In this document: positions 1-47,347 of the stretch, piece by piece
How positions within the stretch are numbered: the stretch's first letter is position 1
Layout of the letters: the number at the start of each line of letters is the position of its first letter
Origin: a virus
Length of the DNA: 47,347 nt
IMG/VR virus record: IMGVR_UViG_3300032157_000018
Span: 1-47,347 of that record
Reading direction: 5' to 3' (one strand)
The notes under the pieces: model-generated
What the model saw: the letters and a program-made list of their open reading frames with translations, nothing else
The model's database searches: none
What the model was told of the DNA's origin: nothing
Translations under genes and position numbers: made by a program

Positions 1-260
1 GTTGACCCTGTTCCAGTCGAGCTTCGCCATGCCTATCCGGCCCACGTACTTGTGGCGGATCTTCTGGACATGGATCTCGACCTCGGATGTCCTGACATCC
101 GGCCGGCGCTCACGCCATACCGAAACGCAGGCATCCGGCTTGTTGTGCCAGTTCGCACTTCCGCTGATCTCATAAGGCCCGGCGACCGGATACTGACCGC
201 TCTTGGGGTCCTTCTGAAGCTTCTGCGGGTGCGCGACGATCCAAACATGCACCTTGTGCC
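1..260. repeat. Terminal overlap, left copy
   Basis: 260 bases that recur at 47088-47347 with seven substitutions (at window positions 16, 34, 67, 70, 112, 118 and 133). It shows that the ends of the contig join within the helicase gene. Confidence 0.93.
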
Positions 261-1662
261 CACGCGCGAACCTACGGACCGCCTGGAGGCATTTGCCGAT
301 GTACTCGGTTTCGGTCTCGGAATCCGGCCGGGAGTGCTCGATCTCGTTCCACGGGTCCAGCACAATTCCCCGAACCCCGCGCCTCAACACCAATTGCTTG
401 GCGACCGACAACAGACACTCAAGGGTCGCTTCTTCCGGTTCCATCCAGTCGAAGTGTTCCTTCAACCACGTAAGCGCCATGTCGAGCTCGTTGGCGGCTA
501 TCCTGGGAGACGGCCCGCGATTGAACGGCTTCCCCGACTTCTTCTCGGCGAGCTTGGCGATATGCTCTGCGGGGGAGCCTTGCTCGGGGGAATAGATCGC
601 AAACCGCCATCCGTGGGCGTTGGCGAGATTCACGCACAGTGCATCCAACCATTCGGACTTGCCCGAATTCGGAGCTCCGGTTACGACCGTCACATCACCA
701 GCACGAACCCGGTAGAACTCGTCCACGCAGGCCCAGCCGGTTCCTACCCCGGTGTCCACCCCGTCCCGGTAAAGACGCTGGATGTCCTCCATGTAGTCTT
801 CAACCGAGTGAGCCCCGACAATGGGGAGCTCGCGCGCATCGTTCAGGCAGTCGAGCAGGACATCTACCCCGAGGGTCACCAGAACGTCATTGGCGTCCTT
901 GCATCCCTCCGGCCAGTCCACGATCCGGCATTTCTCCGGGCCGAGTCTGCGCACGAGCTCATCCCGCAGCCTCAATCCCGGAGCGTCGTTGTCTACCGCA
1001 ATGACGTGAACCGCGGCCCTGTCGAGCTCCACCGCTTCCAGGAAATCGAACTTGGATTCATAGGACTTGGACTCAGGCGCCGGGGCTCCATCCGGGACGG
1101 ACACGCAGGACGTGATGCCGGCAACCTCGACGGAGAGTTTGTCGATCTCGCCCTCGACCCACACGAGTCGCTCGGCGACATCGTCCAGGCCGTACAGGAT
1201 TCGCTCACAACCACCTTCCATCCGAAAGAGCTTGTCGCCCGTGCGGTACTTCACGTTGACGACCTCGCCCTTCCGGCGATACGGGAACATCACGCACGGG
1301 CGTTCTTCCTCAACCTGAGGGAAGTAGGCGGTGCCGTGCCCGATCATGTTCCGGCGCAGCACGGGCTCGGTGATTCCTCGACCCTCGAACCAAGCCCGCA
1401 TCTTCTCCGGCAGTCCGGATGCCCCGGACACGTAGTCCGGCTTGCGATAGACCTTCGTCAGCAATGGCCGCGCGTACTCGCCCTGCTTCAGCGACCCCGC
1501 CCAGTCGCAGTGCCAGCAGTGCCAAACCCCTTTGTCCAGATTGACGTTGAGACAGGGGTAGCGGCTCTTCTTGCGGGCATGGGAGCACTTTGGGCATGTC
1601 GTCTTGATCTCGCCGTCACGCTTGCCGCGAACGTCGATGCCGGCTTCGTCCCAGGTCTTCAT
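1..1662 (-). CDS. Primase-helicase, T7 gp4/Twinkle type (3' end cut by window edge)
   Basis: This is the replicative helicase with a primase-type N terminus. It begins at the ATG complementary to 1660-1662 and runs off base 1; the last 13 codons and the stop are found in the overlapping copy at 47046-47347, giving about 567 residues. Visible features in order: a zinc ribbon (Cys 23, 26, 49, 52), a TOPRIM-like EGEIDKLSV segment, a Walker A GAPNSGKS, a Walker B-like GIVLDPWNE and a RecA-fold C terminus with VWIVAHPQK. It overlaps the upstream 42-residue gene by ATGA and is followed by the O-like replication gene on the same strand. A very long reading frame on the opposite strand is a shadow of it. 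Confidence 0.93.
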   Translation of the reverse strand, partial: MKTWDEAGIDVRGKRDGEIKTTCPKCSHARKKSRYPCLNVNLDKGVWHCWHCDWAGSLKQGEYARPLLTKVYRKPDYVSGASGLPEKMRAWFEGRGITEPVLRRNMIGHGTAYFPQVEEERPCVMFPYRRKGEVVNVKYRTGDKLFRMEGGCERILYGLDDVAERLVWVEGEIDKLSVEVAGITSCVSVPDGAPAPESKSYESKFDFLEAVELDRAAVHVIAVDNDAPGLRLRDELVRRLGPEKCRIVDWPEGCKDANDVLVTLGVDVLLDCLNDARELPIVGAHSVEDYMEDIQRLYRDGVDTGVGTGWACVDEFYRVRAGDVTVVTGAPNSGKSEWLDALCVNLANAHGWRFAIYSPEQGSPAEHIAKLAEKKSGKPFNRGPSPRIAANELDMALTWLKEHFDWMEPEEATLECLLSVAKQLVLRRGVRGIVLDPWNEIEHSRPDSETETEYIGKCLQAVRRFARGHKVHVWIVAHPQKLQKDPKSGQYPVAGPYEISGSANWHNKPDACVSVWRERRPDVRTSEVEIHVQKIRHKYVGRIGMAKLDWNRVN

Positions 1663-1787
1663 TCGGACGCCTCGTATTCGGCGATCCAACGGGCATGCCG
1701 AAGCAGATGCCACCGGCCGGTCAAGAACAGCCGCAGTGCTACGCGCGTCGTTCTGACCTGTCTGAGCGATTCGGGCGCTCTGTCCAT
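1659..1787 (-). CDS. Small basic phage protein, 42 aa
   Basis: This short gene starts with ATG three bases after the stop of the CII-like gene and ends with TGA inside the ATGA start of the primase-helicase, so it is tightly coupled on both sides. The product is Arg-rich with a central LFLTGRWHLLRHARW stretch. I do not recognise a function. The tight packing in the early operon supports translation. Confidence 0.6.
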   Translation of the reverse strand: MDRAPESLRQVRTTRVALRLFLTGRWHLLRHARWIAEYEASE

Positions 1788-1790
1788 GGC

Positions 1791-2144
1791 CTATTTCTGC
1801 AACGTCTTCATCAACGCCTGTAGCTGCGGCATCACCTTCGCCAACTCAGCTACAGCCCGCGCGTGCTTGGAATCGAGCGGCTCCAGGAACTTCGCTGCGA
1901 GCCAGTGAATCGGCAGCGGGTCGCCGGTGCTCTCGATCAGAGCCACCATTTCGTCCACGCTGAACCGCCGAGGATCGTCCGGATTGCCGGCGAGCTTTCG
2001 AGAGAGATCCGACTGCGACAGGTCCATGTCCGCCGCAATCGCTTTCATGGCCTTGCCGGAGGCATAGGCGGTCGCCCGGCAGGCATCCAGCAGCGACGGA
2101 TAGCGCTCGGTCAAACCCGGCTCGAAGTCGAGCGCTAGTTGCAT
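1791..2144 (-). CDS. CII-like regulatory protein (helix-turn-helix)
   Basis: A 117-residue protein with a predicted helix-turn-helix around residues 33-50 (AIAADMDLSQSDLSRKL), followed by a helical tail. Length and pattern fit the phage CII-type regulators of the CP76 group found behind cro in many temperate phages. It lies downstream of cro and a hairpin terminator, the place of lambda cII, so it probably acts in the lysis-lysogeny decision. Naming by position and HTH only; the DNA target cannot be read from this window. Confidence 0.75.
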   Translation of the reverse strand: MQLALDFEPGLTERYPSLLDACRATAYASGKAMKAIAADMDLSQSDLSRKLAGNPDDPRRFSVDEMVALIESTGDPLPIHWLAAKFLEPLDSKHARAVAELAKVMPQLQALMKTLQK

Positions 2145-2210
2145 GTAGCGCCCAATCTCTTAGCGGTACTTTCCACTAGCCGTGCAAAACAATGCCCAGC
2201 CATGGACACG

Positions 2211-2245
2211 AAGAAAGAGCCCCGGGCCAGTGAACAACCCGGGGC
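2211..2245 (-). terminator. Rho-independent terminator between cro and cII-like gene
   Basis: A perfect 8-bp stem (GCCCCGGG at 2219-2226 with CCCGGGGC at 2238-2245) with an 11-nt loop. Read on the minus strand it is followed by TCTTTCTT (2211-2218). Its place between the Cro-like and CII-like genes matches lambda tR1, a site where antitermination or leaky termination sets expression of downstream replication genes. A second small stem (AGGGGC 2251-2256 / GCCCCT 2262-2267) lies just upstream of it. Confidence 0.75.
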
Positions 2246-2280
2246 GAACAAGGGGCGGTTAGCCCCTCGGGAGGAGGCGG

Positions 2281-2490
2281 TCATGCGGCGGTCACTTCCG
2301 GCGATTTCGGTTGCCAGCCGCGCGGTATCTCGGGGTCAGCGACAAGCTGGCCTTTGGTGATCTCTTCGATCTTCAGTTGGTGAACGCCAGGAATCGTCTT
2401 CCATCCCCAAACCGTCGATTGAGAGAGCCCCAATGCACGAGCTAGTGCCGACTCAGATTCGAAGTGCGCAACCGCAGATGCTTTGTCCAT
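2281..2490 (-). CDS. Cro-like repressor
   Basis: A 69-residue protein with a helix-turn-helix near its N terminus (ALARALGLSQSTVWGWK, about residues 15-31), as in Cro/YdaS-type regulators. It is the first gene of the leftward early operon and diverges from the CI-like repressor, the standard lambda-like arrangement. The start is the ATG at 2488-2490, only about one base from the predicted transcription start of its promoter, so its mRNA may be leaderless. Confidence 0.85.
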   Translation of the reverse strand: MDKASAVAHFESESALARALGLSQSTVWGWKTIPGVHQLKIEEITKGQLVADPEIPRGWQPKSPEVTAA

Positions 2491-2546
2491 ACCGCGAAGA
2501 ATACCGGCATTCCGGTTTTTCGCGCAAGGGGCATTCCGGTAGACTG
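2491..2546 (-). promoter_or_regulatory. PR-like promoter with two repressor operators
   Basis: On the minus strand TTGCGC (complement of 2522-2527 region) and TATTCT (complement of about 2498-2503) form a promoter with an 18-bp spacer that drives cro. Two operator-like sites are present: the perfect dyad ACCGGcattCCGGT at 2503-2516 and a degenerate copy AGGGGcattCCGGT at 2527-2540, centres 24 bp apart. A weak divergent -10 (TAGACT, 2540-2545) could serve the CI-like gene. The same motif pair and spacing recur at 3310-3347. Confidence 0.7.
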
Positions 2547-2564
2547 CCCCACTATCCTTCGGGC

Positions 2565-2963
2565 ATGAGCATCGGCGACCGACTCAGGAAAGAGCGCAAG
2601 GCCCAGGGGTACACCCAGACCACCCTGGCCGAGGCCGCGGGCGTTTCCCAGACTACGATCAACGATCTAGAGAACGGGGATACCCAGCGCCCTCGCGGCG
2701 ACACCCTAATGGCGCTGGCGCGCGTATTGCAGATCGCTCCTAGCTGGCTTATGACCGGCAAAGGAGAGAAAAAAATGATCTACGCCGCGACGCAACATCA
2801 GGAGACCATGCTAGTACTGATGAAGCGCATGCCCTTGGCCGCACAAGAGCAATTACTTGCGATTGCCCGAACCTTCGACGATAGTCCGCCCGAGCCGCCG
2901 CCCGATCTTCTGTCGGGCAACGTGACAGTTCCGCGACTACCGAGGCCCCCGAAACCGAGTTAG
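2565..2963 (+). CDS. CI-type prophage repressor, short form
   Basis: A 132-residue DNA-binding protein. Residues 3-60 form an XRE-type helix-turn-helix domain (LRKERKAQGYTQTTLAEAAG, then SQTTINDLENG). The C-terminal half lacks an S24 peptidase (no LexA-like Ser/Lys dyad visible), so unlike lambda CI it should not undergo RecA-stimulated self-cleavage; the tail is proline-rich. The start MSIGDRL is chosen because the upstream extension of the frame crosses the operators. It diverges from cro and is followed at once by a hairpin terminator. It is the likely ligand of the four operator sites at 2.5 and 3.3 kb. Confidence 0.88.
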   Translation: MSIGDRLRKERKAQGYTQTTLAEAAGVSQTTINDLENGDTQRPRGDTLMALARVLQIAPSWLMTGKGEKKMIYAATQHQETMLVLMKRMPLAAQEQLLAIARTFDDSPPEPPPDLLSGNVTVPRLPRPPKPS

Positions 2964-2972
2964 TTGCTTGAG

Positions 2973-2996
2973 GCCCTGGCTATGCCGGGGCTTTTT
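2973..2996 (+). terminator. Rho-independent terminator after the CI-like gene
   Basis: GCCCTGGC (2973-2980), a TAT loop and GCCGGGGC (2984-2991) pair with one G-T wobble and are followed by TTTTT (2992-2996), ten bases after the repressor stop codon. It isolates repressor transcription from the lipoprotein gene and rightward operon. Confidence 0.8.
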
Positions 2997-3009
2997 ACTG
3001 GGATCGGAC

Positions 3010-3246
3010 ATGAAGCTGGCACCCCTCATCCTGCTGTTGTTAGTGGCGGCCTGCGCCAGCCGCACCGCCAAGGATGTCCCTATGACCGGCGTAGAGCCAA
3101 GCTGTGCCCGGCAATGCTTGGGGCAGCACTCTGACTGCGTAGGCCAGAGTTCAAGAGCGTTTGGTGCAATGAACCAAGCACGCCTCGTGGATGCCTGTAC
3201 CGACGGGCTCGAGTCCTGCCGGAACACCTGCCCAGCCAAGCCCTAA
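3010..3246 (+). CDS. Small cysteine-rich lipoprotein, 78 aa
   Basis: The start ATG at 3010 gives a clean signal peptide (MKLAPLILLLLVAACAS) with lipobox VAAC; a longer frame start at 2968 falls inside the terminator and is rejected. The mature part has six further Cys (CARQCLGQHSDC and CTDGLESCRNTC), suggesting disulfides in the periplasm. It sits between the repressor terminator and the rightward early promoter, a typical place for a lysogeny-expressed gene, so a surface-exclusion or fitness role is possible but unproven. No clear promoter of its own was seen. Confidence 0.72.
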   Translation: MKLAPLILLLLVAACASRTAKDVPMTGVEPSCARQCLGQHSDCVGQSSRAFGAMNQARLVDACTDGLESCRNTCPAKP

Positions 3247-3307
3247 CCGTCGCCGGCTGATCCCAGATCCCGCTCCGGCGGAATTAATTTCGCCCGTTCG
3301 CCAAAAA

Positions 3308-3350
3308 ATACCGGAATTCCGTTGACACGGTTTACCGGAACTCCCATACT
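3308..3350 (+). promoter_or_regulatory. PL-like early promoter with two repressor operators
   Basis: TTGACA (3322-3327), a 17-bp spacer and CATACT (3345-3350) form a good sigma70-type promoter for the rightward operon. Two operator-like sites overlap it: ACCGGaattCCGTT (3310-3323) covering the -35 and ACCGGaactCCCAT (3334-3347) covering the spacer and -10, centres 24 bp apart, the same spacing as at the cro promoter. This predicts repression of both early operons by the CI-like protein. Confidence 0.8.
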
Positions 3351-3376
3351 CCGTCTCCAGTAGCCCCACCGCACAC

Positions 3377-3389
3377 GGCCCGCCGGGCC
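3377..3389 (+). other. Leader hairpin GGCCC-gcc-GGGCC, copy 1
   Basis: A 13-nt element able to fold into a 5-bp GC hairpin in the leader of the first gene of the rightward operon, 22 bases before the ATG. An identical 13-mer lies at 4229-4241 before the second gene, and a related hairpin (GGCCC-6 nt-GGGCC) lies at 41550-41565 before a gene in the accessory region. Confidence 0.5.
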
Positions 3390-3411
3390 AGGGTAGGAGC
3401 AAGGAGTGGAG

Positions 3412-4203
3412 ATGCGCACCGTAGTCGAGACAGTTACTCCGGAATTGGCGGCTCAATTCCTGGAAGGAAATGGCGTCAATCGGAAGCTGCGAAAGAGTTG
3501 GGTCAATACCCTGACTCGGGCTATCCAGCGCGGCGAGTGGAAGACCACGCATCAGGGTCTCGCGATCTCGCACGGCGGCCGACTTCTGGACGGACAACAT
3601 CGTCTGAACGCCATCATCAATGCGGGGATTCCCGTGAAGATGGCCGTGACTTACGGCGTCGATGAAGCCGTATTCGACAGCATCGACACCGGAGCGCGCA
3701 GGAAGGTCTCCGACATCCTTGGGCTTCCGGTGGGGGTTACCTCCGCGGTCACTGAGATTGCGCGCATCACGTGGCACGAGGCCCAGCCCTCGGCCCAATT
3801 CCTGGCTGATCGGCTCTATCCGTTCATCGAGCTGGGCAAGGAAATGATGGAATACGCACCGTCGCCGCGGAACGGAATCAGCGTTGGTCCCGTCCGTGCC
3901 GCCCTGCTGGTGCGCATGGCACAACAGCCGGAACATCGTCACTACATGCTGGAGATGTACCGCAATTTGGTACTCGCCAATCTCCAGGATTTGCCACCTG
4001 TTGGCCTGAGCTTTTTCCGCCAAACGCTCACGCAGAAGCAGAACCCGAACGACTGGTTCTGCCTCGCAATGAAGGCGTTCGATCCTGCGAACCGGGATCT
4101 GCAACGCACCTTCGTGAGGGACAGCCGCAGCCTTCTGGAGGAGGCGCGTGACTTCGTCAAAGCCTACGTGACTGGCGCTGCCGCTCTCAAGCAGGCCGCC
4201 TGA
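3412..4203 (+). CDS. ParB/Srx-like domain protein, 263 aa
   Basis: First gene of the rightward early operon. Residues about 20-100 carry the pattern of a ParB N-terminal-like domain, with GRLLDGQHRLNAI (about 57-69) matching the ParB nucleotide-binding/catalytic signature DGQHRLxA. The rest is helical and unassigned. The ATG at 3412 is preferred: AAGGAG (3401-3406) sits five bases upstream; a GTG at 3406 overlaps that ribosome site. Such proteins are common in phage early regions; the function is unknown, and binding or modification of DNA is only a guess. Confidence 0.8.
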   Translation: MRTVVETVTPELAAQFLEGNGVNRKLRKSWVNTLTRAIQRGEWKTTHQGLAISHGGRLLDGQHRLNAIINAGIPVKMAVTYGVDEAVFDSIDTGARRKVSDILGLPVGVTSAVTEIARITWHEAQPSAQFLADRLYPFIELGKEMMEYAPSPRNGISVGPVRAALLVRMAQQPEHRHYMLEMYRNLVLANLQDLPPVGLSFFRQTLTQKQNPNDWFCLAMKAFDPANRDLQRTFVRDSRSLLEEARDFVKAYVTGAAALKQAA

Positions 4204-4228
4204 CCGATTAACAACTGACACCCACGTC

Positions 4229-4241
4229 GGCCCGCCGGGCC
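4229..4241 (+). other. Leader hairpin GGCCC-gcc-GGGCC, copy 2
   Basis: Same 13 bases as at 3377-3389, here between the ParB-like gene and the next gene and upstream of its ribosome site. Repetition in two consecutive leaders argues for a shared role in mRNA stability or translation. Confidence 0.5.
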
Positions 4242-4265
4242 TACGGATGGGGGAGGGAGATAAAC

Positions 4266-4655
4266 ATGACGACTGCCGCAGCGGAGAAGTTGTACGAGGC
4301 TATGCACGTCGCAGAACACGCGGGCAAGGGATGGGTGATTTTCAATCCGGACAATCGACCGGTTGTCGATCTCCCCGTCATCTACGGGTTTAACAACGGC
4401 GGCTCGCACGGTTGGATGTCGGCTGTTCTGATCGCCGAAGACGGAACACTGCTGGGCGGCCATACGTGCACATCAGAAGCCTACATGCCGCATGACCTTG
4501 CAATCCTCGAAGGATCGCGACCGGACCGGCATGAGGAATTCCGCAAGCACTACCCCGGCGGGTATCGCATGGAGTTCATCAGCCACGAGGATGTTCTGAA
4601 GAACGCGGCACTCATGCGAGCAATCGATATTGCGAACAAGTCAAACGCCGCCTAA
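4266..4655 (+). CDS. Hypothetical early protein, 129 aa
   Basis: A compact acidic protein with a strong ribosome site (GGGGGAGGGAG) before its ATG. It has a helical start and a central beta-rich part with SHGWMSAVLI and LGGHTCTSEAYMPHDLAILEG; the His and Cys there could be functional, but I recognise no family. It follows the ParB-like gene after a 62-bp leader holding the repeated hairpin and precedes the repeat protein. Confidence 0.75.
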   Translation: MTTAAAEKLYEAMHVAEHAGKGWVIFNPDNRPVVDLPVIYGFNNGGSHGWMSAVLIAEDGTLLGGHTCTSEAYMPHDLAILEGSRPDRHEEFRKHYPGGYRMEFISHEDVLKNAALMRAIDIANKSNAA

Positions 4656-4680
4656 CCACCTACTACAGAGGGAGAGAGCC

Positions 4681-5364
4681 GTGGAAGCGTGGTACTTCAG
4701 CGAAGCTAGCAAGAAACTCCGGTTCGGCGACGGCCGCGACATTGCTATCAGTGTCACCCATACAGCCGAGGGCAAACTGGAGTTGTGTCAGCGCGGCCTG
4801 CATGCCTCCGTGAAAGCATTCGATGCGCTGTCCTATGCGCCCGGAAACATCGTGTGGCGCGTTCGGCTGGGCGGCGAGATTTTGGAGGGCGACGACAAAC
4901 TCTGCGCGCGTGAGCGGACCTACATCGCTGGTGGGATAGATGCGGAGGAAACGCTGCGCAAGTTCTCGCGGCGCGTTGCTCTCGATGTCATCCACCTTTG
5001 GGATGCGCCGGAAGTTGTGCGGCAGTACCTGGAGACGGGCGATGAGTCGTTAAGGGACGCTGCCAGGGACGCTGCCAGGGACGCTGCCAGGGACGCTGCC
5101 AGGGACGCTGCCAGGGCCGCTGACTGGGCCGCTGCCAGGGACGCTGCCAGGGCCGCTGACTGGGCCGCTGCCAGGGACGCTGCCAGGGCCGCTGACTGGG
5201 CCGCTGCCAGGGCCGCTGACTGGGCCGCTGCCAGGGACGCTGCCAGGGACGCTGCCAGTACCGCTGCCTGGGCCGCTGCCAGGGCCGCTGCCTGGGCCGC
5301 TGCCATCGAAAAATACAACGGATGGCTGGAAAAAATGCTGCGCGAACTCATGGAGGGCAAGTAA
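4681..5364 (+). CDS. DUF7666-like protein with Ala/Asp/Arg repeat tail
   Basis: A 227-residue protein from GTG at 4681 (AGGGAGAG upstream). Residues 1-110 form a conserved-looking domain (LRFGDGRDI, LCQRGLHAS, VWRVRLGGE) of the type found in phage DUF7666 proteins. Residues about 122-208 are low-complexity tetrads of the RDAA, RAADWAA and RAAAWAA kind, coded by 12-bp DNA repeats, followed by a short amphipathic end. The repeats should form long helices. The function is unknown; the repeat number is likely to vary between relatives by slippage. Confidence 0.82.
   Translation: MEAWYFSEASKKLRFGDGRDIAISVTHTAEGKLELCQRGLHASVKAFDALSYAPGNIVWRVRLGGEILEGDDKLCARERTYIAGGIDAEETLRKFSRRVALDVIHLWDAPEVVRQYLETGDESLRDAARDAARDAARDAARDAARAADWAAARDAARAADWAAARDAARAADWAAARAADWAAARDAARDAASTAAWAAARAAAWAAAIEKYNGWLEKMLRELMEGK
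5053..5304 (+). repeat. 12-bp tandem repeats within a coding region
   Basis: About 250 bp built from units of the form GACGCTGCCAGG and variants GCCGCTGACTGG and GCCGCTGCCTGG. Units are multiples of three, so copy-number change keeps the frame of the host gene and alters only the length of its helical tail. Confidence 0.9.
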
Positions 5365-5366
5365 TC

Positions 5367-5660
5367 GTGGGCTCAATCGAAGGCGATGAACTGCGCTGGG
5401 ACGGCGGCAACCGCCTCGCCTCGCAGGAAGTGATAGACGCCGAGCACGCCGAGGCGCGCAGGGAGGCTCGGGAGCGTGTTGAGCAACGCATCCAAAAGCG
5501 CGACTGGGCCACGCAGGAGCAGATCAGCGACGACGTGGTACCCGTGCTCGGCGAGTACTACCGGCTGCTGCTGTGGGGGCGCAGGGACGACGCCAGGGAG
5601 CTTCTGGAGAAGGCTGTCGAGGACTCGATCGAGGCGCTTGTCGAACAGGAGGTTGCGTGA
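5367..5660 (+). CDS. Hypothetical helical protein, 97 aa
   Basis: Starts at GTG 5367, two bases after the stop of the repeat protein; the frame's earlier ATG lies inside that gene. The product is charged and mostly helical (EARREARERVEQRIQKRDW), with no recognised domain. Its stop TGA overlaps the ATG of the next gene. Confidence 0.65.
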   Translation: MGSIEGDELRWDGGNRLASQEVIDAEHAEARREARERVEQRIQKRDWATQEQISDDVVPVLGEYYRLLLWGRRDDARELLEKAVEDSIEALVEQEVA

Positions 5661-5911
5661 TGGAGAAGCTCGCCAACTTCCTGATCTCTGGCTGGGGCAT
5701 GACCGCAATGATCCTGCTGGCAGCCGCGCTCCTCTGCAGCGCCATAGCAAGTTGCAACAAGACGCTAGAGGAAGAAACGGCCGCGTGCTTGCGCAAGACG
5801 GCTAGCTTGATGGCCGCGTGCCTCAAGGACGGTCAGTCCGAATACCGGTGCCGGATAGAGGTTGAGCAGAACCGTGGTTGCTGGGTCCTCTCGACGAAAG
5901 CAACGCAGTGA
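5660..5911 (+). CDS. Membrane-anchored protein, 83 aa
   Basis: One hydrophobic segment near the N terminus (ISGWGMTAMILLAAALLCSA, about residues 9-28) and a charged Cys-containing tail (four further Cys). Probably an inner-membrane protein with its C-terminal part outside. TGATG coupling to the gene before and GTGA coupling to the gene after show it belongs to the operon. Function not recognised. Confidence 0.7.
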   Translation: MEKLANFLISGWGMTAMILLAAALLCSAIASCNKTLEEETAACLRKTASLMAACLKDGQSEYRCRIEVEQNRGCWVLSTKATQ

Positions 5912-6003
5912 CCACCCGCCGCGCCCTCGGCTACGCCCTACTCGCCGCCTTCGTCGTGCTGTGCGCGCTGCTGATAGGCCCTGCGCTGTATGTGTGGTTA
6001 TGA
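5908..6003 (+). CDS. Single-pass membrane peptide, 31 aa
   Basis: A tiny reading frame from GTG 5908, overlapping the preceding stop as GTGA and ending in TTATGA, which overlaps the next ATG. The peptide is basic at its start (TTRRALGY) and then a continuous hydrophobic helix (LLAAFVVLCALLIGPAL). The two start-stop overlaps favour real translation. Confidence 0.55.
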   Translation: MTTRRALGYALLAAFVVLCALLIGPALYVWL

Positions 6004-6341
6004 CCGATCAACGAGAGAGCGGCGTGGAAGGACACGCGGGAACGCCCGTAAAACAGCCGTGGGGTATTGCTGACCTACGGTTGGGCTCTGGGGCTTGGAG
6101 CAATCCTCGCCTAGTCAGCAATAGCCGGTATCAAGCCCGGCCTCTCTCACCAACCCAGGAGCCCCCGATGCTTCGCTCAATCATCTTCGCCCTCTACCAA
6201 GTAAGACTGTGGTGGAGTCAGCTAAACGAACAGAACGCCCGATACGACGCCCTGCACGCAGAAGATACCAAGCGTCATGCACACAGGACGATCGCGCGGG
6301 AGACGACGAAGCAGATTGAACTCAAGCGGAGGATGGCATGA
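6000..6341 (+). CDS. Hypothetical protein; start uncertain (6000 or 6169)
   Basis: The ATG at 6000 overlaps the preceding stop and gives 113 residues, but the first half is coded across a large inverted repeat (6065-6123) and looks non-coding in composition. The ATG at 6169, preceded by CAGGAG, gives a neat 57-residue protein (LRSIIFALYQVRLWWSQLN, then a basic helix). I favour 6169 as the functional start. It ends in ATGA overlap with the next gene. Confidence 0.55.
   Translation: MTDQRESGVEGHAGTPVKQPWGIADLRLGSGAWSNPRLVSNSRYQARPLSPTQEPPMLRSIIFALYQVRLWWSQLNEQNARYDALHAEDTKRHAHRTIARETTKQIELKRRMA
6065..6123 (+). other. Long inverted repeat / possible structured RNA
   Basis: TATTGCTGAC (6065-6074) and GTCAGCAATA (6114-6123) form a perfect 10-bp stem around 39 nt, inside which GCTCT and GGAGC can make a second small hairpin. 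It lies between two short genes, just upstream of the likely start at 6169. No U-run follows, so it is not an ordinary terminator; a leader structure or processing site is possible. Confidence 0.5.
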
Positions 6342-6496
6342 GCTACCGTCAGCAGGAAGAAAACGAGCAGCACTATTACGAAGTAGCCCAGGCCATACAG
6401 AACCTGTGGAACGGGCTAGGCAGCGAAGAAGACGTGCGGCTGGTGTGTCAGGCCGCAGCGATAGATGAGGGAGACGTGAATGAACAGCAACAGTGA
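6338..6496 (+). CDS. Small acidic protein, 52 aa
   Basis: ATGA overlap with the preceding gene at 6338; ends 17 bases inside the ERF gene. The product is Gln/Glu-rich (YRQQEENEQHYYEVAQAIQN) and helical. Its 3' end carries the ribosome site GAGGGAGA of the ERF gene, so the two are probably translationally coupled. No function recognised. Confidence 0.6.
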   Translation: MSYRQQEENEQHYYEVAQAIQNLWNGLGSEEDVRLVCQAAAIDEGDVNEQQQ

Positions 6497-7145
6497 GCGG
6501 TCCGCACTAGCAAAACTCCAGGCGGCTCGCATTAAGCTTCAAAACACGCCACTGAAGAAGTCCGGGCACAACAAGTTTGCAGGGTATGACTATTTTGAGC
6601 TGGGCGACTTCCTGCCTACGGTCAACAGGATATTTGCAGAACTCGGCCTGTGTTCGATCATCAGCTACGCGCATGACATTGCGAGCTTGCATATCCACGA
6701 CACAGAGACGGATAGCTGCATCACCATTACCTCCCCCATGGCAGAAGCCCAGCTAAAGGGCTGCCACCCCATACAGAACCTCGGAGCGACACAGACCTAC
6801 CTTCGTCGGTATCTCTACGTCACCGCCCTGGAGATCGTAGAGCATGACGCTCTGGATGCATCTGAGCCGGTGAAAGAGGCCAAGGTATCTACGGGCGTCA
6901 TCAAGCCTACAGACGGCGCTGGAGACAGCCTGACCGCAGTCCAGAAAGAGAAGGTGGACCGTATTCGAGGGACTGTCGTTGACTGCTTCGAGGCAGGAAT
7001 CCCGGAAGAAGCCTACAGGGCTATCGACACTGCTGGACTAGACGTAGATGAGAAGGTCTATCTCTGGGACAACCTGGACAGCAAGATGCGCTCGGCTCTG
7101 AAGAAGATCGGCGCTACTAAGACCGTAACTCCGCTCCACGCTTGA
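6480..7145 (+). CDS. erf: ERF-family single-strand annealing protein
   Basis: A recombinase of the ERF superfamily (P22 Erf type), which anneals complementary single strands in phage recombination and circularisation. The N-terminal 125 residues hold the family hallmarks: a helix LAKLQAARIKLQNT, GHNKFAGYDYFELGDFLP (about 29-46), and LGATQTYLRRYLYVTALEIV (about 100-119) followed by EHDALDA. The C-terminal half is a variable helical region. It is followed directly by an SSB-like gene, as in many phage recombination modules. The ribosome site GAGGGAG lies seven bases before ATG. Confidence 0.9.
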   Translation: MNSNSERSALAKLQAARIKLQNTPLKKSGHNKFAGYDYFELGDFLPTVNRIFAELGLCSIISYAHDIASLHIHDTETDSCITITSPMAEAQLKGCHPIQNLGATQTYLRRYLYVTALEIVEHDALDASEPVKEAKVSTGVIKPTDGAGDSLTAVQKEKVDRIRGTVVDCFEAGIPEEAYRAIDTAGLDVDEKVYLWDNLDSKMRSALKKIGATKTVTPLHA

Positions 7146-7152
7146 GGGAACC

Positions 7153-7395
7153 ATGGGCATCAAATACGAAGTAACCGCAGTAACCGGGACGTACACGGAC
7201 AACCAAGGTAACGAGAAGAAGCGTTACACCCGCATGGGAGCAGTCCTCACTACGAAGAACAAGGGCTTCGTCCTCAAGATCGAGGCTATCCCAGTCAACT
7301 GGGATGGGTGGGCGTATCTGAACGAGCCGGAGGAGAAGAAGGAAGCTCCGCGCCGGAAAGAGGCTGAAGACACGGATGGAGACATCCCCTTCTAG
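7153..7395 (+). CDS. SSB-like protein with acidic DIPF tail, 80 aa
   Basis: A small beta-rich protein (YEVTAVTGTYTDNQGNEKKR, then MGAVLTTKNKGFVLKIEAIP and WDGWAYL) ending in a lysine/glutamate-rich linker and the acidic tip DTDGDIPF. That tip matches the C-terminal motif by which bacterial SSB proteins recruit partner proteins. With the ERF gene just upstream it most likely serves recombination or replication on single-stranded DNA. It is shorter than classical SSB (about 170 residues), so homology to the OB fold needs a structural check. Confidence 0.72.
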   Translation: MGIKYEVTAVTGTYTDNQGNEKKRYTRMGAVLTTKNKGFVLKIEAIPVNWDGWAYLNEPEEKKEAPRRKEAEDTDGDIPF

Positions 7396-7397
7396 CT

Positions 7398-7733
7398 ATG
7401 GCCATCAGTGAAGAAGAAATAGGCCGAGCCCTGGACTACCTCCGGGATAACGCCAGCAAGGACGCTCAGGCGCGCGCAGAGAGGATCTACAGCGAGTCTT
7501 GGGCCAAGGTAGTACTAGCCCAGGAACAGGCAAAAGCAAACGCTCCTAGCATGGCTGCGGCACAGATGCAGGCTCTAATCTCAGCACCCTACATAGCCGC
7601 CCTAGAGGCTCACAAGGCAGCGGTGTACGAGGATGAGAGACGACGGTTCCTCAGGGATGCAGCAGAGGCCCGGATCGAAGCTTGGCGTACCGAGAGCGCG
7701 ACTAGACGTGCAGAAGGGAAGGCTTACTCATGA
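7398..7733 (+). CDS. Helical protein of the recombination module, 111 aa
   Basis: Almost entirely helical and rich in Ala, Arg and Glu, with a middle segment AQMQALISAPYIAALEAHKAA and a basic tail. It starts two bases after the SSB-like stop and its stop overlaps the next ATG (ATGA). Proteins of this look accompany ERF and SSB genes in other temperate phages; the function is not known to me. Confidence 0.75.
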   Translation: MAISEEEIGRALDYLRDNASKDAQARAERIYSESWAKVVLAQEQAKANAPSMAAAQMQALISAPYIAALEAHKAAVYEDERRRFLRDAAEARIEAWRTESATRRAEGKAYS

Positions 7734-8002
7734 CCGAACAATCGGACCGCTATCGCGAGGCGGCGGAGTGGCACGAGAAGTGGCGCAAGAGCCTGACGGA
7801 ATACTTGAGCTATTCGGGCCCGCCAGCCGATCACCCTGAGCGCAAACGGACTGAGCTTGCCATCCGGGCGCACGCCGCCGCTGTTGATGTCCTCTCCAAG
7901 CTCGCCAGCGGCGAGTGGGTGCTGTGCGCCAGTTACCCTCGGACGCTCAACGGCGATGGTGTGCGGTGCTATCCGGCGCTCGATGACGAGGAGTTGCCAT
8001 GA
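7730..8002 (+). CDS. Hypothetical protein, 90 aa
   Basis: ATGA-coupled at both ends. The first half is an amphipathic helix (YREAAEWHEKWRKSLTEYL), the second half mixed, with two Cys. No family recognised. It opens the long row of small, overlapping genes that extends to the integrase. Confidence 0.65.
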   Translation: MTEQSDRYREAAEWHEKWRKSLTEYLSYSGPPADHPERKRTELAIRAHAAAVDVLSKLASGEWVLCASYPRTLNGDGVRCYPALDDEELP

Positions 8003-8370
8003 CCACCCCGCGCGAGTTGGCCGATAGGCTAGGGCGTTGGCTGTCAGCGGCGCTTGACGACCCACAGGTCTGCGACGAAATGAAGGCTGACATCGAGGCA
8101 TGGTTCGACGCCGGTCAGCCGTCCCTTGCCGACCAGCAGGATCAGAACGCCAAGGATGCGTGGCAGCCGATTGAGACGGCGCCGAACGATGGGACGCGAG
8201 TGATTGTCTGGCATGAACACTTTACGGCCCCGTGCAGCGCGCGGTACTACTCGCCCTCTTCAGAGTGGATGATGTACTACGGCGGCAGCTCTTTCAAACG
8301 ACAGCCAACGCACTGGATGCCGCTGCCAGCTCCACCAGGCGCAGCCCGCACCCAGGAGCCGAAGACATGA
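7999..8370 (+). CDS. DUF551-like protein, 123 aa
   Basis: Residues 1-45 are helical; residues 52-115 carry the DUF551 pattern: WQPIETAPNDGTRVIVW, a Tyr-rich middle, and THWMPLPAPP near the end. DUF551 proteins are widespread in phage early operons with no known function. The gene ends in the junction sequence GGAGCCGAAGACATGAG, which recurs 173 bases downstream. Confidence 0.8.
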   Translation: MTTPRELADRLGRWLSAALDDPQVCDEMKADIEAWFDAGQPSLADQQDQNAKDAWQPIETAPNDGTRVIVWHEHFTAPCSARYYSPSSEWMMYYGGSSFKRQPTHWMPLPAPPGAARTQEPKT

Positions 8371-8543
8371 GACTGCTGCGCATGATCCAACTTTACTTGG
8401 CGACCGAGGGCATCAGTCAAAACGACCTGTGTCGCGAGCTTGGCATCGACAAAACCACGTTGAGCCGCTTTCTGAACGGGAAACAGGTTCATGCAAGCAC
8501 ATTTGCCAAACTCTTAACGTGGGCACTGGAGCCGAAGACATGA
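8367..8543 (+). CDS. Small helix-turn-helix regulator, 58 aa
   Basis: A minimal XRE/Cro-like DNA-binding protein: ISQNDLCRELGIDKTTLSRFLNGK (residues about 16-39, a clear helix-turn-helix) and little else. It begins by ATGA overlap with the DUF551-like gene and ends in the same EPKT codons as that gene. Its location well outside the switch region suggests a secondary regulator. Confidence 0.8.
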   Translation: MRLLRMIQLYLATEGISQNDLCRELGIDKTTLSRFLNGKQVHASTFAKLLTWALEPKT

Positions 8544-9025
8544 GCGATCTAACTAAACTGGCGGAGCCGGTGGCGTGGCTGCTGACCGATGAAAAGATCA
8601 ACGACCTTCAGGTATCGACTGTGTCGACGCTGGTTCAACGCGCGAAGGCAGCGCACTTCTGCAACGTGTACCTGCGCATCAACGGACGCGACGAAATATA
8701 CGAAGCGGACTGGTTGAAACACCTGACGCAGACCAACCTCGACGACGAGCTTGCCGAGGTGAAGAAGGAGCGGGATGCGCTTGCCGCCGCAATGCCCAGC
8801 GAAGGTGCCGATGCAGCACTGGCATACGCAGCCGAGCACACCCGCGCCGAGAAGGCCGAGGCAGCGCTGGTGGGCTGGTCGTTCGAGCCGAGCACGAAGC
8901 ATGGCATCCAGTACATGATAATCAAGGCGCCAAACGGGTACAGCGCCCACATCGCCTCGCACGCCATGAACCCGGCGAACATCCTGTACATGCTTGCTGA
9001 GGCCATCCGAGGAGCAAAGGAATGA
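8540..9025 (+). CDS. Hypothetical protein with central coiled coil, 161 aa
   Basis: Starts at ATG 8540 overlapping the previous stop. The N-terminal third (AEPVAWLLTDEKIND) is followed by LDDELAEVKKERDALAAAMP, a typical coiled coil, and a C-terminal domain containing YSAHIASHAMNPANILYMLAEAI. The layout resembles small phage proteins called only hypothetical. Function not recognised. Confidence 0.65.
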   Translation: MSDLTKLAEPVAWLLTDEKINDLQVSTVSTLVQRAKAAHFCNVYLRINGRDEIYEADWLKHLTQTNLDDELAEVKKERDALAAAMPSEGADAALAYAAEHTRAEKAEAALVGWSFEPSTKHGIQYMIIKAPNGYSAHIASHAMNPANILYMLAEAIRGAKE

Positions 9026-9270
9026 GCGAGCTGAAGGAAGTTGCCATTTTGTTCGGCGCCGTTGCCGATCCCATCAAGCAACAGATTTCAGCTCAGTTCT
9101 TCGCCGCGCGTGATTCTGATTGTGAATGGTGGCAGCGCGATGCCGACGCTATCACTCGGCTCGATGTCTCCGGATTGTTGCCGAGAAGCGTTGTGCTCGC
9201 CACAAGGAAGAAGTTGATGAAGCGCATTGCCTCGTGCGTAACAGAACTGGACGAGGTTCCGCAGACATGA
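9022..9270 (+). CDS. Hypothetical protein, 82 aa
   Basis: ATGA-coupled to the genes on either side. The product is mixed helical with CEWWQRDADAITRLDVSGLLP in the middle; no family recognised. Confidence 0.6.
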   Translation: MSELKEVAILFGAVADPIKQQISAQFFAARDSDCEWWQRDADAITRLDVSGLLPRSVVLATRKKLMKRIASCVTELDEVPQT

Positions 9271-9467
9271 GCGACGAGAAAAAAGTTGTGTTCCTCGCTT
9301 ATCGTGGTCCGATGCCAACGGCTTCTAGAGAGGTGCTTTCATGCAAGGCATGCACAAACAAGACATGGACCGTTGAATACAATTCTGATGGAGAAGGACA
9401 TCCATGGTTGCGTTGCGCCTGCTGCGGAGAGAATGGCGGAAGGATTGGATGGGTGCACGAGCCATGA
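9267..9467 (+). CDS. Zinc-ribbon protein, 66 aa
   Basis: Two knuckles, CKAC (residues about 25-28) and CACC (about 50-53), separated by a strand-rich loop, suggest one structural zinc. The start is ATG 9267, overlapping the previous stop, with the next gene starting four bases before its own stop. Small zinc ribbons of this kind may bind DNA, RNA or protein; nothing more can be said. Confidence 0.65.
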   Translation: MSDEKKVVFLAYRGPMPTASREVLSCKACTNKTWTVEYNSDGEGHPWLRCACCGENGGRIGWVHEP

Positions 9468-9703
9468 GTGAAGACTACAACTACGTCCGCGGCGTGCCCG
9501 ACCTCGACGATGAGATCAAGCGCCTCCGCGCCCGGCAAGCTGTGCTGGTGGAGGCGCTGGTCGATTGTCAGAAGAACGTCGAGAACGCCCGTATATGGAG
9601 CGGCATGGACTGGCACTGGAACAATTTGGCAGGCTTCTACGCAAAGCGAATTCACGACAGGGCAAGCGCCGCTCTCGCACAGGGGGAGTCTGAACATGGG
9701 TAA
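9464..9703 (+). CDS. Helical protein, 79 aa, paralogue of the 10558-10776 gene
   Basis: Contains RARQAVLVEAL and ends in ALAQGES, both shared with the product of the gene at 10558-10776; the DNA of the first element (34 bp, 9526-9559) is identical in both genes. The rest differs, as if the middles had been swapped. Helical, function unknown. Confidence 0.62.
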   Translation: MSEDYNYVRGVPDLDDEIKRLRARQAVLVEALVDCQKNVENARIWSGMDWHWNNLAGFYAKRIHDRASAALAQGESEHG

Positions 9704-9890
9704 CGGTCCTTGCTGCCGCAAGTGCGGGGTACACATCAACGATCTTCACGGTGCCTATCTGGCTCGCGTGAACGAGAAAGGCGTGCCGGGCATCTGGGAG
9801 TGTCGCCCACAATGCGGCGCAACGCTGACTGAGGAAGAAGCGGTGCTAGCCGCGCTCGAACAGGGGGAGGGAACATGCAAGCCCGAATGA
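9696..9890 (+). CDS. Zinc-finger-like protein, 64 aa
   Basis: CCRKC near the N terminus and CRPQC at about residues 43-47 give a likely zinc site. The ATG at 9696 follows AGGGGGAG within the end of the previous gene. The C terminus is coded by another copy of the AGGGGGAG ribosome element. Confidence 0.6.
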   Translation: MGNGPCCRKCGVHINDLHGAYLARVNEKGVPGIWECRPQCGATLTEEEAVLAALEQGEGTCKPE

Positions 9891-10072
9891 CCGTGGAAGA
9901 AGAACGCCGGATCGAGGAACGCTTCGACTTGCAACGCGAGGCGTTAGGGCTGCTCGAAGTCATCGTGGCAGAGTGGGATAGCGACCCGATGTCTGTCCAG
10001 TGTTTCGACCTGCGCATCGTCGCTCGGGCGAAGCAGGTTGCGAAACGGTTGCGTGAGTTGCAGCCGCTATGA
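9875..10072 (+). CDS. Helical protein, 65 aa
   Basis: Charged, almost wholly helical (VEEERRIEERFDLQREALGLL). It starts within the 3' end of the zinc-finger gene, directly after CAGGGGGAGGGAAC. No function recognised. Confidence 0.58.
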   Translation: MQARMTVEEERRIEERFDLQREALGLLEVIVAEWDSDPMSVQCFDLRIVARAKQVAKRLRELQPL

Positions 10073-10097
10073 CCATCGCACAGCAGGGGGAGGGAGG

Positions 10098-10337
10098 GTG
10101 AGCGCCATTCGCCCAGAAACGATTGCCAAGATCGATGCGCTACACGCCAAGATCGCCGCTTTGATCGAGGCTGAGAAGAAGTACTACTTCCGCACGCAGG
10201 GCCGGATCAACTCTCTCTGGGACAGCATTCACGAGACACAGATCGAGTGGCACGCAAACTCACCAGCCATCCGAGCGGCAGGCGAAGCTGACATGCGACG
10301 CTGGGATGGCTACGTAAGGAGCAAGCCGTATGAATGA
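10098..10337 (+). CDS. Helical protein, 79 aa
   Basis: Starts at GTG 10098, preceded by CAGGGGGAGGGAGG. Residues 4-30 form a strong helix (IAKIDALHAKIAALIEAEKK), and the rest is amphipathic with several Trp. Function unknown. Confidence 0.6.
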   Translation: MSAIRPETIAKIDALHAKIAALIEAEKKYYFRTQGRINSLWDSIHETQIEWHANSPAIRAAGEADMRRWDGYVRSKPYE

Positions 10338-10380
10338 AGCCTTCGCCATCCGCCGCCCGGATGGGTCGTATCCGCTATGA
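10330..10380 (+). CDS. Possible 16-residue peptide
   Basis: ATG 10330 to TGA 10380 codes NEAFAIRRPDGSYPL after Met. It overlaps the previous stop and its own stop overlaps the next ATG (ATGA). It could be a real coupling peptide or chance; a longer frame from 10334 also crosses this stretch. Confidence 0.3.
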   Translation: MNEAFAIRRPDGSYPL

Positions 10381-10574
10381 GTTTCTGGGACACGCCAAGC
10401 GGGCCCAAGACGCACCACAGGCGCACCTGCGAGACGTGCCGAGCCATGGGCTACAAGGCAGCGTGTCTATTGCCATTCCGACGCAGAACGCCACGCAAGC
10501 GCTTGCCACCGGAGAGCGCCTGGGCATTGTTATCCAGGCTCAGATACGGACGCAGGTATGGTCGAGGAACTTGA
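10377..10574 (+). CDS. Basic protein with CxxC motif, 65 aa (uncertain)
   Basis: Starts ATGA-coupled at 10377 and overlaps the next gene by 17 bases. It carries CETC near residue 18 with a third Cys (AAC) eleven residues later and a very basic tail. A competing frame at 10334-10585 covers the same DNA with equally plausible codon usage; the coupling and Cys pattern favour this one. Confidence 0.42.
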   Translation: MSFWDTPSGPKTHHRRTCETCRAMGYKAACLLPFRRRTPRKRLPPESAWALLSRLRYGRRYGRGT

Positions 10575-10776
10575 CAAGAAAGTAGCCGATGCAGCAGAGA
10601 AACGCGACAAGCTTGCAGCAGCCCGCGCCCGGCAAGCTGTGCTGGTGGAGGCGCTGACGGAGGCCGAGACGGTCATGCTCATGGTCGAACCGCGCAGTCA
10701 CAAGGCCGAATACCTGGCAGCGCTATACAAGGCCCGCGCCGCTCTCGCCCAGGAGAAGCAGGGGGAGGGGACGTAA
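10558..10776 (+). CDS. Helical protein, 72 aa, paralogue of the 9464-9703 gene
   Basis: Starts with a coiled coil (VEELDKKVADAAEKRDKLAA), then shares RARQAVLVEAL and the ending RAALAQ with the gene at 9464-9703, including 34 identical bases (10623-10656). Its C-terminal codons contain CAGGGGGAGGGG, the ribosome site of the next gene. Confidence 0.62.
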   Translation: MVEELDKKVADAAEKRDKLAAARARQAVLVEALTEAETVMLMVEPRSHKAEYLAALYKARAALAQEKQGEGT

Positions 10777-11009
10777 TGGTTCGCAATTTCTGCGACTGCT
10801 GCGGCAATGAACTTACCAGCGACAACGTGCCATCAGGCCCTGAGAACCGCGGGATGCTTTGTGGCAAGACTCCCAACACTGGCAAGCTTCCATCCTTCCA
10901 GTGGGAAGTGCTCGTCGGCATGAACGGCATTTGGAACGACGGCGAACTGTGCAAGTACTGCATCATCGATCTCGTGAACGCGGCCGATGACCGGCCGGTA
11001 GAGGCATGA
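10776..11009 (+). CDS. Zinc-binding protein, 77 aa
   Basis: Four Cys in two pairs, CDCC (about residues 6-9) and CKYC (about 60-63), flank a hydrophobic core (FQWEVLVGMNGIW). Likely a small zinc-ribbon fold. Start ATG 10776 shares a base with the previous stop; the stop overlaps the next ATG. Confidence 0.65.
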   Translation: MVRNFCDCCGNELTSDNVPSGPENRGMLCGKTPNTGKLPSFQWEVLVGMNGIWNDGELCKYCIIDLVNAADDRPVEA

Positions 11010-11104
11010 TGCGGCGCCAATGGAACTGGCCAGTGTTCTGGCGCGGCTTCTGGGATGGACTTGCGCTGATTCCGCTATGGCGCTGGCTGGGCTTGCTGAA
11101 ATGA
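11006..11104 (+). CDS. Trp-rich hydrophobic peptide, 32 aa
   Basis: ATGA-coupled on both sides. The peptide RRQWNWPVFWRGFWDGLAL then IPLWRWLGLL has eight Trp (one pair of Arg at the start) and is probably membrane-associated. Function unknown. Confidence 0.5.
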   Translation: MMRRQWNWPVFWRGFWDGLALIPLWRWLGLLK

Positions 11105-11139
11105 CCCCAATCCTGCTGACCGAGGAGCGGAGGGGGTGA
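11101..11139 (+). CDS. Possible 12-residue coupling peptide
   Basis: ATG 11101 to TGA 11139, overlapping the stop before it and the GTG start after it. Its last codons (GAG GAG CGG AGG GGG) form the ribosome site of the next gene. Too short to judge from sequence alone. Confidence 0.25.
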   Translation: MTPILLTEERRG

Positions 11140-11426
11140 GCGAGCGCCGCGTTGTGTGCGCCGCGATCCGTGCTGCCGACGGCGAGTTGCTGCTCGGTAT
11201 CCGGCACTACAGCCAGGACATGATTAACCTGATCAGTCAGCGGTTCGATGGCACCAAGTTCGAACACCGATTGGACGAGGACCAAGGCTTCGTCGACCAG
11301 CACGGCGTCTTCATGGACCGTTTCGAGGCGTTCCGCGTAGCAGACGCCGCCGGACAGATCACCAACCGAAACGGCTGCGGACGAGACCCAGATGGGCCGA
11401 AACTCTACAGCGAAGGGCTGTACTGA
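11136..11426 (+). CDS. Conserved phage protein of unknown function, 96 aa
   Basis: Starts at GTG 11136 behind GGAGCGGAGGGGG. The sequence VVCAAIRAADGELLLGIRHY, QGFVDQHGVF and LYSEGLY at the end is of a type I have seen repeatedly in temperate phage early regions. The role is unknown. Stop TGA overlaps the next ATG. Confidence 0.72.
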   Translation: MSERRVVCAAIRAADGELLLGIRHYSQDMINLISQRFDGTKFEHRLDEDQGFVDQHGVFMDRFEAFRVADAAGQITNRNGCGRDPDGPKLYSEGLY

Positions 11427-11674
11427 TGACCCTGCTCCTGACCGACGACGAGCTGGAGACGCTGACCGGGTACAAGCAGGCAGCGCGGCAGATCGTCGAG
11501 CTCAAGCATCTGCGCATCCCGCATCGCCTACGTCGGGATGGCACAATCGTCGTTTTCAGGGAGGACTGCCGTGCGACCGAGGAAGAAAGACCGGCATCTC
11601 CCCGCGTGCGTGTACCTAAAGCACGGGGCTTACTGGTACGTACACAAGGGGAAGTGGACGAGGCTCGGGGATGA
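11426..11674 (+). CDS. DUF4224-like protein, possible recombination directionality partner
   Basis: The first 48 residues (LLTDDELETLTGYKQAARQI, then LRIPHRLRRDGTIVVF) match the DUF4224 pattern, a small domain usually found just upstream of phage integrases. The remaining 34 residues overlap the integrase start by 104 bases in another frame. Position suggests a partner of the integrase such as an excisionase, but this has not been shown from the sequence. Confidence 0.68.
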   Translation: MTLLLTDDELETLTGYKQAARQIVELKHLRIPHRLRRDGTIVVFREDCRATEEERPASPRVRVPKARGLLVRTQGEVDEARG

Positions 11675-12569
11675 CCTCCAGAAGGCCCTCGCCGTCTACG
11701 CCAAACAGTTTGAGGTCAGGTCTGTAGCAGGCACCCTCCCCGCCCTGATAGATGAAGCCTTCCCCTACATCACCGCCACGGTCTCAGAAGGAACGAGGAA
11801 GCAGTACCGGTCGGCAGCAAACCACCTGAAGGAGGCTTTCAAGGAGTTCGACCCCCAGAACCTTCAGAGCGCCAACGTCCGACACCTCCGCAGGATGCTC
11901 TCGAAGATGCCCAACACAGCTAACCGGTGCATCAGTGTCCTCCGGATGATCTATGCCTGGGCCCGGGAGGAAGAGATCGTCTTTCATGACCCCTGTGAGG
12001 GAATCGACCGACTCAAGGAAGGCAAACGTGACCGCTACATCACCGACGAGGAATGGGACGCTCTAAGGGGCGCTGCCTCTCCACTGGTGCGCAACATCCT
12101 TGACCTACTGTACTTCACCGCGCAACGGGTTGGTGACGTACTCAGCATCAAGCTCACCCAGATCACCGATCAAGGCATCGTCTTCAAGCAGAAGAAGACC
12201 GGAGCGCGACTAACGGTATCCTGGTGCCCGGAGCTGGAGGCCGTCGTAGCCTCCGCCAAGGAAGGGAACATCCGCGCGATGACCCTCCTGCACAACCGGG
12301 GTAAGAGAATCGCCTACAGCACCTTCCACGACGCGTGGCTGGCCCTCTGTCAGGCCACCGGGGTAGAAGACGCACACATCCACGACATCCGCGCCAAGAG
12401 CCTTACAGATGCCAAGAGGCAGGGCCATGACCCCACTCCGCTAGCAGGCCACAAGAACGCGCAGATGACCGAGCGCTACATCCGAAGGCGGGAAGACGTG
12501 CTCGTAATGGGGCCGAGTATTAGACGGGAATTAGACAGAGACAGCAAAAACAAGAAGATGGGAGACTGA
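11571..12569 (+). CDS. int: Tyrosine recombinase / integrase
   Basis: A 332-residue phage integrase that catalyses site-specific insertion and excision. GTG at 11571 is chosen because GGGAGG lies nine bases upstream and the N terminus RPRKKDRHLPACVYLKHGAY fits phage integrase starts. Arm-binding and core-binding regions occupy residues 1-150. The catalytic domain shows Arg186 (QRVGD), Lys209 (QKKTG), His271 and Arg274 (HDIR), His294 (GHKN) and the nucleophile Tyr303 (ERYIRR). It is the last gene of the rightward early operon; putative arm sites and a tRNA-Leu-like gene follow. Confidence 0.93.
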   Translation: MRPRKKDRHLPACVYLKHGAYWYVHKGKWTRLGDDLQKALAVYAKQFEVRSVAGTLPALIDEAFPYITATVSEGTRKQYRSAANHLKEAFKEFDPQNLQSANVRHLRRMLSKMPNTANRCISVLRMIYAWAREEEIVFHDPCEGIDRLKEGKRDRYITDEEWDALRGAASPLVRNILDLLYFTAQRVGDVLSIKLTQITDQGIVFKQKKTGARLTVSWCPELEAVVASAKEGNIRAMTLLHNRGKRIAYSTFHDAWLALCQATGVEDAHIHDIRAKSLTDAKRQGHDPTPLAGHKNAQMTERYIRRREDVLVMGPSIRRELDRDSKNKKMGD

Positions 12570-12713
12570 AATAAAGTTTTGCAGCAGGTGCGATAAGTAA
12601 AGCAAGGAATTGAAACGAGAGATGAAACAGACAACGCATGTCTAATACAGACAGCGTAGTTAGGCCGAAATCACCGTAGGGAGATTTGGATGGGACAGGG
12701 GAGTATTAGACAG
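12517..12713 (+). repeat. Repeats of GTATTAGACAG around the integrase end (candidate arm sites)
   Basis: Related sites lie at 12517-12525 (GTATTAGAC), 12529-12538 (AATTAGACAG), 12639-12648 (TGTCTAATAC, reverse orientation) and 12703-12713 (GTATTAGACAG). Clustering behind an integrase gene, in both orientations, is typical of integrase arm-type or excisionase sites. The crossover core is not proven; the tRNA-like sequence at 12917-12993 is the best candidate. Confidence 0.5.
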
Positions 12714-12934
12714 TGAGCGCCACAATTGCGCTGTGGATAATTGCCGGCTGCGCGACTGCCCTAGCGATATGGGCATGGTTTCATCCGCTGAAAAAGCGGT
12801 ATCCTGTGGTGACCTGGAATGAGGCCGGCCAGATTGTTTGCGTGACTCTTCAGGATGACGAGGGAAAGATCGTGCGCGTGCTAGCGGAGTCGGCGAATCC
12901 GCCAATAACCCCGCGAGCCAAGGTGGTGGAATAG
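12713..12934 (+). CDS. Single-pass membrane protein, 73 aa
   Basis: GTG 12713 follows AGGGGAG. An N-terminal hydrophobic helix (IALWIIAGCATALAIWAWF) is followed by a small soluble domain (YPVVTWNEAGQIVCVTLQ). The stop TAG lies inside the D-loop of the tRNA-Leu-like sequence, so its 3' end overlaps the tRNA by 18 bases. Function unknown. Confidence 0.55.
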   Translation: MSATIALWIIAGCATALAIWAWFHPLKKRYPVVTWNEAGQIVCVTLQDDEGKIVRVLAESANPPITPRAKVVE

Positions 12935-12993
12935 GTAGACACAGCGGACTTAAAATCCGTCCATTGTCGGTTCGAGTCCGGCCCTTGGCACCA
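12917..12993 (+). tRNA. tRNA-Leu(UAA)-like, with short variable loop
   Basis: A full cloverleaf: acceptor GCCAAGG/CCTTGGC, D stem GTG/CAC, anticodon stem GCGGA/TCCGT with loop CTTAAAA (anticodon UAA), T arm GTCGG-TTCGAGT-CCGGC, discriminator A73 and encoded CCA. The variable region is only five bases (CCATT) instead of the long arm of leucine tRNAs. It may be a decayed or altered phage tRNA, or the tRNA identity block of attP next to the integrase. Confidence 0.82.
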
Positions 12994-12995
12994 AT

Positions 12996-13367
12996 ATGGA
13001 AAAGCGATTTTGCAGGGCGTGTTGGAAACATGCGCCCATGGACCATTTCTACCAAGCCGCTGACTGTCTTGGCCGGACAGTGTTTCGCTGCAAGACTATC
13101 AATCGTTTCGACATCATGGCCGATAGCCCAATGATGCAGATGCTGTGCGTCTTCCGCTCAACCGGGGATGAATACTGTTCTCTGGATTGGGCGTTCGACG
13201 ACATGTACACGGTTCGTCAAGCGTCAGCCATATTGACCGCTCTGTGGAGACAGGGCCTACTGGAGCGGCGCGGCCCAGAAGTTGAGCCGACCACCGGACA
13301 GAAGTACTACTTCTACAAGGCTACTTACACGCCTGAACCACAGGAGCCGCCTCGTTCGGGCACTTGA
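12996..13367 (+). CDS. Hypothetical protein, zinc-finger and winged-helix-like, 123 aa
   Basis: Starts two bases after the encoded CCA of the tRNA, without its own visible ribosome site; an internal ATG at 13117 is an alternative. The first 35 residues contain CRACW and RCK, a possible zinc site; residues 70-95 (YTVRQASAILTALWRQGLLERRG) look like a winged helix. It runs head-on into the late operon, overlapping the last gene of that operon by 47 bases. Confidence 0.55.
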   Translation: MEKRFCRACWKHAPMDHFYQAADCLGRTVFRCKTINRFDIMADSPMMQMLCVFRSTGDEYCSLDWAFDDMYTVRQASAILTALWRQGLLERRGPEVEPTTGQKYYFYKATYTPEPQEPPRSGT

Positions 13368-13551
13368 CCCCACACAGGGCGATGTCCTTCTCGGACAGCT
13401 TGGCATTGGCTCCGTCACGGATGATCTGGCGCTCGACGGAGGTGAGGGCAGCGCAGTACTTGGAGGCGCCTGAAACGAGTTGATCCTGGGCCTTCATGGG
13501 GATGAGGGAACAGGCGGGCAGGAACACGAGGGCGAGGAAAGCGTATTTCAT
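13321..13551 (-). CDS. Lipoprotein at the end of the late operon, 76 aa
   Basis: Signal peptide MKYAFLALVFLPACS with lipobox LPAC, then a mature domain with two further Cys pairs (KYCAAL, LCGVKC). As the last gene after a holin-like protein it could be an outer-membrane spanin component, but it lacks the proline-rich look of Rz1 and this is only positional. ATGA coupling to the gene before supports the start. Confidence 0.68.
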   Translation of the reverse strand: MKYAFLALVFLPACSLIPMKAQDQLVSGASKYCAALTSVERQIIRDGANAKLSEKDIALCGVKCPNEAAPVVQACK

Positions 13552-13727
13552 TCGTCAGACTCCAGTTTGTCAGGGGTGAACATTGAAATGAGGGTGGCCA
13601 CGATCCCGGCCATGGCTACAGCGACTTCTGCGGGGATGTCCAGGTGGTAGAACTGGTGGGCGATCCAGGCGGCAATAGTCATGACGAAACCCGCGATCAT
13701 TTGCGGAACGATCTTCTTTCCTTTCAT
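13548..13727 (-). CDS. Holin-like small membrane protein, 59 aa
   Basis: Start ATG at 13727 with AAGGTGAAGG upstream. Two hydrophobic segments (IAGFVMTIAAWIAHQF and EVAVAMAGIVATLISMF) with short charged ends (KGKK first, DKLESDE last) are typical of small class II-type holins. Its place among small lysis-type genes at the end of the late operon supports that reading, but no holin family was recognised with certainty. Confidence 0.65.
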   Translation of the reverse strand: MKGKKIVPQMIAGFVMTIAAWIAHQFYHLDIPAEVAVAMAGIVATLISMFTPDKLESDE

Positions 13728-13804
13728 CGCACCTTCACCTTGGTTGGGACGGAGATCGAGACTCCGAACAGGGCCTCCCACAGCCAGCGGAAGAACCTAC
13801 TCAA
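13724..13804 (-). CDS. Possible 26-residue amphipathic peptide
   Basis: Starts at TTG within the end of the preceding gene and ends in ATGA overlap with the holin-like start. The peptide SRFFRWLWEALFGVSIS then VPTKVKVR looks amphipathic and membrane-active. The double coupling argues for translation. Confidence 0.42.
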   Translation of the reverse strand: MSRFFRWLWEALFGVSISVPTKVKVR

Positions 13805-14075
13805 CCACATCGACTTCACCCGGGATGGTGATGACCACGACTTGTGGTTCCGAGAGGATGAACGGCTTGCTGTCCGATCCCAGGACGTTCCCAGCCGAGT
13901 CCAGACGGGCCACGGTAGCCACGTAGGAGCCCGCAGGCAGGTCGATCTCGAACGGGCTTCCAGCAGATGCCTGGGAGATGTTGGCGTCCCCAGAAATCGT
14001 TACAAGCCAGTCACCAGGGATCGTCCCAGCGGGGAACCGACCGTCTACTTCTTTCCACGTTACGACTCGCTTCAT
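13797..14075 (-). CDS. Small beta-domain protein, 92 aa
   Basis: Predicted to be a single Ig-like or fibronectin-like beta sandwich (KEVDGRFPAGTIPGDWLVTI, SPFEIDLPAGSYVATVARLD). Such domains are common on phage particle or membrane proteins. It lies between two tiny membrane peptides in the lysis-type block. No function assigned. Confidence 0.65.
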   Translation of the reverse strand: MKRVVTWKEVDGRFPAGTIPGDWLVTISGDANISQASAGSPFEIDLPAGSYVATVARLDSAGNVLGSDSKPFILSEPQVVVITIPGEVDVVE

Positions 14076-14194
14076 TTATCTCTCCACAGTGAAATTGCAA
14101 GGATGATCGCCAGTATCAAAGCGACGCCTACCGTGATTCGTGCGAACCACGTGTAGAAGACTGTCGCGGGTCCTGTCGGGTCGAACCAGATCAA
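14072..14194 (-). CDS. Single-pass membrane peptide, 40 aa
   Basis: TTG start overlaps the previous stop as TTGA, and the stop overlaps the next ATG as ATGA. The N terminus (IWFDPTGPATVFYTWFARI) precedes a clear hydrophobic helix TVGVALILAIILAISLW and a basic end RDK. It is a second candidate holin or membrane accessory peptide. Confidence 0.58.
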   Translation of the reverse strand: MIWFDPTGPATVFYTWFARITVGVALILAIILAISLWRDK

Positions 14195-14463
14195 GTTGTA
14201 GTGTTGGTAGTCAGCAGGATTGATTTCAGCTTCCCCCGTCTCTCGAACCAGAGCTTCCTGGCCCCGAGTTTTCGGGCTTCTTCCATGACTACAGTCATCG
14301 CGTTGTGCCCGAAGGAGCCGTGCATCATGGAAATGAAGTACTCGCCATCCCCCACGAGCCGGGCATTGCAGACGGCGACGTAGGGCTCCTGCCTTTCAAA
14401 CCCGCCGTCTTCGGAGCCGTAGATGCGGACCTCGAAGACGACCGGATGGATGTGGGCATGCAA
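14191..14463 (-). CDS. Hypothetical protein, 90 aa
   Basis: Starts at TTG 14463 behind GAGGTG. Mixed alpha/beta, with SMMHGSFGHNAMTVVMEEARKLGARKLWF in the C-terminal half (a probable helix-strand pair), and several His at the N terminus. It resembles small acetyltransferase-like or unassigned phage proteins only vaguely. Confidence 0.6.
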   Translation of the reverse strand: MHAHIHPVVFEVRIYGSEDGGFERQEPYVAVCNARLVGDGEYFISMMHGSFGHNAMTVVMEEARKLGARKLWFERRGKLKSILLTTNTTT

Positions 14464-14856
14464 TCAGCGCACCTCGCACCATACTTTCCCCTTGGTGGCC
14501 GCATTGCGCACCCGGAAGGTCAGCCCGGAAACAACTCCGGCGCACTTCCAAATGCGCTCGTCGTCCCGTTCCTCGCCCACCAGGATGCATCCCTCGGTGT
14601 CGTCCGGCCCGTTGCCGCCGTGAAATCTGACGCCCTCGAAGTTCGGCACCTTGAGCAGCAGCGGCAGAGGCTTGCCGAAGCGCTCACTGAACGTCACCAC
14701 GACTTCGTATCGGCCAGTCGGGATGGCGGTCTCGTTGGGGATTTTGCGGTCCCTGACGGCGTCCTCGAGCGTCCACGCGAAGTGCTGGCCGTCGATCAGC
14801 AGCTCGCCGAGCGTGCGGTCGTCCCTGAGGCTCTGGCGCTGGAGCAGGAGGTTCAC
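14464..14856 (-). CDS. DUF5675 family protein, candidate wall-acting enzyme
   Basis: Matches the DUF5675 layout over its whole length: TLGELLIDGQHFAWTLED (about 15-32), ETAIPTGRYEVVVT, and RFHGGNGPDDTEGCILVGEE (about 77-96) with conserved His and Cys. DUF5675 proteins occur in phage lysis regions and bacterial secretion loci. With no recognised lysozyme, amidase or endopeptidase elsewhere in the late operon, this is the best, unproven candidate for a lysis enzyme. Confidence 0.75.
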   Translation of the reverse strand: MNLLLQRQSLRDDRTLGELLIDGQHFAWTLEDAVRDRKIPNETAIPTGRYEVVVTFSERFGKPLPLLLKVPNFEGVRFHGGNGPDDTEGCILVGEERDDERIWKCAGVVSGLTFRVRNAATKGKVWCEVR

Positions 14857-15068
14857 TGAAGGTGCAACTGCCCTTTGGCGGAAAGCCAGAGCAGCAGGCT
14901 GATCGCCACGACGCCAGCGATCCAGAACACCTTCTTGACGATGGACTTCCCGACCTCGGTATAGATTTGCTCGATCACCTTGGCCGCTGCTGCGGTGGCG
15001 ATCTTGTCGATCTGTTCTTCCGTGAGCGGCGGGTATTGCCGGCGTTCTTTGCCATGGTAATCAGTCAT
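14853..15068 (-). CDS. Holin-like membrane protein, 71 aa
   Basis: An N-terminal cytoplasmic part (HGKERRQYPPLTEEQIDKIA) rich in charge and a helix, then one C-terminal membrane segment (VFWIAGVVAISLLLWLSA). This layout is frequent in phage genes next to endolysins. The short ATGA overlap with the DUF5675 gene supports co-expression for lysis. Confidence 0.72.
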   Translation of the reverse strand: MTDYHGKERRQYPPLTEEQIDKIATAAAAKVIEQIYTEVGKSIVKKVFWIAGVVAISLLLWLSAKGQLHLQ

Positions 15069-16392
15069 CCCGGCCCCGACGGTCGATCCAGCCCCGGGTA
15101 CGAAGGTCGGCGGTACCGGCAGTTATCCCGGTATCGTGAACCGCTCGGATTTGTGCGCTTGTGTTGGTTGGGACCTGGGCCTCTGCAACTATTCTCGCGC
15201 TTGTTGACCCTACCGCAACTACCCCCGAAGTGCCCAAGGCATTACCCGAGGCGGTGATGGCAACATCCGCCAGGTCCGGATCATATAGTCGCAAACCGCC
15301 TGTATTTGATGTCCCGCCAAGCTGTGCCTGAACCAACGCAATCACCTTGATTCCGGACGGCACAGTTACCGCATAGTTAGCGGCGGTGGTGCTGATCGTG
15401 GCAAAGCCCGCACTATTGTCCTGAAGGTTCTCCCACTGGAACATATCCCCGAACTGGTTCCACTGAATCCAGACGCTCGAACTCGTCCGCAGTGAAGCGA
15501 TACGGCGGTAGTACGTGTACCCAGAAGGAAGACTCGGCGTCAGGGACGCATCGATCAGGATTTCCCCGGTCCCGTCCGAGTCTTTGCGCATTGCGAAGAC
15601 GTGGAGAGTCCCCGCCGCTGGGATGGCTTGGTTGTTCAGCTTGTTGGCTGAGTTCCCCGCGGACCACGCGGTAGAGGCTGACAGCGCACACCCCGTAATC
15701 GCGGAGAGGGTGATATTGGCCGCATTCGTCGAGTCCCTACACTGCCCCGCAGCGATGTCGAACGTCGTTATGGTCTGGTAGGTAAGCCCGAATCCAGCGA
15801 GATAGGAACGAGGCAGGAACAACCCCAAAGAGTCAGCACCTACCGCTATCGTTCCTGAAGTCGCAGGAGGCTTGAGGGTGATAGCCGTCCCTGTAGGGAT
15901 GTTCGTATCGACATCGAACAATATCTTCTTCGTGATGTCGGCAGAGCCATATACCGCAAAGGCGTTGTCTCGAATCGCAGAGAAGAACGGGATGATCCAG
16001 TTCCCCGACCCCATGGAGTACGCAATGGCGTGGTCTCCAGCAGACGTGGTGATATCCGTCTTCCCTGGGGTGATAAGACTTGTCGCGTTGTACTTGATCG
16101 GGACCGCGTCATCAAACTGGAGGATCTTCCACATCCCCGCAGACAGAGTCCCGAACCCCGTGACAGTAGTCGTCCCGGTGATATCTACGATGAGACCTGT
16201 CGCCGTCGAGAGATCCACCGTGGAGGCCGAGGCGATATCGGAACCCTTGAACGCGAGGTACTTCCGGACAGTCGCTTGGATCTGCCGAAGGTTGTCGTCC
16301 AGGTTCGTCGAGATCGACGTGGACCCTGATGGGTTATTTGACCCTTCGCTATCACTCCACGATGCCAGGTTACTGCTTACATCAGCGGCCAT
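15061..16392 (-). CDS. Tail fibre / structural protein, 443 aa
   Basis: Ser/Thr/Ala/Gly-rich, strand-forming sequence typical of phage fibre or spike stems. The N terminus (SSNLASWSDSEGSNNPSG, then LDDNLRQIQATVRKYLAF) looks like the particle-attachment part also seen in many fibres. It follows the ejection-protein genes and precedes the lysis block, the usual place for a fibre in short-tailed phages. No enzymatic domain seen. Confidence 0.72.
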   Translation of the reverse strand: MAADVSSNLASWSDSEGSNNPSGSTSISTNLDDNLRQIQATVRKYLAFKGSDIASASTVDLSTATGLIVDITGTTTVTGFGTLSAGMWKILQFDDAVPIKYNATSLITPGKTDITTSAGDHAIAYSMGSGNWIIPFFSAIRDNAFAVYGSADITKKILFDVDTNIPTGTAITLKPPATSGTIAVGADSLGLFLPRSYLAGFGLTYQTITTFDIAAGQCRDSTNAANITLSAITGCALSASTAWSAGNSANKLNNQAIPAAGTLHVFAMRKDSDGTGEILIDASLTPSLPSGYTYYRRIASLRTSSSVWIQWNQFGDMFQWENLQDNSAGFATISTTAANYAVTVPSGIKVIALVQAQLGGTSNTGGLRLYDPDLADVAITASGNALGTSGVVAVGSTSARIVAEAQVPTNTSAQIRAVHDTGITAGTADLRTRGWIDRRGRDD

Positions 16393-17995
16393 TGTTCCTC
16401 GCGTTGTTGGTAACGGTGACAGCAGGAGCGGTCAGGATCGGGAGTCCTTCCCCAATCTGACGAGCAACACGGGGCCGCATCGTGAGAGCAGCGAGAGCGG
16501 CCTTCTGACCGAGCGGGTTGTAGAGGGCTGGAATGGCCCCAGCCGCAGCGACCGTCCACGGGTTCAGGAAGTGCGCGCCTGCTGCCCCACCAGCAGCCAG
16601 AGCAGCGAGGGAGCGGTAGGGAGTCCCCGAGTCAGGAAGCTTGTCCTGTAGAACCGTCTTCCCGGGGCCGGACAGGTCCTGCATCAGGGCTTTGCCTTCC
16701 GCATACCGCGCCTTGTCCTTGGAGGGGTCTGACATCTTCACGGCACGATCCAACTGTGCTGCTGTGAATACGTCGTCAGTACCGGCAACAGCCGCTTTCT
16801 GCACCCGCTTGAAGTTCGCCCATCCTTCATTGATCGCCGAGAGTTCCCGGGCCTTCTGAGGATTGGAGCGCTGAACCATGGAGCGGAATGCGTCCTGCAC
16901 TTCCTCGATGCGTCCCCCCAGTTCACGGGAGTCGAAACTCGGGTCCCGTTGGAAGTTGCGAGAGAGCCGACTAAGCTCGCTCTCAATCCCTTTCATCGTC
17001 TCCCCGTCGATAGACTGGCCATTACGGAACTTGCCGCCGATCTGAGTCTTGACGATGTCGTTGAGTTGCTTCCTCTGTGCGGCAGGCAGGGTCTGAGCAG
17101 CAGCCCGGATCGTCTGCATGTCCGTGAGGAACTGCGGGTCCATCGTGGTCGTGAGTTGAGGCAGCAGAGCGTTGTACTTCTGGCTCAACTTGTCCCCGAC
17201 GTACTCGACTGCGTTTCTACCGATAGCCACATCCGGAGGAATCTTCTCGCCGATGGGCTTGAGAGCGCGATTGAAGGCCGCTTCGTTCAGCTCCGAGACA
17301 GCGCGGCTACGCTGGTTCTTAACCAGATCCCCGAGGATCGGGATGCTTCCTAGCGCTTCCTCGGCACGATTCCACCCACCCCCCAAGGCTTGTCCAGGAG
17401 TGGGAGTCACCCCTTCCTTCTTAAGGGCCAGGACTCCTGGGTTGGTCTGCGGGCTGAGTAGACGGGGCAGGAAGGAAACACCAGCCCCAACGCCGGAACT
17501 GGCTGCCGTGTTGAACCCGCGCTCCCCCATGTCTTCAGCGGGACTTACAGCGCCTTGCAAGGCTCCCAGAGAGGCTCCTTGCCCCATCGTGCGGGGCATC
17601 ATCAGACCTTCTCCAAGGGCTCCCACCTTCGCTCCCATTTTCCCTAGCATCGGGGCCTTGCCGGCGAGAGACAGAACGCCACCAGGTCCGTAGGACGAGG
17701 CGATATCCATCCCGAGAGCGCCGATCTTGCCCTCGGTCGTCTCCATCAACGGAGCGTCAAGAGCCTTCTTCTCTGCGGCCAGTTCTCCAGGAGCACCGAA
17801 TAGTTGCTTCAGCCCAAGACCGTAGTCAGCGAGTCTCGCTCCTGCTCCCGAGAGGACCTTTTGGTTCTCCGTCATCCCCTTGGTGGGGGAGTATTCCGGG
17901 AGGTAGCCAGGATCGGCGTAGGAGGTCTTTACCTTGGCGTTGGCGAGTTCAAGCAGTTCGTCATCAGAGAGGTCGGTTAGAGCCCTATCGCTCAC
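16382..17995 (-). CDS. Ejection (internal virion) protein, 537 aa
   Basis: A large Ala/Gly-rich protein. The N-terminal quarter is followed by long stretches of Gly/Ala (KVGALGEGLMMPRTMGQGAS), a central coiled region (QTLPAAQRKQLNDIV) and a hydrophobic segment near residue 475-505 (LAALAAGGAAGAHFL, WTVAAAGAIPALY). Such membrane-active, flexible proteins form the DNA-ejection apparatus of short-tailed phages. The assignment rests on composition and position. Confidence 0.6.
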   Translation of the reverse strand: MSDRALTDLSDDELLELANAKVKTSYADPGYLPEYSPTKGMTENQKVLSGAGARLADYGLGLKQLFGAPGELAAEKKALDAPLMETTEGKIGALGMDIASSYGPGGVLSLAGKAPMLGKMGAKVGALGEGLMMPRTMGQGASLGALQGAVSPAEDMGERGFNTAASSGVGAGVSFLPRLLSPQTNPGVLALKKEGVTPTPGQALGGGWNRAEEALGSIPILGDLVKNQRSRAVSELNEAAFNRALKPIGEKIPPDVAIGRNAVEYVGDKLSQKYNALLPQLTTTMDPQFLTDMQTIRAAAQTLPAAQRKQLNDIVKTQIGGKFRNGQSIDGETMKGIESELSRLSRNFQRDPSFDSRELGGRIEEVQDAFRSMVQRSNPQKARELSAINEGWANFKRVQKAAVAGTDDVFTAAQLDRAVKMSDPSKDKARYAEGKALMQDLSGPGKTVLQDKLPDSGTPYRSLAALAAGGAAGAHFLNPWTVAAAGAIPALYNPLGQKAALAALTMRPRVARQIGEGLPILTAPAVTVTNNARNNGR

Positions 17996-19464
17996 TTCAC
18001 CAGCCCCCTGCGCTTCATCTCGTCAGCGATCTGTTGAGCGGTATACCCACTTCCCATCTTCGGCTTTTGTTGTTGGCCGTACTTCTGCAACACAGGGTCA
18101 TCGAATAGGGACGATTTACCAGGCCCGTCCTCCCACGCCGTGTCAGCACCTTCGTAGGTGTTCTTGTCCTTCCAGTAGGTGTCGAAGAAGCGCTTCTGAA
18201 TGCGCGCCCTATTCGCTTGAGCGATGCGATACCGGATCAGGAAGTCGTTGGCGTCGTTCGTGTTCGTCAGGCGGGCTTGGGTTTGTTCAAGTCGTTTCGC
18301 ATCGGACTCTGTTTGAGGACCCTTCTGGGCCAACTGAGCCTGCATCACCGACTCGGAGAGGAAGGCTCGAAACTTCTGCGCATCCGTGGCGTACTGCCCC
18401 CCATCCTTCACCCCCATCGCATCCAGGGCGGACGAGATGCTTTCTCGTACCGGGGAACTCCAACCCATGCGGGACCGATTGTTGATATCCAGCATGGTTT
18501 GCAACTGTGGGATCGACTTCGCTGCTTGGTCGGACTCCACCTTGATGGCGTCGTATGCCTTGACGTTCAGTTCGCCCTTCCCTTGCTGCTCCTTCTTCTC
18601 CAGGGGCGGCATGCTCTGGCTGATCTGAATGCCTGCCGATTTCGTGTACGGCTCACCTTCCCATGCGACCTCATGGGTGATCGGATCGCGCCAGACTTCC
18701 TTGACCTTGTCCCCCCCAGCGCCCTCGATGGACTTCACCGGTTTCGGGGGTTTGGTGGTGTCAGCGGTGTAAATCTTGGCCGCATCACCCTGAAGGATGG
18801 CGATCTTGCGGTCGATAGAGCGCTGCTTGATGGGATCGGTAGTGGCGTCGCGTTGCTCGATCAGACTGTTGATTTGCGCTTCCCGGTCTTCTTCCCGCTT
18901 CGCCTTCTTGCCTACGTATTCAGCTTGAGTGCGATTGATCCCAATCTGCTCCCGACGCATGGCCGCTTCGTCCGCAATCTGCTTTACCCGGGTTTGACGA
19001 TCTCGCTCCGCCTCATAGGCTTCCAGGCCCATGAGACCGCCCCTGCCGAACGCAGGGCCGAACGCGCCGTAATGCCCCGTGTTGTTGGCCAGCATCCCCA
19101 AACCCGCTGCCAGAGCCCCTATGGGCCATGCTTCCTGGCTCGCGGGATTCGCAGACGGGCTCCCGGTAGGAGCAACGCTTGAGTATCCGGAAGCAGGCGG
19201 GAACGCTTTCTGCCCTAGCCATTCGCTTGCCGGCGTCTGCTCTGTAGGCCCGTAGTTGGGGATAACTTTGGGGAAAAGCTGTGTTTCCGGTACGATGCCT
19301 TCCCCAAGGCTGTACTTTGGCTGCTGGCTAAACGGGCTTTCCGGGAGCGGTTGACCTTCCAAGCGGTAGTCGTAGGGCGTGCCCATCCCGATATAGCCGT
19401 GGCTGCGACCAAAGAACTGGGGGATCGGTTGACGGAGCCAATCCCAATCTGTCACTTCGTCCAT
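17992..19464 (-). CDS. Probable ejection/internal virion protein, 490 aa
   Basis: Start at ATG 19464 (DEVTDWDWLRQPIPQFFG) with AGGA upstream. Residues 120-160 are Gly/Ala-rich and hydrophobic (WPIGALAAGLGMLANNTGHYG), followed by a long helical, charged region (RQTRVKQIADEAAMRREQIG; DREAQINSLIEQRDATTD). It overlaps the next gene by four bases. The pairing with the 537-residue protein resembles the two or three ejection proteins of P22-like phages. Confidence 0.6.
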   Translation of the reverse strand: MDEVTDWDWLRQPIPQFFGRSHGYIGMGTPYDYRLEGQPLPESPFSQQPKYSLGEGIVPETQLFPKVIPNYGPTEQTPASEWLGQKAFPPASGYSSVAPTGSPSANPASQEAWPIGALAAGLGMLANNTGHYGAFGPAFGRGGLMGLEAYEAERDRQTRVKQIADEAAMRREQIGINRTQAEYVGKKAKREEDREAQINSLIEQRDATTDPIKQRSIDRKIAILQGDAAKIYTADTTKPPKPVKSIEGAGGDKVKEVWRDPITHEVAWEGEPYTKSAGIQISQSMPPLEKKEQQGKGELNVKAYDAIKVESDQAAKSIPQLQTMLDINNRSRMGWSSPVRESISSALDAMGVKDGGQYATDAQKFRAFLSESVMQAQLAQKGPQTESDAKRLEQTQARLTNTNDANDFLIRYRIAQANRARIQKRFFDTYWKDKNTYEGADTAWEDGPGKSSLFDDPVLQKYGQQQKPKMGSGYTAQQIADEMKRRGLVK

Positions 19465-19474
19465 GGAGGGTCCT

Positions 19475-19702
19475 ATGAGATACCTACTGTTGATCCTGTT
19501 GGCGGGTTGTGCCACGCAAGAACGGGTCGAGAGAGCTTCGTCCGGCGACCTGTGCAACCCAAATGGCTACTACCGCTGGACAGACGAGGGCTACCGACTC
19601 ACTGTCCTTGAGTTGGAGAAACGCCGGGTGAAGTGCGAACTCCCCAGCTACGCCGCCGGCTACAACGTCGGGCCAGTGATCGTTATCGACGGCCGGTATT
19701 GA
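19475..19702 (+). CDS. Orphan lipoprotein gene on the opposite strand (moron candidate), 75 aa
   Basis: The only rightward gene inside the 28-kb leftward late operon. MRYLLLILLAGCAT is a clear lipoprotein signal (lipobox LAGC), preceded by GGAGGG. The mature part has two Cys and ends VIVIDGRY. It diverges from the ejection protein gene (starts 11 bp apart) and converges on the next, overlapping 20 bases. Position and orientation suggest a gene expressed apart from the late operon, perhaps in the lysogen. Confidence 0.68.
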   Translation: MRYLLLILLAGCATQERVERASSGDLCNPNGYYRWTDEGYRLTVLELEKRRVKCELPSYAAGYNVGPVIVIDGRY

Positions 19703-20018
19703 ACGCAGTCGGTCGTGGAGAGAAGGGATTGAACGGCATCATGGGAGCGCGGTAGCTCATCACCGGAGTTACCGGGATGGGCTGCTGCCCCATGCCTCCC
19801 AACCCCTGAAGGGCGGACAGAGCAGCCAACGGACTGGGCTTGGGGTTGGCGTACTGGGCCAACATTCCCCGGTTCATCTGTTCACCTAACCCCGGAGGAA
19901 TCTGGAGGCCCGGCACCCCAGGTTGAGACCCGGGAGAGGAGGGGGAACCCATCGTCAACCCGAGGGCCGGACCATTTGGCATCCGCAAACCCTGTTGCGG
20001 ACCGAACATGTTGAACAT
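19683..20018 (-). CDS. Pro/Gly/Met-rich virion protein, 111 aa
   Basis: Low-complexity protein with repeated PxP and GxG patterns (FGPQQGLRMPNGPALGL, PSSPGSQPGVPGLQIPPG, APMMPFNPFSPRP). It lies between two putative ejection proteins and starts at the stop of the gene before. Probably disordered and structural; no family recognised. Confidence 0.6.
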   Translation of the reverse strand: MFNMFGPQQGLRMPNGPALGLTMGSPSSPGSQPGVPGLQIPPGLGEQMNRGMLAQYANPKPSPLAALSALQGLGGMGQQPIPVTPVMSYRAPMMPFNPFSPRPTAFNTGRR

Positions 20019-20845
20019 CAGAGAAGTCCTCCAAGTAGACCAACACCCGCACCGATAGCAGCACCGTAGGGACCGCCGATAGAAGCCCCGGACCCGATCA
20101 TGTAACCGAGCCCCGCCCCTCCAAGGGCTCCCCCGATTCCAGAGGCCGCGCGGTTACGCTGATAGGGGTTAGGCCCTGTGGTACTCCCAGCCCCTCCGAT
20201 AGCCCTTCCCAGCGTGTTGGCGAAGTAGTCGGTGCTCTCCCTCGGGTAGTTGTAGAGGTCGCTCAACAGGTCTTGTTGGTAGTCCTGCTGAACGTCTCCG
20301 ATCCCCGCAAGGGCCTGTGCATCCTGGTACTCAGCCTGTGCATACTGAGGAGCGAACATCGCCGCCCTCATTTGATTCAACCGCTCGGCGTTGTAGAGTT
20401 CTCCACCGGCTTGCGCCAAGGTATCCCCGAAGGCCCGGTTGTTCGCCCCCATGGTCTCAAGGTAGGCCGAGGACTCTCCTAGAGGTCCGGCTCCGGCATT
20501 GGCAAAAGCCGCCGCAGTCTGAGGGGCGATCCCTCGCTGATACTCGTCCCGAATCCTGTCCATTGTCGGCGCCCAGGCAGGGTTCGAAGTCGGGTCCAGG
20601 TACTTCCCGTTCACGGTGTCGGTCAGCATCTGATTCGACCCCGTCATCAGAGGGGAGCCCTGAGTGGCCCGGTCCCGGATCATGCTGAAAGCGGTGTTCT
20701 GATCCTGTGAGAACGGGGCAATGCGATCCTTGTAAGGCTGATTGGCGTTCGCCCAGGAGACATTGAGCAATCCCCCTGCATACGGAACGGCCCAATCCGG
20801 GATCTCGTTCTTCGTGACTGTTTCCTTACCGCCGCCGCCACCCAT
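20018..20845 (-). CDS. Structural / DNA-ejection protein, 275 aa
   Basis: Begins GGGGGKETVTKNEIPDWA and ends in a glycine-zipper-like hydrophobic tail (GGALGGAGLGYMIGSGASIG, YGAAIGAGVGLLGG), which is typical of proteins that insert into membranes during genome delivery. The middle is helical and polar. It is the first of four putative ejection or connector proteins. Confidence 0.6.
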   Translation of the reverse strand: MGGGGGKETVTKNEIPDWAVPYAGGLLNVSWANANQPYKDRIAPFSQDQNTAFSMIRDRATQGSPLMTGSNQMLTDTVNGKYLDPTSNPAWAPTMDRIRDEYQRGIAPQTAAAFANAGAGPLGESSAYLETMGANNRAFGDTLAQAGGELYNAERLNQMRAAMFAPQYAQAEYQDAQALAGIGDVQQDYQQDLLSDLYNYPRESTDYFANTLGRAIGGAGSTTGPNPYQRNRAASGIGGALGGAGLGYMIGSGASIGGPYGAAIGAGVGLLGGLL

Positions 20846-21232
20846 TCAGATGTCCTTGTAGTAGATCGTTGACACGGGTATGTATCCTTTCGGCTCCCAA
20901 TTTCTTGCTGATTCACACTTCAACCGGATCGCTCCGAAACCCTTGGCGATCTCGATCAACTGAGGCTCATAGGTCTCCACCGCGTTTCCATGGGTGGAGT
21001 ACGCAATCCAGATGTGCAAAGACATCCCGTCGTGCATCCTCTCGGGATAGCAGATGACGAAGGTGTCTTCTGTGATGAAAAGTTGTGCCGAACCCGCTTT
21101 GAGGTTCGCGTACACGTCTTCATCGATCCAATTGACTGGGCCGCGCTTTCTAACGACAGCCAGTCCTTCCTTGATTCTTTCCCAGTACTGACGAACATCA
21201 GCAGGCGCAATCGCGACTAGACTCTGTGCCAC
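20846..21232 (-). CDS. Conserved phage protein, 128 aa
   Basis: A compact alpha/beta protein (WERIKEGLAVVRKRGPVNWI, LFITEDTFVICYPE, LHIWIAYSTHGNAVETYEPQ, IAKGFGAIRLKCESARNW). The order of strands and the last helix recall acetyltransferase-like (GNAT) folds seen in podovirus structural operons, but the acetyl-CoA loop is not evident. No firm function. Confidence 0.62.
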   Translation of the reverse strand: MAQSLVAIAPADVRQYWERIKEGLAVVRKRGPVNWIDEDVYANLKAGSAQLFITEDTFVICYPERMHDGMSLHIWIAYSTHGNAVETYEPQLIEIAKGFGAIRLKCESARNWEPKGYIPVSTIYYKDI

Positions 21233-21615
21233 GTATCCCCGTCGGAGATCACATCAATGGCGTCGTACTGCGCCGCAAGAGTCCGGGTCGTCTGTCCATC
21301 AATGAGATCAGGACTCGACACCAGAACATTGCTTCCCGCGTTGATTCGCTTCACCGCGACGCGCTTCGACTCTCCCAAGTCAGCAGCCAGGAGGGTTACT
21401 GTTAACCCCGCGGTCGGCGCGTTCGCCACGATGAGGGCGTCGTTCTGGTTACAGGTGTAGTCAGAAACCACAGAGGTCGAGGGCCACAGATACCCGTCTT
21501 TCCCCTGGTCCATCGCAGTGATGAGTTCCGAGTGGAACCGGTTCAGCTTCTCAACGAGAGCGCGTAGGTCGGGATCATTGAACTTCGGCAGTACCGGATT
21601 GCCGACCTTATTCAA
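21217..21615 (-). CDS. Small virion-associated protein, 132 aa
   Basis: An N-terminal helix (LPKFNDPDLRALVEKLNRFHSE) then a beta-rich domain (NQNDALIVANAPTAGLTVTLL, RVAVKRINAGSNVLV, DAIDVISDGDTWHRV) like decoration or fibre-tip domains in other phages. Overlaps both neighbours by a few bases. Function unknown. Confidence 0.62.
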   Translation of the reverse strand: MNKVGNPVLPKFNDPDLRALVEKLNRFHSELITAMDQGKDGYLWPSTSVVSDYTCNQNDALIVANAPTAGLTVTLLAADLGESKRVAVKRINAGSNVLVSSPDLIDGQTTRTLAAQYDAIDVISDGDTWHRV

Positions 21616-23047
21616 GTCCGCCCTTTTTCGGTCGGATATCGGCTCCGTACACCTCGAAGTCCCCGATCATGTCCTGACGGAATCGGTGGAACCTCGACGA
21701 ACGCATGAAGTCGTACCGGCCGTTCTGGAGGGAAGTGGTTACCCCTGTGGTCAGGTTGTCCCCCAGGTATTCCCGGTAGTAGTTCGTCAGTGTTGACGAC
21801 GTTGGTTTCTGCGCCCACCGGGGAGTAATCCCCAGGATCGTGGTGAAGTACTCCTCATCACCATAATCCCCAGTCACAAAGTAGGCCGTCTGACACGCCC
21901 CGTTCAACAACTGAACAAGGTGGGATGTGTTGATGATCGACGGGACCGGTCTTGAAGCCTGATAGAACTGGTCGTATGGGATGTTCGGAAGATCCGCATA
22001 CGTGGAATACGTCGCTCCCAGATCGTCGTAGACCGTCCCCGAAGGGATGTACTGCACCGCGTACTCAATCGTCTGGTGATCCAGTCCCCAACGGCCCGTC
22101 TTGTAGTTGTAGACGATGCAGCGGTTGAGGGTGGACTGCCCTTCAGACGGGTAGTGCCACTTGATGAGGGTCCGGTCGAAGTCGTGGACGCCGATGATCT
22201 TGGAAGCGTTCTGCTTTGAAAGATCAGCGAAGAACCACTGCTTGACCGGTGAATCGAGAGGAACCGCCCTCGCGCCATCAAACACGTAGAAGTCTTCATA
22301 GCCGGGGAAGTAGTGGGCAGTCCCAACTGAGACAACCGCTTCGTTTCCTGCGACTCCAACCGTCCCCGGAATCTCATCGAAGCGCCAGATGAAAGGGGGT
22401 CCGGTATAAACCCCGACATACATCGCCCGTTCCTTGTAGACGATGATGTTGTCGCCGAGTCTTACTCCGGCTGTAATAGGGCCGGGAGAAGAAGTCAGTC
22501 TTCCTGTTGCTGCTTGGGTCGCAATGGCAGGCGTCCAGGAGGTGTAGTCTCCCAGCGCACAGCACCACCAGCGGTCAGGAGAGGTCCCGTAGGTGCCGTC
22601 AATCGTGTCGAACGCGAAGACGAACTGGTTGACCGTCTCGATTATTCCGGCCTTGGGAGCGGTGGACTGATCTGCGAATGACCCAGTCGTCGAGACTTGA
22701 ATGACCTCGGACTTATTTGTGGCGAGTGTTACGTCCCCGTACTGGGTGAACCTGAACCGGTTGGTAGAGGTATACCCCCCTACCCGGGAACGATCCGTGT
22801 AGGCCGTCCCTGAAGTCGCTTCCTCGATCTTCGCAGTCGAGGCAACGAAGAACCGGGCGGTGTTGTCCAGCTTCTTGACGATTGCCGCCCCTGTTGCCGC
22901 CCCAGCCGCAGCAGGAAGCCCAATCGTTACTGGAGACGGAGCCCCACGGAATCCCCTGAGTGTAGGGATGATGTGGTTACAGTCAGTCCAAATGCCGGGG
23001 GTGGCCTGATCGAGGTCAGGCGCGAAACCAGCCCACCGGAGTTTCAC
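21608..23047 (-). CDS. Packaged-DNA stabilisation / tail hub protein, P22 gp10-like, 479 aa
   Basis: A long beta-rich protein with repeated blade-like segments (RFRFTQYGDVTLATNKSEVI, QFVFAFDTID, DNIIVYKERAMYVGVYTGPP, FPGYEDFYVFDGARAVPLDS, CIVYNYKTGRWGLDHQTIEY). This matches the beta-propeller-like tail accessory protein gp10 that closes the portal channel of P22-like phages. It follows the adaptor gene, as expected. Confidence 0.62.
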   Translation of the reverse strand: MKLRWAGFAPDLDQATPGIWTDCNHIIPTLRGFRGAPSPVTIGLPAAAGAATGAAIVKKLDNTARFFVASTAKIEEATSGTAYTDRSRVGGYTSTNRFRFTQYGDVTLATNKSEVIQVSTTGSFADQSTAPKAGIIETVNQFVFAFDTIDGTYGTSPDRWWCCALGDYTSWTPAIATQAATGRLTSSPGPITAGVRLGDNIIVYKERAMYVGVYTGPPFIWRFDEIPGTVGVAGNEAVVSVGTAHYFPGYEDFYVFDGARAVPLDSPVKQWFFADLSKQNASKIIGVHDFDRTLIKWHYPSEGQSTLNRCIVYNYKTGRWGLDHQTIEYAVQYIPSGTVYDDLGATYSTYADLPNIPYDQFYQASRPVPSIINTSHLVQLLNGACQTAYFVTGDYGDEEYFTTILGITPRWAQKPTSSTLTNYYREYLGDNLTTGVTTSLQNGRYDFMRSSRFHRFRQDMIGDFEVYGADIRPKKGGLE

Positions 23048-23661
23048 GGATTCCCGGTGTCGGAACGCATCGTCAGAGCCGTTCCTGAAGCTCTATCCCT
23101 GTCGTCCTCAGTTTGAAGGGCTGCAATTGCTTCCCCGTAGAGCGACTTCCACATCGCGAGCCGTTCATCGTTGACGATATGCGGTTCTGCCGCCGCGAGG
23201 GTCCCGTACAGGTACACATCTGGGGCGTTGGTCAGCACCCAGTTTGTTGCATTCGAATCGGAGAGTGCTTGGAAGGCAGCGAAGTAGTTGATGGGGACCG
23301 AGTAGACCGCATTCGGAATAGGACCGAACAGGACGCTCTCCCCCTCGATGGAGTAGACCTTCGGCCTGCCGTTCGTGGTGTAGCGCTGATACATCTCCTC
23401 GGTACTGACGAAGGTCAGCTTTTGAGCATCCCCAGAGATGTAAATCCGCTTCATCTGACGGTAGCGGGTCGGGAGGGTTACTCCACGAGTGCTAGCGACT
23501 GTCGATAGCGTCGTCTGCGTCTCCATCGCACGGATACGGAGCTTCCGATTGAAAGCCGCCTCACACAAGGCGATGAAGTCAGGGATCTGGGAGACGAGGT
23601 CGTCCCGGTGGAGCCAGTTCGCTACCGAAGCTTTCAGATCGGTGTAGTTAGCGAGCGCCAA
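23044..23661 (-). CDS. Head-tail adaptor protein, 205 aa
   Basis: Starts ALANYTDLKASVANWLHRDD, a very common N terminus of short-tailed phage adaptors, followed by IALCEAAFNRKLRIR and a strand-rich middle. The protein would bind the portal base. It lies directly before the gp10-like gene and overlaps it by four bases, and it is separated from the capsid genes by the sugar cassette. Confidence 0.75.
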   Translation of the reverse strand: MALANYTDLKASVANWLHRDDLVSQIPDFIALCEAAFNRKLRIRAMETQTTLSTVASTRGVTLPTRYRQMKRIYISGDAQKLTFVSTEEMYQRYTTNGRPKVYSIEGESVLFGPIPNAVYSVPINYFAAFQALSDSNATNWVLTNAPDVYLYGTLAAAEPHIVNDERLAMWKSLYGEAIAALQTEDDRDRASGTALTMRSDTGNP

Positions 23662-24715
23662 GGAATCCCCAGTCTATTTTGTATGCGTGATTGCCGATGA
23701 AACAGGCGTTGTCGTGGATGTAGTCCGCGTTCGGCGTTGGACCAGCTTCGTAGTTGTAGTACTTGATCGACGGAGAGCGCAGGAAATTCCCTGTCACCAC
23801 AGGACGGGTTTCACAGGACTCCTTGACTCTGTTCACGTCGTCACCAAAAACCACGAAGCCATACCAGGAAGACTCACCGATTTCCTTCTGCGTCTTGAGC
23901 GGGAATCGGGAGGCGTTCTCTCTCCGGACCCTGATGATCTCCGGGAGCTTCTCCAACTGGACCAGTCCCAGCGCAGCCTGTATCTCTGTAGGCCGGACGT
24001 TGTATCCGGGGTAGATGAAGTCGAATTGACCAGGCTTCACTTTCAGAACATTGTCTTCAGGAAGGTGACGGGTCCATCCGTGGGACCGCAGGCACAAGAG
24101 CATCTCGTACAGCTCACGGCTGTCCGTCGTGATCGCGCCGCCCTCACCACAGCTAATGTGATGAGCGAAGTAGAACGAGTGGGAAGCCATCAGCCCGAAG
24201 GAGCCGGTTTTCTTGCCCTGGTACACCGCTCCTAGAGATTCGCAGTTGTCCTCAAGAACCTGAACCCTGCGGGGGAAGCCGTAGAAGTTGTTCGGGTTCC
24301 CCAGAAGGTTCACCGCGAGAATCAGGTCCGGATAGTCTTCACACGCATTCCACAACCCCATCTGGTCGTAGTTGAGGGTCTGCCTGTCGATATCGACAAA
24401 CCGGAGCTTCCACCCGTACTGCTGGAATGGGGAGTAAGAGGTCGCCCAGGAAACCGCAGGGACAACGACCGTCCCGGGGCCGTGTTTCAGGGTGTAGGCA
24501 GCGACCATGAGAAGATTCGCCGAAGACCCGGAGTTGACCATCACTGCGTACTTGGTCCCGATGTACTCGGCAAACTTCTGTTCAAACTTTCGGACGCGTT
24601 CACCCATTGTGAACATGCCGGAATTGACGACTTCTAGAACGGCGTTCTTTTCCTCAACGCCGTAGGAAGAACTCGCTAACGGATGTCTTTCCAGGATTAA
24701 CCCGTCGTTCAGCAT
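23648..24715 (-). CDS. PLP-dependent sugar 3-dehydratase, ColD/E1/RfbH type (DegT fold)
   Basis: A fold-type I aminotransferase relative. Seen: the cofactor pocket EDNCESLGAVY, the loop SFYFAHHISCGEGGAI, and the C-terminal NVRPTEIQAALGLVQLEKL and VTGNFLRSP. In ordinary DegT sugar aminotransferases the loop carries the PLP lysine (SFxxxK); here it is His, as in ColD and the E1 dehydratase of 3,6-dideoxysugar synthesis. It therefore probably removes the 3-hydroxyl of an NDP- or GDP-4-keto-6-deoxyhexose. ATG 24715 is preferred; an upstream TTG at 24790 would lengthen the overlap with the preceding glycosyltransferase from 62 to 137 bases. E1-type enzymes need a reductase, which is not seen here; ColD-type do not. 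Confidence 0.82.
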   Translation of the reverse strand: MLNDGLILERHPLASSSYGVEEKNAVLEVVNSGMFTMGERVRKFEQKFAEYIGTKYAVMVNSGSSANLLMVAAYTLKHGPGTVVVPAVSWATSYSPFQQYGWKLRFVDIDRQTLNYDQMGLWNACEDYPDLILAVNLLGNPNNFYGFPRRVQVLEDNCESLGAVYQGKKTGSFGLMASHSFYFAHHISCGEGGAITTDSRELYEMLLCLRSHGWTRHLPEDNVLKVKPGQFDFIYPGYNVRPTEIQAALGLVQLEKLPEIIRVRRENASRFPLKTQKEIGESSWYGFVVFGDDVNRVKESCETRPVVTGNFLRSPSIKYYNYEAGPTPNADYIHDNACFIGNHAYKIDWGFLGAR

Positions 24716-25403
24716 CGCGTGATACAAAGGGTCGGTACTTGCGTTGCCCCTTGCGGTGTTCCAGGTACTGACTGAGTTCTGAGCTTCCAATCACGTCCTC
24801 ATAGCCTCTCCCCATCGGGGATAGATTCCTCTGCGCGATGTCCTTCAGTGCTACCTTCAGTGCGTAGCAGTCGTGCCAGCCCGGTTGCTTGAAGATGTTC
24901 CCGGTCAGGTAAACCGCCTCGTACTGAGCCTTGAACTTCGGCCAGTCCGGGTGGGTCTGGTTGAACCCCAGAAACCCTGTTTCGGGGTACGTCCCTTCCC
25001 TACCGAAATAGGTCACACAGGTGTCTTCCACCAACCCCAGTAAATAGTCTTTACTGATCGGTTCATGACACACCACGTCCGCATCGAGCCAGAACGTGTA
25101 GTCGTCCTCAACGGCCAACTGAGCGAACACCTTGTTGCAGAACTTCCGCGCATCCCAGGTGTAGCTGTAGTCGCCTTTTGCCGTCCCGTTAGAGCCTGGA
25201 ATCAGCTCGGATATGGAGAAAAACGCCTTCCTGTTCTCCAGTTCCCTGAGAGGCCGGTACTGGACTTTTGCATGCGAAAAGTCCGGCGGCTCCTTCTCGT
25301 AGAAGACTACGAGATCACACGGCCACGTCTTTACGAACGTTTCGAGTAAATGTTTTGCGTAGCGCTCGTACCCATGGGACGAGAACGTCGTTATCGCTTT
25401 CAA
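24654..25403 (-). CDS. GT-A-type glycosyltransferase, 249 aa
   Basis: MKAITTFSSHGYERYAKHLL is a typical first strand and helix of a nucleotide-sugar transferase; DDYTFWLDADVVCHEPI holds the metal-binding DxD (about residues 108-110) and FGREGTYPETGFLGFNQ an acceptor-side segment. Probably transfers a sugar from a nucleotide donor. It overlaps the gene before it by 89 bases and the dehydratase after it, all on the same strand. Confidence 0.72.
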   Translation of the reverse strand: MKAITTFSSHGYERYAKHLLETFVKTWPCDLVVFYEKEPPDFSHAKVQYRPLRELENRKAFFSISELIPGSNGTAKGDYSYTWDARKFCNKVFAQLAVEDDYTFWLDADVVCHEPISKDYLLGLVEDTCVTYFGREGTYPETGFLGFNQTHPDWPKFKAQYEAVYLTGNIFKQPGWHDCYALKVALKDIAQRNLSPMGRGYEDVIGSSELSQYLEHRKGQRKYRPFVSRDAERRVNPGKTSVSEFFLRR

Positions 25404-26121
25404 CCCGCTCCTTTGCGAAACCGTTTTGCAATTCTTCAGCGGTGAACTGGGAGTACGCGAGACTCCAGAGTAGAGGCTCCCTTTCGGGGTAGCTCGGCTT
25501 CTCTATTTTCGAGAGAGGATCTTCAATAGGTTTGGTACAGGTTTGAAACGAATATGCCGGTATACCCATGCAGATCGCATCCAGCGCCGCTGAAGAACTC
25601 GACGTGACCAGAGCCCAAGCACCTCTCAAGTCCTTGTCTATCCCACCAATACCTTTAGCCCGTACTTTGATCGGGCGGTCCGTGTACTTCCGGATTTCGT
25701 CTTTGATCTCTCGCTCGAAATTGGGGTGACCCCCGAACCTCAAGGCAAACCCTGTCTGTAGGGCGATGAGGATGTGGCCCCCATCCTTGGTCCAGGGCTG
25801 AATCCGTCTCTTGTGCTTCTCCCACCGATCCGGAGGAACATCACGTATGTATGGTTGGGTGAGAGCGTTCTTGGTGAACCGCCACCACTCGCCTCTAACA
25901 CCTGTGTACCCGTAGTCCAACTGATACCAGTTGAAGCCGGCGTTGATCGTGTCATCCCTGACAACTGTATTCGTCACCCCGTGGATCAGGGAGTGACCGC
26001 CTTCGTACTCTTCCGCTCCAGAAATCCGTGCTTGGTAGGACTTCGCTACCGGGGTGATTCTTCCTTTCCCTAACCGGCCGAAGCCGTAGGCGACAACATC
26101 GCCTTCCTTTCTTGATGCCAC
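25315..26121 (-). CDS. GT-B-like / capsule-type transferase protein, about 268 aa
   Basis: Start set at GTG 26121 to limit the overlap with the preceding gene; the frame stays open to 26232 and the true start is unsure. VVAYGFGRLGKGRIT opens the likely domain; ALVTSSSSAALDAICMGIPA (near residues 170-190) is the nucleotide-sugar binding pattern of capsule and sialic-acid-type GT-B proteins. The C-terminal 30 residues overlap the next glycosyltransferase. Substrate unknown. Confidence 0.62.
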   Translation of the reverse strand: MASRKEGDVVAYGFGRLGKGRITPVAKSYQARISGAEEYEGGHSLIHGVTNTVVRDDTINAGFNWYQLDYGYTGVRGEWWRFTKNALTQPYIRDVPPDRWEKHKRRIQPWTKDGGHILIALQTGFALRFGGHPNFEREIKDEIRKYTDRPIKVRAKGIGGIDKDLRGAWALVTSSSSAALDAICMGIPAYSFQTCTKPIEDPLSKIEKPSYPEREPLLWSLAYSQFTAEELQNGFAKERVESDNDVLVPWVRALRKTFTRNVRKDVAV

Positions 26122-26750
26122 AGGTCGGCCATTTCGCTTTGAGCGTATTCCGAAAAGCACGGAGTACCTTTCGTGTAGTGGATGATCTTGGGAGGACCCA
26201 TCTGATTCTCTTCCCCCACAAGGTAGTTCCATTCCCTCGGGAGTTCCCCGATTCGATCAGCCCAGACCATCTGGTGCAGATTCAACCCAGTCCCGAAATG
26301 CACGTATTCAGGGGTGAGGGTTTTACAAAGCTGATTGTTAAATATCATGAGCGACGACCAATTCTTCCGGGAGTACTGAGTCTGCTTCGCCCCCAGGAAC
26401 TTCGTCTTCTCCTTCGGCTCGTAGTCGTGTTTCACACACTGAACCGCGTACCGGTGTTCCTGGACCGGGGTCATGTACTGAGCTAGCCAAGCTATGTCGA
26501 CCTGGCACAGCATGTCGCAGTCCATGAATACTGCCCATCCCTCGTAGTTACAGAGGTAGGGCACCATGAACCGGGAGATGCTGAAATCAGTGGATTCGAG
26601 TTCCCCCCTGGGACGGTCGAATATTTCGACCAGGTTCCGTCTGTTCAGGGGGGTGATTTCAACCGGGATCGAGGACCGACTCAGGATCGAGTGGGACAGG
26701 ACATGGAAAGCTACGGTTTCCTTGTCGTCGTACCCGATGAAGATTTTCAC
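26070..26750 (-). CDS. GT8-like glycosyltransferase, 226 aa
   Basis: GTG 26750 gives KIFIGYDDKETVAFHVLSHS, a start shared by a phage and bacterial family of GT-A transferases. GWAVFMDCDMLCQVDIAWL carries the DxD (CD of DCDM) and RKNWSSLMIFNN, LPREWNYLVGEEN and IHYTKGTP are further family blocks. It overlaps the TPR protein before it by four bases. It probably adds a hexose or HexNAc to a glycan or protein. Confidence 0.8.
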   Translation of the reverse strand: MKIFIGYDDKETVAFHVLSHSILSRSSIPVEITPLNRRNLVEIFDRPRGELESTDFSISRFMVPYLCNYEGWAVFMDCDMLCQVDIAWLAQYMTPVQEHRYAVQCVKHDYEPKEKTKFLGAKQTQYSRKNWSSLMIFNNQLCKTLTPEYVHFGTGLNLHQMVWADRIGELPREWNYLVGEENQMGPPKIIHYTKGTPCFSEYAQSEMADLWHQERKAMLSPTASAG

Positions 26751-28072
26751 AGTCTCTCGGCCACCATCTCGACAGGCCACTTGTCGGTTTGGCGGAACAG
26801 CTCGATGCTGTCGTACCAGACCGACTTCGATCCGGTCATCCCGTACCACCAGCGTGGGCGGTTAGGAACAAGGACGTATGCCTTCTTCCCCAAAGCACCA
26901 GCAAGGTGAATTGCCGCTGTCGTCACAGACACTACGCAGTCGAGTTCCGCCACCAGAGCGGCTGTCTCATCGTAATCCTGAGCTTCCGAAGCGCGCTTCC
27001 AGTGGTGGATCTGGATACCGTGTTTCGCCTGAAACTCCGCGATTTCCGCTGTGGGATCTTTGTACTGAAGACTTACCCACGTAGCGTCCTTGGAAAGGAT
27101 CGGCAACAAGCCTTCGAGATTGAAGGATCTCCGATGCCTGAAGGTATTCGCTAAGCCACCGGTCCAGGCTATCCCGATCTTCTTTCCAGGAAGAGTATCT
27201 AGCAGCGCCCTCCATTGGAGTCGTCTTTCCGGATCTGCGACCAGATAGGGAGTCCCAGGAAAGTCCTCGTCCTTCTGTCTGTAGTGTTTCCCAAAGGTCC
27301 CAACCAGACAGCTCGTATCGACTTCAGCCGTCCAGCCCCGCGGCTTCATGTAACGAGTCCCGTGAACCTCAAGACCCGGGAAGGAGCGTCTTACCAGTCC
27401 CTCCAACCGAGCATCGGTCTCGTAGACGATCTGATTGTCTCGTCTGGCTTCCCCCATGATCGAGAGGAAGGAGATTTCGTCTCCGATACCCTGTTCACTC
27501 CGGACGAACAGGTTGCAGCCCTTCTCTCCGGCCCAGTAGGGTTCGCCCCTCAAGGGCTTCATGATCCGGAAGGGCGAGTTGTCGATCATCGCCTCGTACC
27601 CTTCCCAACCTTCAGCCCAGTTGTGCAGCATCAACTGTGCGTATCCCCTGGACTCCTTTACGTCCTTCTGATCGGGGTTTATGGCGAGACTTCGATCCGC
27701 GTAGGCGATGGCCAACTGAGGATTGCACTCGTGGACTTCCATCAGCGCCAGATTGTTCAGCGGCGGAGTGGCGTCCGGCTTGATCTTGAGGGCCTTCTTC
27801 AGGGCCTTCCTTGCCTCGTCACTCTGGTTGCAGGCCGATAGAGCCAAACCCAGGTTCGACCACGCCTGATACTTGTGCGGGACGAGTTCAGTGCAGCGTC
27901 TAGCCAGAGTTGCCGCTATTCCCCATCTCTCAGCCTTGATGAAGGTTGAGCAGAGAACGAAGAGCGCTTCGGGGTCATTCGGGTTCTGATTCAGAACCTC
28001 CGAGCAAATCTTCGCAGCAACGTCGGGTTCCGTCCCGATGAGGCTATGCGCCTCCAGTAACCTGGGATTCAA
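26747..28072 (-). CDS. TPR-containing glycosyltransferase, 441 aa
   Basis: Residues 1-150 contain three to four TPR motifs (KYQAWSNLGLALSACNQSDE, PPLNNLALMEVHECNPQLAI). Residues 170-441 are a GT-B-like domain: LFVRSEQGIGDEISFLSIM, KKIGIAWTGG, and near the end LDCVVSVTTAAIHLAGALGK. TPR-linked transferases of this sort resemble O-GlcNAc transferases and bacterial protein glycosyltransferases, where the TPR part binds the protein target. First gene of the sugar cassette, directly after two small capsid-region genes. Confidence 0.8.
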   Translation of the reverse strand: MNPRLLEAHSLIGTEPDVAAKICSEVLNQNPNDPEALFVLCSTFIKAERWGIAATLARRCTELVPHKYQAWSNLGLALSACNQSDEARKALKKALKIKPDATPPLNNLALMEVHECNPQLAIAYADRSLAINPDQKDVKESRGYAQLMLHNWAEGWEGYEAMIDNSPFRIMKPLRGEPYWAGEKGCNLFVRSEQGIGDEISFLSIMGEARRDNQIVYETDARLEGLVRRSFPGLEVHGTRYMKPRGWTAEVDTSCLVGTFGKHYRQKDEDFPGTPYLVADPERRLQWRALLDTLPGKKIGIAWTGGLANTFRHRRSFNLEGLLPILSKDATWVSLQYKDPTAEIAEFQAKHGIQIHHWKRASEAQDYDETAALVAELDCVVSVTTAAIHLAGALGKKAYVLVPNRPRWWYGMTGSKSVWYDSIELFRQTDKWPVEMVAERL

Positions 28073-28389
28073 CGATGAACGATATTCGTTGTTTTCAGGT
28101 AGCGGAACTCTCGGCTGTTCACCTTCTTGAACAGCTCTTGATTGTCCTTGATGTTGACCCCCTCAGCGTGCCATTTCAACAGAAGTACGGCAGGGATGTG
28201 GGCATAGTGAACAGTTGAATGCTTCATGCCCTGCCGGGTGTAATCGTCGTCGTTTGCCAAAGACTTGGCGTGTTCGAGATTCGGCTCCGCATCAGCCTCG
28301 TAACTGATGATGGATTCATCAGTGAGGTCGTTGTGCTCGAACATCGTCTTGACCCCGGTCAGGGGGTCATAGTCGAGGAGTCTCTTCAC
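28069..28389 (-). CDS. Conserved phage head-region protein, 106 aa
   Basis: KRLLDYDPLTGVKTMFEHND is a frequent start of small proteins downstream of capsid genes in podoviruses; the middle holds GMKHSTVHYAHIPAVLLLKW. The role is not known. It overlaps the TPR gene by four bases and the gene before it by 23. Confidence 0.68.
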   Translation of the reverse strand: MKRLLDYDPLTGVKTMFEHNDLTDESIISYEADAEPNLEHAKSLANDDDYTRQGMKHSTVHYAHIPAVLLLKWHAEGVNIKDNQELFKKVNSREFRYLKTTNIVHR

Positions 28390-28639
28390 CTTTCTCGACT
28401 ACGCTTTTCGTGGCGAGATCCTTCGTGATCCCGACAATGGAATTGAGATCCGGTTCCACCTTCTTCCGGACGGGTTTCAGTCGCAGGCCGTGATCCACAA
28501 TGGCCGCTTCCAGCTTCTCTAAAGAGGCAGTCGGAGCGGACAGTTCCACTTCTTCGACCTGAGTCCCTTTCTCCAGCTTGAACTCGTACCGAACCGATAC
28601 AAGGTCCTTCTCGATCTTCAGTACGGTGTAGGTGTCCAT
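28367..28639 (-). CDS. Hypothetical protein, 90 aa
   Basis: A beta-rich first half (DTYTVLKIEKDLVSVRYEF) and basic second half. It starts just after the terminator-like hairpin behind the capsid gene, so its expression may be attenuated relative to capsid. No family recognised. Confidence 0.65.
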   Translation of the reverse strand: MDTYTVLKIEKDLVSVRYEFKLEKGTQVEEVELSAPTASLEKLEAAIVDHGLRLKPVRKKVEPDLNSIVGITKDLATKSVVEKGEETPRL

Positions 28640-28665
28640 AGGAAAGGGGGAGCCGAAGCTCCCCC
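28640..28665 (-). terminator. Hairpin with UUCG loop after the capsid gene
   Basis: Read on the minus strand: GGGGGAGC-TTCG-GCTCCCCC followed by TTTCCT. An 8-bp perfect stem capped by the stable UUCG tetraloop (stem arms 28646-28653 and 28658-28665). Its place seven bases after the capsid stop suggests partial termination or RNA stabilisation, giving more capsid than downstream products. Confidence 0.78.
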
Positions 28666-28671
28666 GTCAAG

Positions 28672-29919
28672 TTACAGCGCGAAGTTCACGTCAGCGATCT
28701 TGCCGCTGGCTGCCGGGTTCTTGGCGATGAGGGTCGCCTCCACCAGCAGTTGCCTACGCATCGAGTCACCCGTCTTTGCGAGATCGCTCGAACGGAAGCC
28801 GCGCAGGTAACCCACAGCCCAGTACTCCATGTCCAGGGCCAGGACCGTGCGGGTACGCATGAAGCGGTTGGGCACGATACGGTGTTCGCCGAAGTCGGAG
28901 ATGTAGAGATCCACACCACCGATCACCTGGGCCTGTTTTCCAGACGGAACGTCACGGTAACGGGTCGCGATACCAGCGAACGAGGTGGAAATCTTCTGCT
29001 TGCCAGCAGCGCCCACCATGATCGTCGACGGATCACCACCCGCGTCCCAGAGTTCTGCGATCACAGACTTGAGGGCCTGTTCCGTCAGCGTTCCCGGGGT
29101 CGCGGCGTCAGTCGGAGCAGCAACCGTACCCGAGACGTAGCCCGAGGAAGTCGCCGCAGTACCGGTCTGTTGCAGGGAGGTGTAACCACGCCGTTGACCA
29201 GAAGCGGTGCGGCTGTTGAGCCACGACTCCACGGAGGCCATCAGGGCAGCAGACCCGGCGCCACCGGAAGTGGACGACTGGTTCTGCACCAGGGCGTATT
29301 CCAGGTCGCGCTTCAGTTCACGCGAACGCTTGGCCATCTGGTAGGCCATTTCCGACTTGCGACCCGCCTTGTCGATTTCCTCTTGAGTGCCGGAGACCTG
29401 GGCTACCTTGTCAAGGATCTGACAGTAGTTGCGCAGGCGAACGGTCGGAACGGCGGTGTTGGTCGAGGCGTCGTCGCCTTGGACATTGGCGTTTGCACCA
29501 ACGTCGTCCAGTGCGTCAGTCTGCCATTCGGTGTAGGTCGCGGTGACGTTTTGCTTGCCCGCGGCTGACATGAAGGGGGTTTCCGCCCCTGTTACCGCAC
29601 AGGCTCTTTATCCCGTGCTTCTGCATGTCCCCATGCAGTTCGGACTATATCTTCACCCCTGAGGGGGCTGGGCACTCGTGGGCGCTGCATCGCTGATCTA
29701 GCGGTATGCGCCTAGTCTCTGAACCTTCCGCACATCCCTGCGCGGCTTGGCTGCTGATTGCCTGTTCTAGGCTTCCCAGCAATTCACCCAGTTGCAACTG
29801 ATCCTTTCGAATCAGCGGACCGAAACTCCAGTCGGCGAGATGTCGTAGATGATGTCGCTCAGATCTTCCCGATTGCCGATGCTCTGGAAGGTCTGAAAAG
29901 TACCAGTTGGGACTGCCAT
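28672..29919 (-). CDS. Major capsid protein (DUF5309 type), split by a group I intron
   Basis: Exon 1 is 29830-29919 (30 codons, AVPTGTFQTFQSIGNREDL ... DISPT) and exon 2 is 28672-29583, starting GAA ACC CCC TTC ATG (ETPFMSAAGKQNV). The splice product, 333 residues, reads as one continuous DUF5309 capsid sequence, including EWQTDAL, GDDAST and VSGTQEEIDKAGRKSEMAYQ. Unspliced, exon 1 ends at a TGA eleven bases past the splice site region. GGAG precedes the ATG by seven bases; the scaffold gene ends immediately upstream. The splice sites are inferred from protein continuity and from the usual U at the exon end and G at the intron end. Confidence 0.88.
29584..29829 (-). ncRNA. Group I intron in the capsid gene, 246 nt, no ORF
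   Basis: On the minus strand the core elements of a self-splicing group I intron are visible: a P-like stretch GAATTGCTGGGAAGCC, then CAATCAGCAGCCAAGCC (complement of 29744-29760), GGTTCAGAGACTAGGCG (complement of 29709-29725) and GAAGATATAGTCCGAAC (complement of 29638-29654). GACTA of the third pairs with TAGTC of the last to form P7. The last exon base is T and the last intron base is G, as required. It has no homing endonuclease gene. Confidence 0.88.
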
Positions 29920-30864
29920 TTATCGCTCCATTTGAAGGAAAACATTGCGTGCGGCGTCCATAGAGCCGCTCTTTTTGAGAGCCTGACGGGCCTCTCGCGC
30001 TTTTTGTGTTTCCGTATCCGTTGGAGCAGTTGAGCCTGGCTTTAAGACCTTGGGCACCGCTACCAGCTTCTTTTCCACGTTGGGCTTGGCTGCCTGGAGA
30101 GCGCGATATTTCTTCGCGTCCAGGAGCACTTTGATAGCTCTGGGATCGGTCACTTGGTTCATTTCTTCCCGAGTGAATCCGTAGTCCTTCACACCGGTAT
30201 CCAGGACACCGCTATAGAGTTCGTCGGACCAGTCGGGCACGTCACGCTTCAAGACCTCGACCGCGTCTGCGGCCTGCTTCTGAAGCGTTTGCTGCATCTC
30301 CGCGTTGCGTTGGTTGTTAGCCTTCTCAACCTCTGCATTTGCGGATTGGAGAACCTGAAACACGTTCTCCGCCTTCGCTTTCAACTCGACATATCTGGCT
30401 GGATCGTCCTTGGCCAGTTCCGCCCAGTTGACATTGCCCAGCTCAGGAGCGGCCATCTTCACGACCGCTTCCTGGAATACCCGGATGTTGTGGATGTACT
30501 TGTCAGTCTCGGCATCCACCGTTTTCTTGACCTCGGTGCGGATGGCTTCACGCTCCCGAGCGACTTCAGCGGTCTTGCGCTGATAGTCGGACTGCATCAT
30601 GTAACCCTTCTGGAGTTCGGCGAGGGAAACCTTCTTCGCTTCCCTACCTCCCCCTTCTACCGCGACCTCCATGTCGAACAGAGGAGCATCGGGGTCCAGC
30701 TCGATGACGTTCTCGTCTGTTTCCTTGGCCTCTACAGGCGCTTCCTCTTTCGCCTCGGGAGCAGCTTCTTCCTGGGCATCTACCTTTTCTTCGGGAGGCG
30801 CTTCGGGTTCTTCGAGGGCTGCGAAACGATCTTCGATGCTTTTCTCTGCTACGACAGCGTCCAT
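29920..30864 (-). CDS. Scaffolding protein, 314 aa
   Basis: A very acidic N-terminal third (EEPEAPPEEKVDAQEEAAPE), a helical middle with DYQRKTAEVAREREAIRTEV and a basic C-terminal helix (RQALKKSGSMDAARNVFLQM). Charge pattern, length and location directly before the major capsid gene are those of phage scaffolds, whose C-terminal helix binds the capsid. Stop codon abuts the capsid start. Confidence 0.82.
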   Translation of the reverse strand: MDAVVAEKSIEDRFAALEEPEAPPEEKVDAQEEAAPEAKEEAPVEAKETDENVIELDPDAPLFDMEVAVEGGGREAKKVSLAELQKGYMMQSDYQRKTAEVAREREAIRTEVKKTVDAETDKYIHNIRVFQEAVVKMAAPELGNVNWAELAKDDPARYVELKAKAENVFQVLQSANAEVEKANNQRNAEMQQTLQKQAADAVEVLKRDVPDWSDELYSGVLDTGVKDYGFTREEMNQVTDPRAIKVLLDAKKYRALQAAKPNVEKKLVAVPKVLKPGSTAPTDTETQKAREARQALKKSGSMDAARNVFLQMER

Positions 30865-31113
30865 TTACACCTGCGGTTTCGGGATGGCGGCCATCTTTCC
30901 GCTATCCATGATTGATCGGAGTATTTCTTCGAACTTGTGCGTCCCCACGTAGATGGCCCAGAGGTGCTCGCGCATCTCGGTGTCCTTCAAGGGCGTTAGT
31001 TGCCATTGGTCGATGAGGGCCTGTTTCAAGACCGCCATCGATTCCTTGAAGAGTGGGTTGTTCGCAATGCGCGAGGCTTCTTCGCCTCGTCGAATCTCGT
31101 CTTCTGGTGTCAC
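30865..31113 (-). CDS. Small helical protein upstream of scaffold, 82 aa
   Basis: Helical and charged (SMAVLKQALIDQWQLTPLKD, THKFEEILRSIMDSGKMA). Short proteins of this kind lie between portal and scaffold genes in related phages. Its stop abuts the scaffold start and its start overlaps the previous gene by four bases. Function unknown. Confidence 0.7.
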   Translation of the reverse strand: MTPEDEIRRGEEASRIANNPLFKESMAVLKQALIDQWQLTPLKDTEMREHLWAIYVGTHKFEEILRSIMDSGKMAAIPKPQV

Positions 31114-32549
31114 AACATCCTCTCCAGCGCTCTCAGGATCAGATCGCGCTCCCAGTTGATGTACCAGTGGGCATGGGCTTCTAGCTCCATGTCTTCTGTA
31201 ACTTCCTCAAACACCTGCTTGATGACGGCTTTCGGGAGGTCCTCGATGTCGTACTTGACGACCTTCGTAAGGACGACCTTCGCAGCCCTCGTCGATTTGG
31301 TCTTGAGGACCTCGACGGCCTTCTCGACGACTTCCTGGTCCTCGGCCATCTCATCGAGGAGTCGGATGACTTCTCGTCGAGTGGCGTAGACGCTCTCCCC
31401 GTTGGGGAGGTAGTAGCGGCGCTTACGGGAACCGGCAGGAGCAGGGCCGGAAGCCGTTTCAATAACCGGCGCATCAGAGCCAAACTGAACGTCTACATGG
31501 CAAGAGGAATCAAAGCTCGCCTCGGCAATTGAGGCGCCTTCCGCCAGGAAATCGACCGTACTGGTCGAATCCAGTGCCCCGTCGTCAGTGGGCTGCGTTG
31601 CATCGTCACCATCGAACGAGACAGTGACTTCACTGGCGCTCGATAGCGCGGCTTCTGCAATCGACTCGCCAACGGCTGAAAAGGCAACGGCGTTGGTAAC
31701 ACTTAGAGCACCGTCGTGTCTCGATTCGCCGGCAAACGTCGCCGTTACTTCGTTGGCGACACTAAGAGCGCCACCAGAGACCGCTGACCCTTGCGAGATT
31801 CGCCTGCGGGTAGGCGCGAATATCTGCCACGGGTTGTCGTGGAGAGCGATGTGCTCTTCCGCCGTCAACCTGCGGTTCCAGCACACGGTCAGGTAGATGT
31901 TGCCCTGCCATGTGGTAGACCCGCCGTTGCTGGCGCCTACGCCGAAGATACTATTAGCCCCGTCCTGTAGGGCCACATCACTACCGTTCGGACCGAACTT
32001 CCAGCTATCGGAGCGGTAACTGCCGTCGATGTAGAAGTTCGGCTGATTGAGTGCCGTACTTCCAGCATCGACAGAAGCAACGAAGTCTCGACCGGTGACG
32101 ATGTCACCAGCAGTGGTGCCCCGGGTCCCGTTGTTTGTCCCGCCGACGTTGCGCCACAACGCCAAAGCCCCGTCCGACCTGACGAAGAACGTCATCGGGA
32201 CGGTGTTTCCTACCGCCGCGTCCCACTTCGCTACGAGACCAGACTGCGACGACAGACTCGTTGAGCGCGCAACACTCAGGACCGAGTAGCCGTTGGCGAA
32301 TATCAGGCTGTCGGCATTGGCGTAGTTTCTGTAGCCCGAGCTACTGAATACCTGGGCTTTCCCTGAAGCGCCAACACCGTGCAGCGTAACACTCGACCCC
32401 GAGGTCGTCGGGAAGACCTTGTTGACCGGGTCGTATCCGGAGGTTGCCCCATTGGATACGAAGAAAATCCCTCTAGTAAGGGGATTCCCTACATCAAGGC
32501 CAACATGGTCCTGCGGCTGCCGTGTACGTGACACCGGCAACAGGAGCAT
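31110..32549 (-). CDS. LamG/concanavalin A-like virion protein, 479 aa
   Basis: Residues 20-245 form a LamG-like jelly roll (GIFFVSNGATSGYDPVNK, FYIDGSYRSDSWKFGPNG, WQGNIYLTVCWNRRLTAEEH, then NPWQIF, a hallmark of such phage and marine proteins). Residues 250-360 hold three or four short repeats (LSVANEVTATFAGES, LSSASEVTVSFDGD, LDSTSTVDFLAEG), like thin beta spacers. The C-terminal helix bundle is charged. It is probably a capsid decoration or glycan-binding protein; an unusual place for a fibre. Confidence 0.65.
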   Translation of the reverse strand: MLLLPVSRTRQPQDHVGLDVGNPLTRGIFFVSNGATSGYDPVNKVFPTTSGSSVTLHGVGASGKAQVFSSSGYRNYANADSLIFANGYSVLSVARSTSLSSQSGLVAKWDAAVGNTVPMTFFVRSDGALALWRNVGGTNNGTRGTTAGDIVTGRDFVASVDAGSTALNQPNFYIDGSYRSDSWKFGPNGSDVALQDGANSIFGVGASNGGSTTWQGNIYLTVCWNRRLTAEEHIALHDNPWQIFAPTRRRISQGSAVSGGALSVANEVTATFAGESRHDGALSVTNAVAFSAVGESIAEAALSSASEVTVSFDGDDATQPTDDGALDSTSTVDFLAEGASIAEASFDSSCHVDVQFGSDAPVIETASGPAPAGSRKRRYYLPNGESVYATRREVIRLLDEMAEDQEVVEKAVEVLKTKSTRAAKVVLTKVVKYDIEDLPKAVIKQVFEEVTEDMELEAHAHWYINWERDLILRALERML

Positions 32550-32558
32550 TGCCGCGCC

Positions 32559-33053
32559 TTAGTACGTGATTCCGAGGAAACGGAAGGAGTTAGTGTTTCC
32601 CGAATCCGTCTTGAGAGCTGCCGTCATGTTGTGCGCGCAGTACAACCCCCAGAACTTCGGCATGTTCCCTCCGAAGAACTGCGCAACGCTGAACGGGGAA
32701 ATGTCGTAGGTCAGGTCAGACGTGTTCACCAGAATACTAGGAGACCGTGCCAGGATCAGGGACGAGTTGAGAACCGTGGTGTTCGTCAGACTCTCAGCGC
32801 TGTCCGTCCCATCCAATACGTTGATAGCCGTCGTTCCAAGGGAGACATCCGCGCCCCAGAGATACACGTTGAACGTACACGGGAGTGTGGGTGTCGTTCC
32901 AACAATGAATCGCCCGAAGACTATGGCGTCCTGATAGAGATTCGACGAGTTGTCGATTTGGCTGGATTCACGCCCGGCAATGAATGTCGAGGACGCAGCC
33001 AGTGCCGACAGATCCATCGTGATTGTTGTTGGCCCAACATAGGTCAGGGCCAT
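32559..33053 (-). CDS. Structural protein, beta-rich, 164 aa
   Basis: MALTYVGPTTITMDLSAL and long alternating hydrophobic strands (FIVGTTPTLPCTFNVYLWG) suggest a beta-sandwich virion protein. It lies between two other likely decoration proteins in the head block. No family recognised. Confidence 0.65.
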   Translation of the reverse strand: MALTYVGPTTITMDLSALAASSTFIAGRESSQIDNSSNLYQDAIVFGRFIVGTTPTLPCTFNVYLWGADVSLGTTAINVLDGTDSAESLTNTTVLNSSLILARSPSILVNTSDLTYDISPFSVAQFFGGNMPKFWGLYCAHNMTAALKTDSGNTNSFRFLGITY

Positions 33054-33541
33054 TAACGGGCCATCTCTACGTCTTGATAGAAGATCGGGCCTTCAAACCC
33101 CATGGTCGCGGGACCGGTCCCTTGATCGTTGCTTGCCGTTCCAGAGCCAGTAGCGAAGAGCTTCTCTACCCTGGTTGCAACACGCTGGCAGTGATTGAAC
33201 ACGGCTTGCCGAGTAGCCTGATCTGCGGCGACGTTGAAGGTCGCCACGACCCCGGCTCGGACATTTGCACGAGAAGGATTGAGAATCCCGGTGCGCATCA
33301 TCCAATCCCAGATACGGGCTTTGCCTACTGTGAGGTTGTCCACCCGAGTCCAGTCGAAACCGTTCTGCATGATTTCGTCCACCTGAACCGATGTCCGCCA
33401 GACGTAGTAGTCCGGTGCAGCTTTTTCGTTCAGTTTCCGGGCGATGTCGAAGGCCCCGTCCGAGTTCATCGGGAAGGCGTTCAATTCCTGATCGCCCTGA
33501 ATGGCAGATTTCAGGGTTGCAAGCTGCTGTGGCGTGAGCAT
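33053..33541 (-). CDS. Conserved phage protein, 162 aa
   Basis: LTPQQLATLKSAIQGDQEL is a familiar start of a helical protein found in podovirus and siphovirus head regions; NPSRANVRAGVVATFNVAAD and the helix TRQAVFNHCQRVATRVEKLF follow. Function unknown, probably virion or assembly. Overlaps its neighbours by a base. Confidence 0.72.
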   Translation of the reverse strand: MLTPQQLATLKSAIQGDQELNAFPMNSDGAFDIARKLNEKAAPDYYVWRTSVQVDEIMQNGFDWTRVDNLTVGKARIWDWMMRTGILNPSRANVRAGVVATFNVAADQATRQAVFNHCQRVATRVEKLFATGSGTASNDQGTGPATMGFEGPIFYQDVEMAR

Positions 33542-33972
33542 CAGTCGAAGGTGATCGTCGAGGAGGTCGTGATACGAGGGGTGACCCCATTGCTCACGAC
33601 AATGTTCGGGGTGACAGTTCCGATGGCCAGGATCTTCCCTGTCGAGGACGAAGCAGTTCCGACAACAGCGTGGGTCACCGTTCCGCCACTACCGCCGGAA
33701 GAGATCGTGAAGTCAACGTTTGCCGTCGGGGAGACCGAGTTCCCGGTAACTGTCCATCCACCGCTCGAACGAGCTACCGCCACCCTTGAATAGCCGGTGT
33801 AACTGATTTCGTTCGAGGTCTGGTTCCCGCCCTCGCCAGGGTCTGAGGTATGCAGGGACAGATACAGATCAGAGAGCGGACCCGAGGCGGCGTTGTCCGC
33901 GATATTGGCGATATTCGTCCCGTTGAAAATAAGCTTCGCGAGATCGTTCTCGAATGTGTTTCCTAGACTCAC
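33541..33972 (-). CDS. Tail/decoration protein, beta-rich, 143 aa
   Basis: NDLAKLIFNGTNIANIAD then LYLSLHTSDPGEGGNQTSNE and YTGYSRVAVARSSGG match a widely spread small phage structural family (often called tail fibre or hypothetical). The rest is Gly/Ser/Thr strand-rich. It is ATGA-coupled to the portal gene. Confidence 0.75.
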   Translation of the reverse strand: MSLGNTFENDLAKLIFNGTNIANIADNAASGPLSDLYLSLHTSDPGEGGNQTSNEISYTGYSRVAVARSSGGWTVTGNSVSPTANVDFTISSGGSGGTVTHAVVGTASSSTGKILAIGTVTPNIVVSNGVTPRITTSSTITFD

Positions 33973-36221
33973 TGGATCGTCACCTTTCCGCCTGATTTAC
34001 TGAATGTCTTGGGTCGCTTCAGTTCCGCCACGAGTTCAGCGATGAGCTTGGACATGCCGTCCTCCTTCTGCTCTTTCTTCTCGTTTTCCTGTTTCTGGGC
34101 GGACTCGCGCATGCTCATTTCGTGCTCTCGCTGTTTGTGCTCCATGTCCTGCTTTTGAGCGGCGAGTTCGTTGTTCTGCTTCACTAGATCCAGGACCTTC
34201 TGCTCTAGCTCGAAGTAGCGCTTCTTCTGCTCGTCCTCGGCCTTCTGCATCTCCTGGATGGCCTTGAACTGCGCCATGGCCTGGTCGTGCTCTTGTTTTT
34301 GCCGCTCGTCCTTCACCTTCAAGAGAGTTTCGGTAGCGCGCAACTCTTGATCCTTGGCCGACTGTTCGAGCGTCTTGGCCTGGATAATAGTGTCAGCGGT
34401 CTGCTTTTCTCGGGCGAGTTCCTGAGCTTCAGCTTTCTGTTGAGCCGAGGTCTCCGCCTTGAACCTCTTGATCTCGACTTCAGGATCCACCTGAGGTTGA
34501 GGTGGCGGAAGTTTTGACGGGTCAGTGAAGTACCGATCCGCCTTCTTAGGATTAACAACGCGAGCAAAGTCAATCGCCGCCTCGTAGACGTTCTGCTCTG
34601 TCACAACCCGTCCGCCCATCCCGGCCATCGCAATCTCTTTCTGGATGTTCATCAGGGCTTGAGCGGAGGCCATCAATTGATCTTGATTCCCCGTTCCCAG
34701 ACCCACCGTAACGGTCATGTCGAACTTGTTCGACCACTCTCTGGGGTCGACAGCGATCCAGTTGTTGTTCAGGCGCATCACTTGAGGCTTGGTGTGATGC
34801 TTACTCGCGAGGTGAAGGATTCCCCAGGCGATGTCCTTCACAACCGTGTCGGCAAGAATCCGGGCGATCAGCTCGATCCTCTGTTGAGACGCCGACATGA
34901 TGTTCTGGATGCCAGTCGCCGTTTTGTTCAGGCTGTCAGCATCCAATCCCTGGTTGTAGCGGGTTACACCCGTTCTGTTCTCAAGAGCGGCGTCCACGTA
35001 CTCCAACAATTGGAACGCCGGGGCTCCCAACGGAGGGGCCTGGAGCGGTTTAACCGCATCGAAGGTCTTGACTCTGACAACCCCGCCCGGACGCACCGTC
35101 AACAGGTCGTCGATGTTCACCATCCCATCCAACGCCATCATTCGGCTGTTGTTGGTCAGGTACATGTTGTCCAGGACCTGCCGTGCAACCGTGCTTTTCA
35201 ACAGTTGCAGGTCCATCACGAGGTCCGAAAGACTCATGCCGTACAACTTATGAGGCATGATGATCGGGGTTCCCGTTGCCAGAGGAATCCGGTCGATCTC
35301 CTCGTTGTCGAGGAGCGTCTTTCCTACTTTCGTGACCTTGCGGAGTTCGGAAATGCCGTCTCCATCGAAATCAACCCGGATGTAAGCCTCGACGATCCAG
35401 ACTTCACGGGTGGCATCGTCCCTCTCATCCCGCATGTAGAGGCCGTCTTCGTCGAAGTTCCGTCTTTCAATTGCTTCTAGGTCAAAGTCCCCGTCATCAT
35501 CGTTTCCTTTGATGTCGTCGACCGGATAACCCATTTGTTTCAGGTCGGAGAGGGACTTCTTGCAACGATGAGCTACAAAACGGGCCTTCTGGAGGTCGTG
35601 TGAGGCGCCTCGATTGACGAAGATCTCCTCTGGAGGGCAGGCGTCGACACAGATCTTTCCACCGGTCTTCAGGATCTCGAACTTGACCGTTCCGGTTTCC
35701 TGGTCGTACTCCTTCACCTCGACTTCGAACCCCATATTCTGGTAGTTCGTCACCAGCATGATCAATTCATCCGGTGAAAGTCCGGCGTAGGTCTCGACTT
35801 TCCTGTCCTCGTAGTCCTCCCAATAGGACTTGGAGAAACAGTTCTTGACCATCAGGGCGTCTTTGAACAGGCAATACAGCAGGGAAAACCCGTTGTTCTG
35901 CCGCATCAACACATAGTTGACGTAGTCGGTTGCTTGCTGGGCGGCCTGTTCGTCTTCAGGTCCCTGGGGTTCAAATCGGACGATCTCATCTGACGCGGTG
36001 AAGATCCGCATCAGGGACGGCATGATGCCTTCTACAGTGTTTGCAACGTCGTGGGAGACGTATGTGGATCTCCCTTCGATTTCGTTACCGAACGGCTGAC
36101 CGTAGTAGTACTGGATCGATTTACGTCTTTGTTCCGAGAGTTCTCCGGAGAAATAGCCGACGGATTGGTGTAGCTCTTTGTCGACGAGAGTTACTAACTC
36201 GTCATCCGTCATTCTTGCCAC
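33969..36221 (-). CDS. Portal protein, 750 aa
   Basis: Large P22/SU10-style portal. QRRKSIQYYYGQPFGNEIEG (about 27-46), SHDVANTVEGIMPSLMRIF (about 55-73), KNCFSKSYWED and GVTRYNQGLDADSLNKTATG are typical blocks. The last 150 residues are a very long charged coiled coil (Gln/Glu/Lys-rich), the expected portal barrel. It forms the DNA entry ring and docks the terminase, whose gene is two positions upstream. Confidence 0.9.
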   Translation of the reverse strand: MARMTDDELVTLVDKELHQSVGYFSGELSEQRRKSIQYYYGQPFGNEIEGRSTYVSHDVANTVEGIMPSLMRIFTASDEIVRFEPQGPEDEQAAQQATDYVNYVLMRQNNGFSLLYCLFKDALMVKNCFSKSYWEDYEDRKVETYAGLSPDELIMLVTNYQNMGFEVEVKEYDQETGTVKFEILKTGGKICVDACPPEEIFVNRGASHDLQKARFVAHRCKKSLSDLKQMGYPVDDIKGNDDDGDFDLEAIERRNFDEDGLYMRDERDDATREVWIVEAYIRVDFDGDGISELRKVTKVGKTLLDNEEIDRIPLATGTPIIMPHKLYGMSLSDLVMDLQLLKSTVARQVLDNMYLTNNSRMMALDGMVNIDDLLTVRPGGVVRVKTFDAVKPLQAPPLGAPAFQLLEYVDAALENRTGVTRYNQGLDADSLNKTATGIQNIMSASQQRIELIARILADTVVKDIAWGILHLASKHHTKPQVMRLNNNWIAVDPREWSNKFDMTVTVGLGTGNQDQLMASAQALMNIQKEIAMAGMGGRVVTEQNVYEAAIDFARVVNPKKADRYFTDPSKLPPPQPQVDPEVEIKRFKAETSAQQKAEAQELAREKQTADTIIQAKTLEQSAKDQELRATETLLKVKDERQKQEHDQAMAQFKAIQEMQKAEDEQKKRYFELEQKVLDLVKQNNELAAQKQDMEHKQREHEMSMRESAQKQENEKKEQKEDGMSKLIAELVAELKRPKTFSKSGGKVTIQ

Positions 36222-36396
36222 GAGACTCCCTAGCGTTGAGCATGCGGTATTGGTTTTCCAGTTTCTCCACTCTGGGAGTCAGTGAAGCAGCGGTTTCGGA
36301 TGACTGAAGGATTCGAATCACCTCTTGGAGCGATTTCTTCAGTTCATCCACATCGATCCGGAGTCCCTTGATCCGGTTGTTCATTTCAATGCTCAT
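36202..36396 (-). CDS. Coiled-coil protein between terminase and portal, 64 aa
   Basis: A simple heptad coiled coil (DELKKSLQEVIRILQSSE, PRVEKLENQYRMLN). ATGA-coupled to the terminase gene and overlapping the portal start by 20 bases. Possibly an assembly or packaging accessory; not recognised. Confidence 0.7.
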   Translation of the reverse strand: MSIEMNNRIKGLRIDVDELKKSLQEVIRILQSSETAASLTPRVEKLENQYRMLNARESRGKNDG

Positions 36397-37799
36397 ACGA
36401 TGCCACTCGGTCCGTACACGATCTTTTGCTTACTCCAGTCGTTCAGGTTCACCGAGTTCGCATGTAGAGCGGCGTACTGAACGGCGTCCATCGGATGACT
36501 GTATTTGTTCTTGTTCGGGCGGTCCTTGTATCTCTCAGTACCAGTCACCAGAACCCGTTCATAGTTATAGGCGCCGTTAAAACCACGACGGATCATCTTG
36601 GCTCTGGGATGGACCATTAAAGCCGGTTTGCCATCGGTCATCCGAGTCAAAAACTTCGCTACCGCTTCTCTACGGGCTACGAAATCGTTCGTGATCGCCG
36701 GCATCGCCGGGATACCTTCGTCAGCGAGTTCCATGAAGCACGTTCTCTCTTCAGTCTGAGAACGGTTCATCCCTGCCGGGTCTCCGACGGCTTGAACTGA
36801 ATTCCGCGGATACATCGTCGAGAGGTAGGGTTTGACTACGTCTCGGGCAAACTGTCTGATGCCCATGTCCTCGGAACACAGCTCGTCAACGATGAGTAGT
36901 TGCCCGCGGGGAGATACCTGGGTGACGACACATGCGGGCGTGAGCCCGTAATCAAATCCCAGGAGTATCGGTCCAGGCAAAGTATCGAATTCTTTGCAGT
37001 GGACTTCATCGTTGTATTCGGGGAATACAGGCTTCCCAGTCGATACTGTCCCGTACTGTCCACCCAGAAAGACTCGAATCCACTCTCTGGTTTTCCCTGC
37101 AACCTGCCGTAAGTAGTACTCGTGACCGCCGGGTAGATTCTCAATGTTCTCTGCGTCGGGATTGGGTTCCCACTTCCCGTCTCGTTCAATCAAACCCCCA
37201 GGCTGTTTCCAGATCTGGTAGCCCTTGGGTTTCTCTTCCTCGAAGATCCGGAACCACCACGAATCGTCGTCTGGAGGGTTTGTATCTAAGAGGACACCGG
37301 ACCACGTAGGCCCTCCCCGTTTCTTCGCTGGGAACCGTCCGACCCGTTGCGCAGCCATGTCGAGGATGGCTTTCGCCATTTCCCCGGCTTCGTTCATCCA
37401 CGCCCCAGTGGCTTCGAAAGATTTGAGACGACCAACGTCGTCCGGCCTCTCCAAAGCAAGGAAGATGAACTCCATTTCCGCCACAGTCCCATCCGGAAGA
37501 GGGACAGAGCAGTTTCCAGTAATGGGGGCGTCGTACTTCATCTGTACGAACGGCATCCACTCAAGGAAGGTCTTGATCGTGGTGCTTTTAAGCTCGGGAT
37601 AGGTGTTTCGCATCACGAGCCAACGGGTTTGTCTTTTCCCGTTGTGGGGCTTCTGCTCCATCGCCTTCTTGCACATTTGCATGATGCAAGCGGTACTTTT
37701 AGAAGAGCCGACCGGCCCCATCAAGGCCGAAACGAACGCTTTTGAATCGTGGAAATCCCAGACTACCGGCCCCGCAGGGGTGTAACTGATCTCTTCCAA
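36393..37799 (-). CDS. terL: Terminase large subunit, 468 aa
   Basis: DNA-packaging ATPase and nuclease. Walker A-like GPVGSSKS at residues 28-35, Walker B-type EMEFIFLALERPDDV, a motor-coupling GAWMNEAGEM and the RNase H-like nuclease start ILLGFDYGLTPACVV with its metal-binding Asp. Length is normal. It is separated from the small subunit by three inserted genes (glycosidase, Gly-rich protein, oxygenase), which is unusual. Confidence 0.9.
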   Translation of the reverse strand: MEEISYTPAGPVVWDFHDSKAFVSALMGPVGSSKSTACIMQMCKKAMEQKPHNGKRQTRWLVMRNTYPELKSTTIKTFLEWMPFVQMKYDAPITGNCSVPLPDGTVAEMEFIFLALERPDDVGRLKSFEATGAWMNEAGEMAKAILDMAAQRVGRFPAKKRGGPTWSGVLLDTNPPDDDSWWFRIFEEEKPKGYQIWKQPGGLIERDGKWEPNPDAENIENLPGGHEYYLRQVAGKTREWIRVFLGGQYGTVSTGKPVFPEYNDEVHCKEFDTLPGPILLGFDYGLTPACVVTQVSPRGQLLIVDELCSEDMGIRQFARDVVKPYLSTMYPRNSVQAVGDPAGMNRSQTEERTCFMELADEGIPAMPAITNDFVARREAVAKFLTRMTDGKPALMVHPRAKMIRRGFNGAYNYERVLVTGTERYKDRPNKNKYSHPMDAVQYAALHANSVNLNDWSKQKIVYGPSGIV

Positions 37800-38867
37800 C
37801 TAAAAGTTAGCCGAGCGAGCCATTTCAAGCATCCAGTCGTTGTATCCGGGCCAAATGGCGAACGTCGTCCCGACTGTCGTAGCTGCTGGATTACACACGT
37901 TCCATATCAATGAAAGCGGCACGGACGCCATACCGTTGATCATGCGTCTGAACACCTGTTTTTGGTCGCTTCCGCCACTGGAATAACTATTCGAAACACC
38001 GAATTCCCCAACAACGAGAATCTTCCCGTGTTCCTTCGCCATGTTGTTCCACGCCGTCATCGCCCCACCGAAACCTTGCGCGTCTTGTCCCCAATGATTC
38101 CCCGGGGATGAATTCGCATCCGGATAGGTATGCACGCAGATCGCGTTGAAAGCGACGTGCTCCCTTAATGCTTTGGGCATGTACCCAGGCCAACCGGCCG
38201 CCGCAGGAACCCTGCCGACCGTATTCCCCGAGATCCGCAGCCGGTTCGATGTGTCTCCAGAGCAGGCGTCAACAAACGCCTGAGCGACGATCAAATACCG
38301 CGCTTCGTTGAGGGAATCATCCGGCGCCGAATACGACCCCAACGTGTCGTTTGGAACGCTGACAGCAGGAAGGTCAATGGTTGCGCCGTCTATGTAAGAG
38401 TTCCATTCGTTACCCAGCTCCCAAGCGCCACAAGCCTCGTGGTTCTTGTAAGTGGAAACGATGTCGCTTACATAGTCAGCGAAAGCCGTCCTTGTGGCAC
38501 TTCCAGAGTCCGTCCAGTCCACGATGTTCTCCGCATTCCTGTCGGAAATGCTCGCCCACCGCGGCGAAAAAGATAGAACAATGGAAATATCGTTCTCTGC
38601 TGCTTCATCTAGAAGCTCCAGCAATCTGGAGTGGTACGTGCTCGGGGAGTTGTAATAAGTGTCGTACTCATTCGGCCACGGCCCGTTGATGATGGACCGG
38701 CACACTTTGATTCCATACCCCTTAAGGTAAGAAAACGCTGTTCGGTAAACCCTGGGGGAATCTCCATACCCATTGAGATACCGATAGAACAGGTCGTAGC
38801 CGTTAACTCCTACGTGCCGGAAAGCCCTTCCGTGACGGCAAAAAACGCCGCCCTCATTACTGAGCAT
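37800..38867 (-). CDS. GH5-like glycoside hydrolase (clan GH-A), 355 aa
   Basis: A TIM-barrel endoglycanase pattern: NGYDLFYRYLNG start, GAWELGNEWN with the acid/base Glu154 after Asn, a conserved VHTYPD around His246, and VVGEFGVSN with nucleophile Glu288. No signal peptide. It follows the Gly-rich adhesin gene in the late operon, so it is likely a virion-bound or co-expressed enzyme that cuts a beta-glycan such as host capsule or exopolysaccharide. Confidence 0.78.
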   Translation of the reverse strand: MLSNEGGVFCRHGRAFRHVGVNGYDLFYRYLNGYGDSPRVYRTAFSYLKGYGIKVCRSIINGPWPNEYDTYYNSPSTYHSRLLELLDEAAENDISIVLSFSPRWASISDRNAENIVDWTDSGSATRTAFADYVSDIVSTYKNHEACGAWELGNEWNSYIDGATIDLPAVSVPNDTLGSYSAPDDSLNEARYLIVAQAFVDACSGDTSNRLRISGNTVGRVPAAAGWPGYMPKALREHVAFNAICVHTYPDANSSPGNHWGQDAQGFGGAMTAWNNMAKEHGKILVVGEFGVSNSYSSGGSDQKQVFRRMINGMASVPLSLIWNVCNPAATTVGTTFAIWPGYNDWMLEMARSANF

Positions 38868-39684
38868 AGAAGATGACTACGAAGCCGGCAGCACCAGCCC
38901 CTCCGGTAGCATTCGCACCACCACCACCTCCTCCTCCGCCGTAACCGATTGTGGGCGCTACGCCCGTCGATCCAGAGACGCCGCCTACGCCACCGTTCCC
39001 GAATAAGGACCCCGCACCACCACCACCAGAAGCGTTTCCAGCCCCGGCTGAGCCCTTACGGTCAATTGCTGAGCCTCCAAGCCCGCCCGTCCCAGTAGTT
39101 CCACCACCACCACCTCCACCAGCGCCCGGCAGGAACCCAGGGGCCGGTCCCACAGCAGTAGCAGAAGACCACGCCCCAGCGCCGCCGGTTGGGGCGCCGG
39201 CAGATCCGCCTGCCAGGTTGTTGCTCCCCCCATTCCCGCCAGCGCCACCGTTCGTGGCTCCTCCGACCGCCCCACCATCGCCGCCACGCATTCTGGGGAT
39301 TGGCGTAACTGTCCCCGATATCGTTGTCTCGCCCCCGTTCCCGCCGGCACCGCCGACAGATCCCACGGTCCCAGCTGATCCAATGGCAATCGTCAGCGCG
39401 GAATTCGGTGTAACCGCACATGGGTACATGTTCATGCCGGAACCAGACCCACCACCACCACCACCACCTCCGGTGGCGTGTCCTCCTCCTCCCCCACCGC
39501 CTCCAGCGCTGGCCTGAATCCAAACCATGTAGACATCGGATGGAACCGAGAACGTACCGTCAGCAGTAAACAACTGACTCTTCATCCGTATAGGCGCGTA
39601 CAAGCTGGCTCCTGGTGTCTTGGGATCGCTATCCACAACACGAACTGGCCTCCCGTCCGCTGCGTACTCAATCGTGAATGGCAT
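38857..39684 (-). CDS. Glycine-rich adhesin / fibre-tip protein, 275 aa
   Basis: After a 45-residue head (PFTIEYAADGRPVRVVDS, then FTADGTFSVPSDVYMVWIQA), the protein is dominated by glycine runs and GGAGGNGG motifs and ends AAGFVVIFYAQ, the typical final strand of phage glycine-rich fibre domains. Related glycine-rich adhesins form polyglycine-II sandwiches that bind host receptors (T4-like gp38). Host-range role inferred. The antisense frame looks proline-rich but is a shadow. Confidence 0.78.
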   Translation of the reverse strand: MPFTIEYAADGRPVRVVDSDPKTPGASLYAPIRMKSQLFTADGTFSVPSDVYMVWIQASAGGGGGGGGHATGGGGGGGGSGSGMNMYPCAVTPNSALTIAIGSAGTVGSVGGAGGNGGETTISGTVTPIPRMRGGDGGAVGGATNGGAGGNGGSNNLAGGSAGAPTGGAGAWSSATAVGPAPGFLPGAGGGGGGGTTGTGGLGGSAIDRKGSAGAGNASGGGGAGSLFGNGGVGGVSGSTGVAPTIGYGGGGGGGGANATGGAGAAGFVVIFYAQ

Positions 39685-40116
39685 TCAATCCCTATAAGTG
39701 ATCGCCAGACAGTGTCTGACTTCTGTAGTCTTAAATACCCCGTGGAAGCTCACATCGCTTCTCACATGGCCGTAAAAGCTGTTCGGTAGGAAGGGAGCGG
39801 TCTTCACGACTTCAAAGTCTTCAAACTTGTGGTGCTTTCTTCCGTCGCACCGGAACGGTTTCTTCGGGACGAACACCGTCGTCCCACAGGACTTGGGTTT
39901 GTCCGTGAGGTAGAACAGGAGGGTTTCCACATCCTCCTTCGAGTCCGTGTGAGGGCCAATTGAATAACCAGGAAGGTCTCTGGTTAATTCAATTCGAGCC
40001 GTCCTGTCCCCGATCAAACCCGAGACACAGTCAGCCCAGAACCCACCTGAGATACGGTGAATCCCTCTTTTCGGATAGGAGTGGTACGGCACCCACCTGT
40101 CGGGTAACCGATCCAA
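39685..40116 (-). CDS. Fe(II)/2-oxoglutarate-dependent oxygenase-like protein, 143 aa
   Basis: Contains the facial triad and oxoglutarate arginine of the superfamily: HTD (His56, Asp58) in YSIGPHTDSKEDVETLL, His125 in SFHGV and Arg134 in VRHCLAITYRD. It is short for the fold and starts at a TTG (40116) directly after an in-frame stop; GTG 40092 is another choice. Function unknown; hydroxylation of a protein, sugar or nucleotide is possible. The 176 bases upstream (40117-40292) hold no convincing gene; they contain a CATAAT that might be a -10. Confidence 0.65.
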   Translation of the reverse strand: MDRLPDRWVPYHSYPKRGIHRISGGFWADCVSGLIGDRTARIELTRDLPGYSIGPHTDSKEDVETLLFYLTDKPKSCGTTVFVPKKPFRCDGRKHHKFEDFEVVKTAPFLPNSFYGHVRSDVSFHGVFKTTEVRHCLAITYRD

Positions 40117-40292
40117 CTATGGAAACGCGTGGGATACCTAAGCATCTCCATGGAACGTTCCACCCCTACCCCCTTCGCCTCGACGCTCAGCCCAGGAAAA
40201 AGGGATTCCTTACCCCCGCCCCAGTGGTCACTCACACCAGGAGTTGGGATTGTACATACTGATGATTATGCGTATGCACACTGCACCAATCG

Positions 40293-40799
40293 TTACTTAT
40301 CAGTAGGTTGCACGTCCTCGATCTGTGCCGTCTGGCTATTATGTCCAGTGAGCACCGCAGCATCGATGGTCTTGCCCTCTCGGATCATGTTCAGGTGGAT
40401 GCTGATACCTGGTCCTACGGGGAGATTGGCGAGCTGGCCGTATCTCTGAGGGTCGCGGCGTTCGGCATGCCATGTCGCTACTCTGAACAGTTCGCGCCCA
40501 CGCGCGAGGTCAAGAGCGTTGTCGGCCTCTTCTATCCTGTTCGCTGCATTGACCAGCATATTGTCGAGCCAACGCGCTCTTAGCTCTTGGTATTCGTCGC
40601 CCAGACCTGCTAGCCAGGTGTACAGGGCCTGCTTGCTTACGCCATGGTGTTCGGCGATCTCTTTGAGGGTCTGGCCGTCCATGATGCGGCCCTTGGCGTC
40701 CTCGACTATCTCTGCCTTCTGGTCAGCAGGTACAGGCATGTACGGGTGTGGGCGGCCTGTCTTGGCCGGGTCTACCGGTACGTATGCGCTATCAGGCAC
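40293..40799 (-). CDS. terS: Terminase small subunit, 168 aa
   Basis: The N-terminal DNA-binding part has a helix-turn-helix (GQTLKEIAEHHGVSKQALYT), and the C-terminal half holds the block ARGRELFRVATWHAERRDPQ, RYG, seen in many phage small terminases. GTG 40799 is chosen because an earlier ATG in this frame lies inside a separate small gene. It recognises packaging sites and hands DNA to the large subunit. Confidence 0.8.
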   Translation of the reverse strand: MPDSAYVPVDPAKTGRPHPYMPVPADQKAEIVEDAKGRIMDGQTLKEIAEHHGVSKQALYTWLAGLGDEYQELRARWLDNMLVNAANRIEEADNALDLARGRELFRVATWHAERRDPQRYGQLANLPVGPGISIHLNMIREGKTIDAAVLTGHNSQTAQIEDVQPTDK

Positions 40800-40920
40800 G
40801 CTCGAATGCCCTGCTGTACACGTCCCACGCGATCTGGTGATGCCACGGGAGCGCGTTGTAGGTGGCTTGGATCTCCGTGGTCTGCGGGTCACCTAGCGTC
40901 CAGTTCACAGATCCCTCCAT
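40792..40920 (-). CDS. Small protein upstream of terS, 42 aa
   Basis: ATG at 40918-40920 to TGA at 40792-40794: EGSVNWTLGDPQTTEIQAT then YNALPWHHQIAWDVYSRAFE. The ATG follows a CGTATGGAGGGATC context with the stop of the gene before it nearby. A familiar type of small phage gene; function unknown. It overlaps terS by eight bases. Confidence 0.6.
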   Translation of the reverse strand: MEGSVNWTLGDPQTTEIQATYNALPWHHQIAWDVYSRAFERA

Positions 40921-41072
40921 ACGTCCTGTATGGGCTCGGTAGGGCCTGTGTGGGGTTTAGCCGGGCCTACCAGCTCTAGCCACGCATCCAGGTCTTCCTG
41001 GGTCATCTCAGCGTGTCCTGTGGAGCGTTTGCGGGCCTTGAGCCATTGGAATTGTTCGTAGGCGTCAGCCAC
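40905..41072 (-). CDS. Small protein of the packaging operon, 55 aa
   Basis: GTG 41072 overlaps the stop of the preceding gene (CGTGGCTGA). The product ADAYEQFQWLKARKRSTGHA, then EMTQEDLDAWLELVG, is helical and charged. It overlaps the next gene by 16 bases. Function unknown. Confidence 0.58.
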   Translation of the reverse strand: MADAYEQFQWLKARKRSTGHAEMTQEDLDAWLELVGPAKPHTGPTEPIQDVWRDL

Positions 41073-41247
41073 GGTTCAGCACCCTCACGTTTGTGAACTC
41101 GCTCGCCTCGTTCATCCGCTCCCATATCTTCCATGCGTCGTTGTAGGTACGTGCCTGTATCTTCCCGAGTTTCTCGCAGTTGGGCTGTAGTTCGTTGTCC
41201 AGGAATGGACTTGAGTTAGCTCTGCGCTGGACTATCCAGATTTGCAA
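41065..41247 (-). CDS. First gene of the late operon, 60 aa
   Basis: QIWIVQRRANSSPFLDNELQ, then ARTYNDAWKIWERMNEASEF and a basic end. A small, probably helical protein in the place where late transcription starts; no family recognised. No clear strong promoter was seen upstream on this strand; an antiterminator (Q-like, 44.3 kb) may drive it from further up. Confidence 0.65.
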   Translation of the reverse strand: MQIWIVQRRANSSPFLDNELQPNCEKLGKIQARTYNDAWKIWERMNEASEFTNVRVLNRG

Positions 41248-41296
41248 ATTGATCGGCCTCGTTTCAAGGACTTATCAACTTTCTTTCGTTGGGGTA

Positions 41297-41326
41297 TTGA
41301 CTATCTCTCATGTTAGGCGCCTAATG
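41297..41326 (+). promoter_or_regulatory. Rightward promoter with a TTAGGCGCCTAA palindrome
   Basis: TTGACT (41297-41302), 17 bp, CCTAAT (41320-41325) is a plausible sigma70 promoter for the small rightward genes. A perfect 12-bp palindrome (41313-41324) overlaps the -10, so a dimeric regulator could block it. It diverges from the leftward late operon. Confidence 0.58.
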
Positions 41327-41345
41327 TCTCCCATGCACTGCACTT

Positions 41346-41365
41346 AGCAGGGCTTAACAAGGGAG
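41346..41365 (+). repeat. 20-bp leader repeat, copy 1
   Basis: AGCAGGGCTTAACAAGGGAG, ending in the ribosome site of the 56-residue gene. A second copy (AACAGGGCTTAACTAGGGAG, 18 of 20 identical) is at 41567-41586 before the next gene. The second gene's leader also holds a GGCCC/GGGCC hairpin. Confidence 0.75.
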
Positions 41366-41371
41366 CGACAA

Positions 41372-41542
41372 ATGAACATCCGAGACAACCTCCAGCACAT
41401 CGCAGGGATCGTGGTCGGCAAGTGCATCGCCAAGACTTCCTTCCGGTTTGCCAAGTCCCAGCGCGGGACTCTCTGCTTCTCCACCGTCTCCGCGAATCTG
41501 GCAGCCGACGGGATCAAGCAAGGATTCTGGATCTACCGCTAA
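41372..41542 (+). CDS. Small basic protein, 56 aa
   Basis: ATG 41372 behind AAGGGAG. The product NIRDNLQHIAGIVVGKCIAK then TSFRFAKSQRGTLCF has two Cys and a basic character. First gene of the rightward accessory block, expressed from the promoter at 41297. Function unknown. Confidence 0.65.
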   Translation: MNIRDNLQHIAGIVVGKCIAKTSFRFAKSQRGTLCFSTVSANLAADGIKQGFWIYR

Positions 41543-41566
41543 CCAGACCGGCCCAGAAATGGGCCT

Positions 41567-41586
41567 AACAGGGCTTAACTAGGGAG
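41567..41586 (+). repeat. 20-bp leader repeat, copy 2
   Basis: Matches 41346-41365 at 18 of 20 positions and again supplies the ribosome site. Two genes with the same leader suggest a duplicated expression cassette. Confidence 0.75.
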
Positions 41587-41592
41587 ATAGAG

Positions 41593-41811
41593 ATGAACAA
41601 GTTCGAAGCCGGCAAGACCTACCAGACCCGCAGCATTGGCGATCACGACTGCATCATCCGCGTGTCCGTGGTCAGCAGGACCGCCAAGACGATCAAGACC
41701 GCCGACGGCAAGACCCTCCGTATCGGTTCGTTCTATGACGGCTCGGAGTGTGTCAAGCCTTGGGGCAGCTATAGCATGGCCCCGATTGTTACCGCTCGCG
41801 AGGCAGCCTAA
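41593..41811 (+). CDS. Small beta-rich protein, 72 aa
   Basis: NKFEAGKTYQTRSIGDHDCI, then VSVVSRTAKTIKTADGKTLR, a compact beta fold with SH3-like look. ATG 41593 follows TAGGGAGATAGAG. Overlaps the next ATG by one base. Function unknown. Confidence 0.7.
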   Translation: MNKFEAGKTYQTRSIGDHDCIIRVSVVSRTAKTIKTADGKTLRIGSFYDGSECVKPWGSYSMAPIVTAREAA

Positions 41812-41996
41812 TGAACTCCCCGCGCCCAGGCGATCGAATCACATACAAGGGACACGAAACCGGCACAGTCATCAGAACCGAGGGCAATCTGTGCTGGATG
41901 TCGTTTGACAGCGGAGCCGACTCTGCCCCTTTTATCTGGCGCTTCAAAGACGGACTCAATACTCTGCATGACTGGCCTGGCAAGCATGACCGCTAA
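41811..41996 (+). CDS. Small beta-rich protein, 61 aa
   Basis: Begins SPRPGDRITYKGHETGTVIR, then WMSFDSGADSAPFIWRFKDG, another SH3-like barrel, ending in HDR. The last 11 bases overlap the start of a broken gene in the 48-bp repeat. Function unknown. Confidence 0.68.
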   Translation: MNSPRPGDRITYKGHETGTVIRTEGNLCWMSFDSGADSAPFIWRFKDGLNTLHDWPGKHDR

Positions 41997-42030
41997 ACAC
42001 GTAGCCAAGTCCCGCCAGCGGCTTGTAGAG
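41983..42030 (+). repeat. 48-bp direct repeat, left copy
   Basis: The 48 bases starting AGCATGACCGCTAAACACG recur at 42473-42520 with two differences, 490 bp apart. Each copy contains the end of an upstream gene (HDR stop) and the first 15 codons of the ribbon-helix-helix-like gene. The interval holds one foreign-looking gene. Confidence 0.9.
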
Positions 42031-42066
42031 TCGGAGCATCAGAGCTGTTCCTGTAACCGTTTCTAG
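41986..42066 (+). pseudogene. Broken 5' end of the 42476-42697 gene
   Basis: ATG 41986 reads TAKHVAKSRQRLVE, identical in that part except TAKH for TGKY to the N terminus of the intact gene at 42476, then diverges at once and stops at 42066. It is the left remnant created when the cargo gene entered or when the region was duplicated. Confidence 0.75.
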
Positions 42067-42071
42067 GCATT

Positions 42072-42091
42072 TATACGTACAACTTCGTATA
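42072..42091 (+). promoter_or_regulatory. TATACG-8-CGTATA dyad before the cargo gene
   Basis: A 6-bp inverted repeat with an 8-bp centre lies nine bases before the ATG of the cargo gene. TATACA (42088-42093) could be a -10 with a transcription start at the ATG. It may be an operator of that gene. The resemblance of one arm to a loxP arm is probably chance. Confidence 0.4.
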
Positions 42092-42099
42092 CATCAGCA

Positions 42100-42486
42100 A
42101 TGCTTGATGAACTCGCTTACGGGATAGTGGCAAACGTAAAAAGCGACAGAGTGCTGCGGACTGGGACAAAGGTCTGGATTCACTATTGCAATGGCGATGC
42201 CTTATGCCCGTTTGTTTCTGGACTGAGCAAGTCCGGGCGCTATGTCCAAAAGTTCACCAATTACAAAAGACTGGTTAACTTTCGAGCCGCATGGATTCCG
42301 CAACACATGCGTGACCGCGTGGCATGGGCATGGCCGAAAAAAGAGTACGCAACAGATGCCGCTAATGCCTTAGCTAAGACATGGGCCAACGTCCGTTATT
42401 ACTCCCGTGATGGACGGGAGTTACGAGAAAGCGGGATTTCTCAGAGTGAAGCTTTTTTGCGAAGCAAAGCACAGCATGACCGGTAA
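42100..42486 (+). CDS. Inserted cargo gene, 128 aa
   Basis: ATG 42100 gives LDELAYGIVANVKSDRVLRT, then KVWIHYCNGDALCPFVSGLS and a basic C-terminal half with AWAWPKKEYATDAANALAKT. No family recognised. It is somewhat more A/T-rich than its neighbours and ends inside the right copy of the 48-bp repeat, sharing the HDR ending of the gene before the left copy. Probably acquired by transfer. Confidence 0.62.
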   Translation: MLDELAYGIVANVKSDRVLRTGTKVWIHYCNGDALCPFVSGLSKSGRYVQKFTNYKRLVNFRAAWIPQHMRDRVAWAWPKKEYATDAANALAKTWANVRYYSRDGRELRESGISQSEAFLRSKAQHDR

Positions 42487-42520
42487 ATACGTAGCCAAGT
42501 CCCGCCAGCGGCTTGTAGAG
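42473..42520 (+). repeat. 48-bp direct repeat, right copy
   Basis: See the left copy at 41983-42030. This copy contains the functional start of the 73-residue gene at 42476. Confidence 0.9.
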
Positions 42521-42697
42521 CGCGGCGGGCGGAGGCTTAACCTCTGGCTATCCCCGGAGGCTACGAATGCGCTACAGGCCCTCTCGCAAGGCCGTAGCCA
42601 TACCCAAACTATTGAATGGTGTCTTCAGGCTGTGCTAGCCCTGCAAGACTCTCCCGTTCCCGCAAAGCTAGCACTCTCTAGACTGGAGATTCCATGA
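42476..42697 (+). CDS. Ribbon-helix-helix-like protein, 73 aa
   Basis: ATG 42476 within the right repeat: TGKYVAKSRQRLVERGGRRL, then LNLWLSPEATNALQALSQGR and SHTQTIEWCLQAVLALQ. A strand followed by two helices with xLxLWLS and ALxxLSxxxGRS patterns is typical of Arc/CopG-type DNA-binding proteins. Probably a small regulator of this block. Confidence 0.68.
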   Translation: MTGKYVAKSRQRLVERGGRRLNLWLSPEATNALQALSQGRSHTQTIEWCLQAVLALQDSPVPAKLALSRLEIP

Positions 42698-42852
42698 CTA
42701 TCCTGCTTTCCGCAGTCCTCGGCATCCTGATCGGCTCGACCCCTGTTGTTCTTCCCGGTGGCCAGATGGGGTGGCAATGTACCTATACCGTGTCAGGACA
42801 GACTGTAAATATCATGACTCGGGGCATGTGTCCGCCGACGATGGAGTTCTAA
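42694..42852 (+). CDS. Small secreted protein, 52 aa
   Basis: ATGA overlap at 42694. An N-terminal signal-like segment (TILLSAVLGILIGSTPVVLP) precedes a short mature part with two Cys (WQCTYTVSGQTVNIM, RGMCPPTMEF), perhaps disulfide-bonded. It ends one base before the tRNA-Asp gene on the other strand. Confidence 0.6.
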   Translation: MTILLSAVLGILIGSTPVVLPGGQMGWQCTYTVSGQTVNIMTRGMCPPTMEF

Positions 42853-42928
42853 TGGCGCCCTCGACCGGAATCGAACCGGCGGCTTCCCGCTAGACAGGCG
42901 GGCACTCTGGCCTCTGAGTTACGGGGGC
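42853..42928 (-). tRNA. tRNA-Asp(GUC)
   Basis: Cloverleaf on the minus strand with acceptor GCCCCCG/CGAGGGC (one mismatch), D stem ACTC/GAGT, anticodon stem CCCGC/GCGGG with loop CTGTCTA (anticodon GUC), T arm GCCGG-TTCGATT-CCGGT, discriminator G73 (an Asp identity base) and encoded CCA. Position 37 is a pyrimidine, which is unusual. It ends the leftward early operon region. Confidence 0.78.
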
Positions 42929-43108
42929 TTGTAGGCCCTTGCGGCAGTAGTCTCGCGTTTCTTCTGGATGTGCCGCCGAAAGAACGTGACGCTGTACTTG
43001 CAGAACTAAAGCCCCACCACAGAACCGGCAAGCAGGGATAGGTTGACCTGATTCAAGCGCCTGCAATTCGTTGCACCTTGAACATTCCGCAAGCCAGTAG
43101 ACACTCAT
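42890..43108 (-). CDS. Zinc-ribbon protein, 72 aa, ending inside the tRNA
   Basis: SVYWLAECSRCNELQALE with CSRC (residues 9-12) and CRFC (about 27-30) forms a probable zinc ribbon. The C-terminal 12 codons are coded by the 5' half of the tRNA-Asp gene and stop at its anticodon region, so the true gene end may have been overlaid by the tRNA. It diverges from the HEPN-like gene by 15 bases. Confidence 0.55.
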   Translation of the reverse strand: MSVYWLAECSRCNELQALESGQPIPACRFCGGALVLQVQRHVLSAAHPEETRDYCRKGLQAPVTQRPECPPV

Positions 43109-43123
43109 CGAGTATCGTCGCTC

Positions 43124-43687
43124 ATGATCAGCGAATTCATGTTCTCCAACGAACAGCTAAAGGCTATTGGTTGCCTCGCTTTCGAGTCCACGATGCTGGA
43201 GTTTTGCATCGAGGCCATCGTCGAGGACGTCTGCGACAAGCGCGTCGCAGAGCTTCTACTGGATGGAAAGATGTTCGCAATGAAGTTGAGAATAATGAGA
43301 ACACTTGTCTTGCCGGTAATACCGGACAAGGAACAAGCAGACGCATTCGAGGATCTGTACTCACGCATCACAACTGACAACAGCTTGCGAAATACGGTAA
43401 TCCACGGTTCATGGGAATCGAAAGGAAAGCTCTCGCTGCAGTCCTTGCTTGCCGATCTCAATGCGGGCCGAAACGCCACGGTCAAACGGGGAAACCACAC
43501 CATGAAAGCAAGCGAAGTCATGGAGGTTGCCCGCCGCTTTTCGGATCATCAGTCGAATCTGCTACGGCTTTGGGTAGCGATTCAAGAGTCATTGCAAGAT
43601 AAATTCGGGAAACGACCTCCTGATCCGAGTGAGACGGAATCGGAGAGCCATAGTCAGACGCATACAGAGCACCCAAACCAGCCCTAA
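43124..43687 (+). CDS. HEPN-like protein, 187 aa
   Basis: All-helical in residues 1-165, with ESTMLEFCIEAIVEDVCDKR early and the motif LRNTVIHGSW, in which Arg89-Asn-x3-His94 is the Rx4H signature of HEPN domains; many HEPN proteins are metal-independent RNases in toxin-antitoxin and phage-defence systems. The last 30 residues are polar and overlap an antisense gene. It lies in an accessory region, on the strand opposite the early operon, so a lysogeny-time role in immunity or exclusion is possible. Confidence 0.65.
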   Translation: MISEFMFSNEQLKAIGCLAFESTMLEFCIEAIVEDVCDKRVAELLLDGKMFAMKLRIMRTLVLPVIPDKEQADAFEDLYSRITTDNSLRNTVIHGSWESKGKLSLQSLLADLNAGRNATVKRGNHTMKASEVMEVARRFSDHQSNLLRLWVAIQESLQDKFGKRPPDPSETESESHSQTHTEHPNQP

Positions 43688-43718
43688 CCATCTCCGGCGT
43701 GATCTCCACCGCACCCAT
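43518..43718 (-). CDS. Small phage protein, 66 aa, antisense to the HEPN-like 3' end
   Basis: GAVEITPEMVRAGLGALYAS, then EVVSRIYLAMTLE, resembles a common small phage family (ITPEMxxAG start, RIYxAM near the end). Its last 24 residues are less typical. It overlaps the HEPN-like gene by 170 bases on the opposite strand; both frames look coding, so at least the 5' part is probably real. Confidence 0.5.
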   Translation of the reverse strand: MGAVEITPEMVRAGLGALYASDYGSPIPSHSDQEVVSRIYLAMTLESLPKAVADSTDDPKSGGQPP

Positions 43719-43734
43719 GGCCTAAACTCCACCC

Positions 43735-43887
43735 ATGGCAACCAAACCCGCAAAGCCCGCTAAACAGCCCTCACCGCCCACAGAGCAGCTACCGGACGAG
43801 GATGCAGTCCTCGCAAGGCTGCTAGCAACACCGCCAGCGCCCAAGAAAGTGCCACCGCAGCCAAAACCGAAGAAGCCTCGCAAATAG
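43735..43887 (+). CDS. Pro/Lys-rich small protein, 50 aa
   Basis: ATG 43735: ATKPAKPAKQPSPPTEQLPD, then DAVLARLLATPPAPKKVPPQ and a basic end. The central helix DEDAVLARLL with flanking Pro/Lys is of a type seen in other phages. Downstream of the HEPN-like gene and directly before a terminator, so the two probably form one transcript. Confidence 0.65.
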   Translation: MATKPAKPAKQPSPPTEQLPDEDAVLARLLATPPAPKKVPPQPKPKKPRK

Positions 43888-43898
43888 CGGGGCTTTTT
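43875..43898 (+). terminator. Rho-independent terminator
   Basis: GCCTCGC (43875-43881), loop AAATA, GCGGGGC (43887-43893) with one G-T pair, then TTTTT (43894-43898). It overlaps the stop of the Pro/Lys-rich gene and ends the rightward HEPN transcript. The stretch from 43899 to 44057 shows no supportable gene. Confidence 0.78.
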
Positions 43899-44057
43899 CA
43901 CTTTGTCCGACCTGTCACGCACAGGGAAAGTAGTCCAAATTGCTGCGTTTGTCACGTATATACTCGTGTTCACCAGCACCGCGATTCTTCAGGGCGAACG
44001 ACGCCGTCGTATGGCCCGAGACCGACTTGGTATATTTGGATGGTCTCAGGATCACTT

Positions 44058-44345
44058 CTACGCTGATTCCAACGGTTTGTCCACCACTATTTGCACTTCT
44101 GGCTCCCTCTTGGCCATGCGGATGATTAGGCTTTGCGGCTCCTTGCTGCGGTCCCATTGGTATTGCGTGGGCCACCAATCGCTCTGCCGCGTCCAGCCTC
44201 CCCTACAGTCGTAGAAGGTGCCGGTGAACAGTTCTGCGCTCATGGGACTCTTCTCGAATGTCCCCAGTGCGTTGCGCTCGAACTCGTTCTCCCCGGTCAG
44301 GACTAGCTGTACTACCCCGTCCTCGATGTAGATGGCAGTCTTCAT
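44058..44345 (-). CDS. Hypothetical protein after the antiterminator, 95 aa
   Basis: KTAIYIEDGVVQLVLTGENE, then FTGTFYDCRGGWTRQSDWW and LIIRMAKREPEVQIVVDKP. Mixed alpha/beta, common type in phage nin-like regions. Starts by ATGA overlap with the Q-like gene. Function unknown. Confidence 0.72.
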   Translation of the reverse strand: MKTAIYIEDGVVQLVLTGENEFERNALGTFEKSPMSAELFTGTFYDCRGGWTRQSDWWPTQYQWDRSKEPQSLIIRMAKREPEVQIVVDKPLESA

Positions 44346-44803
44346 CGCTCCAGCCTCTCCCTAGTCCGTACATCCGTCTCGATATCGTGCTCGCTGATGA
44401 TCTTGGAGCACTCTGCTAGCCAGTTTCCGCTCAGTCCTGCTCGCTCCCTGTCGCTATACCGATGTTTCCCCAATCCGTCACATGCTGCACACAGTACTTT
44501 CTTGTCCTCGACCATGACGTGTCTTACCCCTAAACAGGTTCGGCAGGTCTCGTCGTACCACTCCTGTAGGGCTTGGGCAACAATCTTGGTTCGGTAGGAG
44601 CGTGTCAGGGTTTTGGGAAGCTTCTTAACGAGGAGTAACAGGGCTGTGTTGTACGAGGTCAGGTCCTTGGCGTACTTGAGTCTCCAGAGGGCGGTTCCTA
44701 GCCTGCTGGCGCCCGCAAACGCTGCCAAGCGGGTAACGGGGGTGGATTTCTCCGGCTCGTCTCCAAGGCCGTCGTACAAAGCCGTAGCGATGCTTTCTCG
44801 CAT
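44342..44803 (-). CDS. Q-like antitermination protein, 153 aa
   Basis: ATG 44803 chosen; it overlaps the preceding stop. The C-terminal half holds a zinc motif CRTCLG (about 94-99) and CAACDGLG (about 112-119), as in phage antiterminators of the Q type, with a preceding helix-rich DNA-binding part (AKDLTSYNTALLLLVKKL). It is near the end of the leftward early operon and upstream of the late genes, the position of lambda Q. Its DNA site is not identified. Confidence 0.65.
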   Translation of the reverse strand: MRESIATALYDGLGDEPEKSTPVTRLAAFAGASRLGTALWRLKYAKDLTSYNTALLLLVKKLPKTLTRSYRTKIVAQALQEWYDETCRTCLGVRHVMVEDKKVLCAACDGLGKHRYSDRERAGLSGNWLAECSKIISEHDIETDVRTRERLER

Positions 44804-45066
44804 CAAATCGCGATCCAGTCCTGACCGTCGAATACCTTCATTTGACCGCCCAGCATCGCCACTGTCCCGGAGAATTGCCGACTCTTGATAGCTTCGTGCA
44901 GCAACGAGAACTCCGGAGCCGATAGTGGCCTCGGAAAGCATGCAAACATCCCCGGCAGGATCAGCTCCTGCCTCGGCACGACGATCTTCATCAGGCTCTC
45001 TGCCCGCACGATTGCAGGCGCTACACCAGCGGCTAGGATTGCTCCTAGGAATCCTCGACGGTTCAT
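44803..45066 (-). CDS. Secreted protein with Tat-like signal, 87 aa
   Basis: NRRGFLGAILAAGVAPAIVR, AES has the twin-arginine signal pattern RRxFL followed by a hydrophobic core and AxA cleavage site. The mature part (MKIVVPRQELILPG, LHEAIKSRQFSGTVAMLGG) is small. Such proteins occur in temperate phage early regions; function unknown. Confidence 0.7.
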   Translation of the reverse strand: MNRRGFLGAILAAGVAPAIVRAESLMKIVVPRQELILPGMFACFPRPLSAPEFSLLHEAIKSRQFSGTVAMLGGQMKVFDGQDWIAI

Positions 45067-45221
45067 TTGGTCGGCTCCATGGGGATTACCGGGCCGTAAC
45101 TCTGCTTGGCCACAGCACCGCAACATCCGCAGGTAGGCACAGGCGGAATAATCCCGAACCACACCACCGGCACCTGAACCGGTCCCTTGCAAGCTTCACA
45201 CGTACCAATCGTGATCTTCAT
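45063..45221 (-). CDS. Zinc-ribbon protein, 52 aa
   Basis: ATG at 45219-45221: KITIGTCEACKGPVQVPVVW, then PTCGCCGAVAKQSYGPVIP. CEAC and CGCC form a zinc site. ATGA-coupled to the neighbours. Function unknown. Confidence 0.65.
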   Translation of the reverse strand: MKITIGTCEACKGPVQVPVVWFGIIPPVPTCGCCGAVAKQSYGPVIPMEPTK

Positions 45222-45535
45222 ACCGCTCTCCTTAGCATTTCTATCTCGCGCTCCAGTCCTTCAACACACTCCCTGACCTCGTCCAGGTTCTTCACAATCC
45301 TGGGATTCGACTTCCAGCCATTCCAGAACTTGACCTGGTCATCGGTGAGTCGTCTTGCGCTGGGCGGTTTCTCTCCGTTCTTGATCTCCACCAGAGCCAG
45401 ACGGCCAAAGAAAGCAACCAAAATGTCGGGGCATCCACCACCCATGGGGGATAGATCGAGTACGGAACATCCCAGTCGCTGAAACTCGGTGACGATCTGT
45501 GCATGGTTCTTATCCTTGCGGCCGTATTTTCTGAT
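45218..45535 (-). CDS. VRR-NUC-type nuclease, apparently starting at ATC
   Basis: GGGCPDILVAFFGRLALVEIKNG is a PD-(D/E)xK nuclease core of the VRR-NUC type (Asp in CPD, then ExK in EIKNG). Conserved-looking sequence continues upstream of the first ATG (45445): RKYGRKDKNHAQIVTEFQRL. No ATG, GTG or TTG exists in that stretch; an ATC at 45533-45535, with GGAG seven bases before, lies where relatives have their Met. Start at ATC is an inference. About 105 residues; likely a Holliday junction or flap nuclease of the early operon. Confidence 0.72.
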   Translation of the reverse strand: MRKYGRKDKNHAQIVTEFQRLGCSVLDLSPMGGGCPDILVAFFGRLALVEIKNGEKPPSARRLTDDQVKFWNGWKSNPRIVKNLDEVRECVEGLEREIEMLRRAV

Positions 45536-45686
45536 GCTCGCTCTCCAACAACTGCAACGCCTGTTTCGTGTAGTACTTGAGGTCTTCCAGCGCTAGGCGG
45601 CACTCCTCATGTCTGCCCTCCGTCCGCCGGTTGTTAGCCCGAGCAATACACTTCTCGCAGTAGATCAGGGCGTCGTCGATGCTCAT
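45510..45686 (-). CDS. Small helical protein with CxxC, 58 aa
   Basis: ATG at 45684-45686: SIDDALIYCEKCIARANNRR, then EECRLALEDLKYYTKQALQL. One CEKC motif and a long helix. It overlaps the nuclease reading frame by 26 bases and the preceding gene by ATGA. Function unknown. Confidence 0.6.
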   Translation of the reverse strand: MSIDDALIYCEKCIARANNRRTEGRHEECRLALEDLKYYTKQALQLLESEHQKIRPQG

Positions 45687-45958
45687 GCGTACAAGCTCCT
45701 GAGCGTGTCAGCCAGCAAATCCTGTTCGTCGACCTTGGCGATACGCAGCAGCGTCCGGTCCCCGTGAATGCCTTGGCTACCCTGGTGGCAGTCGTCGTGG
45801 CACAGAGCCAACGTCAGCATGTCGTCGTTCTTGGTGCCCTTGGCTCGCCCGACGGTGAAGTGATGGGCATCCGTGACGCTCGTCTGCTCCCGGCCAAGCC
45901 TCGAACAAAGGACGCAAGGCAGGCTCTTGACGCGGAACATGTGGGCAGTGGATCTCAC
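45683..45958 (-). CDS. Ref-like HNH nuclease (recombination enhancement type), 91 aa
   Basis: RVKSLPCVLCSRLGREQTSV, DAHHFTVGRAKGTKNDDMLT, LALCHDDCHQGSQGIHGD: two CxxC-like pairs and an AHH segment as in the HNH-type nuclease Ref of phage P1, which cuts DNA in RecA-dependent fashion. GTG 45958 is favoured for its GTGA overlap with the preceding gene; ATG 45940 is an alternative. Such genes are common in lambdoid nin-like regions. Confidence 0.78.
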   Translation of the reverse strand: MRSTAHMFRVKSLPCVLCSRLGREQTSVTDAHHFTVGRAKGTKNDDMLTLALCHDDCHQGSQGIHGDRTLLRIAKVDEQDLLADTLRSLYA

Positions 45959-46035
45959 CGATACCTCACCAGTACCCACCCGATGACACCGAATGCCAAA
46001 GCCATCAGGAGCCAGAATTGCCATTCAACGGACAT
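45955..46035 (-). CDS. Single-pass membrane peptide, 26 aa
   Basis: ATG 46035: SVEWQFWLLMALAFGVIGWV, then LVRYR. One hydrophobic helix with a basic end. GTGA coupling to the next gene and overlap of 11 bases with the one before support it. Confidence 0.5.
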   Translation of the reverse strand: MSVEWQFWLLMALAFGVIGWVLVRYR

Positions 46036-46282
46036 GGAGCCTCCGGATTGCCATAGCCGTTCGAACGCAGGGCTTGCAGGAGTACGAGTACATCTGCCGG
46101 CCGTTGTGAACGCCTTCGGTGTAGAACTCGCTGGCGGGCTTCTCACGGCCACAGGTGGAGCATTTCCGCGGTGGGTCGTCCCATCGCCTGTTTTGCTCGC
46201 GCAGTTCCTCGCGATTCATGCGCCGCATCGGTTTGCTCGCGGCCAGGATTTCGGTCGCCGTGATGAGTCGGGATGGGGTCAT
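46025..46282 (-). CDS. Zinc-binding HNH-like accessory protein, 85 aa
   Basis: ATG 46282 in ATGA overlap with the replication gene. CSTCGREKPASEFYTEG and SYSCKPCVRTAMAIRRL give a four-Cys zinc site (C-x2-C, C-x2-C) in a basic context. Similar proteins appear in phage replication regions. Function unknown. Confidence 0.68.
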   Translation of the reverse strand: MTPSRLITATEILAASKPMRRMNREELREQNRRWDDPPRKCSTCGREKPASEFYTEGVHNGRQMYSYSCKPCVRTAMAIRRLHVR

Positions 46283-47046
46283 GGCACGAAACCGCCTACT
46301 CGCGCTTGCCCATGCCGAAACGACACGTCGGTCTGATCCAGCTCGTCCTCCCAACCCTTCGCCCGAAGCCAGGTTGCCGGGTGGGGGATGAACTGCCCAT
46401 CGTCCTTTCGCCACTGAGCCGAGTTCATGGCCCGCTGCAAACCGGCAAGGATCTCGGTTCGCAACTGCTCGTTCGGCTTCAATGCCCTCCACGCCTTCAG
46501 GGCTTCGCCCTTCGAGCGCCTCTTGGGGTAGGCAGACCAAAACTCCGAAAACCCGTCCGCCAAGCCAACGTCAGTTGGCGCACGTGGTGTTGCTTTACTT
46601 CTCTTCTCTTCACTTCTCTTCGGGGAACATTTCGGACCGGATGGTTTCGTTTGGTTTACCAAACTGAGTCCATCTTTGTTGAATGCATTGAACTTTTTTA
46701 TGGCGTCTTCATCTCCAACCAGCACGGTATCTGGCGGTTTTGGATGATTGAGTTTGTTGCGATCTAGGCGTTGCCGAAACTTGGGAATAAAGGCGTAACG
46801 CCCCAAGTCCACTTCGTAAGTACGGATTAGATCCGTATCGACCAATTCCAATAGCAGTTTGGCGATGCGCTCGCTGGACGGCATGTCAAAGAAAGCCCTG
46901 CGACGCAGGAAAGTGGTTCCGACGTTCACGCACCCGAAGTCATCCGCTAACAACATGAGATGGACAAACAATAGTCGGGCGGCATCGGAAAGTTGCGCGT
47001 ACTTGTCCGAGTCCAAGAGTCCGTCACGGATCATTCTGGTCGGCAT
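46279..47046 (-). CDS. O-like replication initiation protein, 255 aa
   Basis: Residues 1-90 form a winged-helix-like N-terminal domain (DGLLDSDKYAQLSDAARLLF, ELVDTDLIRTYEV, FIPKFRQRLDR). A charged, flexible linker with SPKRSEEKRSKATPR follows; the C-terminal domain has FWSAYPKRRSKGEALKAWRA and FIPHPATWLRAKGWED, as in phage replisome-organiser proteins that load helicase. A pyrimidine-rich tract at 46596-46621 on the plus strand lies in the linker region, the usual place of lambda-type origins, but no clear iterons were seen. Confidence 0.78.
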   Translation of the reverse strand: MPTRMIRDGLLDSDKYAQLSDAARLLFVHLMLLADDFGCVNVGTTFLRRRAFFDMPSSERIAKLLLELVDTDLIRTYEVDLGRYAFIPKFRQRLDRNKLNHPKPPDTVLVGDEDAIKKFNAFNKDGLSLVNQTKPSGPKCSPKRSEEKRSKATPRAPTDVGLADGFSEFWSAYPKRRSKGEALKAWRALKPNEQLRTEILAGLQRAMNSAQWRKDDGQFIPHPATWLRAKGWEDELDQTDVSFRHGQARVGGFVP

Positions 47047-47347
47047 CACGACTCATCCTTGTAGGCCATGGGGTCGGAGTACTGACCGTTGACCCTGTTC
47101 CAATCGAGCTTCGCCATGCCGATCCGGCCCACGTACTTGTGGCGGATCTTCTGCACGTGGATCTCGACCTCGGATGTCCTGACATCCGGCCGGCGCTCGC
47201 GCCACACCGAAACGCAGGCGTCCGGCTTGTTGTGCCAGTTCGCACTTCCGCTGATCTCATAAGGCCCGGCGACCGGATACTGACCGCTCTTGGGGTCCTT
47301 CTGAAGCTTCTGCGGGTGCGCGACGATCCAAACATGCACCTTGTGCC
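47046..47347 (-). CDS. Primase-helicase, C-terminal fragment (window edge)
   Basis: This is the 3' end of the same gene as 1-1662 in the repeated end of the window; it holds HVWIVAHPQKLQKDPKSG through to the stop. The protein sequence is identical in the overlapping region although the DNA differs at seven positions. The stop TGA overlaps the ATG of the O-like gene (TGATG). The order helicase then initiator is reversed compared with lambda O-P. Confidence 0.92.
   Translation of the reverse strand, partial: HKVHVWIVAHPQKLQKDPKSGQYPVAGPYEISGSANWHNKPDACVSVWRERRPDVRTSEVEIHVQKIRHKYVGRIGMAKLDWNRVNGQYSDPMAYKDES
47088..47347. repeat. Terminal overlap, right copy
   Basis: Matches 1-260 with seven substitutions, all in its first half; the last 127 bases are identical. 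See the finding on silent differences. Confidence 0.93.

Follow-up and report, generated by a model that had tools for sequence, protein, structure and literature searches.

The window analysed here is the whole of the 47,347-nt virus record IMGVR_UViG_3300032157_000018, and the stretch of interest lies in its structural region, where a major capsid gene on the minus strand is found in two pieces next to the following features:

33969 to 36221, minus strand: SU10-type portal protein (Pfam SU10_portal, 1.8e-207)
29920 to 30864, minus strand: upstream neighbour in the same operon, 314 aa; Pfam gives no confident family, and its position is typical of a scaffolding protein, which it may be
29830 to 29919, minus strand: exon 1 of the major capsid gene, codons 1-30, MAVPTG...DISPT
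29584 to 29829, minus strand: group I intron, 246 nt, no endonuclease ORF (Rfam match, splice search, covariation)
28672 to 29583, minus strand: exon 2 of the major capsid gene, ETPFMS... to the stop; its first five bases, GAAAC, are the P10 partner

The capsid gene starts at 29919, its protein opening with MAVPTGTFQTF, and in the unspliced message the frame runs into a stop after five intron codons past codon 30. With 29584-29829 removed, a continuous frame of 333 aa is obtained, and the spliced protein matches Pfam SU10_MCP at 8.3e-93 over residues 4-329 in a single stretch. A preliminary description of this DNA, made from its letters alone, had proposed just such a restored DUF5309 capsid protein and had placed the intron at these very coordinates, after codon 30, a position borne out by both the Rfam match and an independent splice-pair search. 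It had also anticipated that a simple gene caller would report a truncated protein, and indeed the mechanical ORF list holds the capsid only as a 299-aa ORF (28672-29571). Its statement that the intron lacks an endonuclease ORF is upheld: the longest stop-free stretch inside the 246 nt is 60 codons, and no ORF with an endonuclease domain is present.

Elsewhere in the record, a tyrosine integrase (11538-12569, plus strand), followed closely by a tRNA-Leu(TAA) (12917-12993), and a cro/CI-like regulator (2433-2963, plus strand) indicate that the phage is probably temperate. The structural region also encodes a glycosyl hydrolase family 5-like protein (37800-38867, minus strand) and a weakly laminin-G-like protein (31110-32549, minus strand).

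The covariance search that had been suggested as a check on the intron, and whose failure would have counted against it, returned a clear match: RF00028 aligns to 29621-29841 on the minus strand over the full length of the model, with 74.7 bits against a cut-off of 50 (E 2.9e-17), and is the only Rfam family matching within 29400-30000. To place the ends, all pairs of U-ending and G-ending junctions were scored first with an HMM of the capsid proteins of relatives and then for their P1/P10 pairing; this search was performed on the contig L002, letter-identical to the window over 7,245 nt, and its best pair is the 246-nt intron given above. The ends obey the U-end and G-end rules, as had been claimed, with U at 29830 preceding the 5' splice site and G at 29584 ending the intron, and the guide sequence pairs with both exons (P1 and P10), leaving a U.G pair at the 5' splice site. 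An alternative 3' splice site 3 nt upstream also ends in G and would add one Ala; it breaks the P10 register, and the HMM score likewise speaks against it. The RNA elements, all on the strand of the gene, are these:

29830 to 29836, minus strand: P1 exon strand GCCGACT, last 7 nt of exon 1, U.G at the splice site
29815 to 29826, minus strand: internal guide sequence GUUUC|GGUCCGC (read from the sequence; P1/P10 counts)
29798 to 29815, minus strand: P2 hairpin CUGAUUC-GAAA-GGAUCAG (fold)
29751 to 29782, minus strand: P4-P5 domain, P4 UUGCUG/CAGCAG and P5 GCCU/AGGC, with the P and Q elements (Rfam, covariation)
29724 to 29750, minus strand: P6 and P6a (91-100% of cells paired, 40 introns)
29713 to 29717, minus strand: P7 5' strand GACUA, the R element (100% of cells paired)
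29681 to 29712, minus strand: P7.1 and P7.2 hairpins, between P7 and P3 (63.5% and 70.6% of cells paired)
29668 to 29672, minus strand: P3 3' strand CCCAG, partner CUGGG at 29787-29791 (89.7% of cells paired)
29656 to 29666, minus strand: P8 hairpin CCCC-UCA-GGGG (covariation)
29643 to 29647, minus strand: P7 3' strand UAGUC, in the S element AAGAUAUAGUCC (Rfam, covariation)
29621 to 29638, minus strand: P9 hairpin CUGCAUG-GGGA-CAUGCAG (Rfam, fold)
29597 to 29618, minus strand: P9.1 hairpin GCACGGG-AUAAAGAG-CCUGUGC (fold, same-site comparison)

Numbering the intron from 1 to 246, the P1 guide strand GGUCCGC occupies bases 9-15 (29815-29821) and pairs with exon 1 GCCGACU with one internal C.C mismatch, while the P10 guide strand GUUUC occupies bases 4-8 (29822-29826) and pairs with exon 2 GAAAC. 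The P9 and P9.1 hairpins each have 7 bp without a mismatch, including one G.U in P9.1, whose loop AUAAAGAG is conserved in many introns at the same site. The core motifs quoted in the preliminary description are all present, but taken strictly, AATCAGCAGCCAAGC is the Q element, and the P element is AATTGCTGGGAAGCC.

The fold energy of the intron RNA beats that of 199 of 200 shuffles (z -2.78). When 40 related intron cores were aligned and the window's structure was counted on them, 78.6% of cells were paired as against 61.2% in shuffles, changes on both sides were seen in 45 of the 55 pairs, and the covariation score reached 0.402 compared with 0.147 shuffled, a value equalled by none of 500 shuffles. 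Slid structures paired at most 42.2% of cells; reading the structure from the window itself favours the unslid version, but the difference is far larger than such a bias. All five P3 pairs changed on both sides among the 40 introns, P4 was paired in 88.8% of cells, and P7, P6 and P4 are canonical. Both P7.1 and P7.2 form in the window's intron and covary among relatives; these inserts and the core motifs we take to be those of phage subgroup IA (IA2-like) introns, an assignment made from features rather than from a subgroup-specific model.

Relatives of the capsid gene were collected by scanning IMG/VR with the spliced protein, which gave L002 at 99% identity and a further 80 capsid loci at 38-65%. 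A search of the whole records of 80 capsid relatives with RF00028 found matches in four only (L002, L013, L031 and L047), always with the intron towards the 5' end of the capsid gene; the remaining relatives had no match and nearly all read through. In this first sample of relatives, an uninterrupted capsid gene is thus the rule and the intron the exception. L002 was rejected as independent evidence of conservation, being 100% identical to the window over 7,245 nt. Since the covariance match above the cut-off, the P1-P10 structure with its covariation, the restored capsid protein and the uninterrupted relatives all agree, 29584-29829 is confirmed as a group I intron interrupting an SU10-type (DUF5309) major capsid gene.

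The window's junction is occupied in other phages as well. L013 and L031 carry introns at exactly this point (ISPT/ETPF, or ISPV/ETPF in L031), and their HNH ORFs are 274 and 278 aa long (Pfam HNH 5.2e-8 and 1.1e-6). Two DNA pattern scans, on the 3' end and on the P1 region, added L086, L088, L089, L090, L092, L267 and L268, and a genome scan added Zymomonas mobilis (L094) and a Zymomonas MAG (L095). Long intact HNH-type ORFs are found at this junction in L013, L031, L086, L088, L089 and L092, which make five lineages as L088 and L092 are near-identical; altogether, group I introns of at least seven other capsid lineages sit at the same codon junction, and in five of these lineages the HNH ORF is intact. 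The introns of L090 and L268 have no HNH ORF. In the related phages L086 and L090, whose matching stretches are 91-98% identical in DNA, comparison of the 917-nt intron with an HNH ORF in the former to the 276-nt intron in the latter reveals two clean deletions that remove the HNH gene, with remnant HNH codons kept in L090. Another pair, L267 and L268, is identical at 245 of 246 residues of capsid exon 2 (91% in DNA), and its introns of 476 and 275 nt share exactly their first 14 and last 69 bases while the cores differ: that of L268 has no ORF and a P4 resembling the window's, while L267 keeps an HNH ORF with half of it deleted. In L031, exon GGUU and guide GACC replace GACU and GGUC, so that at this same site a change in one strand of P1 is compensated in the other.

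Some of these loci deserve a remark of their own. The two Zymomonas introns, 412 and 380 nt long, presumably lie in prophages, and the host is culturable. The capsid gene of L031 contains a second ORF-less, intron-like insert before GDREDL (L031:1770-1992), similar to the window's intron over the 3' 94 nt (76%) and unreported by the RF00028 search of the L031 record. A further group I intron (78.9 bits) lies near the 3' end of the capsid gene of L268 (L268:2078-2299).

The ends and the core of the window's intron point to different relatives. Its first 14 bases agree at 13 of 14 positions with same-site L013, L088 and L089 and at all 14 with L268, and its tail, from the S element on, matches L013, L088, L089 and L094 at 51-52 of 58-60 aligned bases, compared with 43-49 of 57-64 for introns inserted elsewhere (L047, L098, L124, L140 and L194), P1 and P10 being partly fixed by the exons. 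Among the introns compared, the core is closest to that of L047 (77.6% over 174 nt), an intron located eight codons upstream in another phage. Because the core is nearer to introns of other sites than to those with an HNH gene at its own junction, an L013-like intron that merely lost its ORF is not a sufficient source, and core exchange or independent arrival would have to be added. The simplest reading is that recombination may have kept the site-defining ends and changed the core, a pattern that is clearer in L267 and L268. More generally, the introns of this site could be modular, with the P1/P10 guide and the P9 tail staying in place while the catalytic core is replaced by recombination, and the window's intron could be such a mosaic; we put this forward tentatively, as a reading whose chances fall somewhat short of even. 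If it is true, an endonuclease-free intron would keep its address and renew its ribozyme. That the intron was simply inherited along with the capsid gene is disfavoured by the comparison of L013 with L047, where the exon 2 proteins are 86% identical, the intron sites differ and the HNH proteins are only 33% identical, and by that of L216-L244.

In the latter set, the capsid proteins of L216-L220, L221 and L236-L244 are 92-100% identical, and yet the intron lies near position 27 in the first group, is missing in the second and lies near position 111 in the third. Such near-identical capsids with differing intron sites imply that intron gain and loss have been recent and repeated, and the set amounts to a natural polymorphism for the presence of the intron. 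The scan for the core motif of the window's intron yields a sample, and as it picks introns, it gives no estimate of intron frequency; among its matches listed, many loci sit in SU10-type capsid genes, where most catalogued introns measure 208-320 nt and have no long ORF, and single capsid genes hold up to four introns (four in L125, three in L172, two in L155 and L194). All scans combined, introns map to at least 17 positions along the capsid model, and 19 of 20 loci checked with Rfam score above the cut-off, L267 falling below. The SU10-type capsid gene family is an intron hotspot. Its most crowded example is L125:2253-4074, where a single capsid gene is interrupted by four group I introns, none with an ORF and all above the Rfam cut-off.

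As to how such an intron would work, established group I chemistry, with guanosine attack on a P1-held site and P10-guided ligation, would fit the structure. The capsid pre-mRNA would fold so that the guide sequence holds exon 1 (P1, with U.G) and exon 2 (P10, GUUUC/GAAAC); a guanosine bound in P7 would attack after U 29830, and the freed exon 1 would then attack after the terminal G 29584, giving a joined mRNA and the 333-aa capsid protein. Most likely, the intron goes back to a homing intron that carried an HNH gene at this site, or recombined with one, and has since lost the endonuclease. It may persist because it does no harm, and perhaps also because it hitch-hikes on an endonuclease provided by another phage. 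HNH, HNH_3, GIY-YIG and LAGLIDADG_3 domains were not found in the 47-kb record, which may be incomplete, and the intron would presumably be immobile alone or reliant on an endonuclease acting in trans. Such mobilisation is plausible because same-site relatives carry intact HNH ORFs, and a co-infecting phage with one of these introns could in principle mobilise that of the window; collaborative homing of ORF-less introns has been described (PMC3984707, PMC10448857). A small protein with a weak C-terminal match to endonuclease VII/HNH-like domains is encoded at 46025-46540 on the minus strand, beside replication genes and far from the intron. A tblastn match of the L013 HNH protein at 1342-1683 (E 0.004) was dropped, as that frame encodes a primase-helicase.

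We are highly confident in this explanation as a whole, namely that of a capsid-gene group I intron which is spliced and likely derives from a same-site HNH intron; we infer that it is spliced in the cell, that it comes from an HNH form and that it could be mobilised in trans. The alternatives differ in what they make of the same facts. The intron could be a relic that is dead for splicing, in which case the phage would be defective or would make a truncated capsid from the internal ATG at 29571. That ATG with its 299-aa ORF does exist, the intron has no ORF and P1 has its C.C mismatch; on the other hand, all core elements are intact, the model is matched over its whole length, P7, P6 and P4 are canonical, both capsid exons are intact and would not last if the protein were not made, and the truncated product would be without the conserved N-terminal region of SU10_MCP. 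We consider this very improbable. An assembly error, or an insertion other than an intron (an intein, a programmed translational bypass or a transposon scar), is less probable still and has hardly any chance of being right. The identical sequence occurs in only one other contig, L002, possibly from a related sample, but group I introns occupy the same junction in unrelated contigs and in two Zymomonas genome records, and the covariance match and covariation are specific for group I introns. An intein is ruled out by the in-frame stops.

A different proposition concerns why the intron is there: it might be kept for regulating capsid production through splicing, as a switch sensing GTP, growth state or translation. 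Among the matches listed, most catalogued capsid-gene introns are without an intact endonuclease ORF and are found again and again at many sites, and regulatory roles of phage introns have been raised in general (PMC11878797). However, nearly all capsid genes in the first sample of relatives are intron-less, and near-identical capsid genes have no intron, an intron at one site or an intron at another, which fits neutral gain and loss better; we regard a regulatory role as unlikely, if less so than the two possibilities above.

The interrupted capsid gene has practical consequences, as automatic annotation would give a truncated capsid here and for other interrupted SU10-type capsid genes in metagenomes, and such calls distort marker-gene surveys and phage classification. 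Beyond annotation, the same-site series (HNH gene intact, half deleted or gone, core exchanged, site empty) represents stages of an intron life cycle, and natural pairs with nearly identical capsids make mobility loss, intron cost and core exchange testable.

Among the known systems close to this intron are the td, nrdB and nrdD (IA2) introns of phage T4, which we take to share the P7.1/P7.2 inserts, the AAUUGCUGG...CAAUCAGCAGCCAAGC core and the GGUUCAGAGACUA and AAGAUAUAGUCC motifs, a likeness of features rather than of aligned sequences. The window's intron differs from them in host gene, insertion site and the absence of an ORF. Within the open-access literature, we found no paper on introns in SU10 or DUF5309 capsid genes. 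Two candidate precedents for a capsid location were rejected: the OM43 phage paper (PMC10580990) deals with a DNA polymerase gene, and the match in Klebsiella phage KPN234 is in an RNA polymerase gene. The latter (L269:844-1608) separates two pieces that the annotation treats as RNA polymerase genes in their own right, and it probably represents a group I intron missed in annotation.

Virion structural genes with group I-like introns are known from the mycobacteriophages LittleE, in the major capsid gene, and BAKA, in a tail gene, where splicing was shown by RT-PCR and, for the capsid, also by protein sequencing (PMC3706429). The 265-bp BAKA intron likewise has no endonuclease gene, whereas the LittleE intron is 819 bp long, carries an endonuclease ORF, interrupts an HK97-like capsid gene and is not firmly assigned to a type (PMC3706429); that of the window, in contrast, interrupts an SU10/DUF5309 capsid gene, has 246 nt and no ORF, and its structure is resolved from P1 to P10. 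The same paper also cites Tuc2009 for a phage capsid-gene intron (PMC3706429). In metagenomic crAss-like phages of the Delta and Zeta groups, group I introns occur in MCP genes, several per gene; these belong to another capsid lineage and were detected through endonuclease domains, which the window's intron does not have (PMC7886860). The introns involved in collaborative homing in T3-like phages and in cyanophage psbA are also ORF-less group I introns in essential phage genes (PMC3984707, PMC10448857), but the window's record is without the four endonuclease families tested, and an endonuclease is seen only in same-site introns of other phages. Overall, capsid-gene group I introns and ORF-less phage introns have been published before, and what is new is this member of the group together with the series of introns that share its site.
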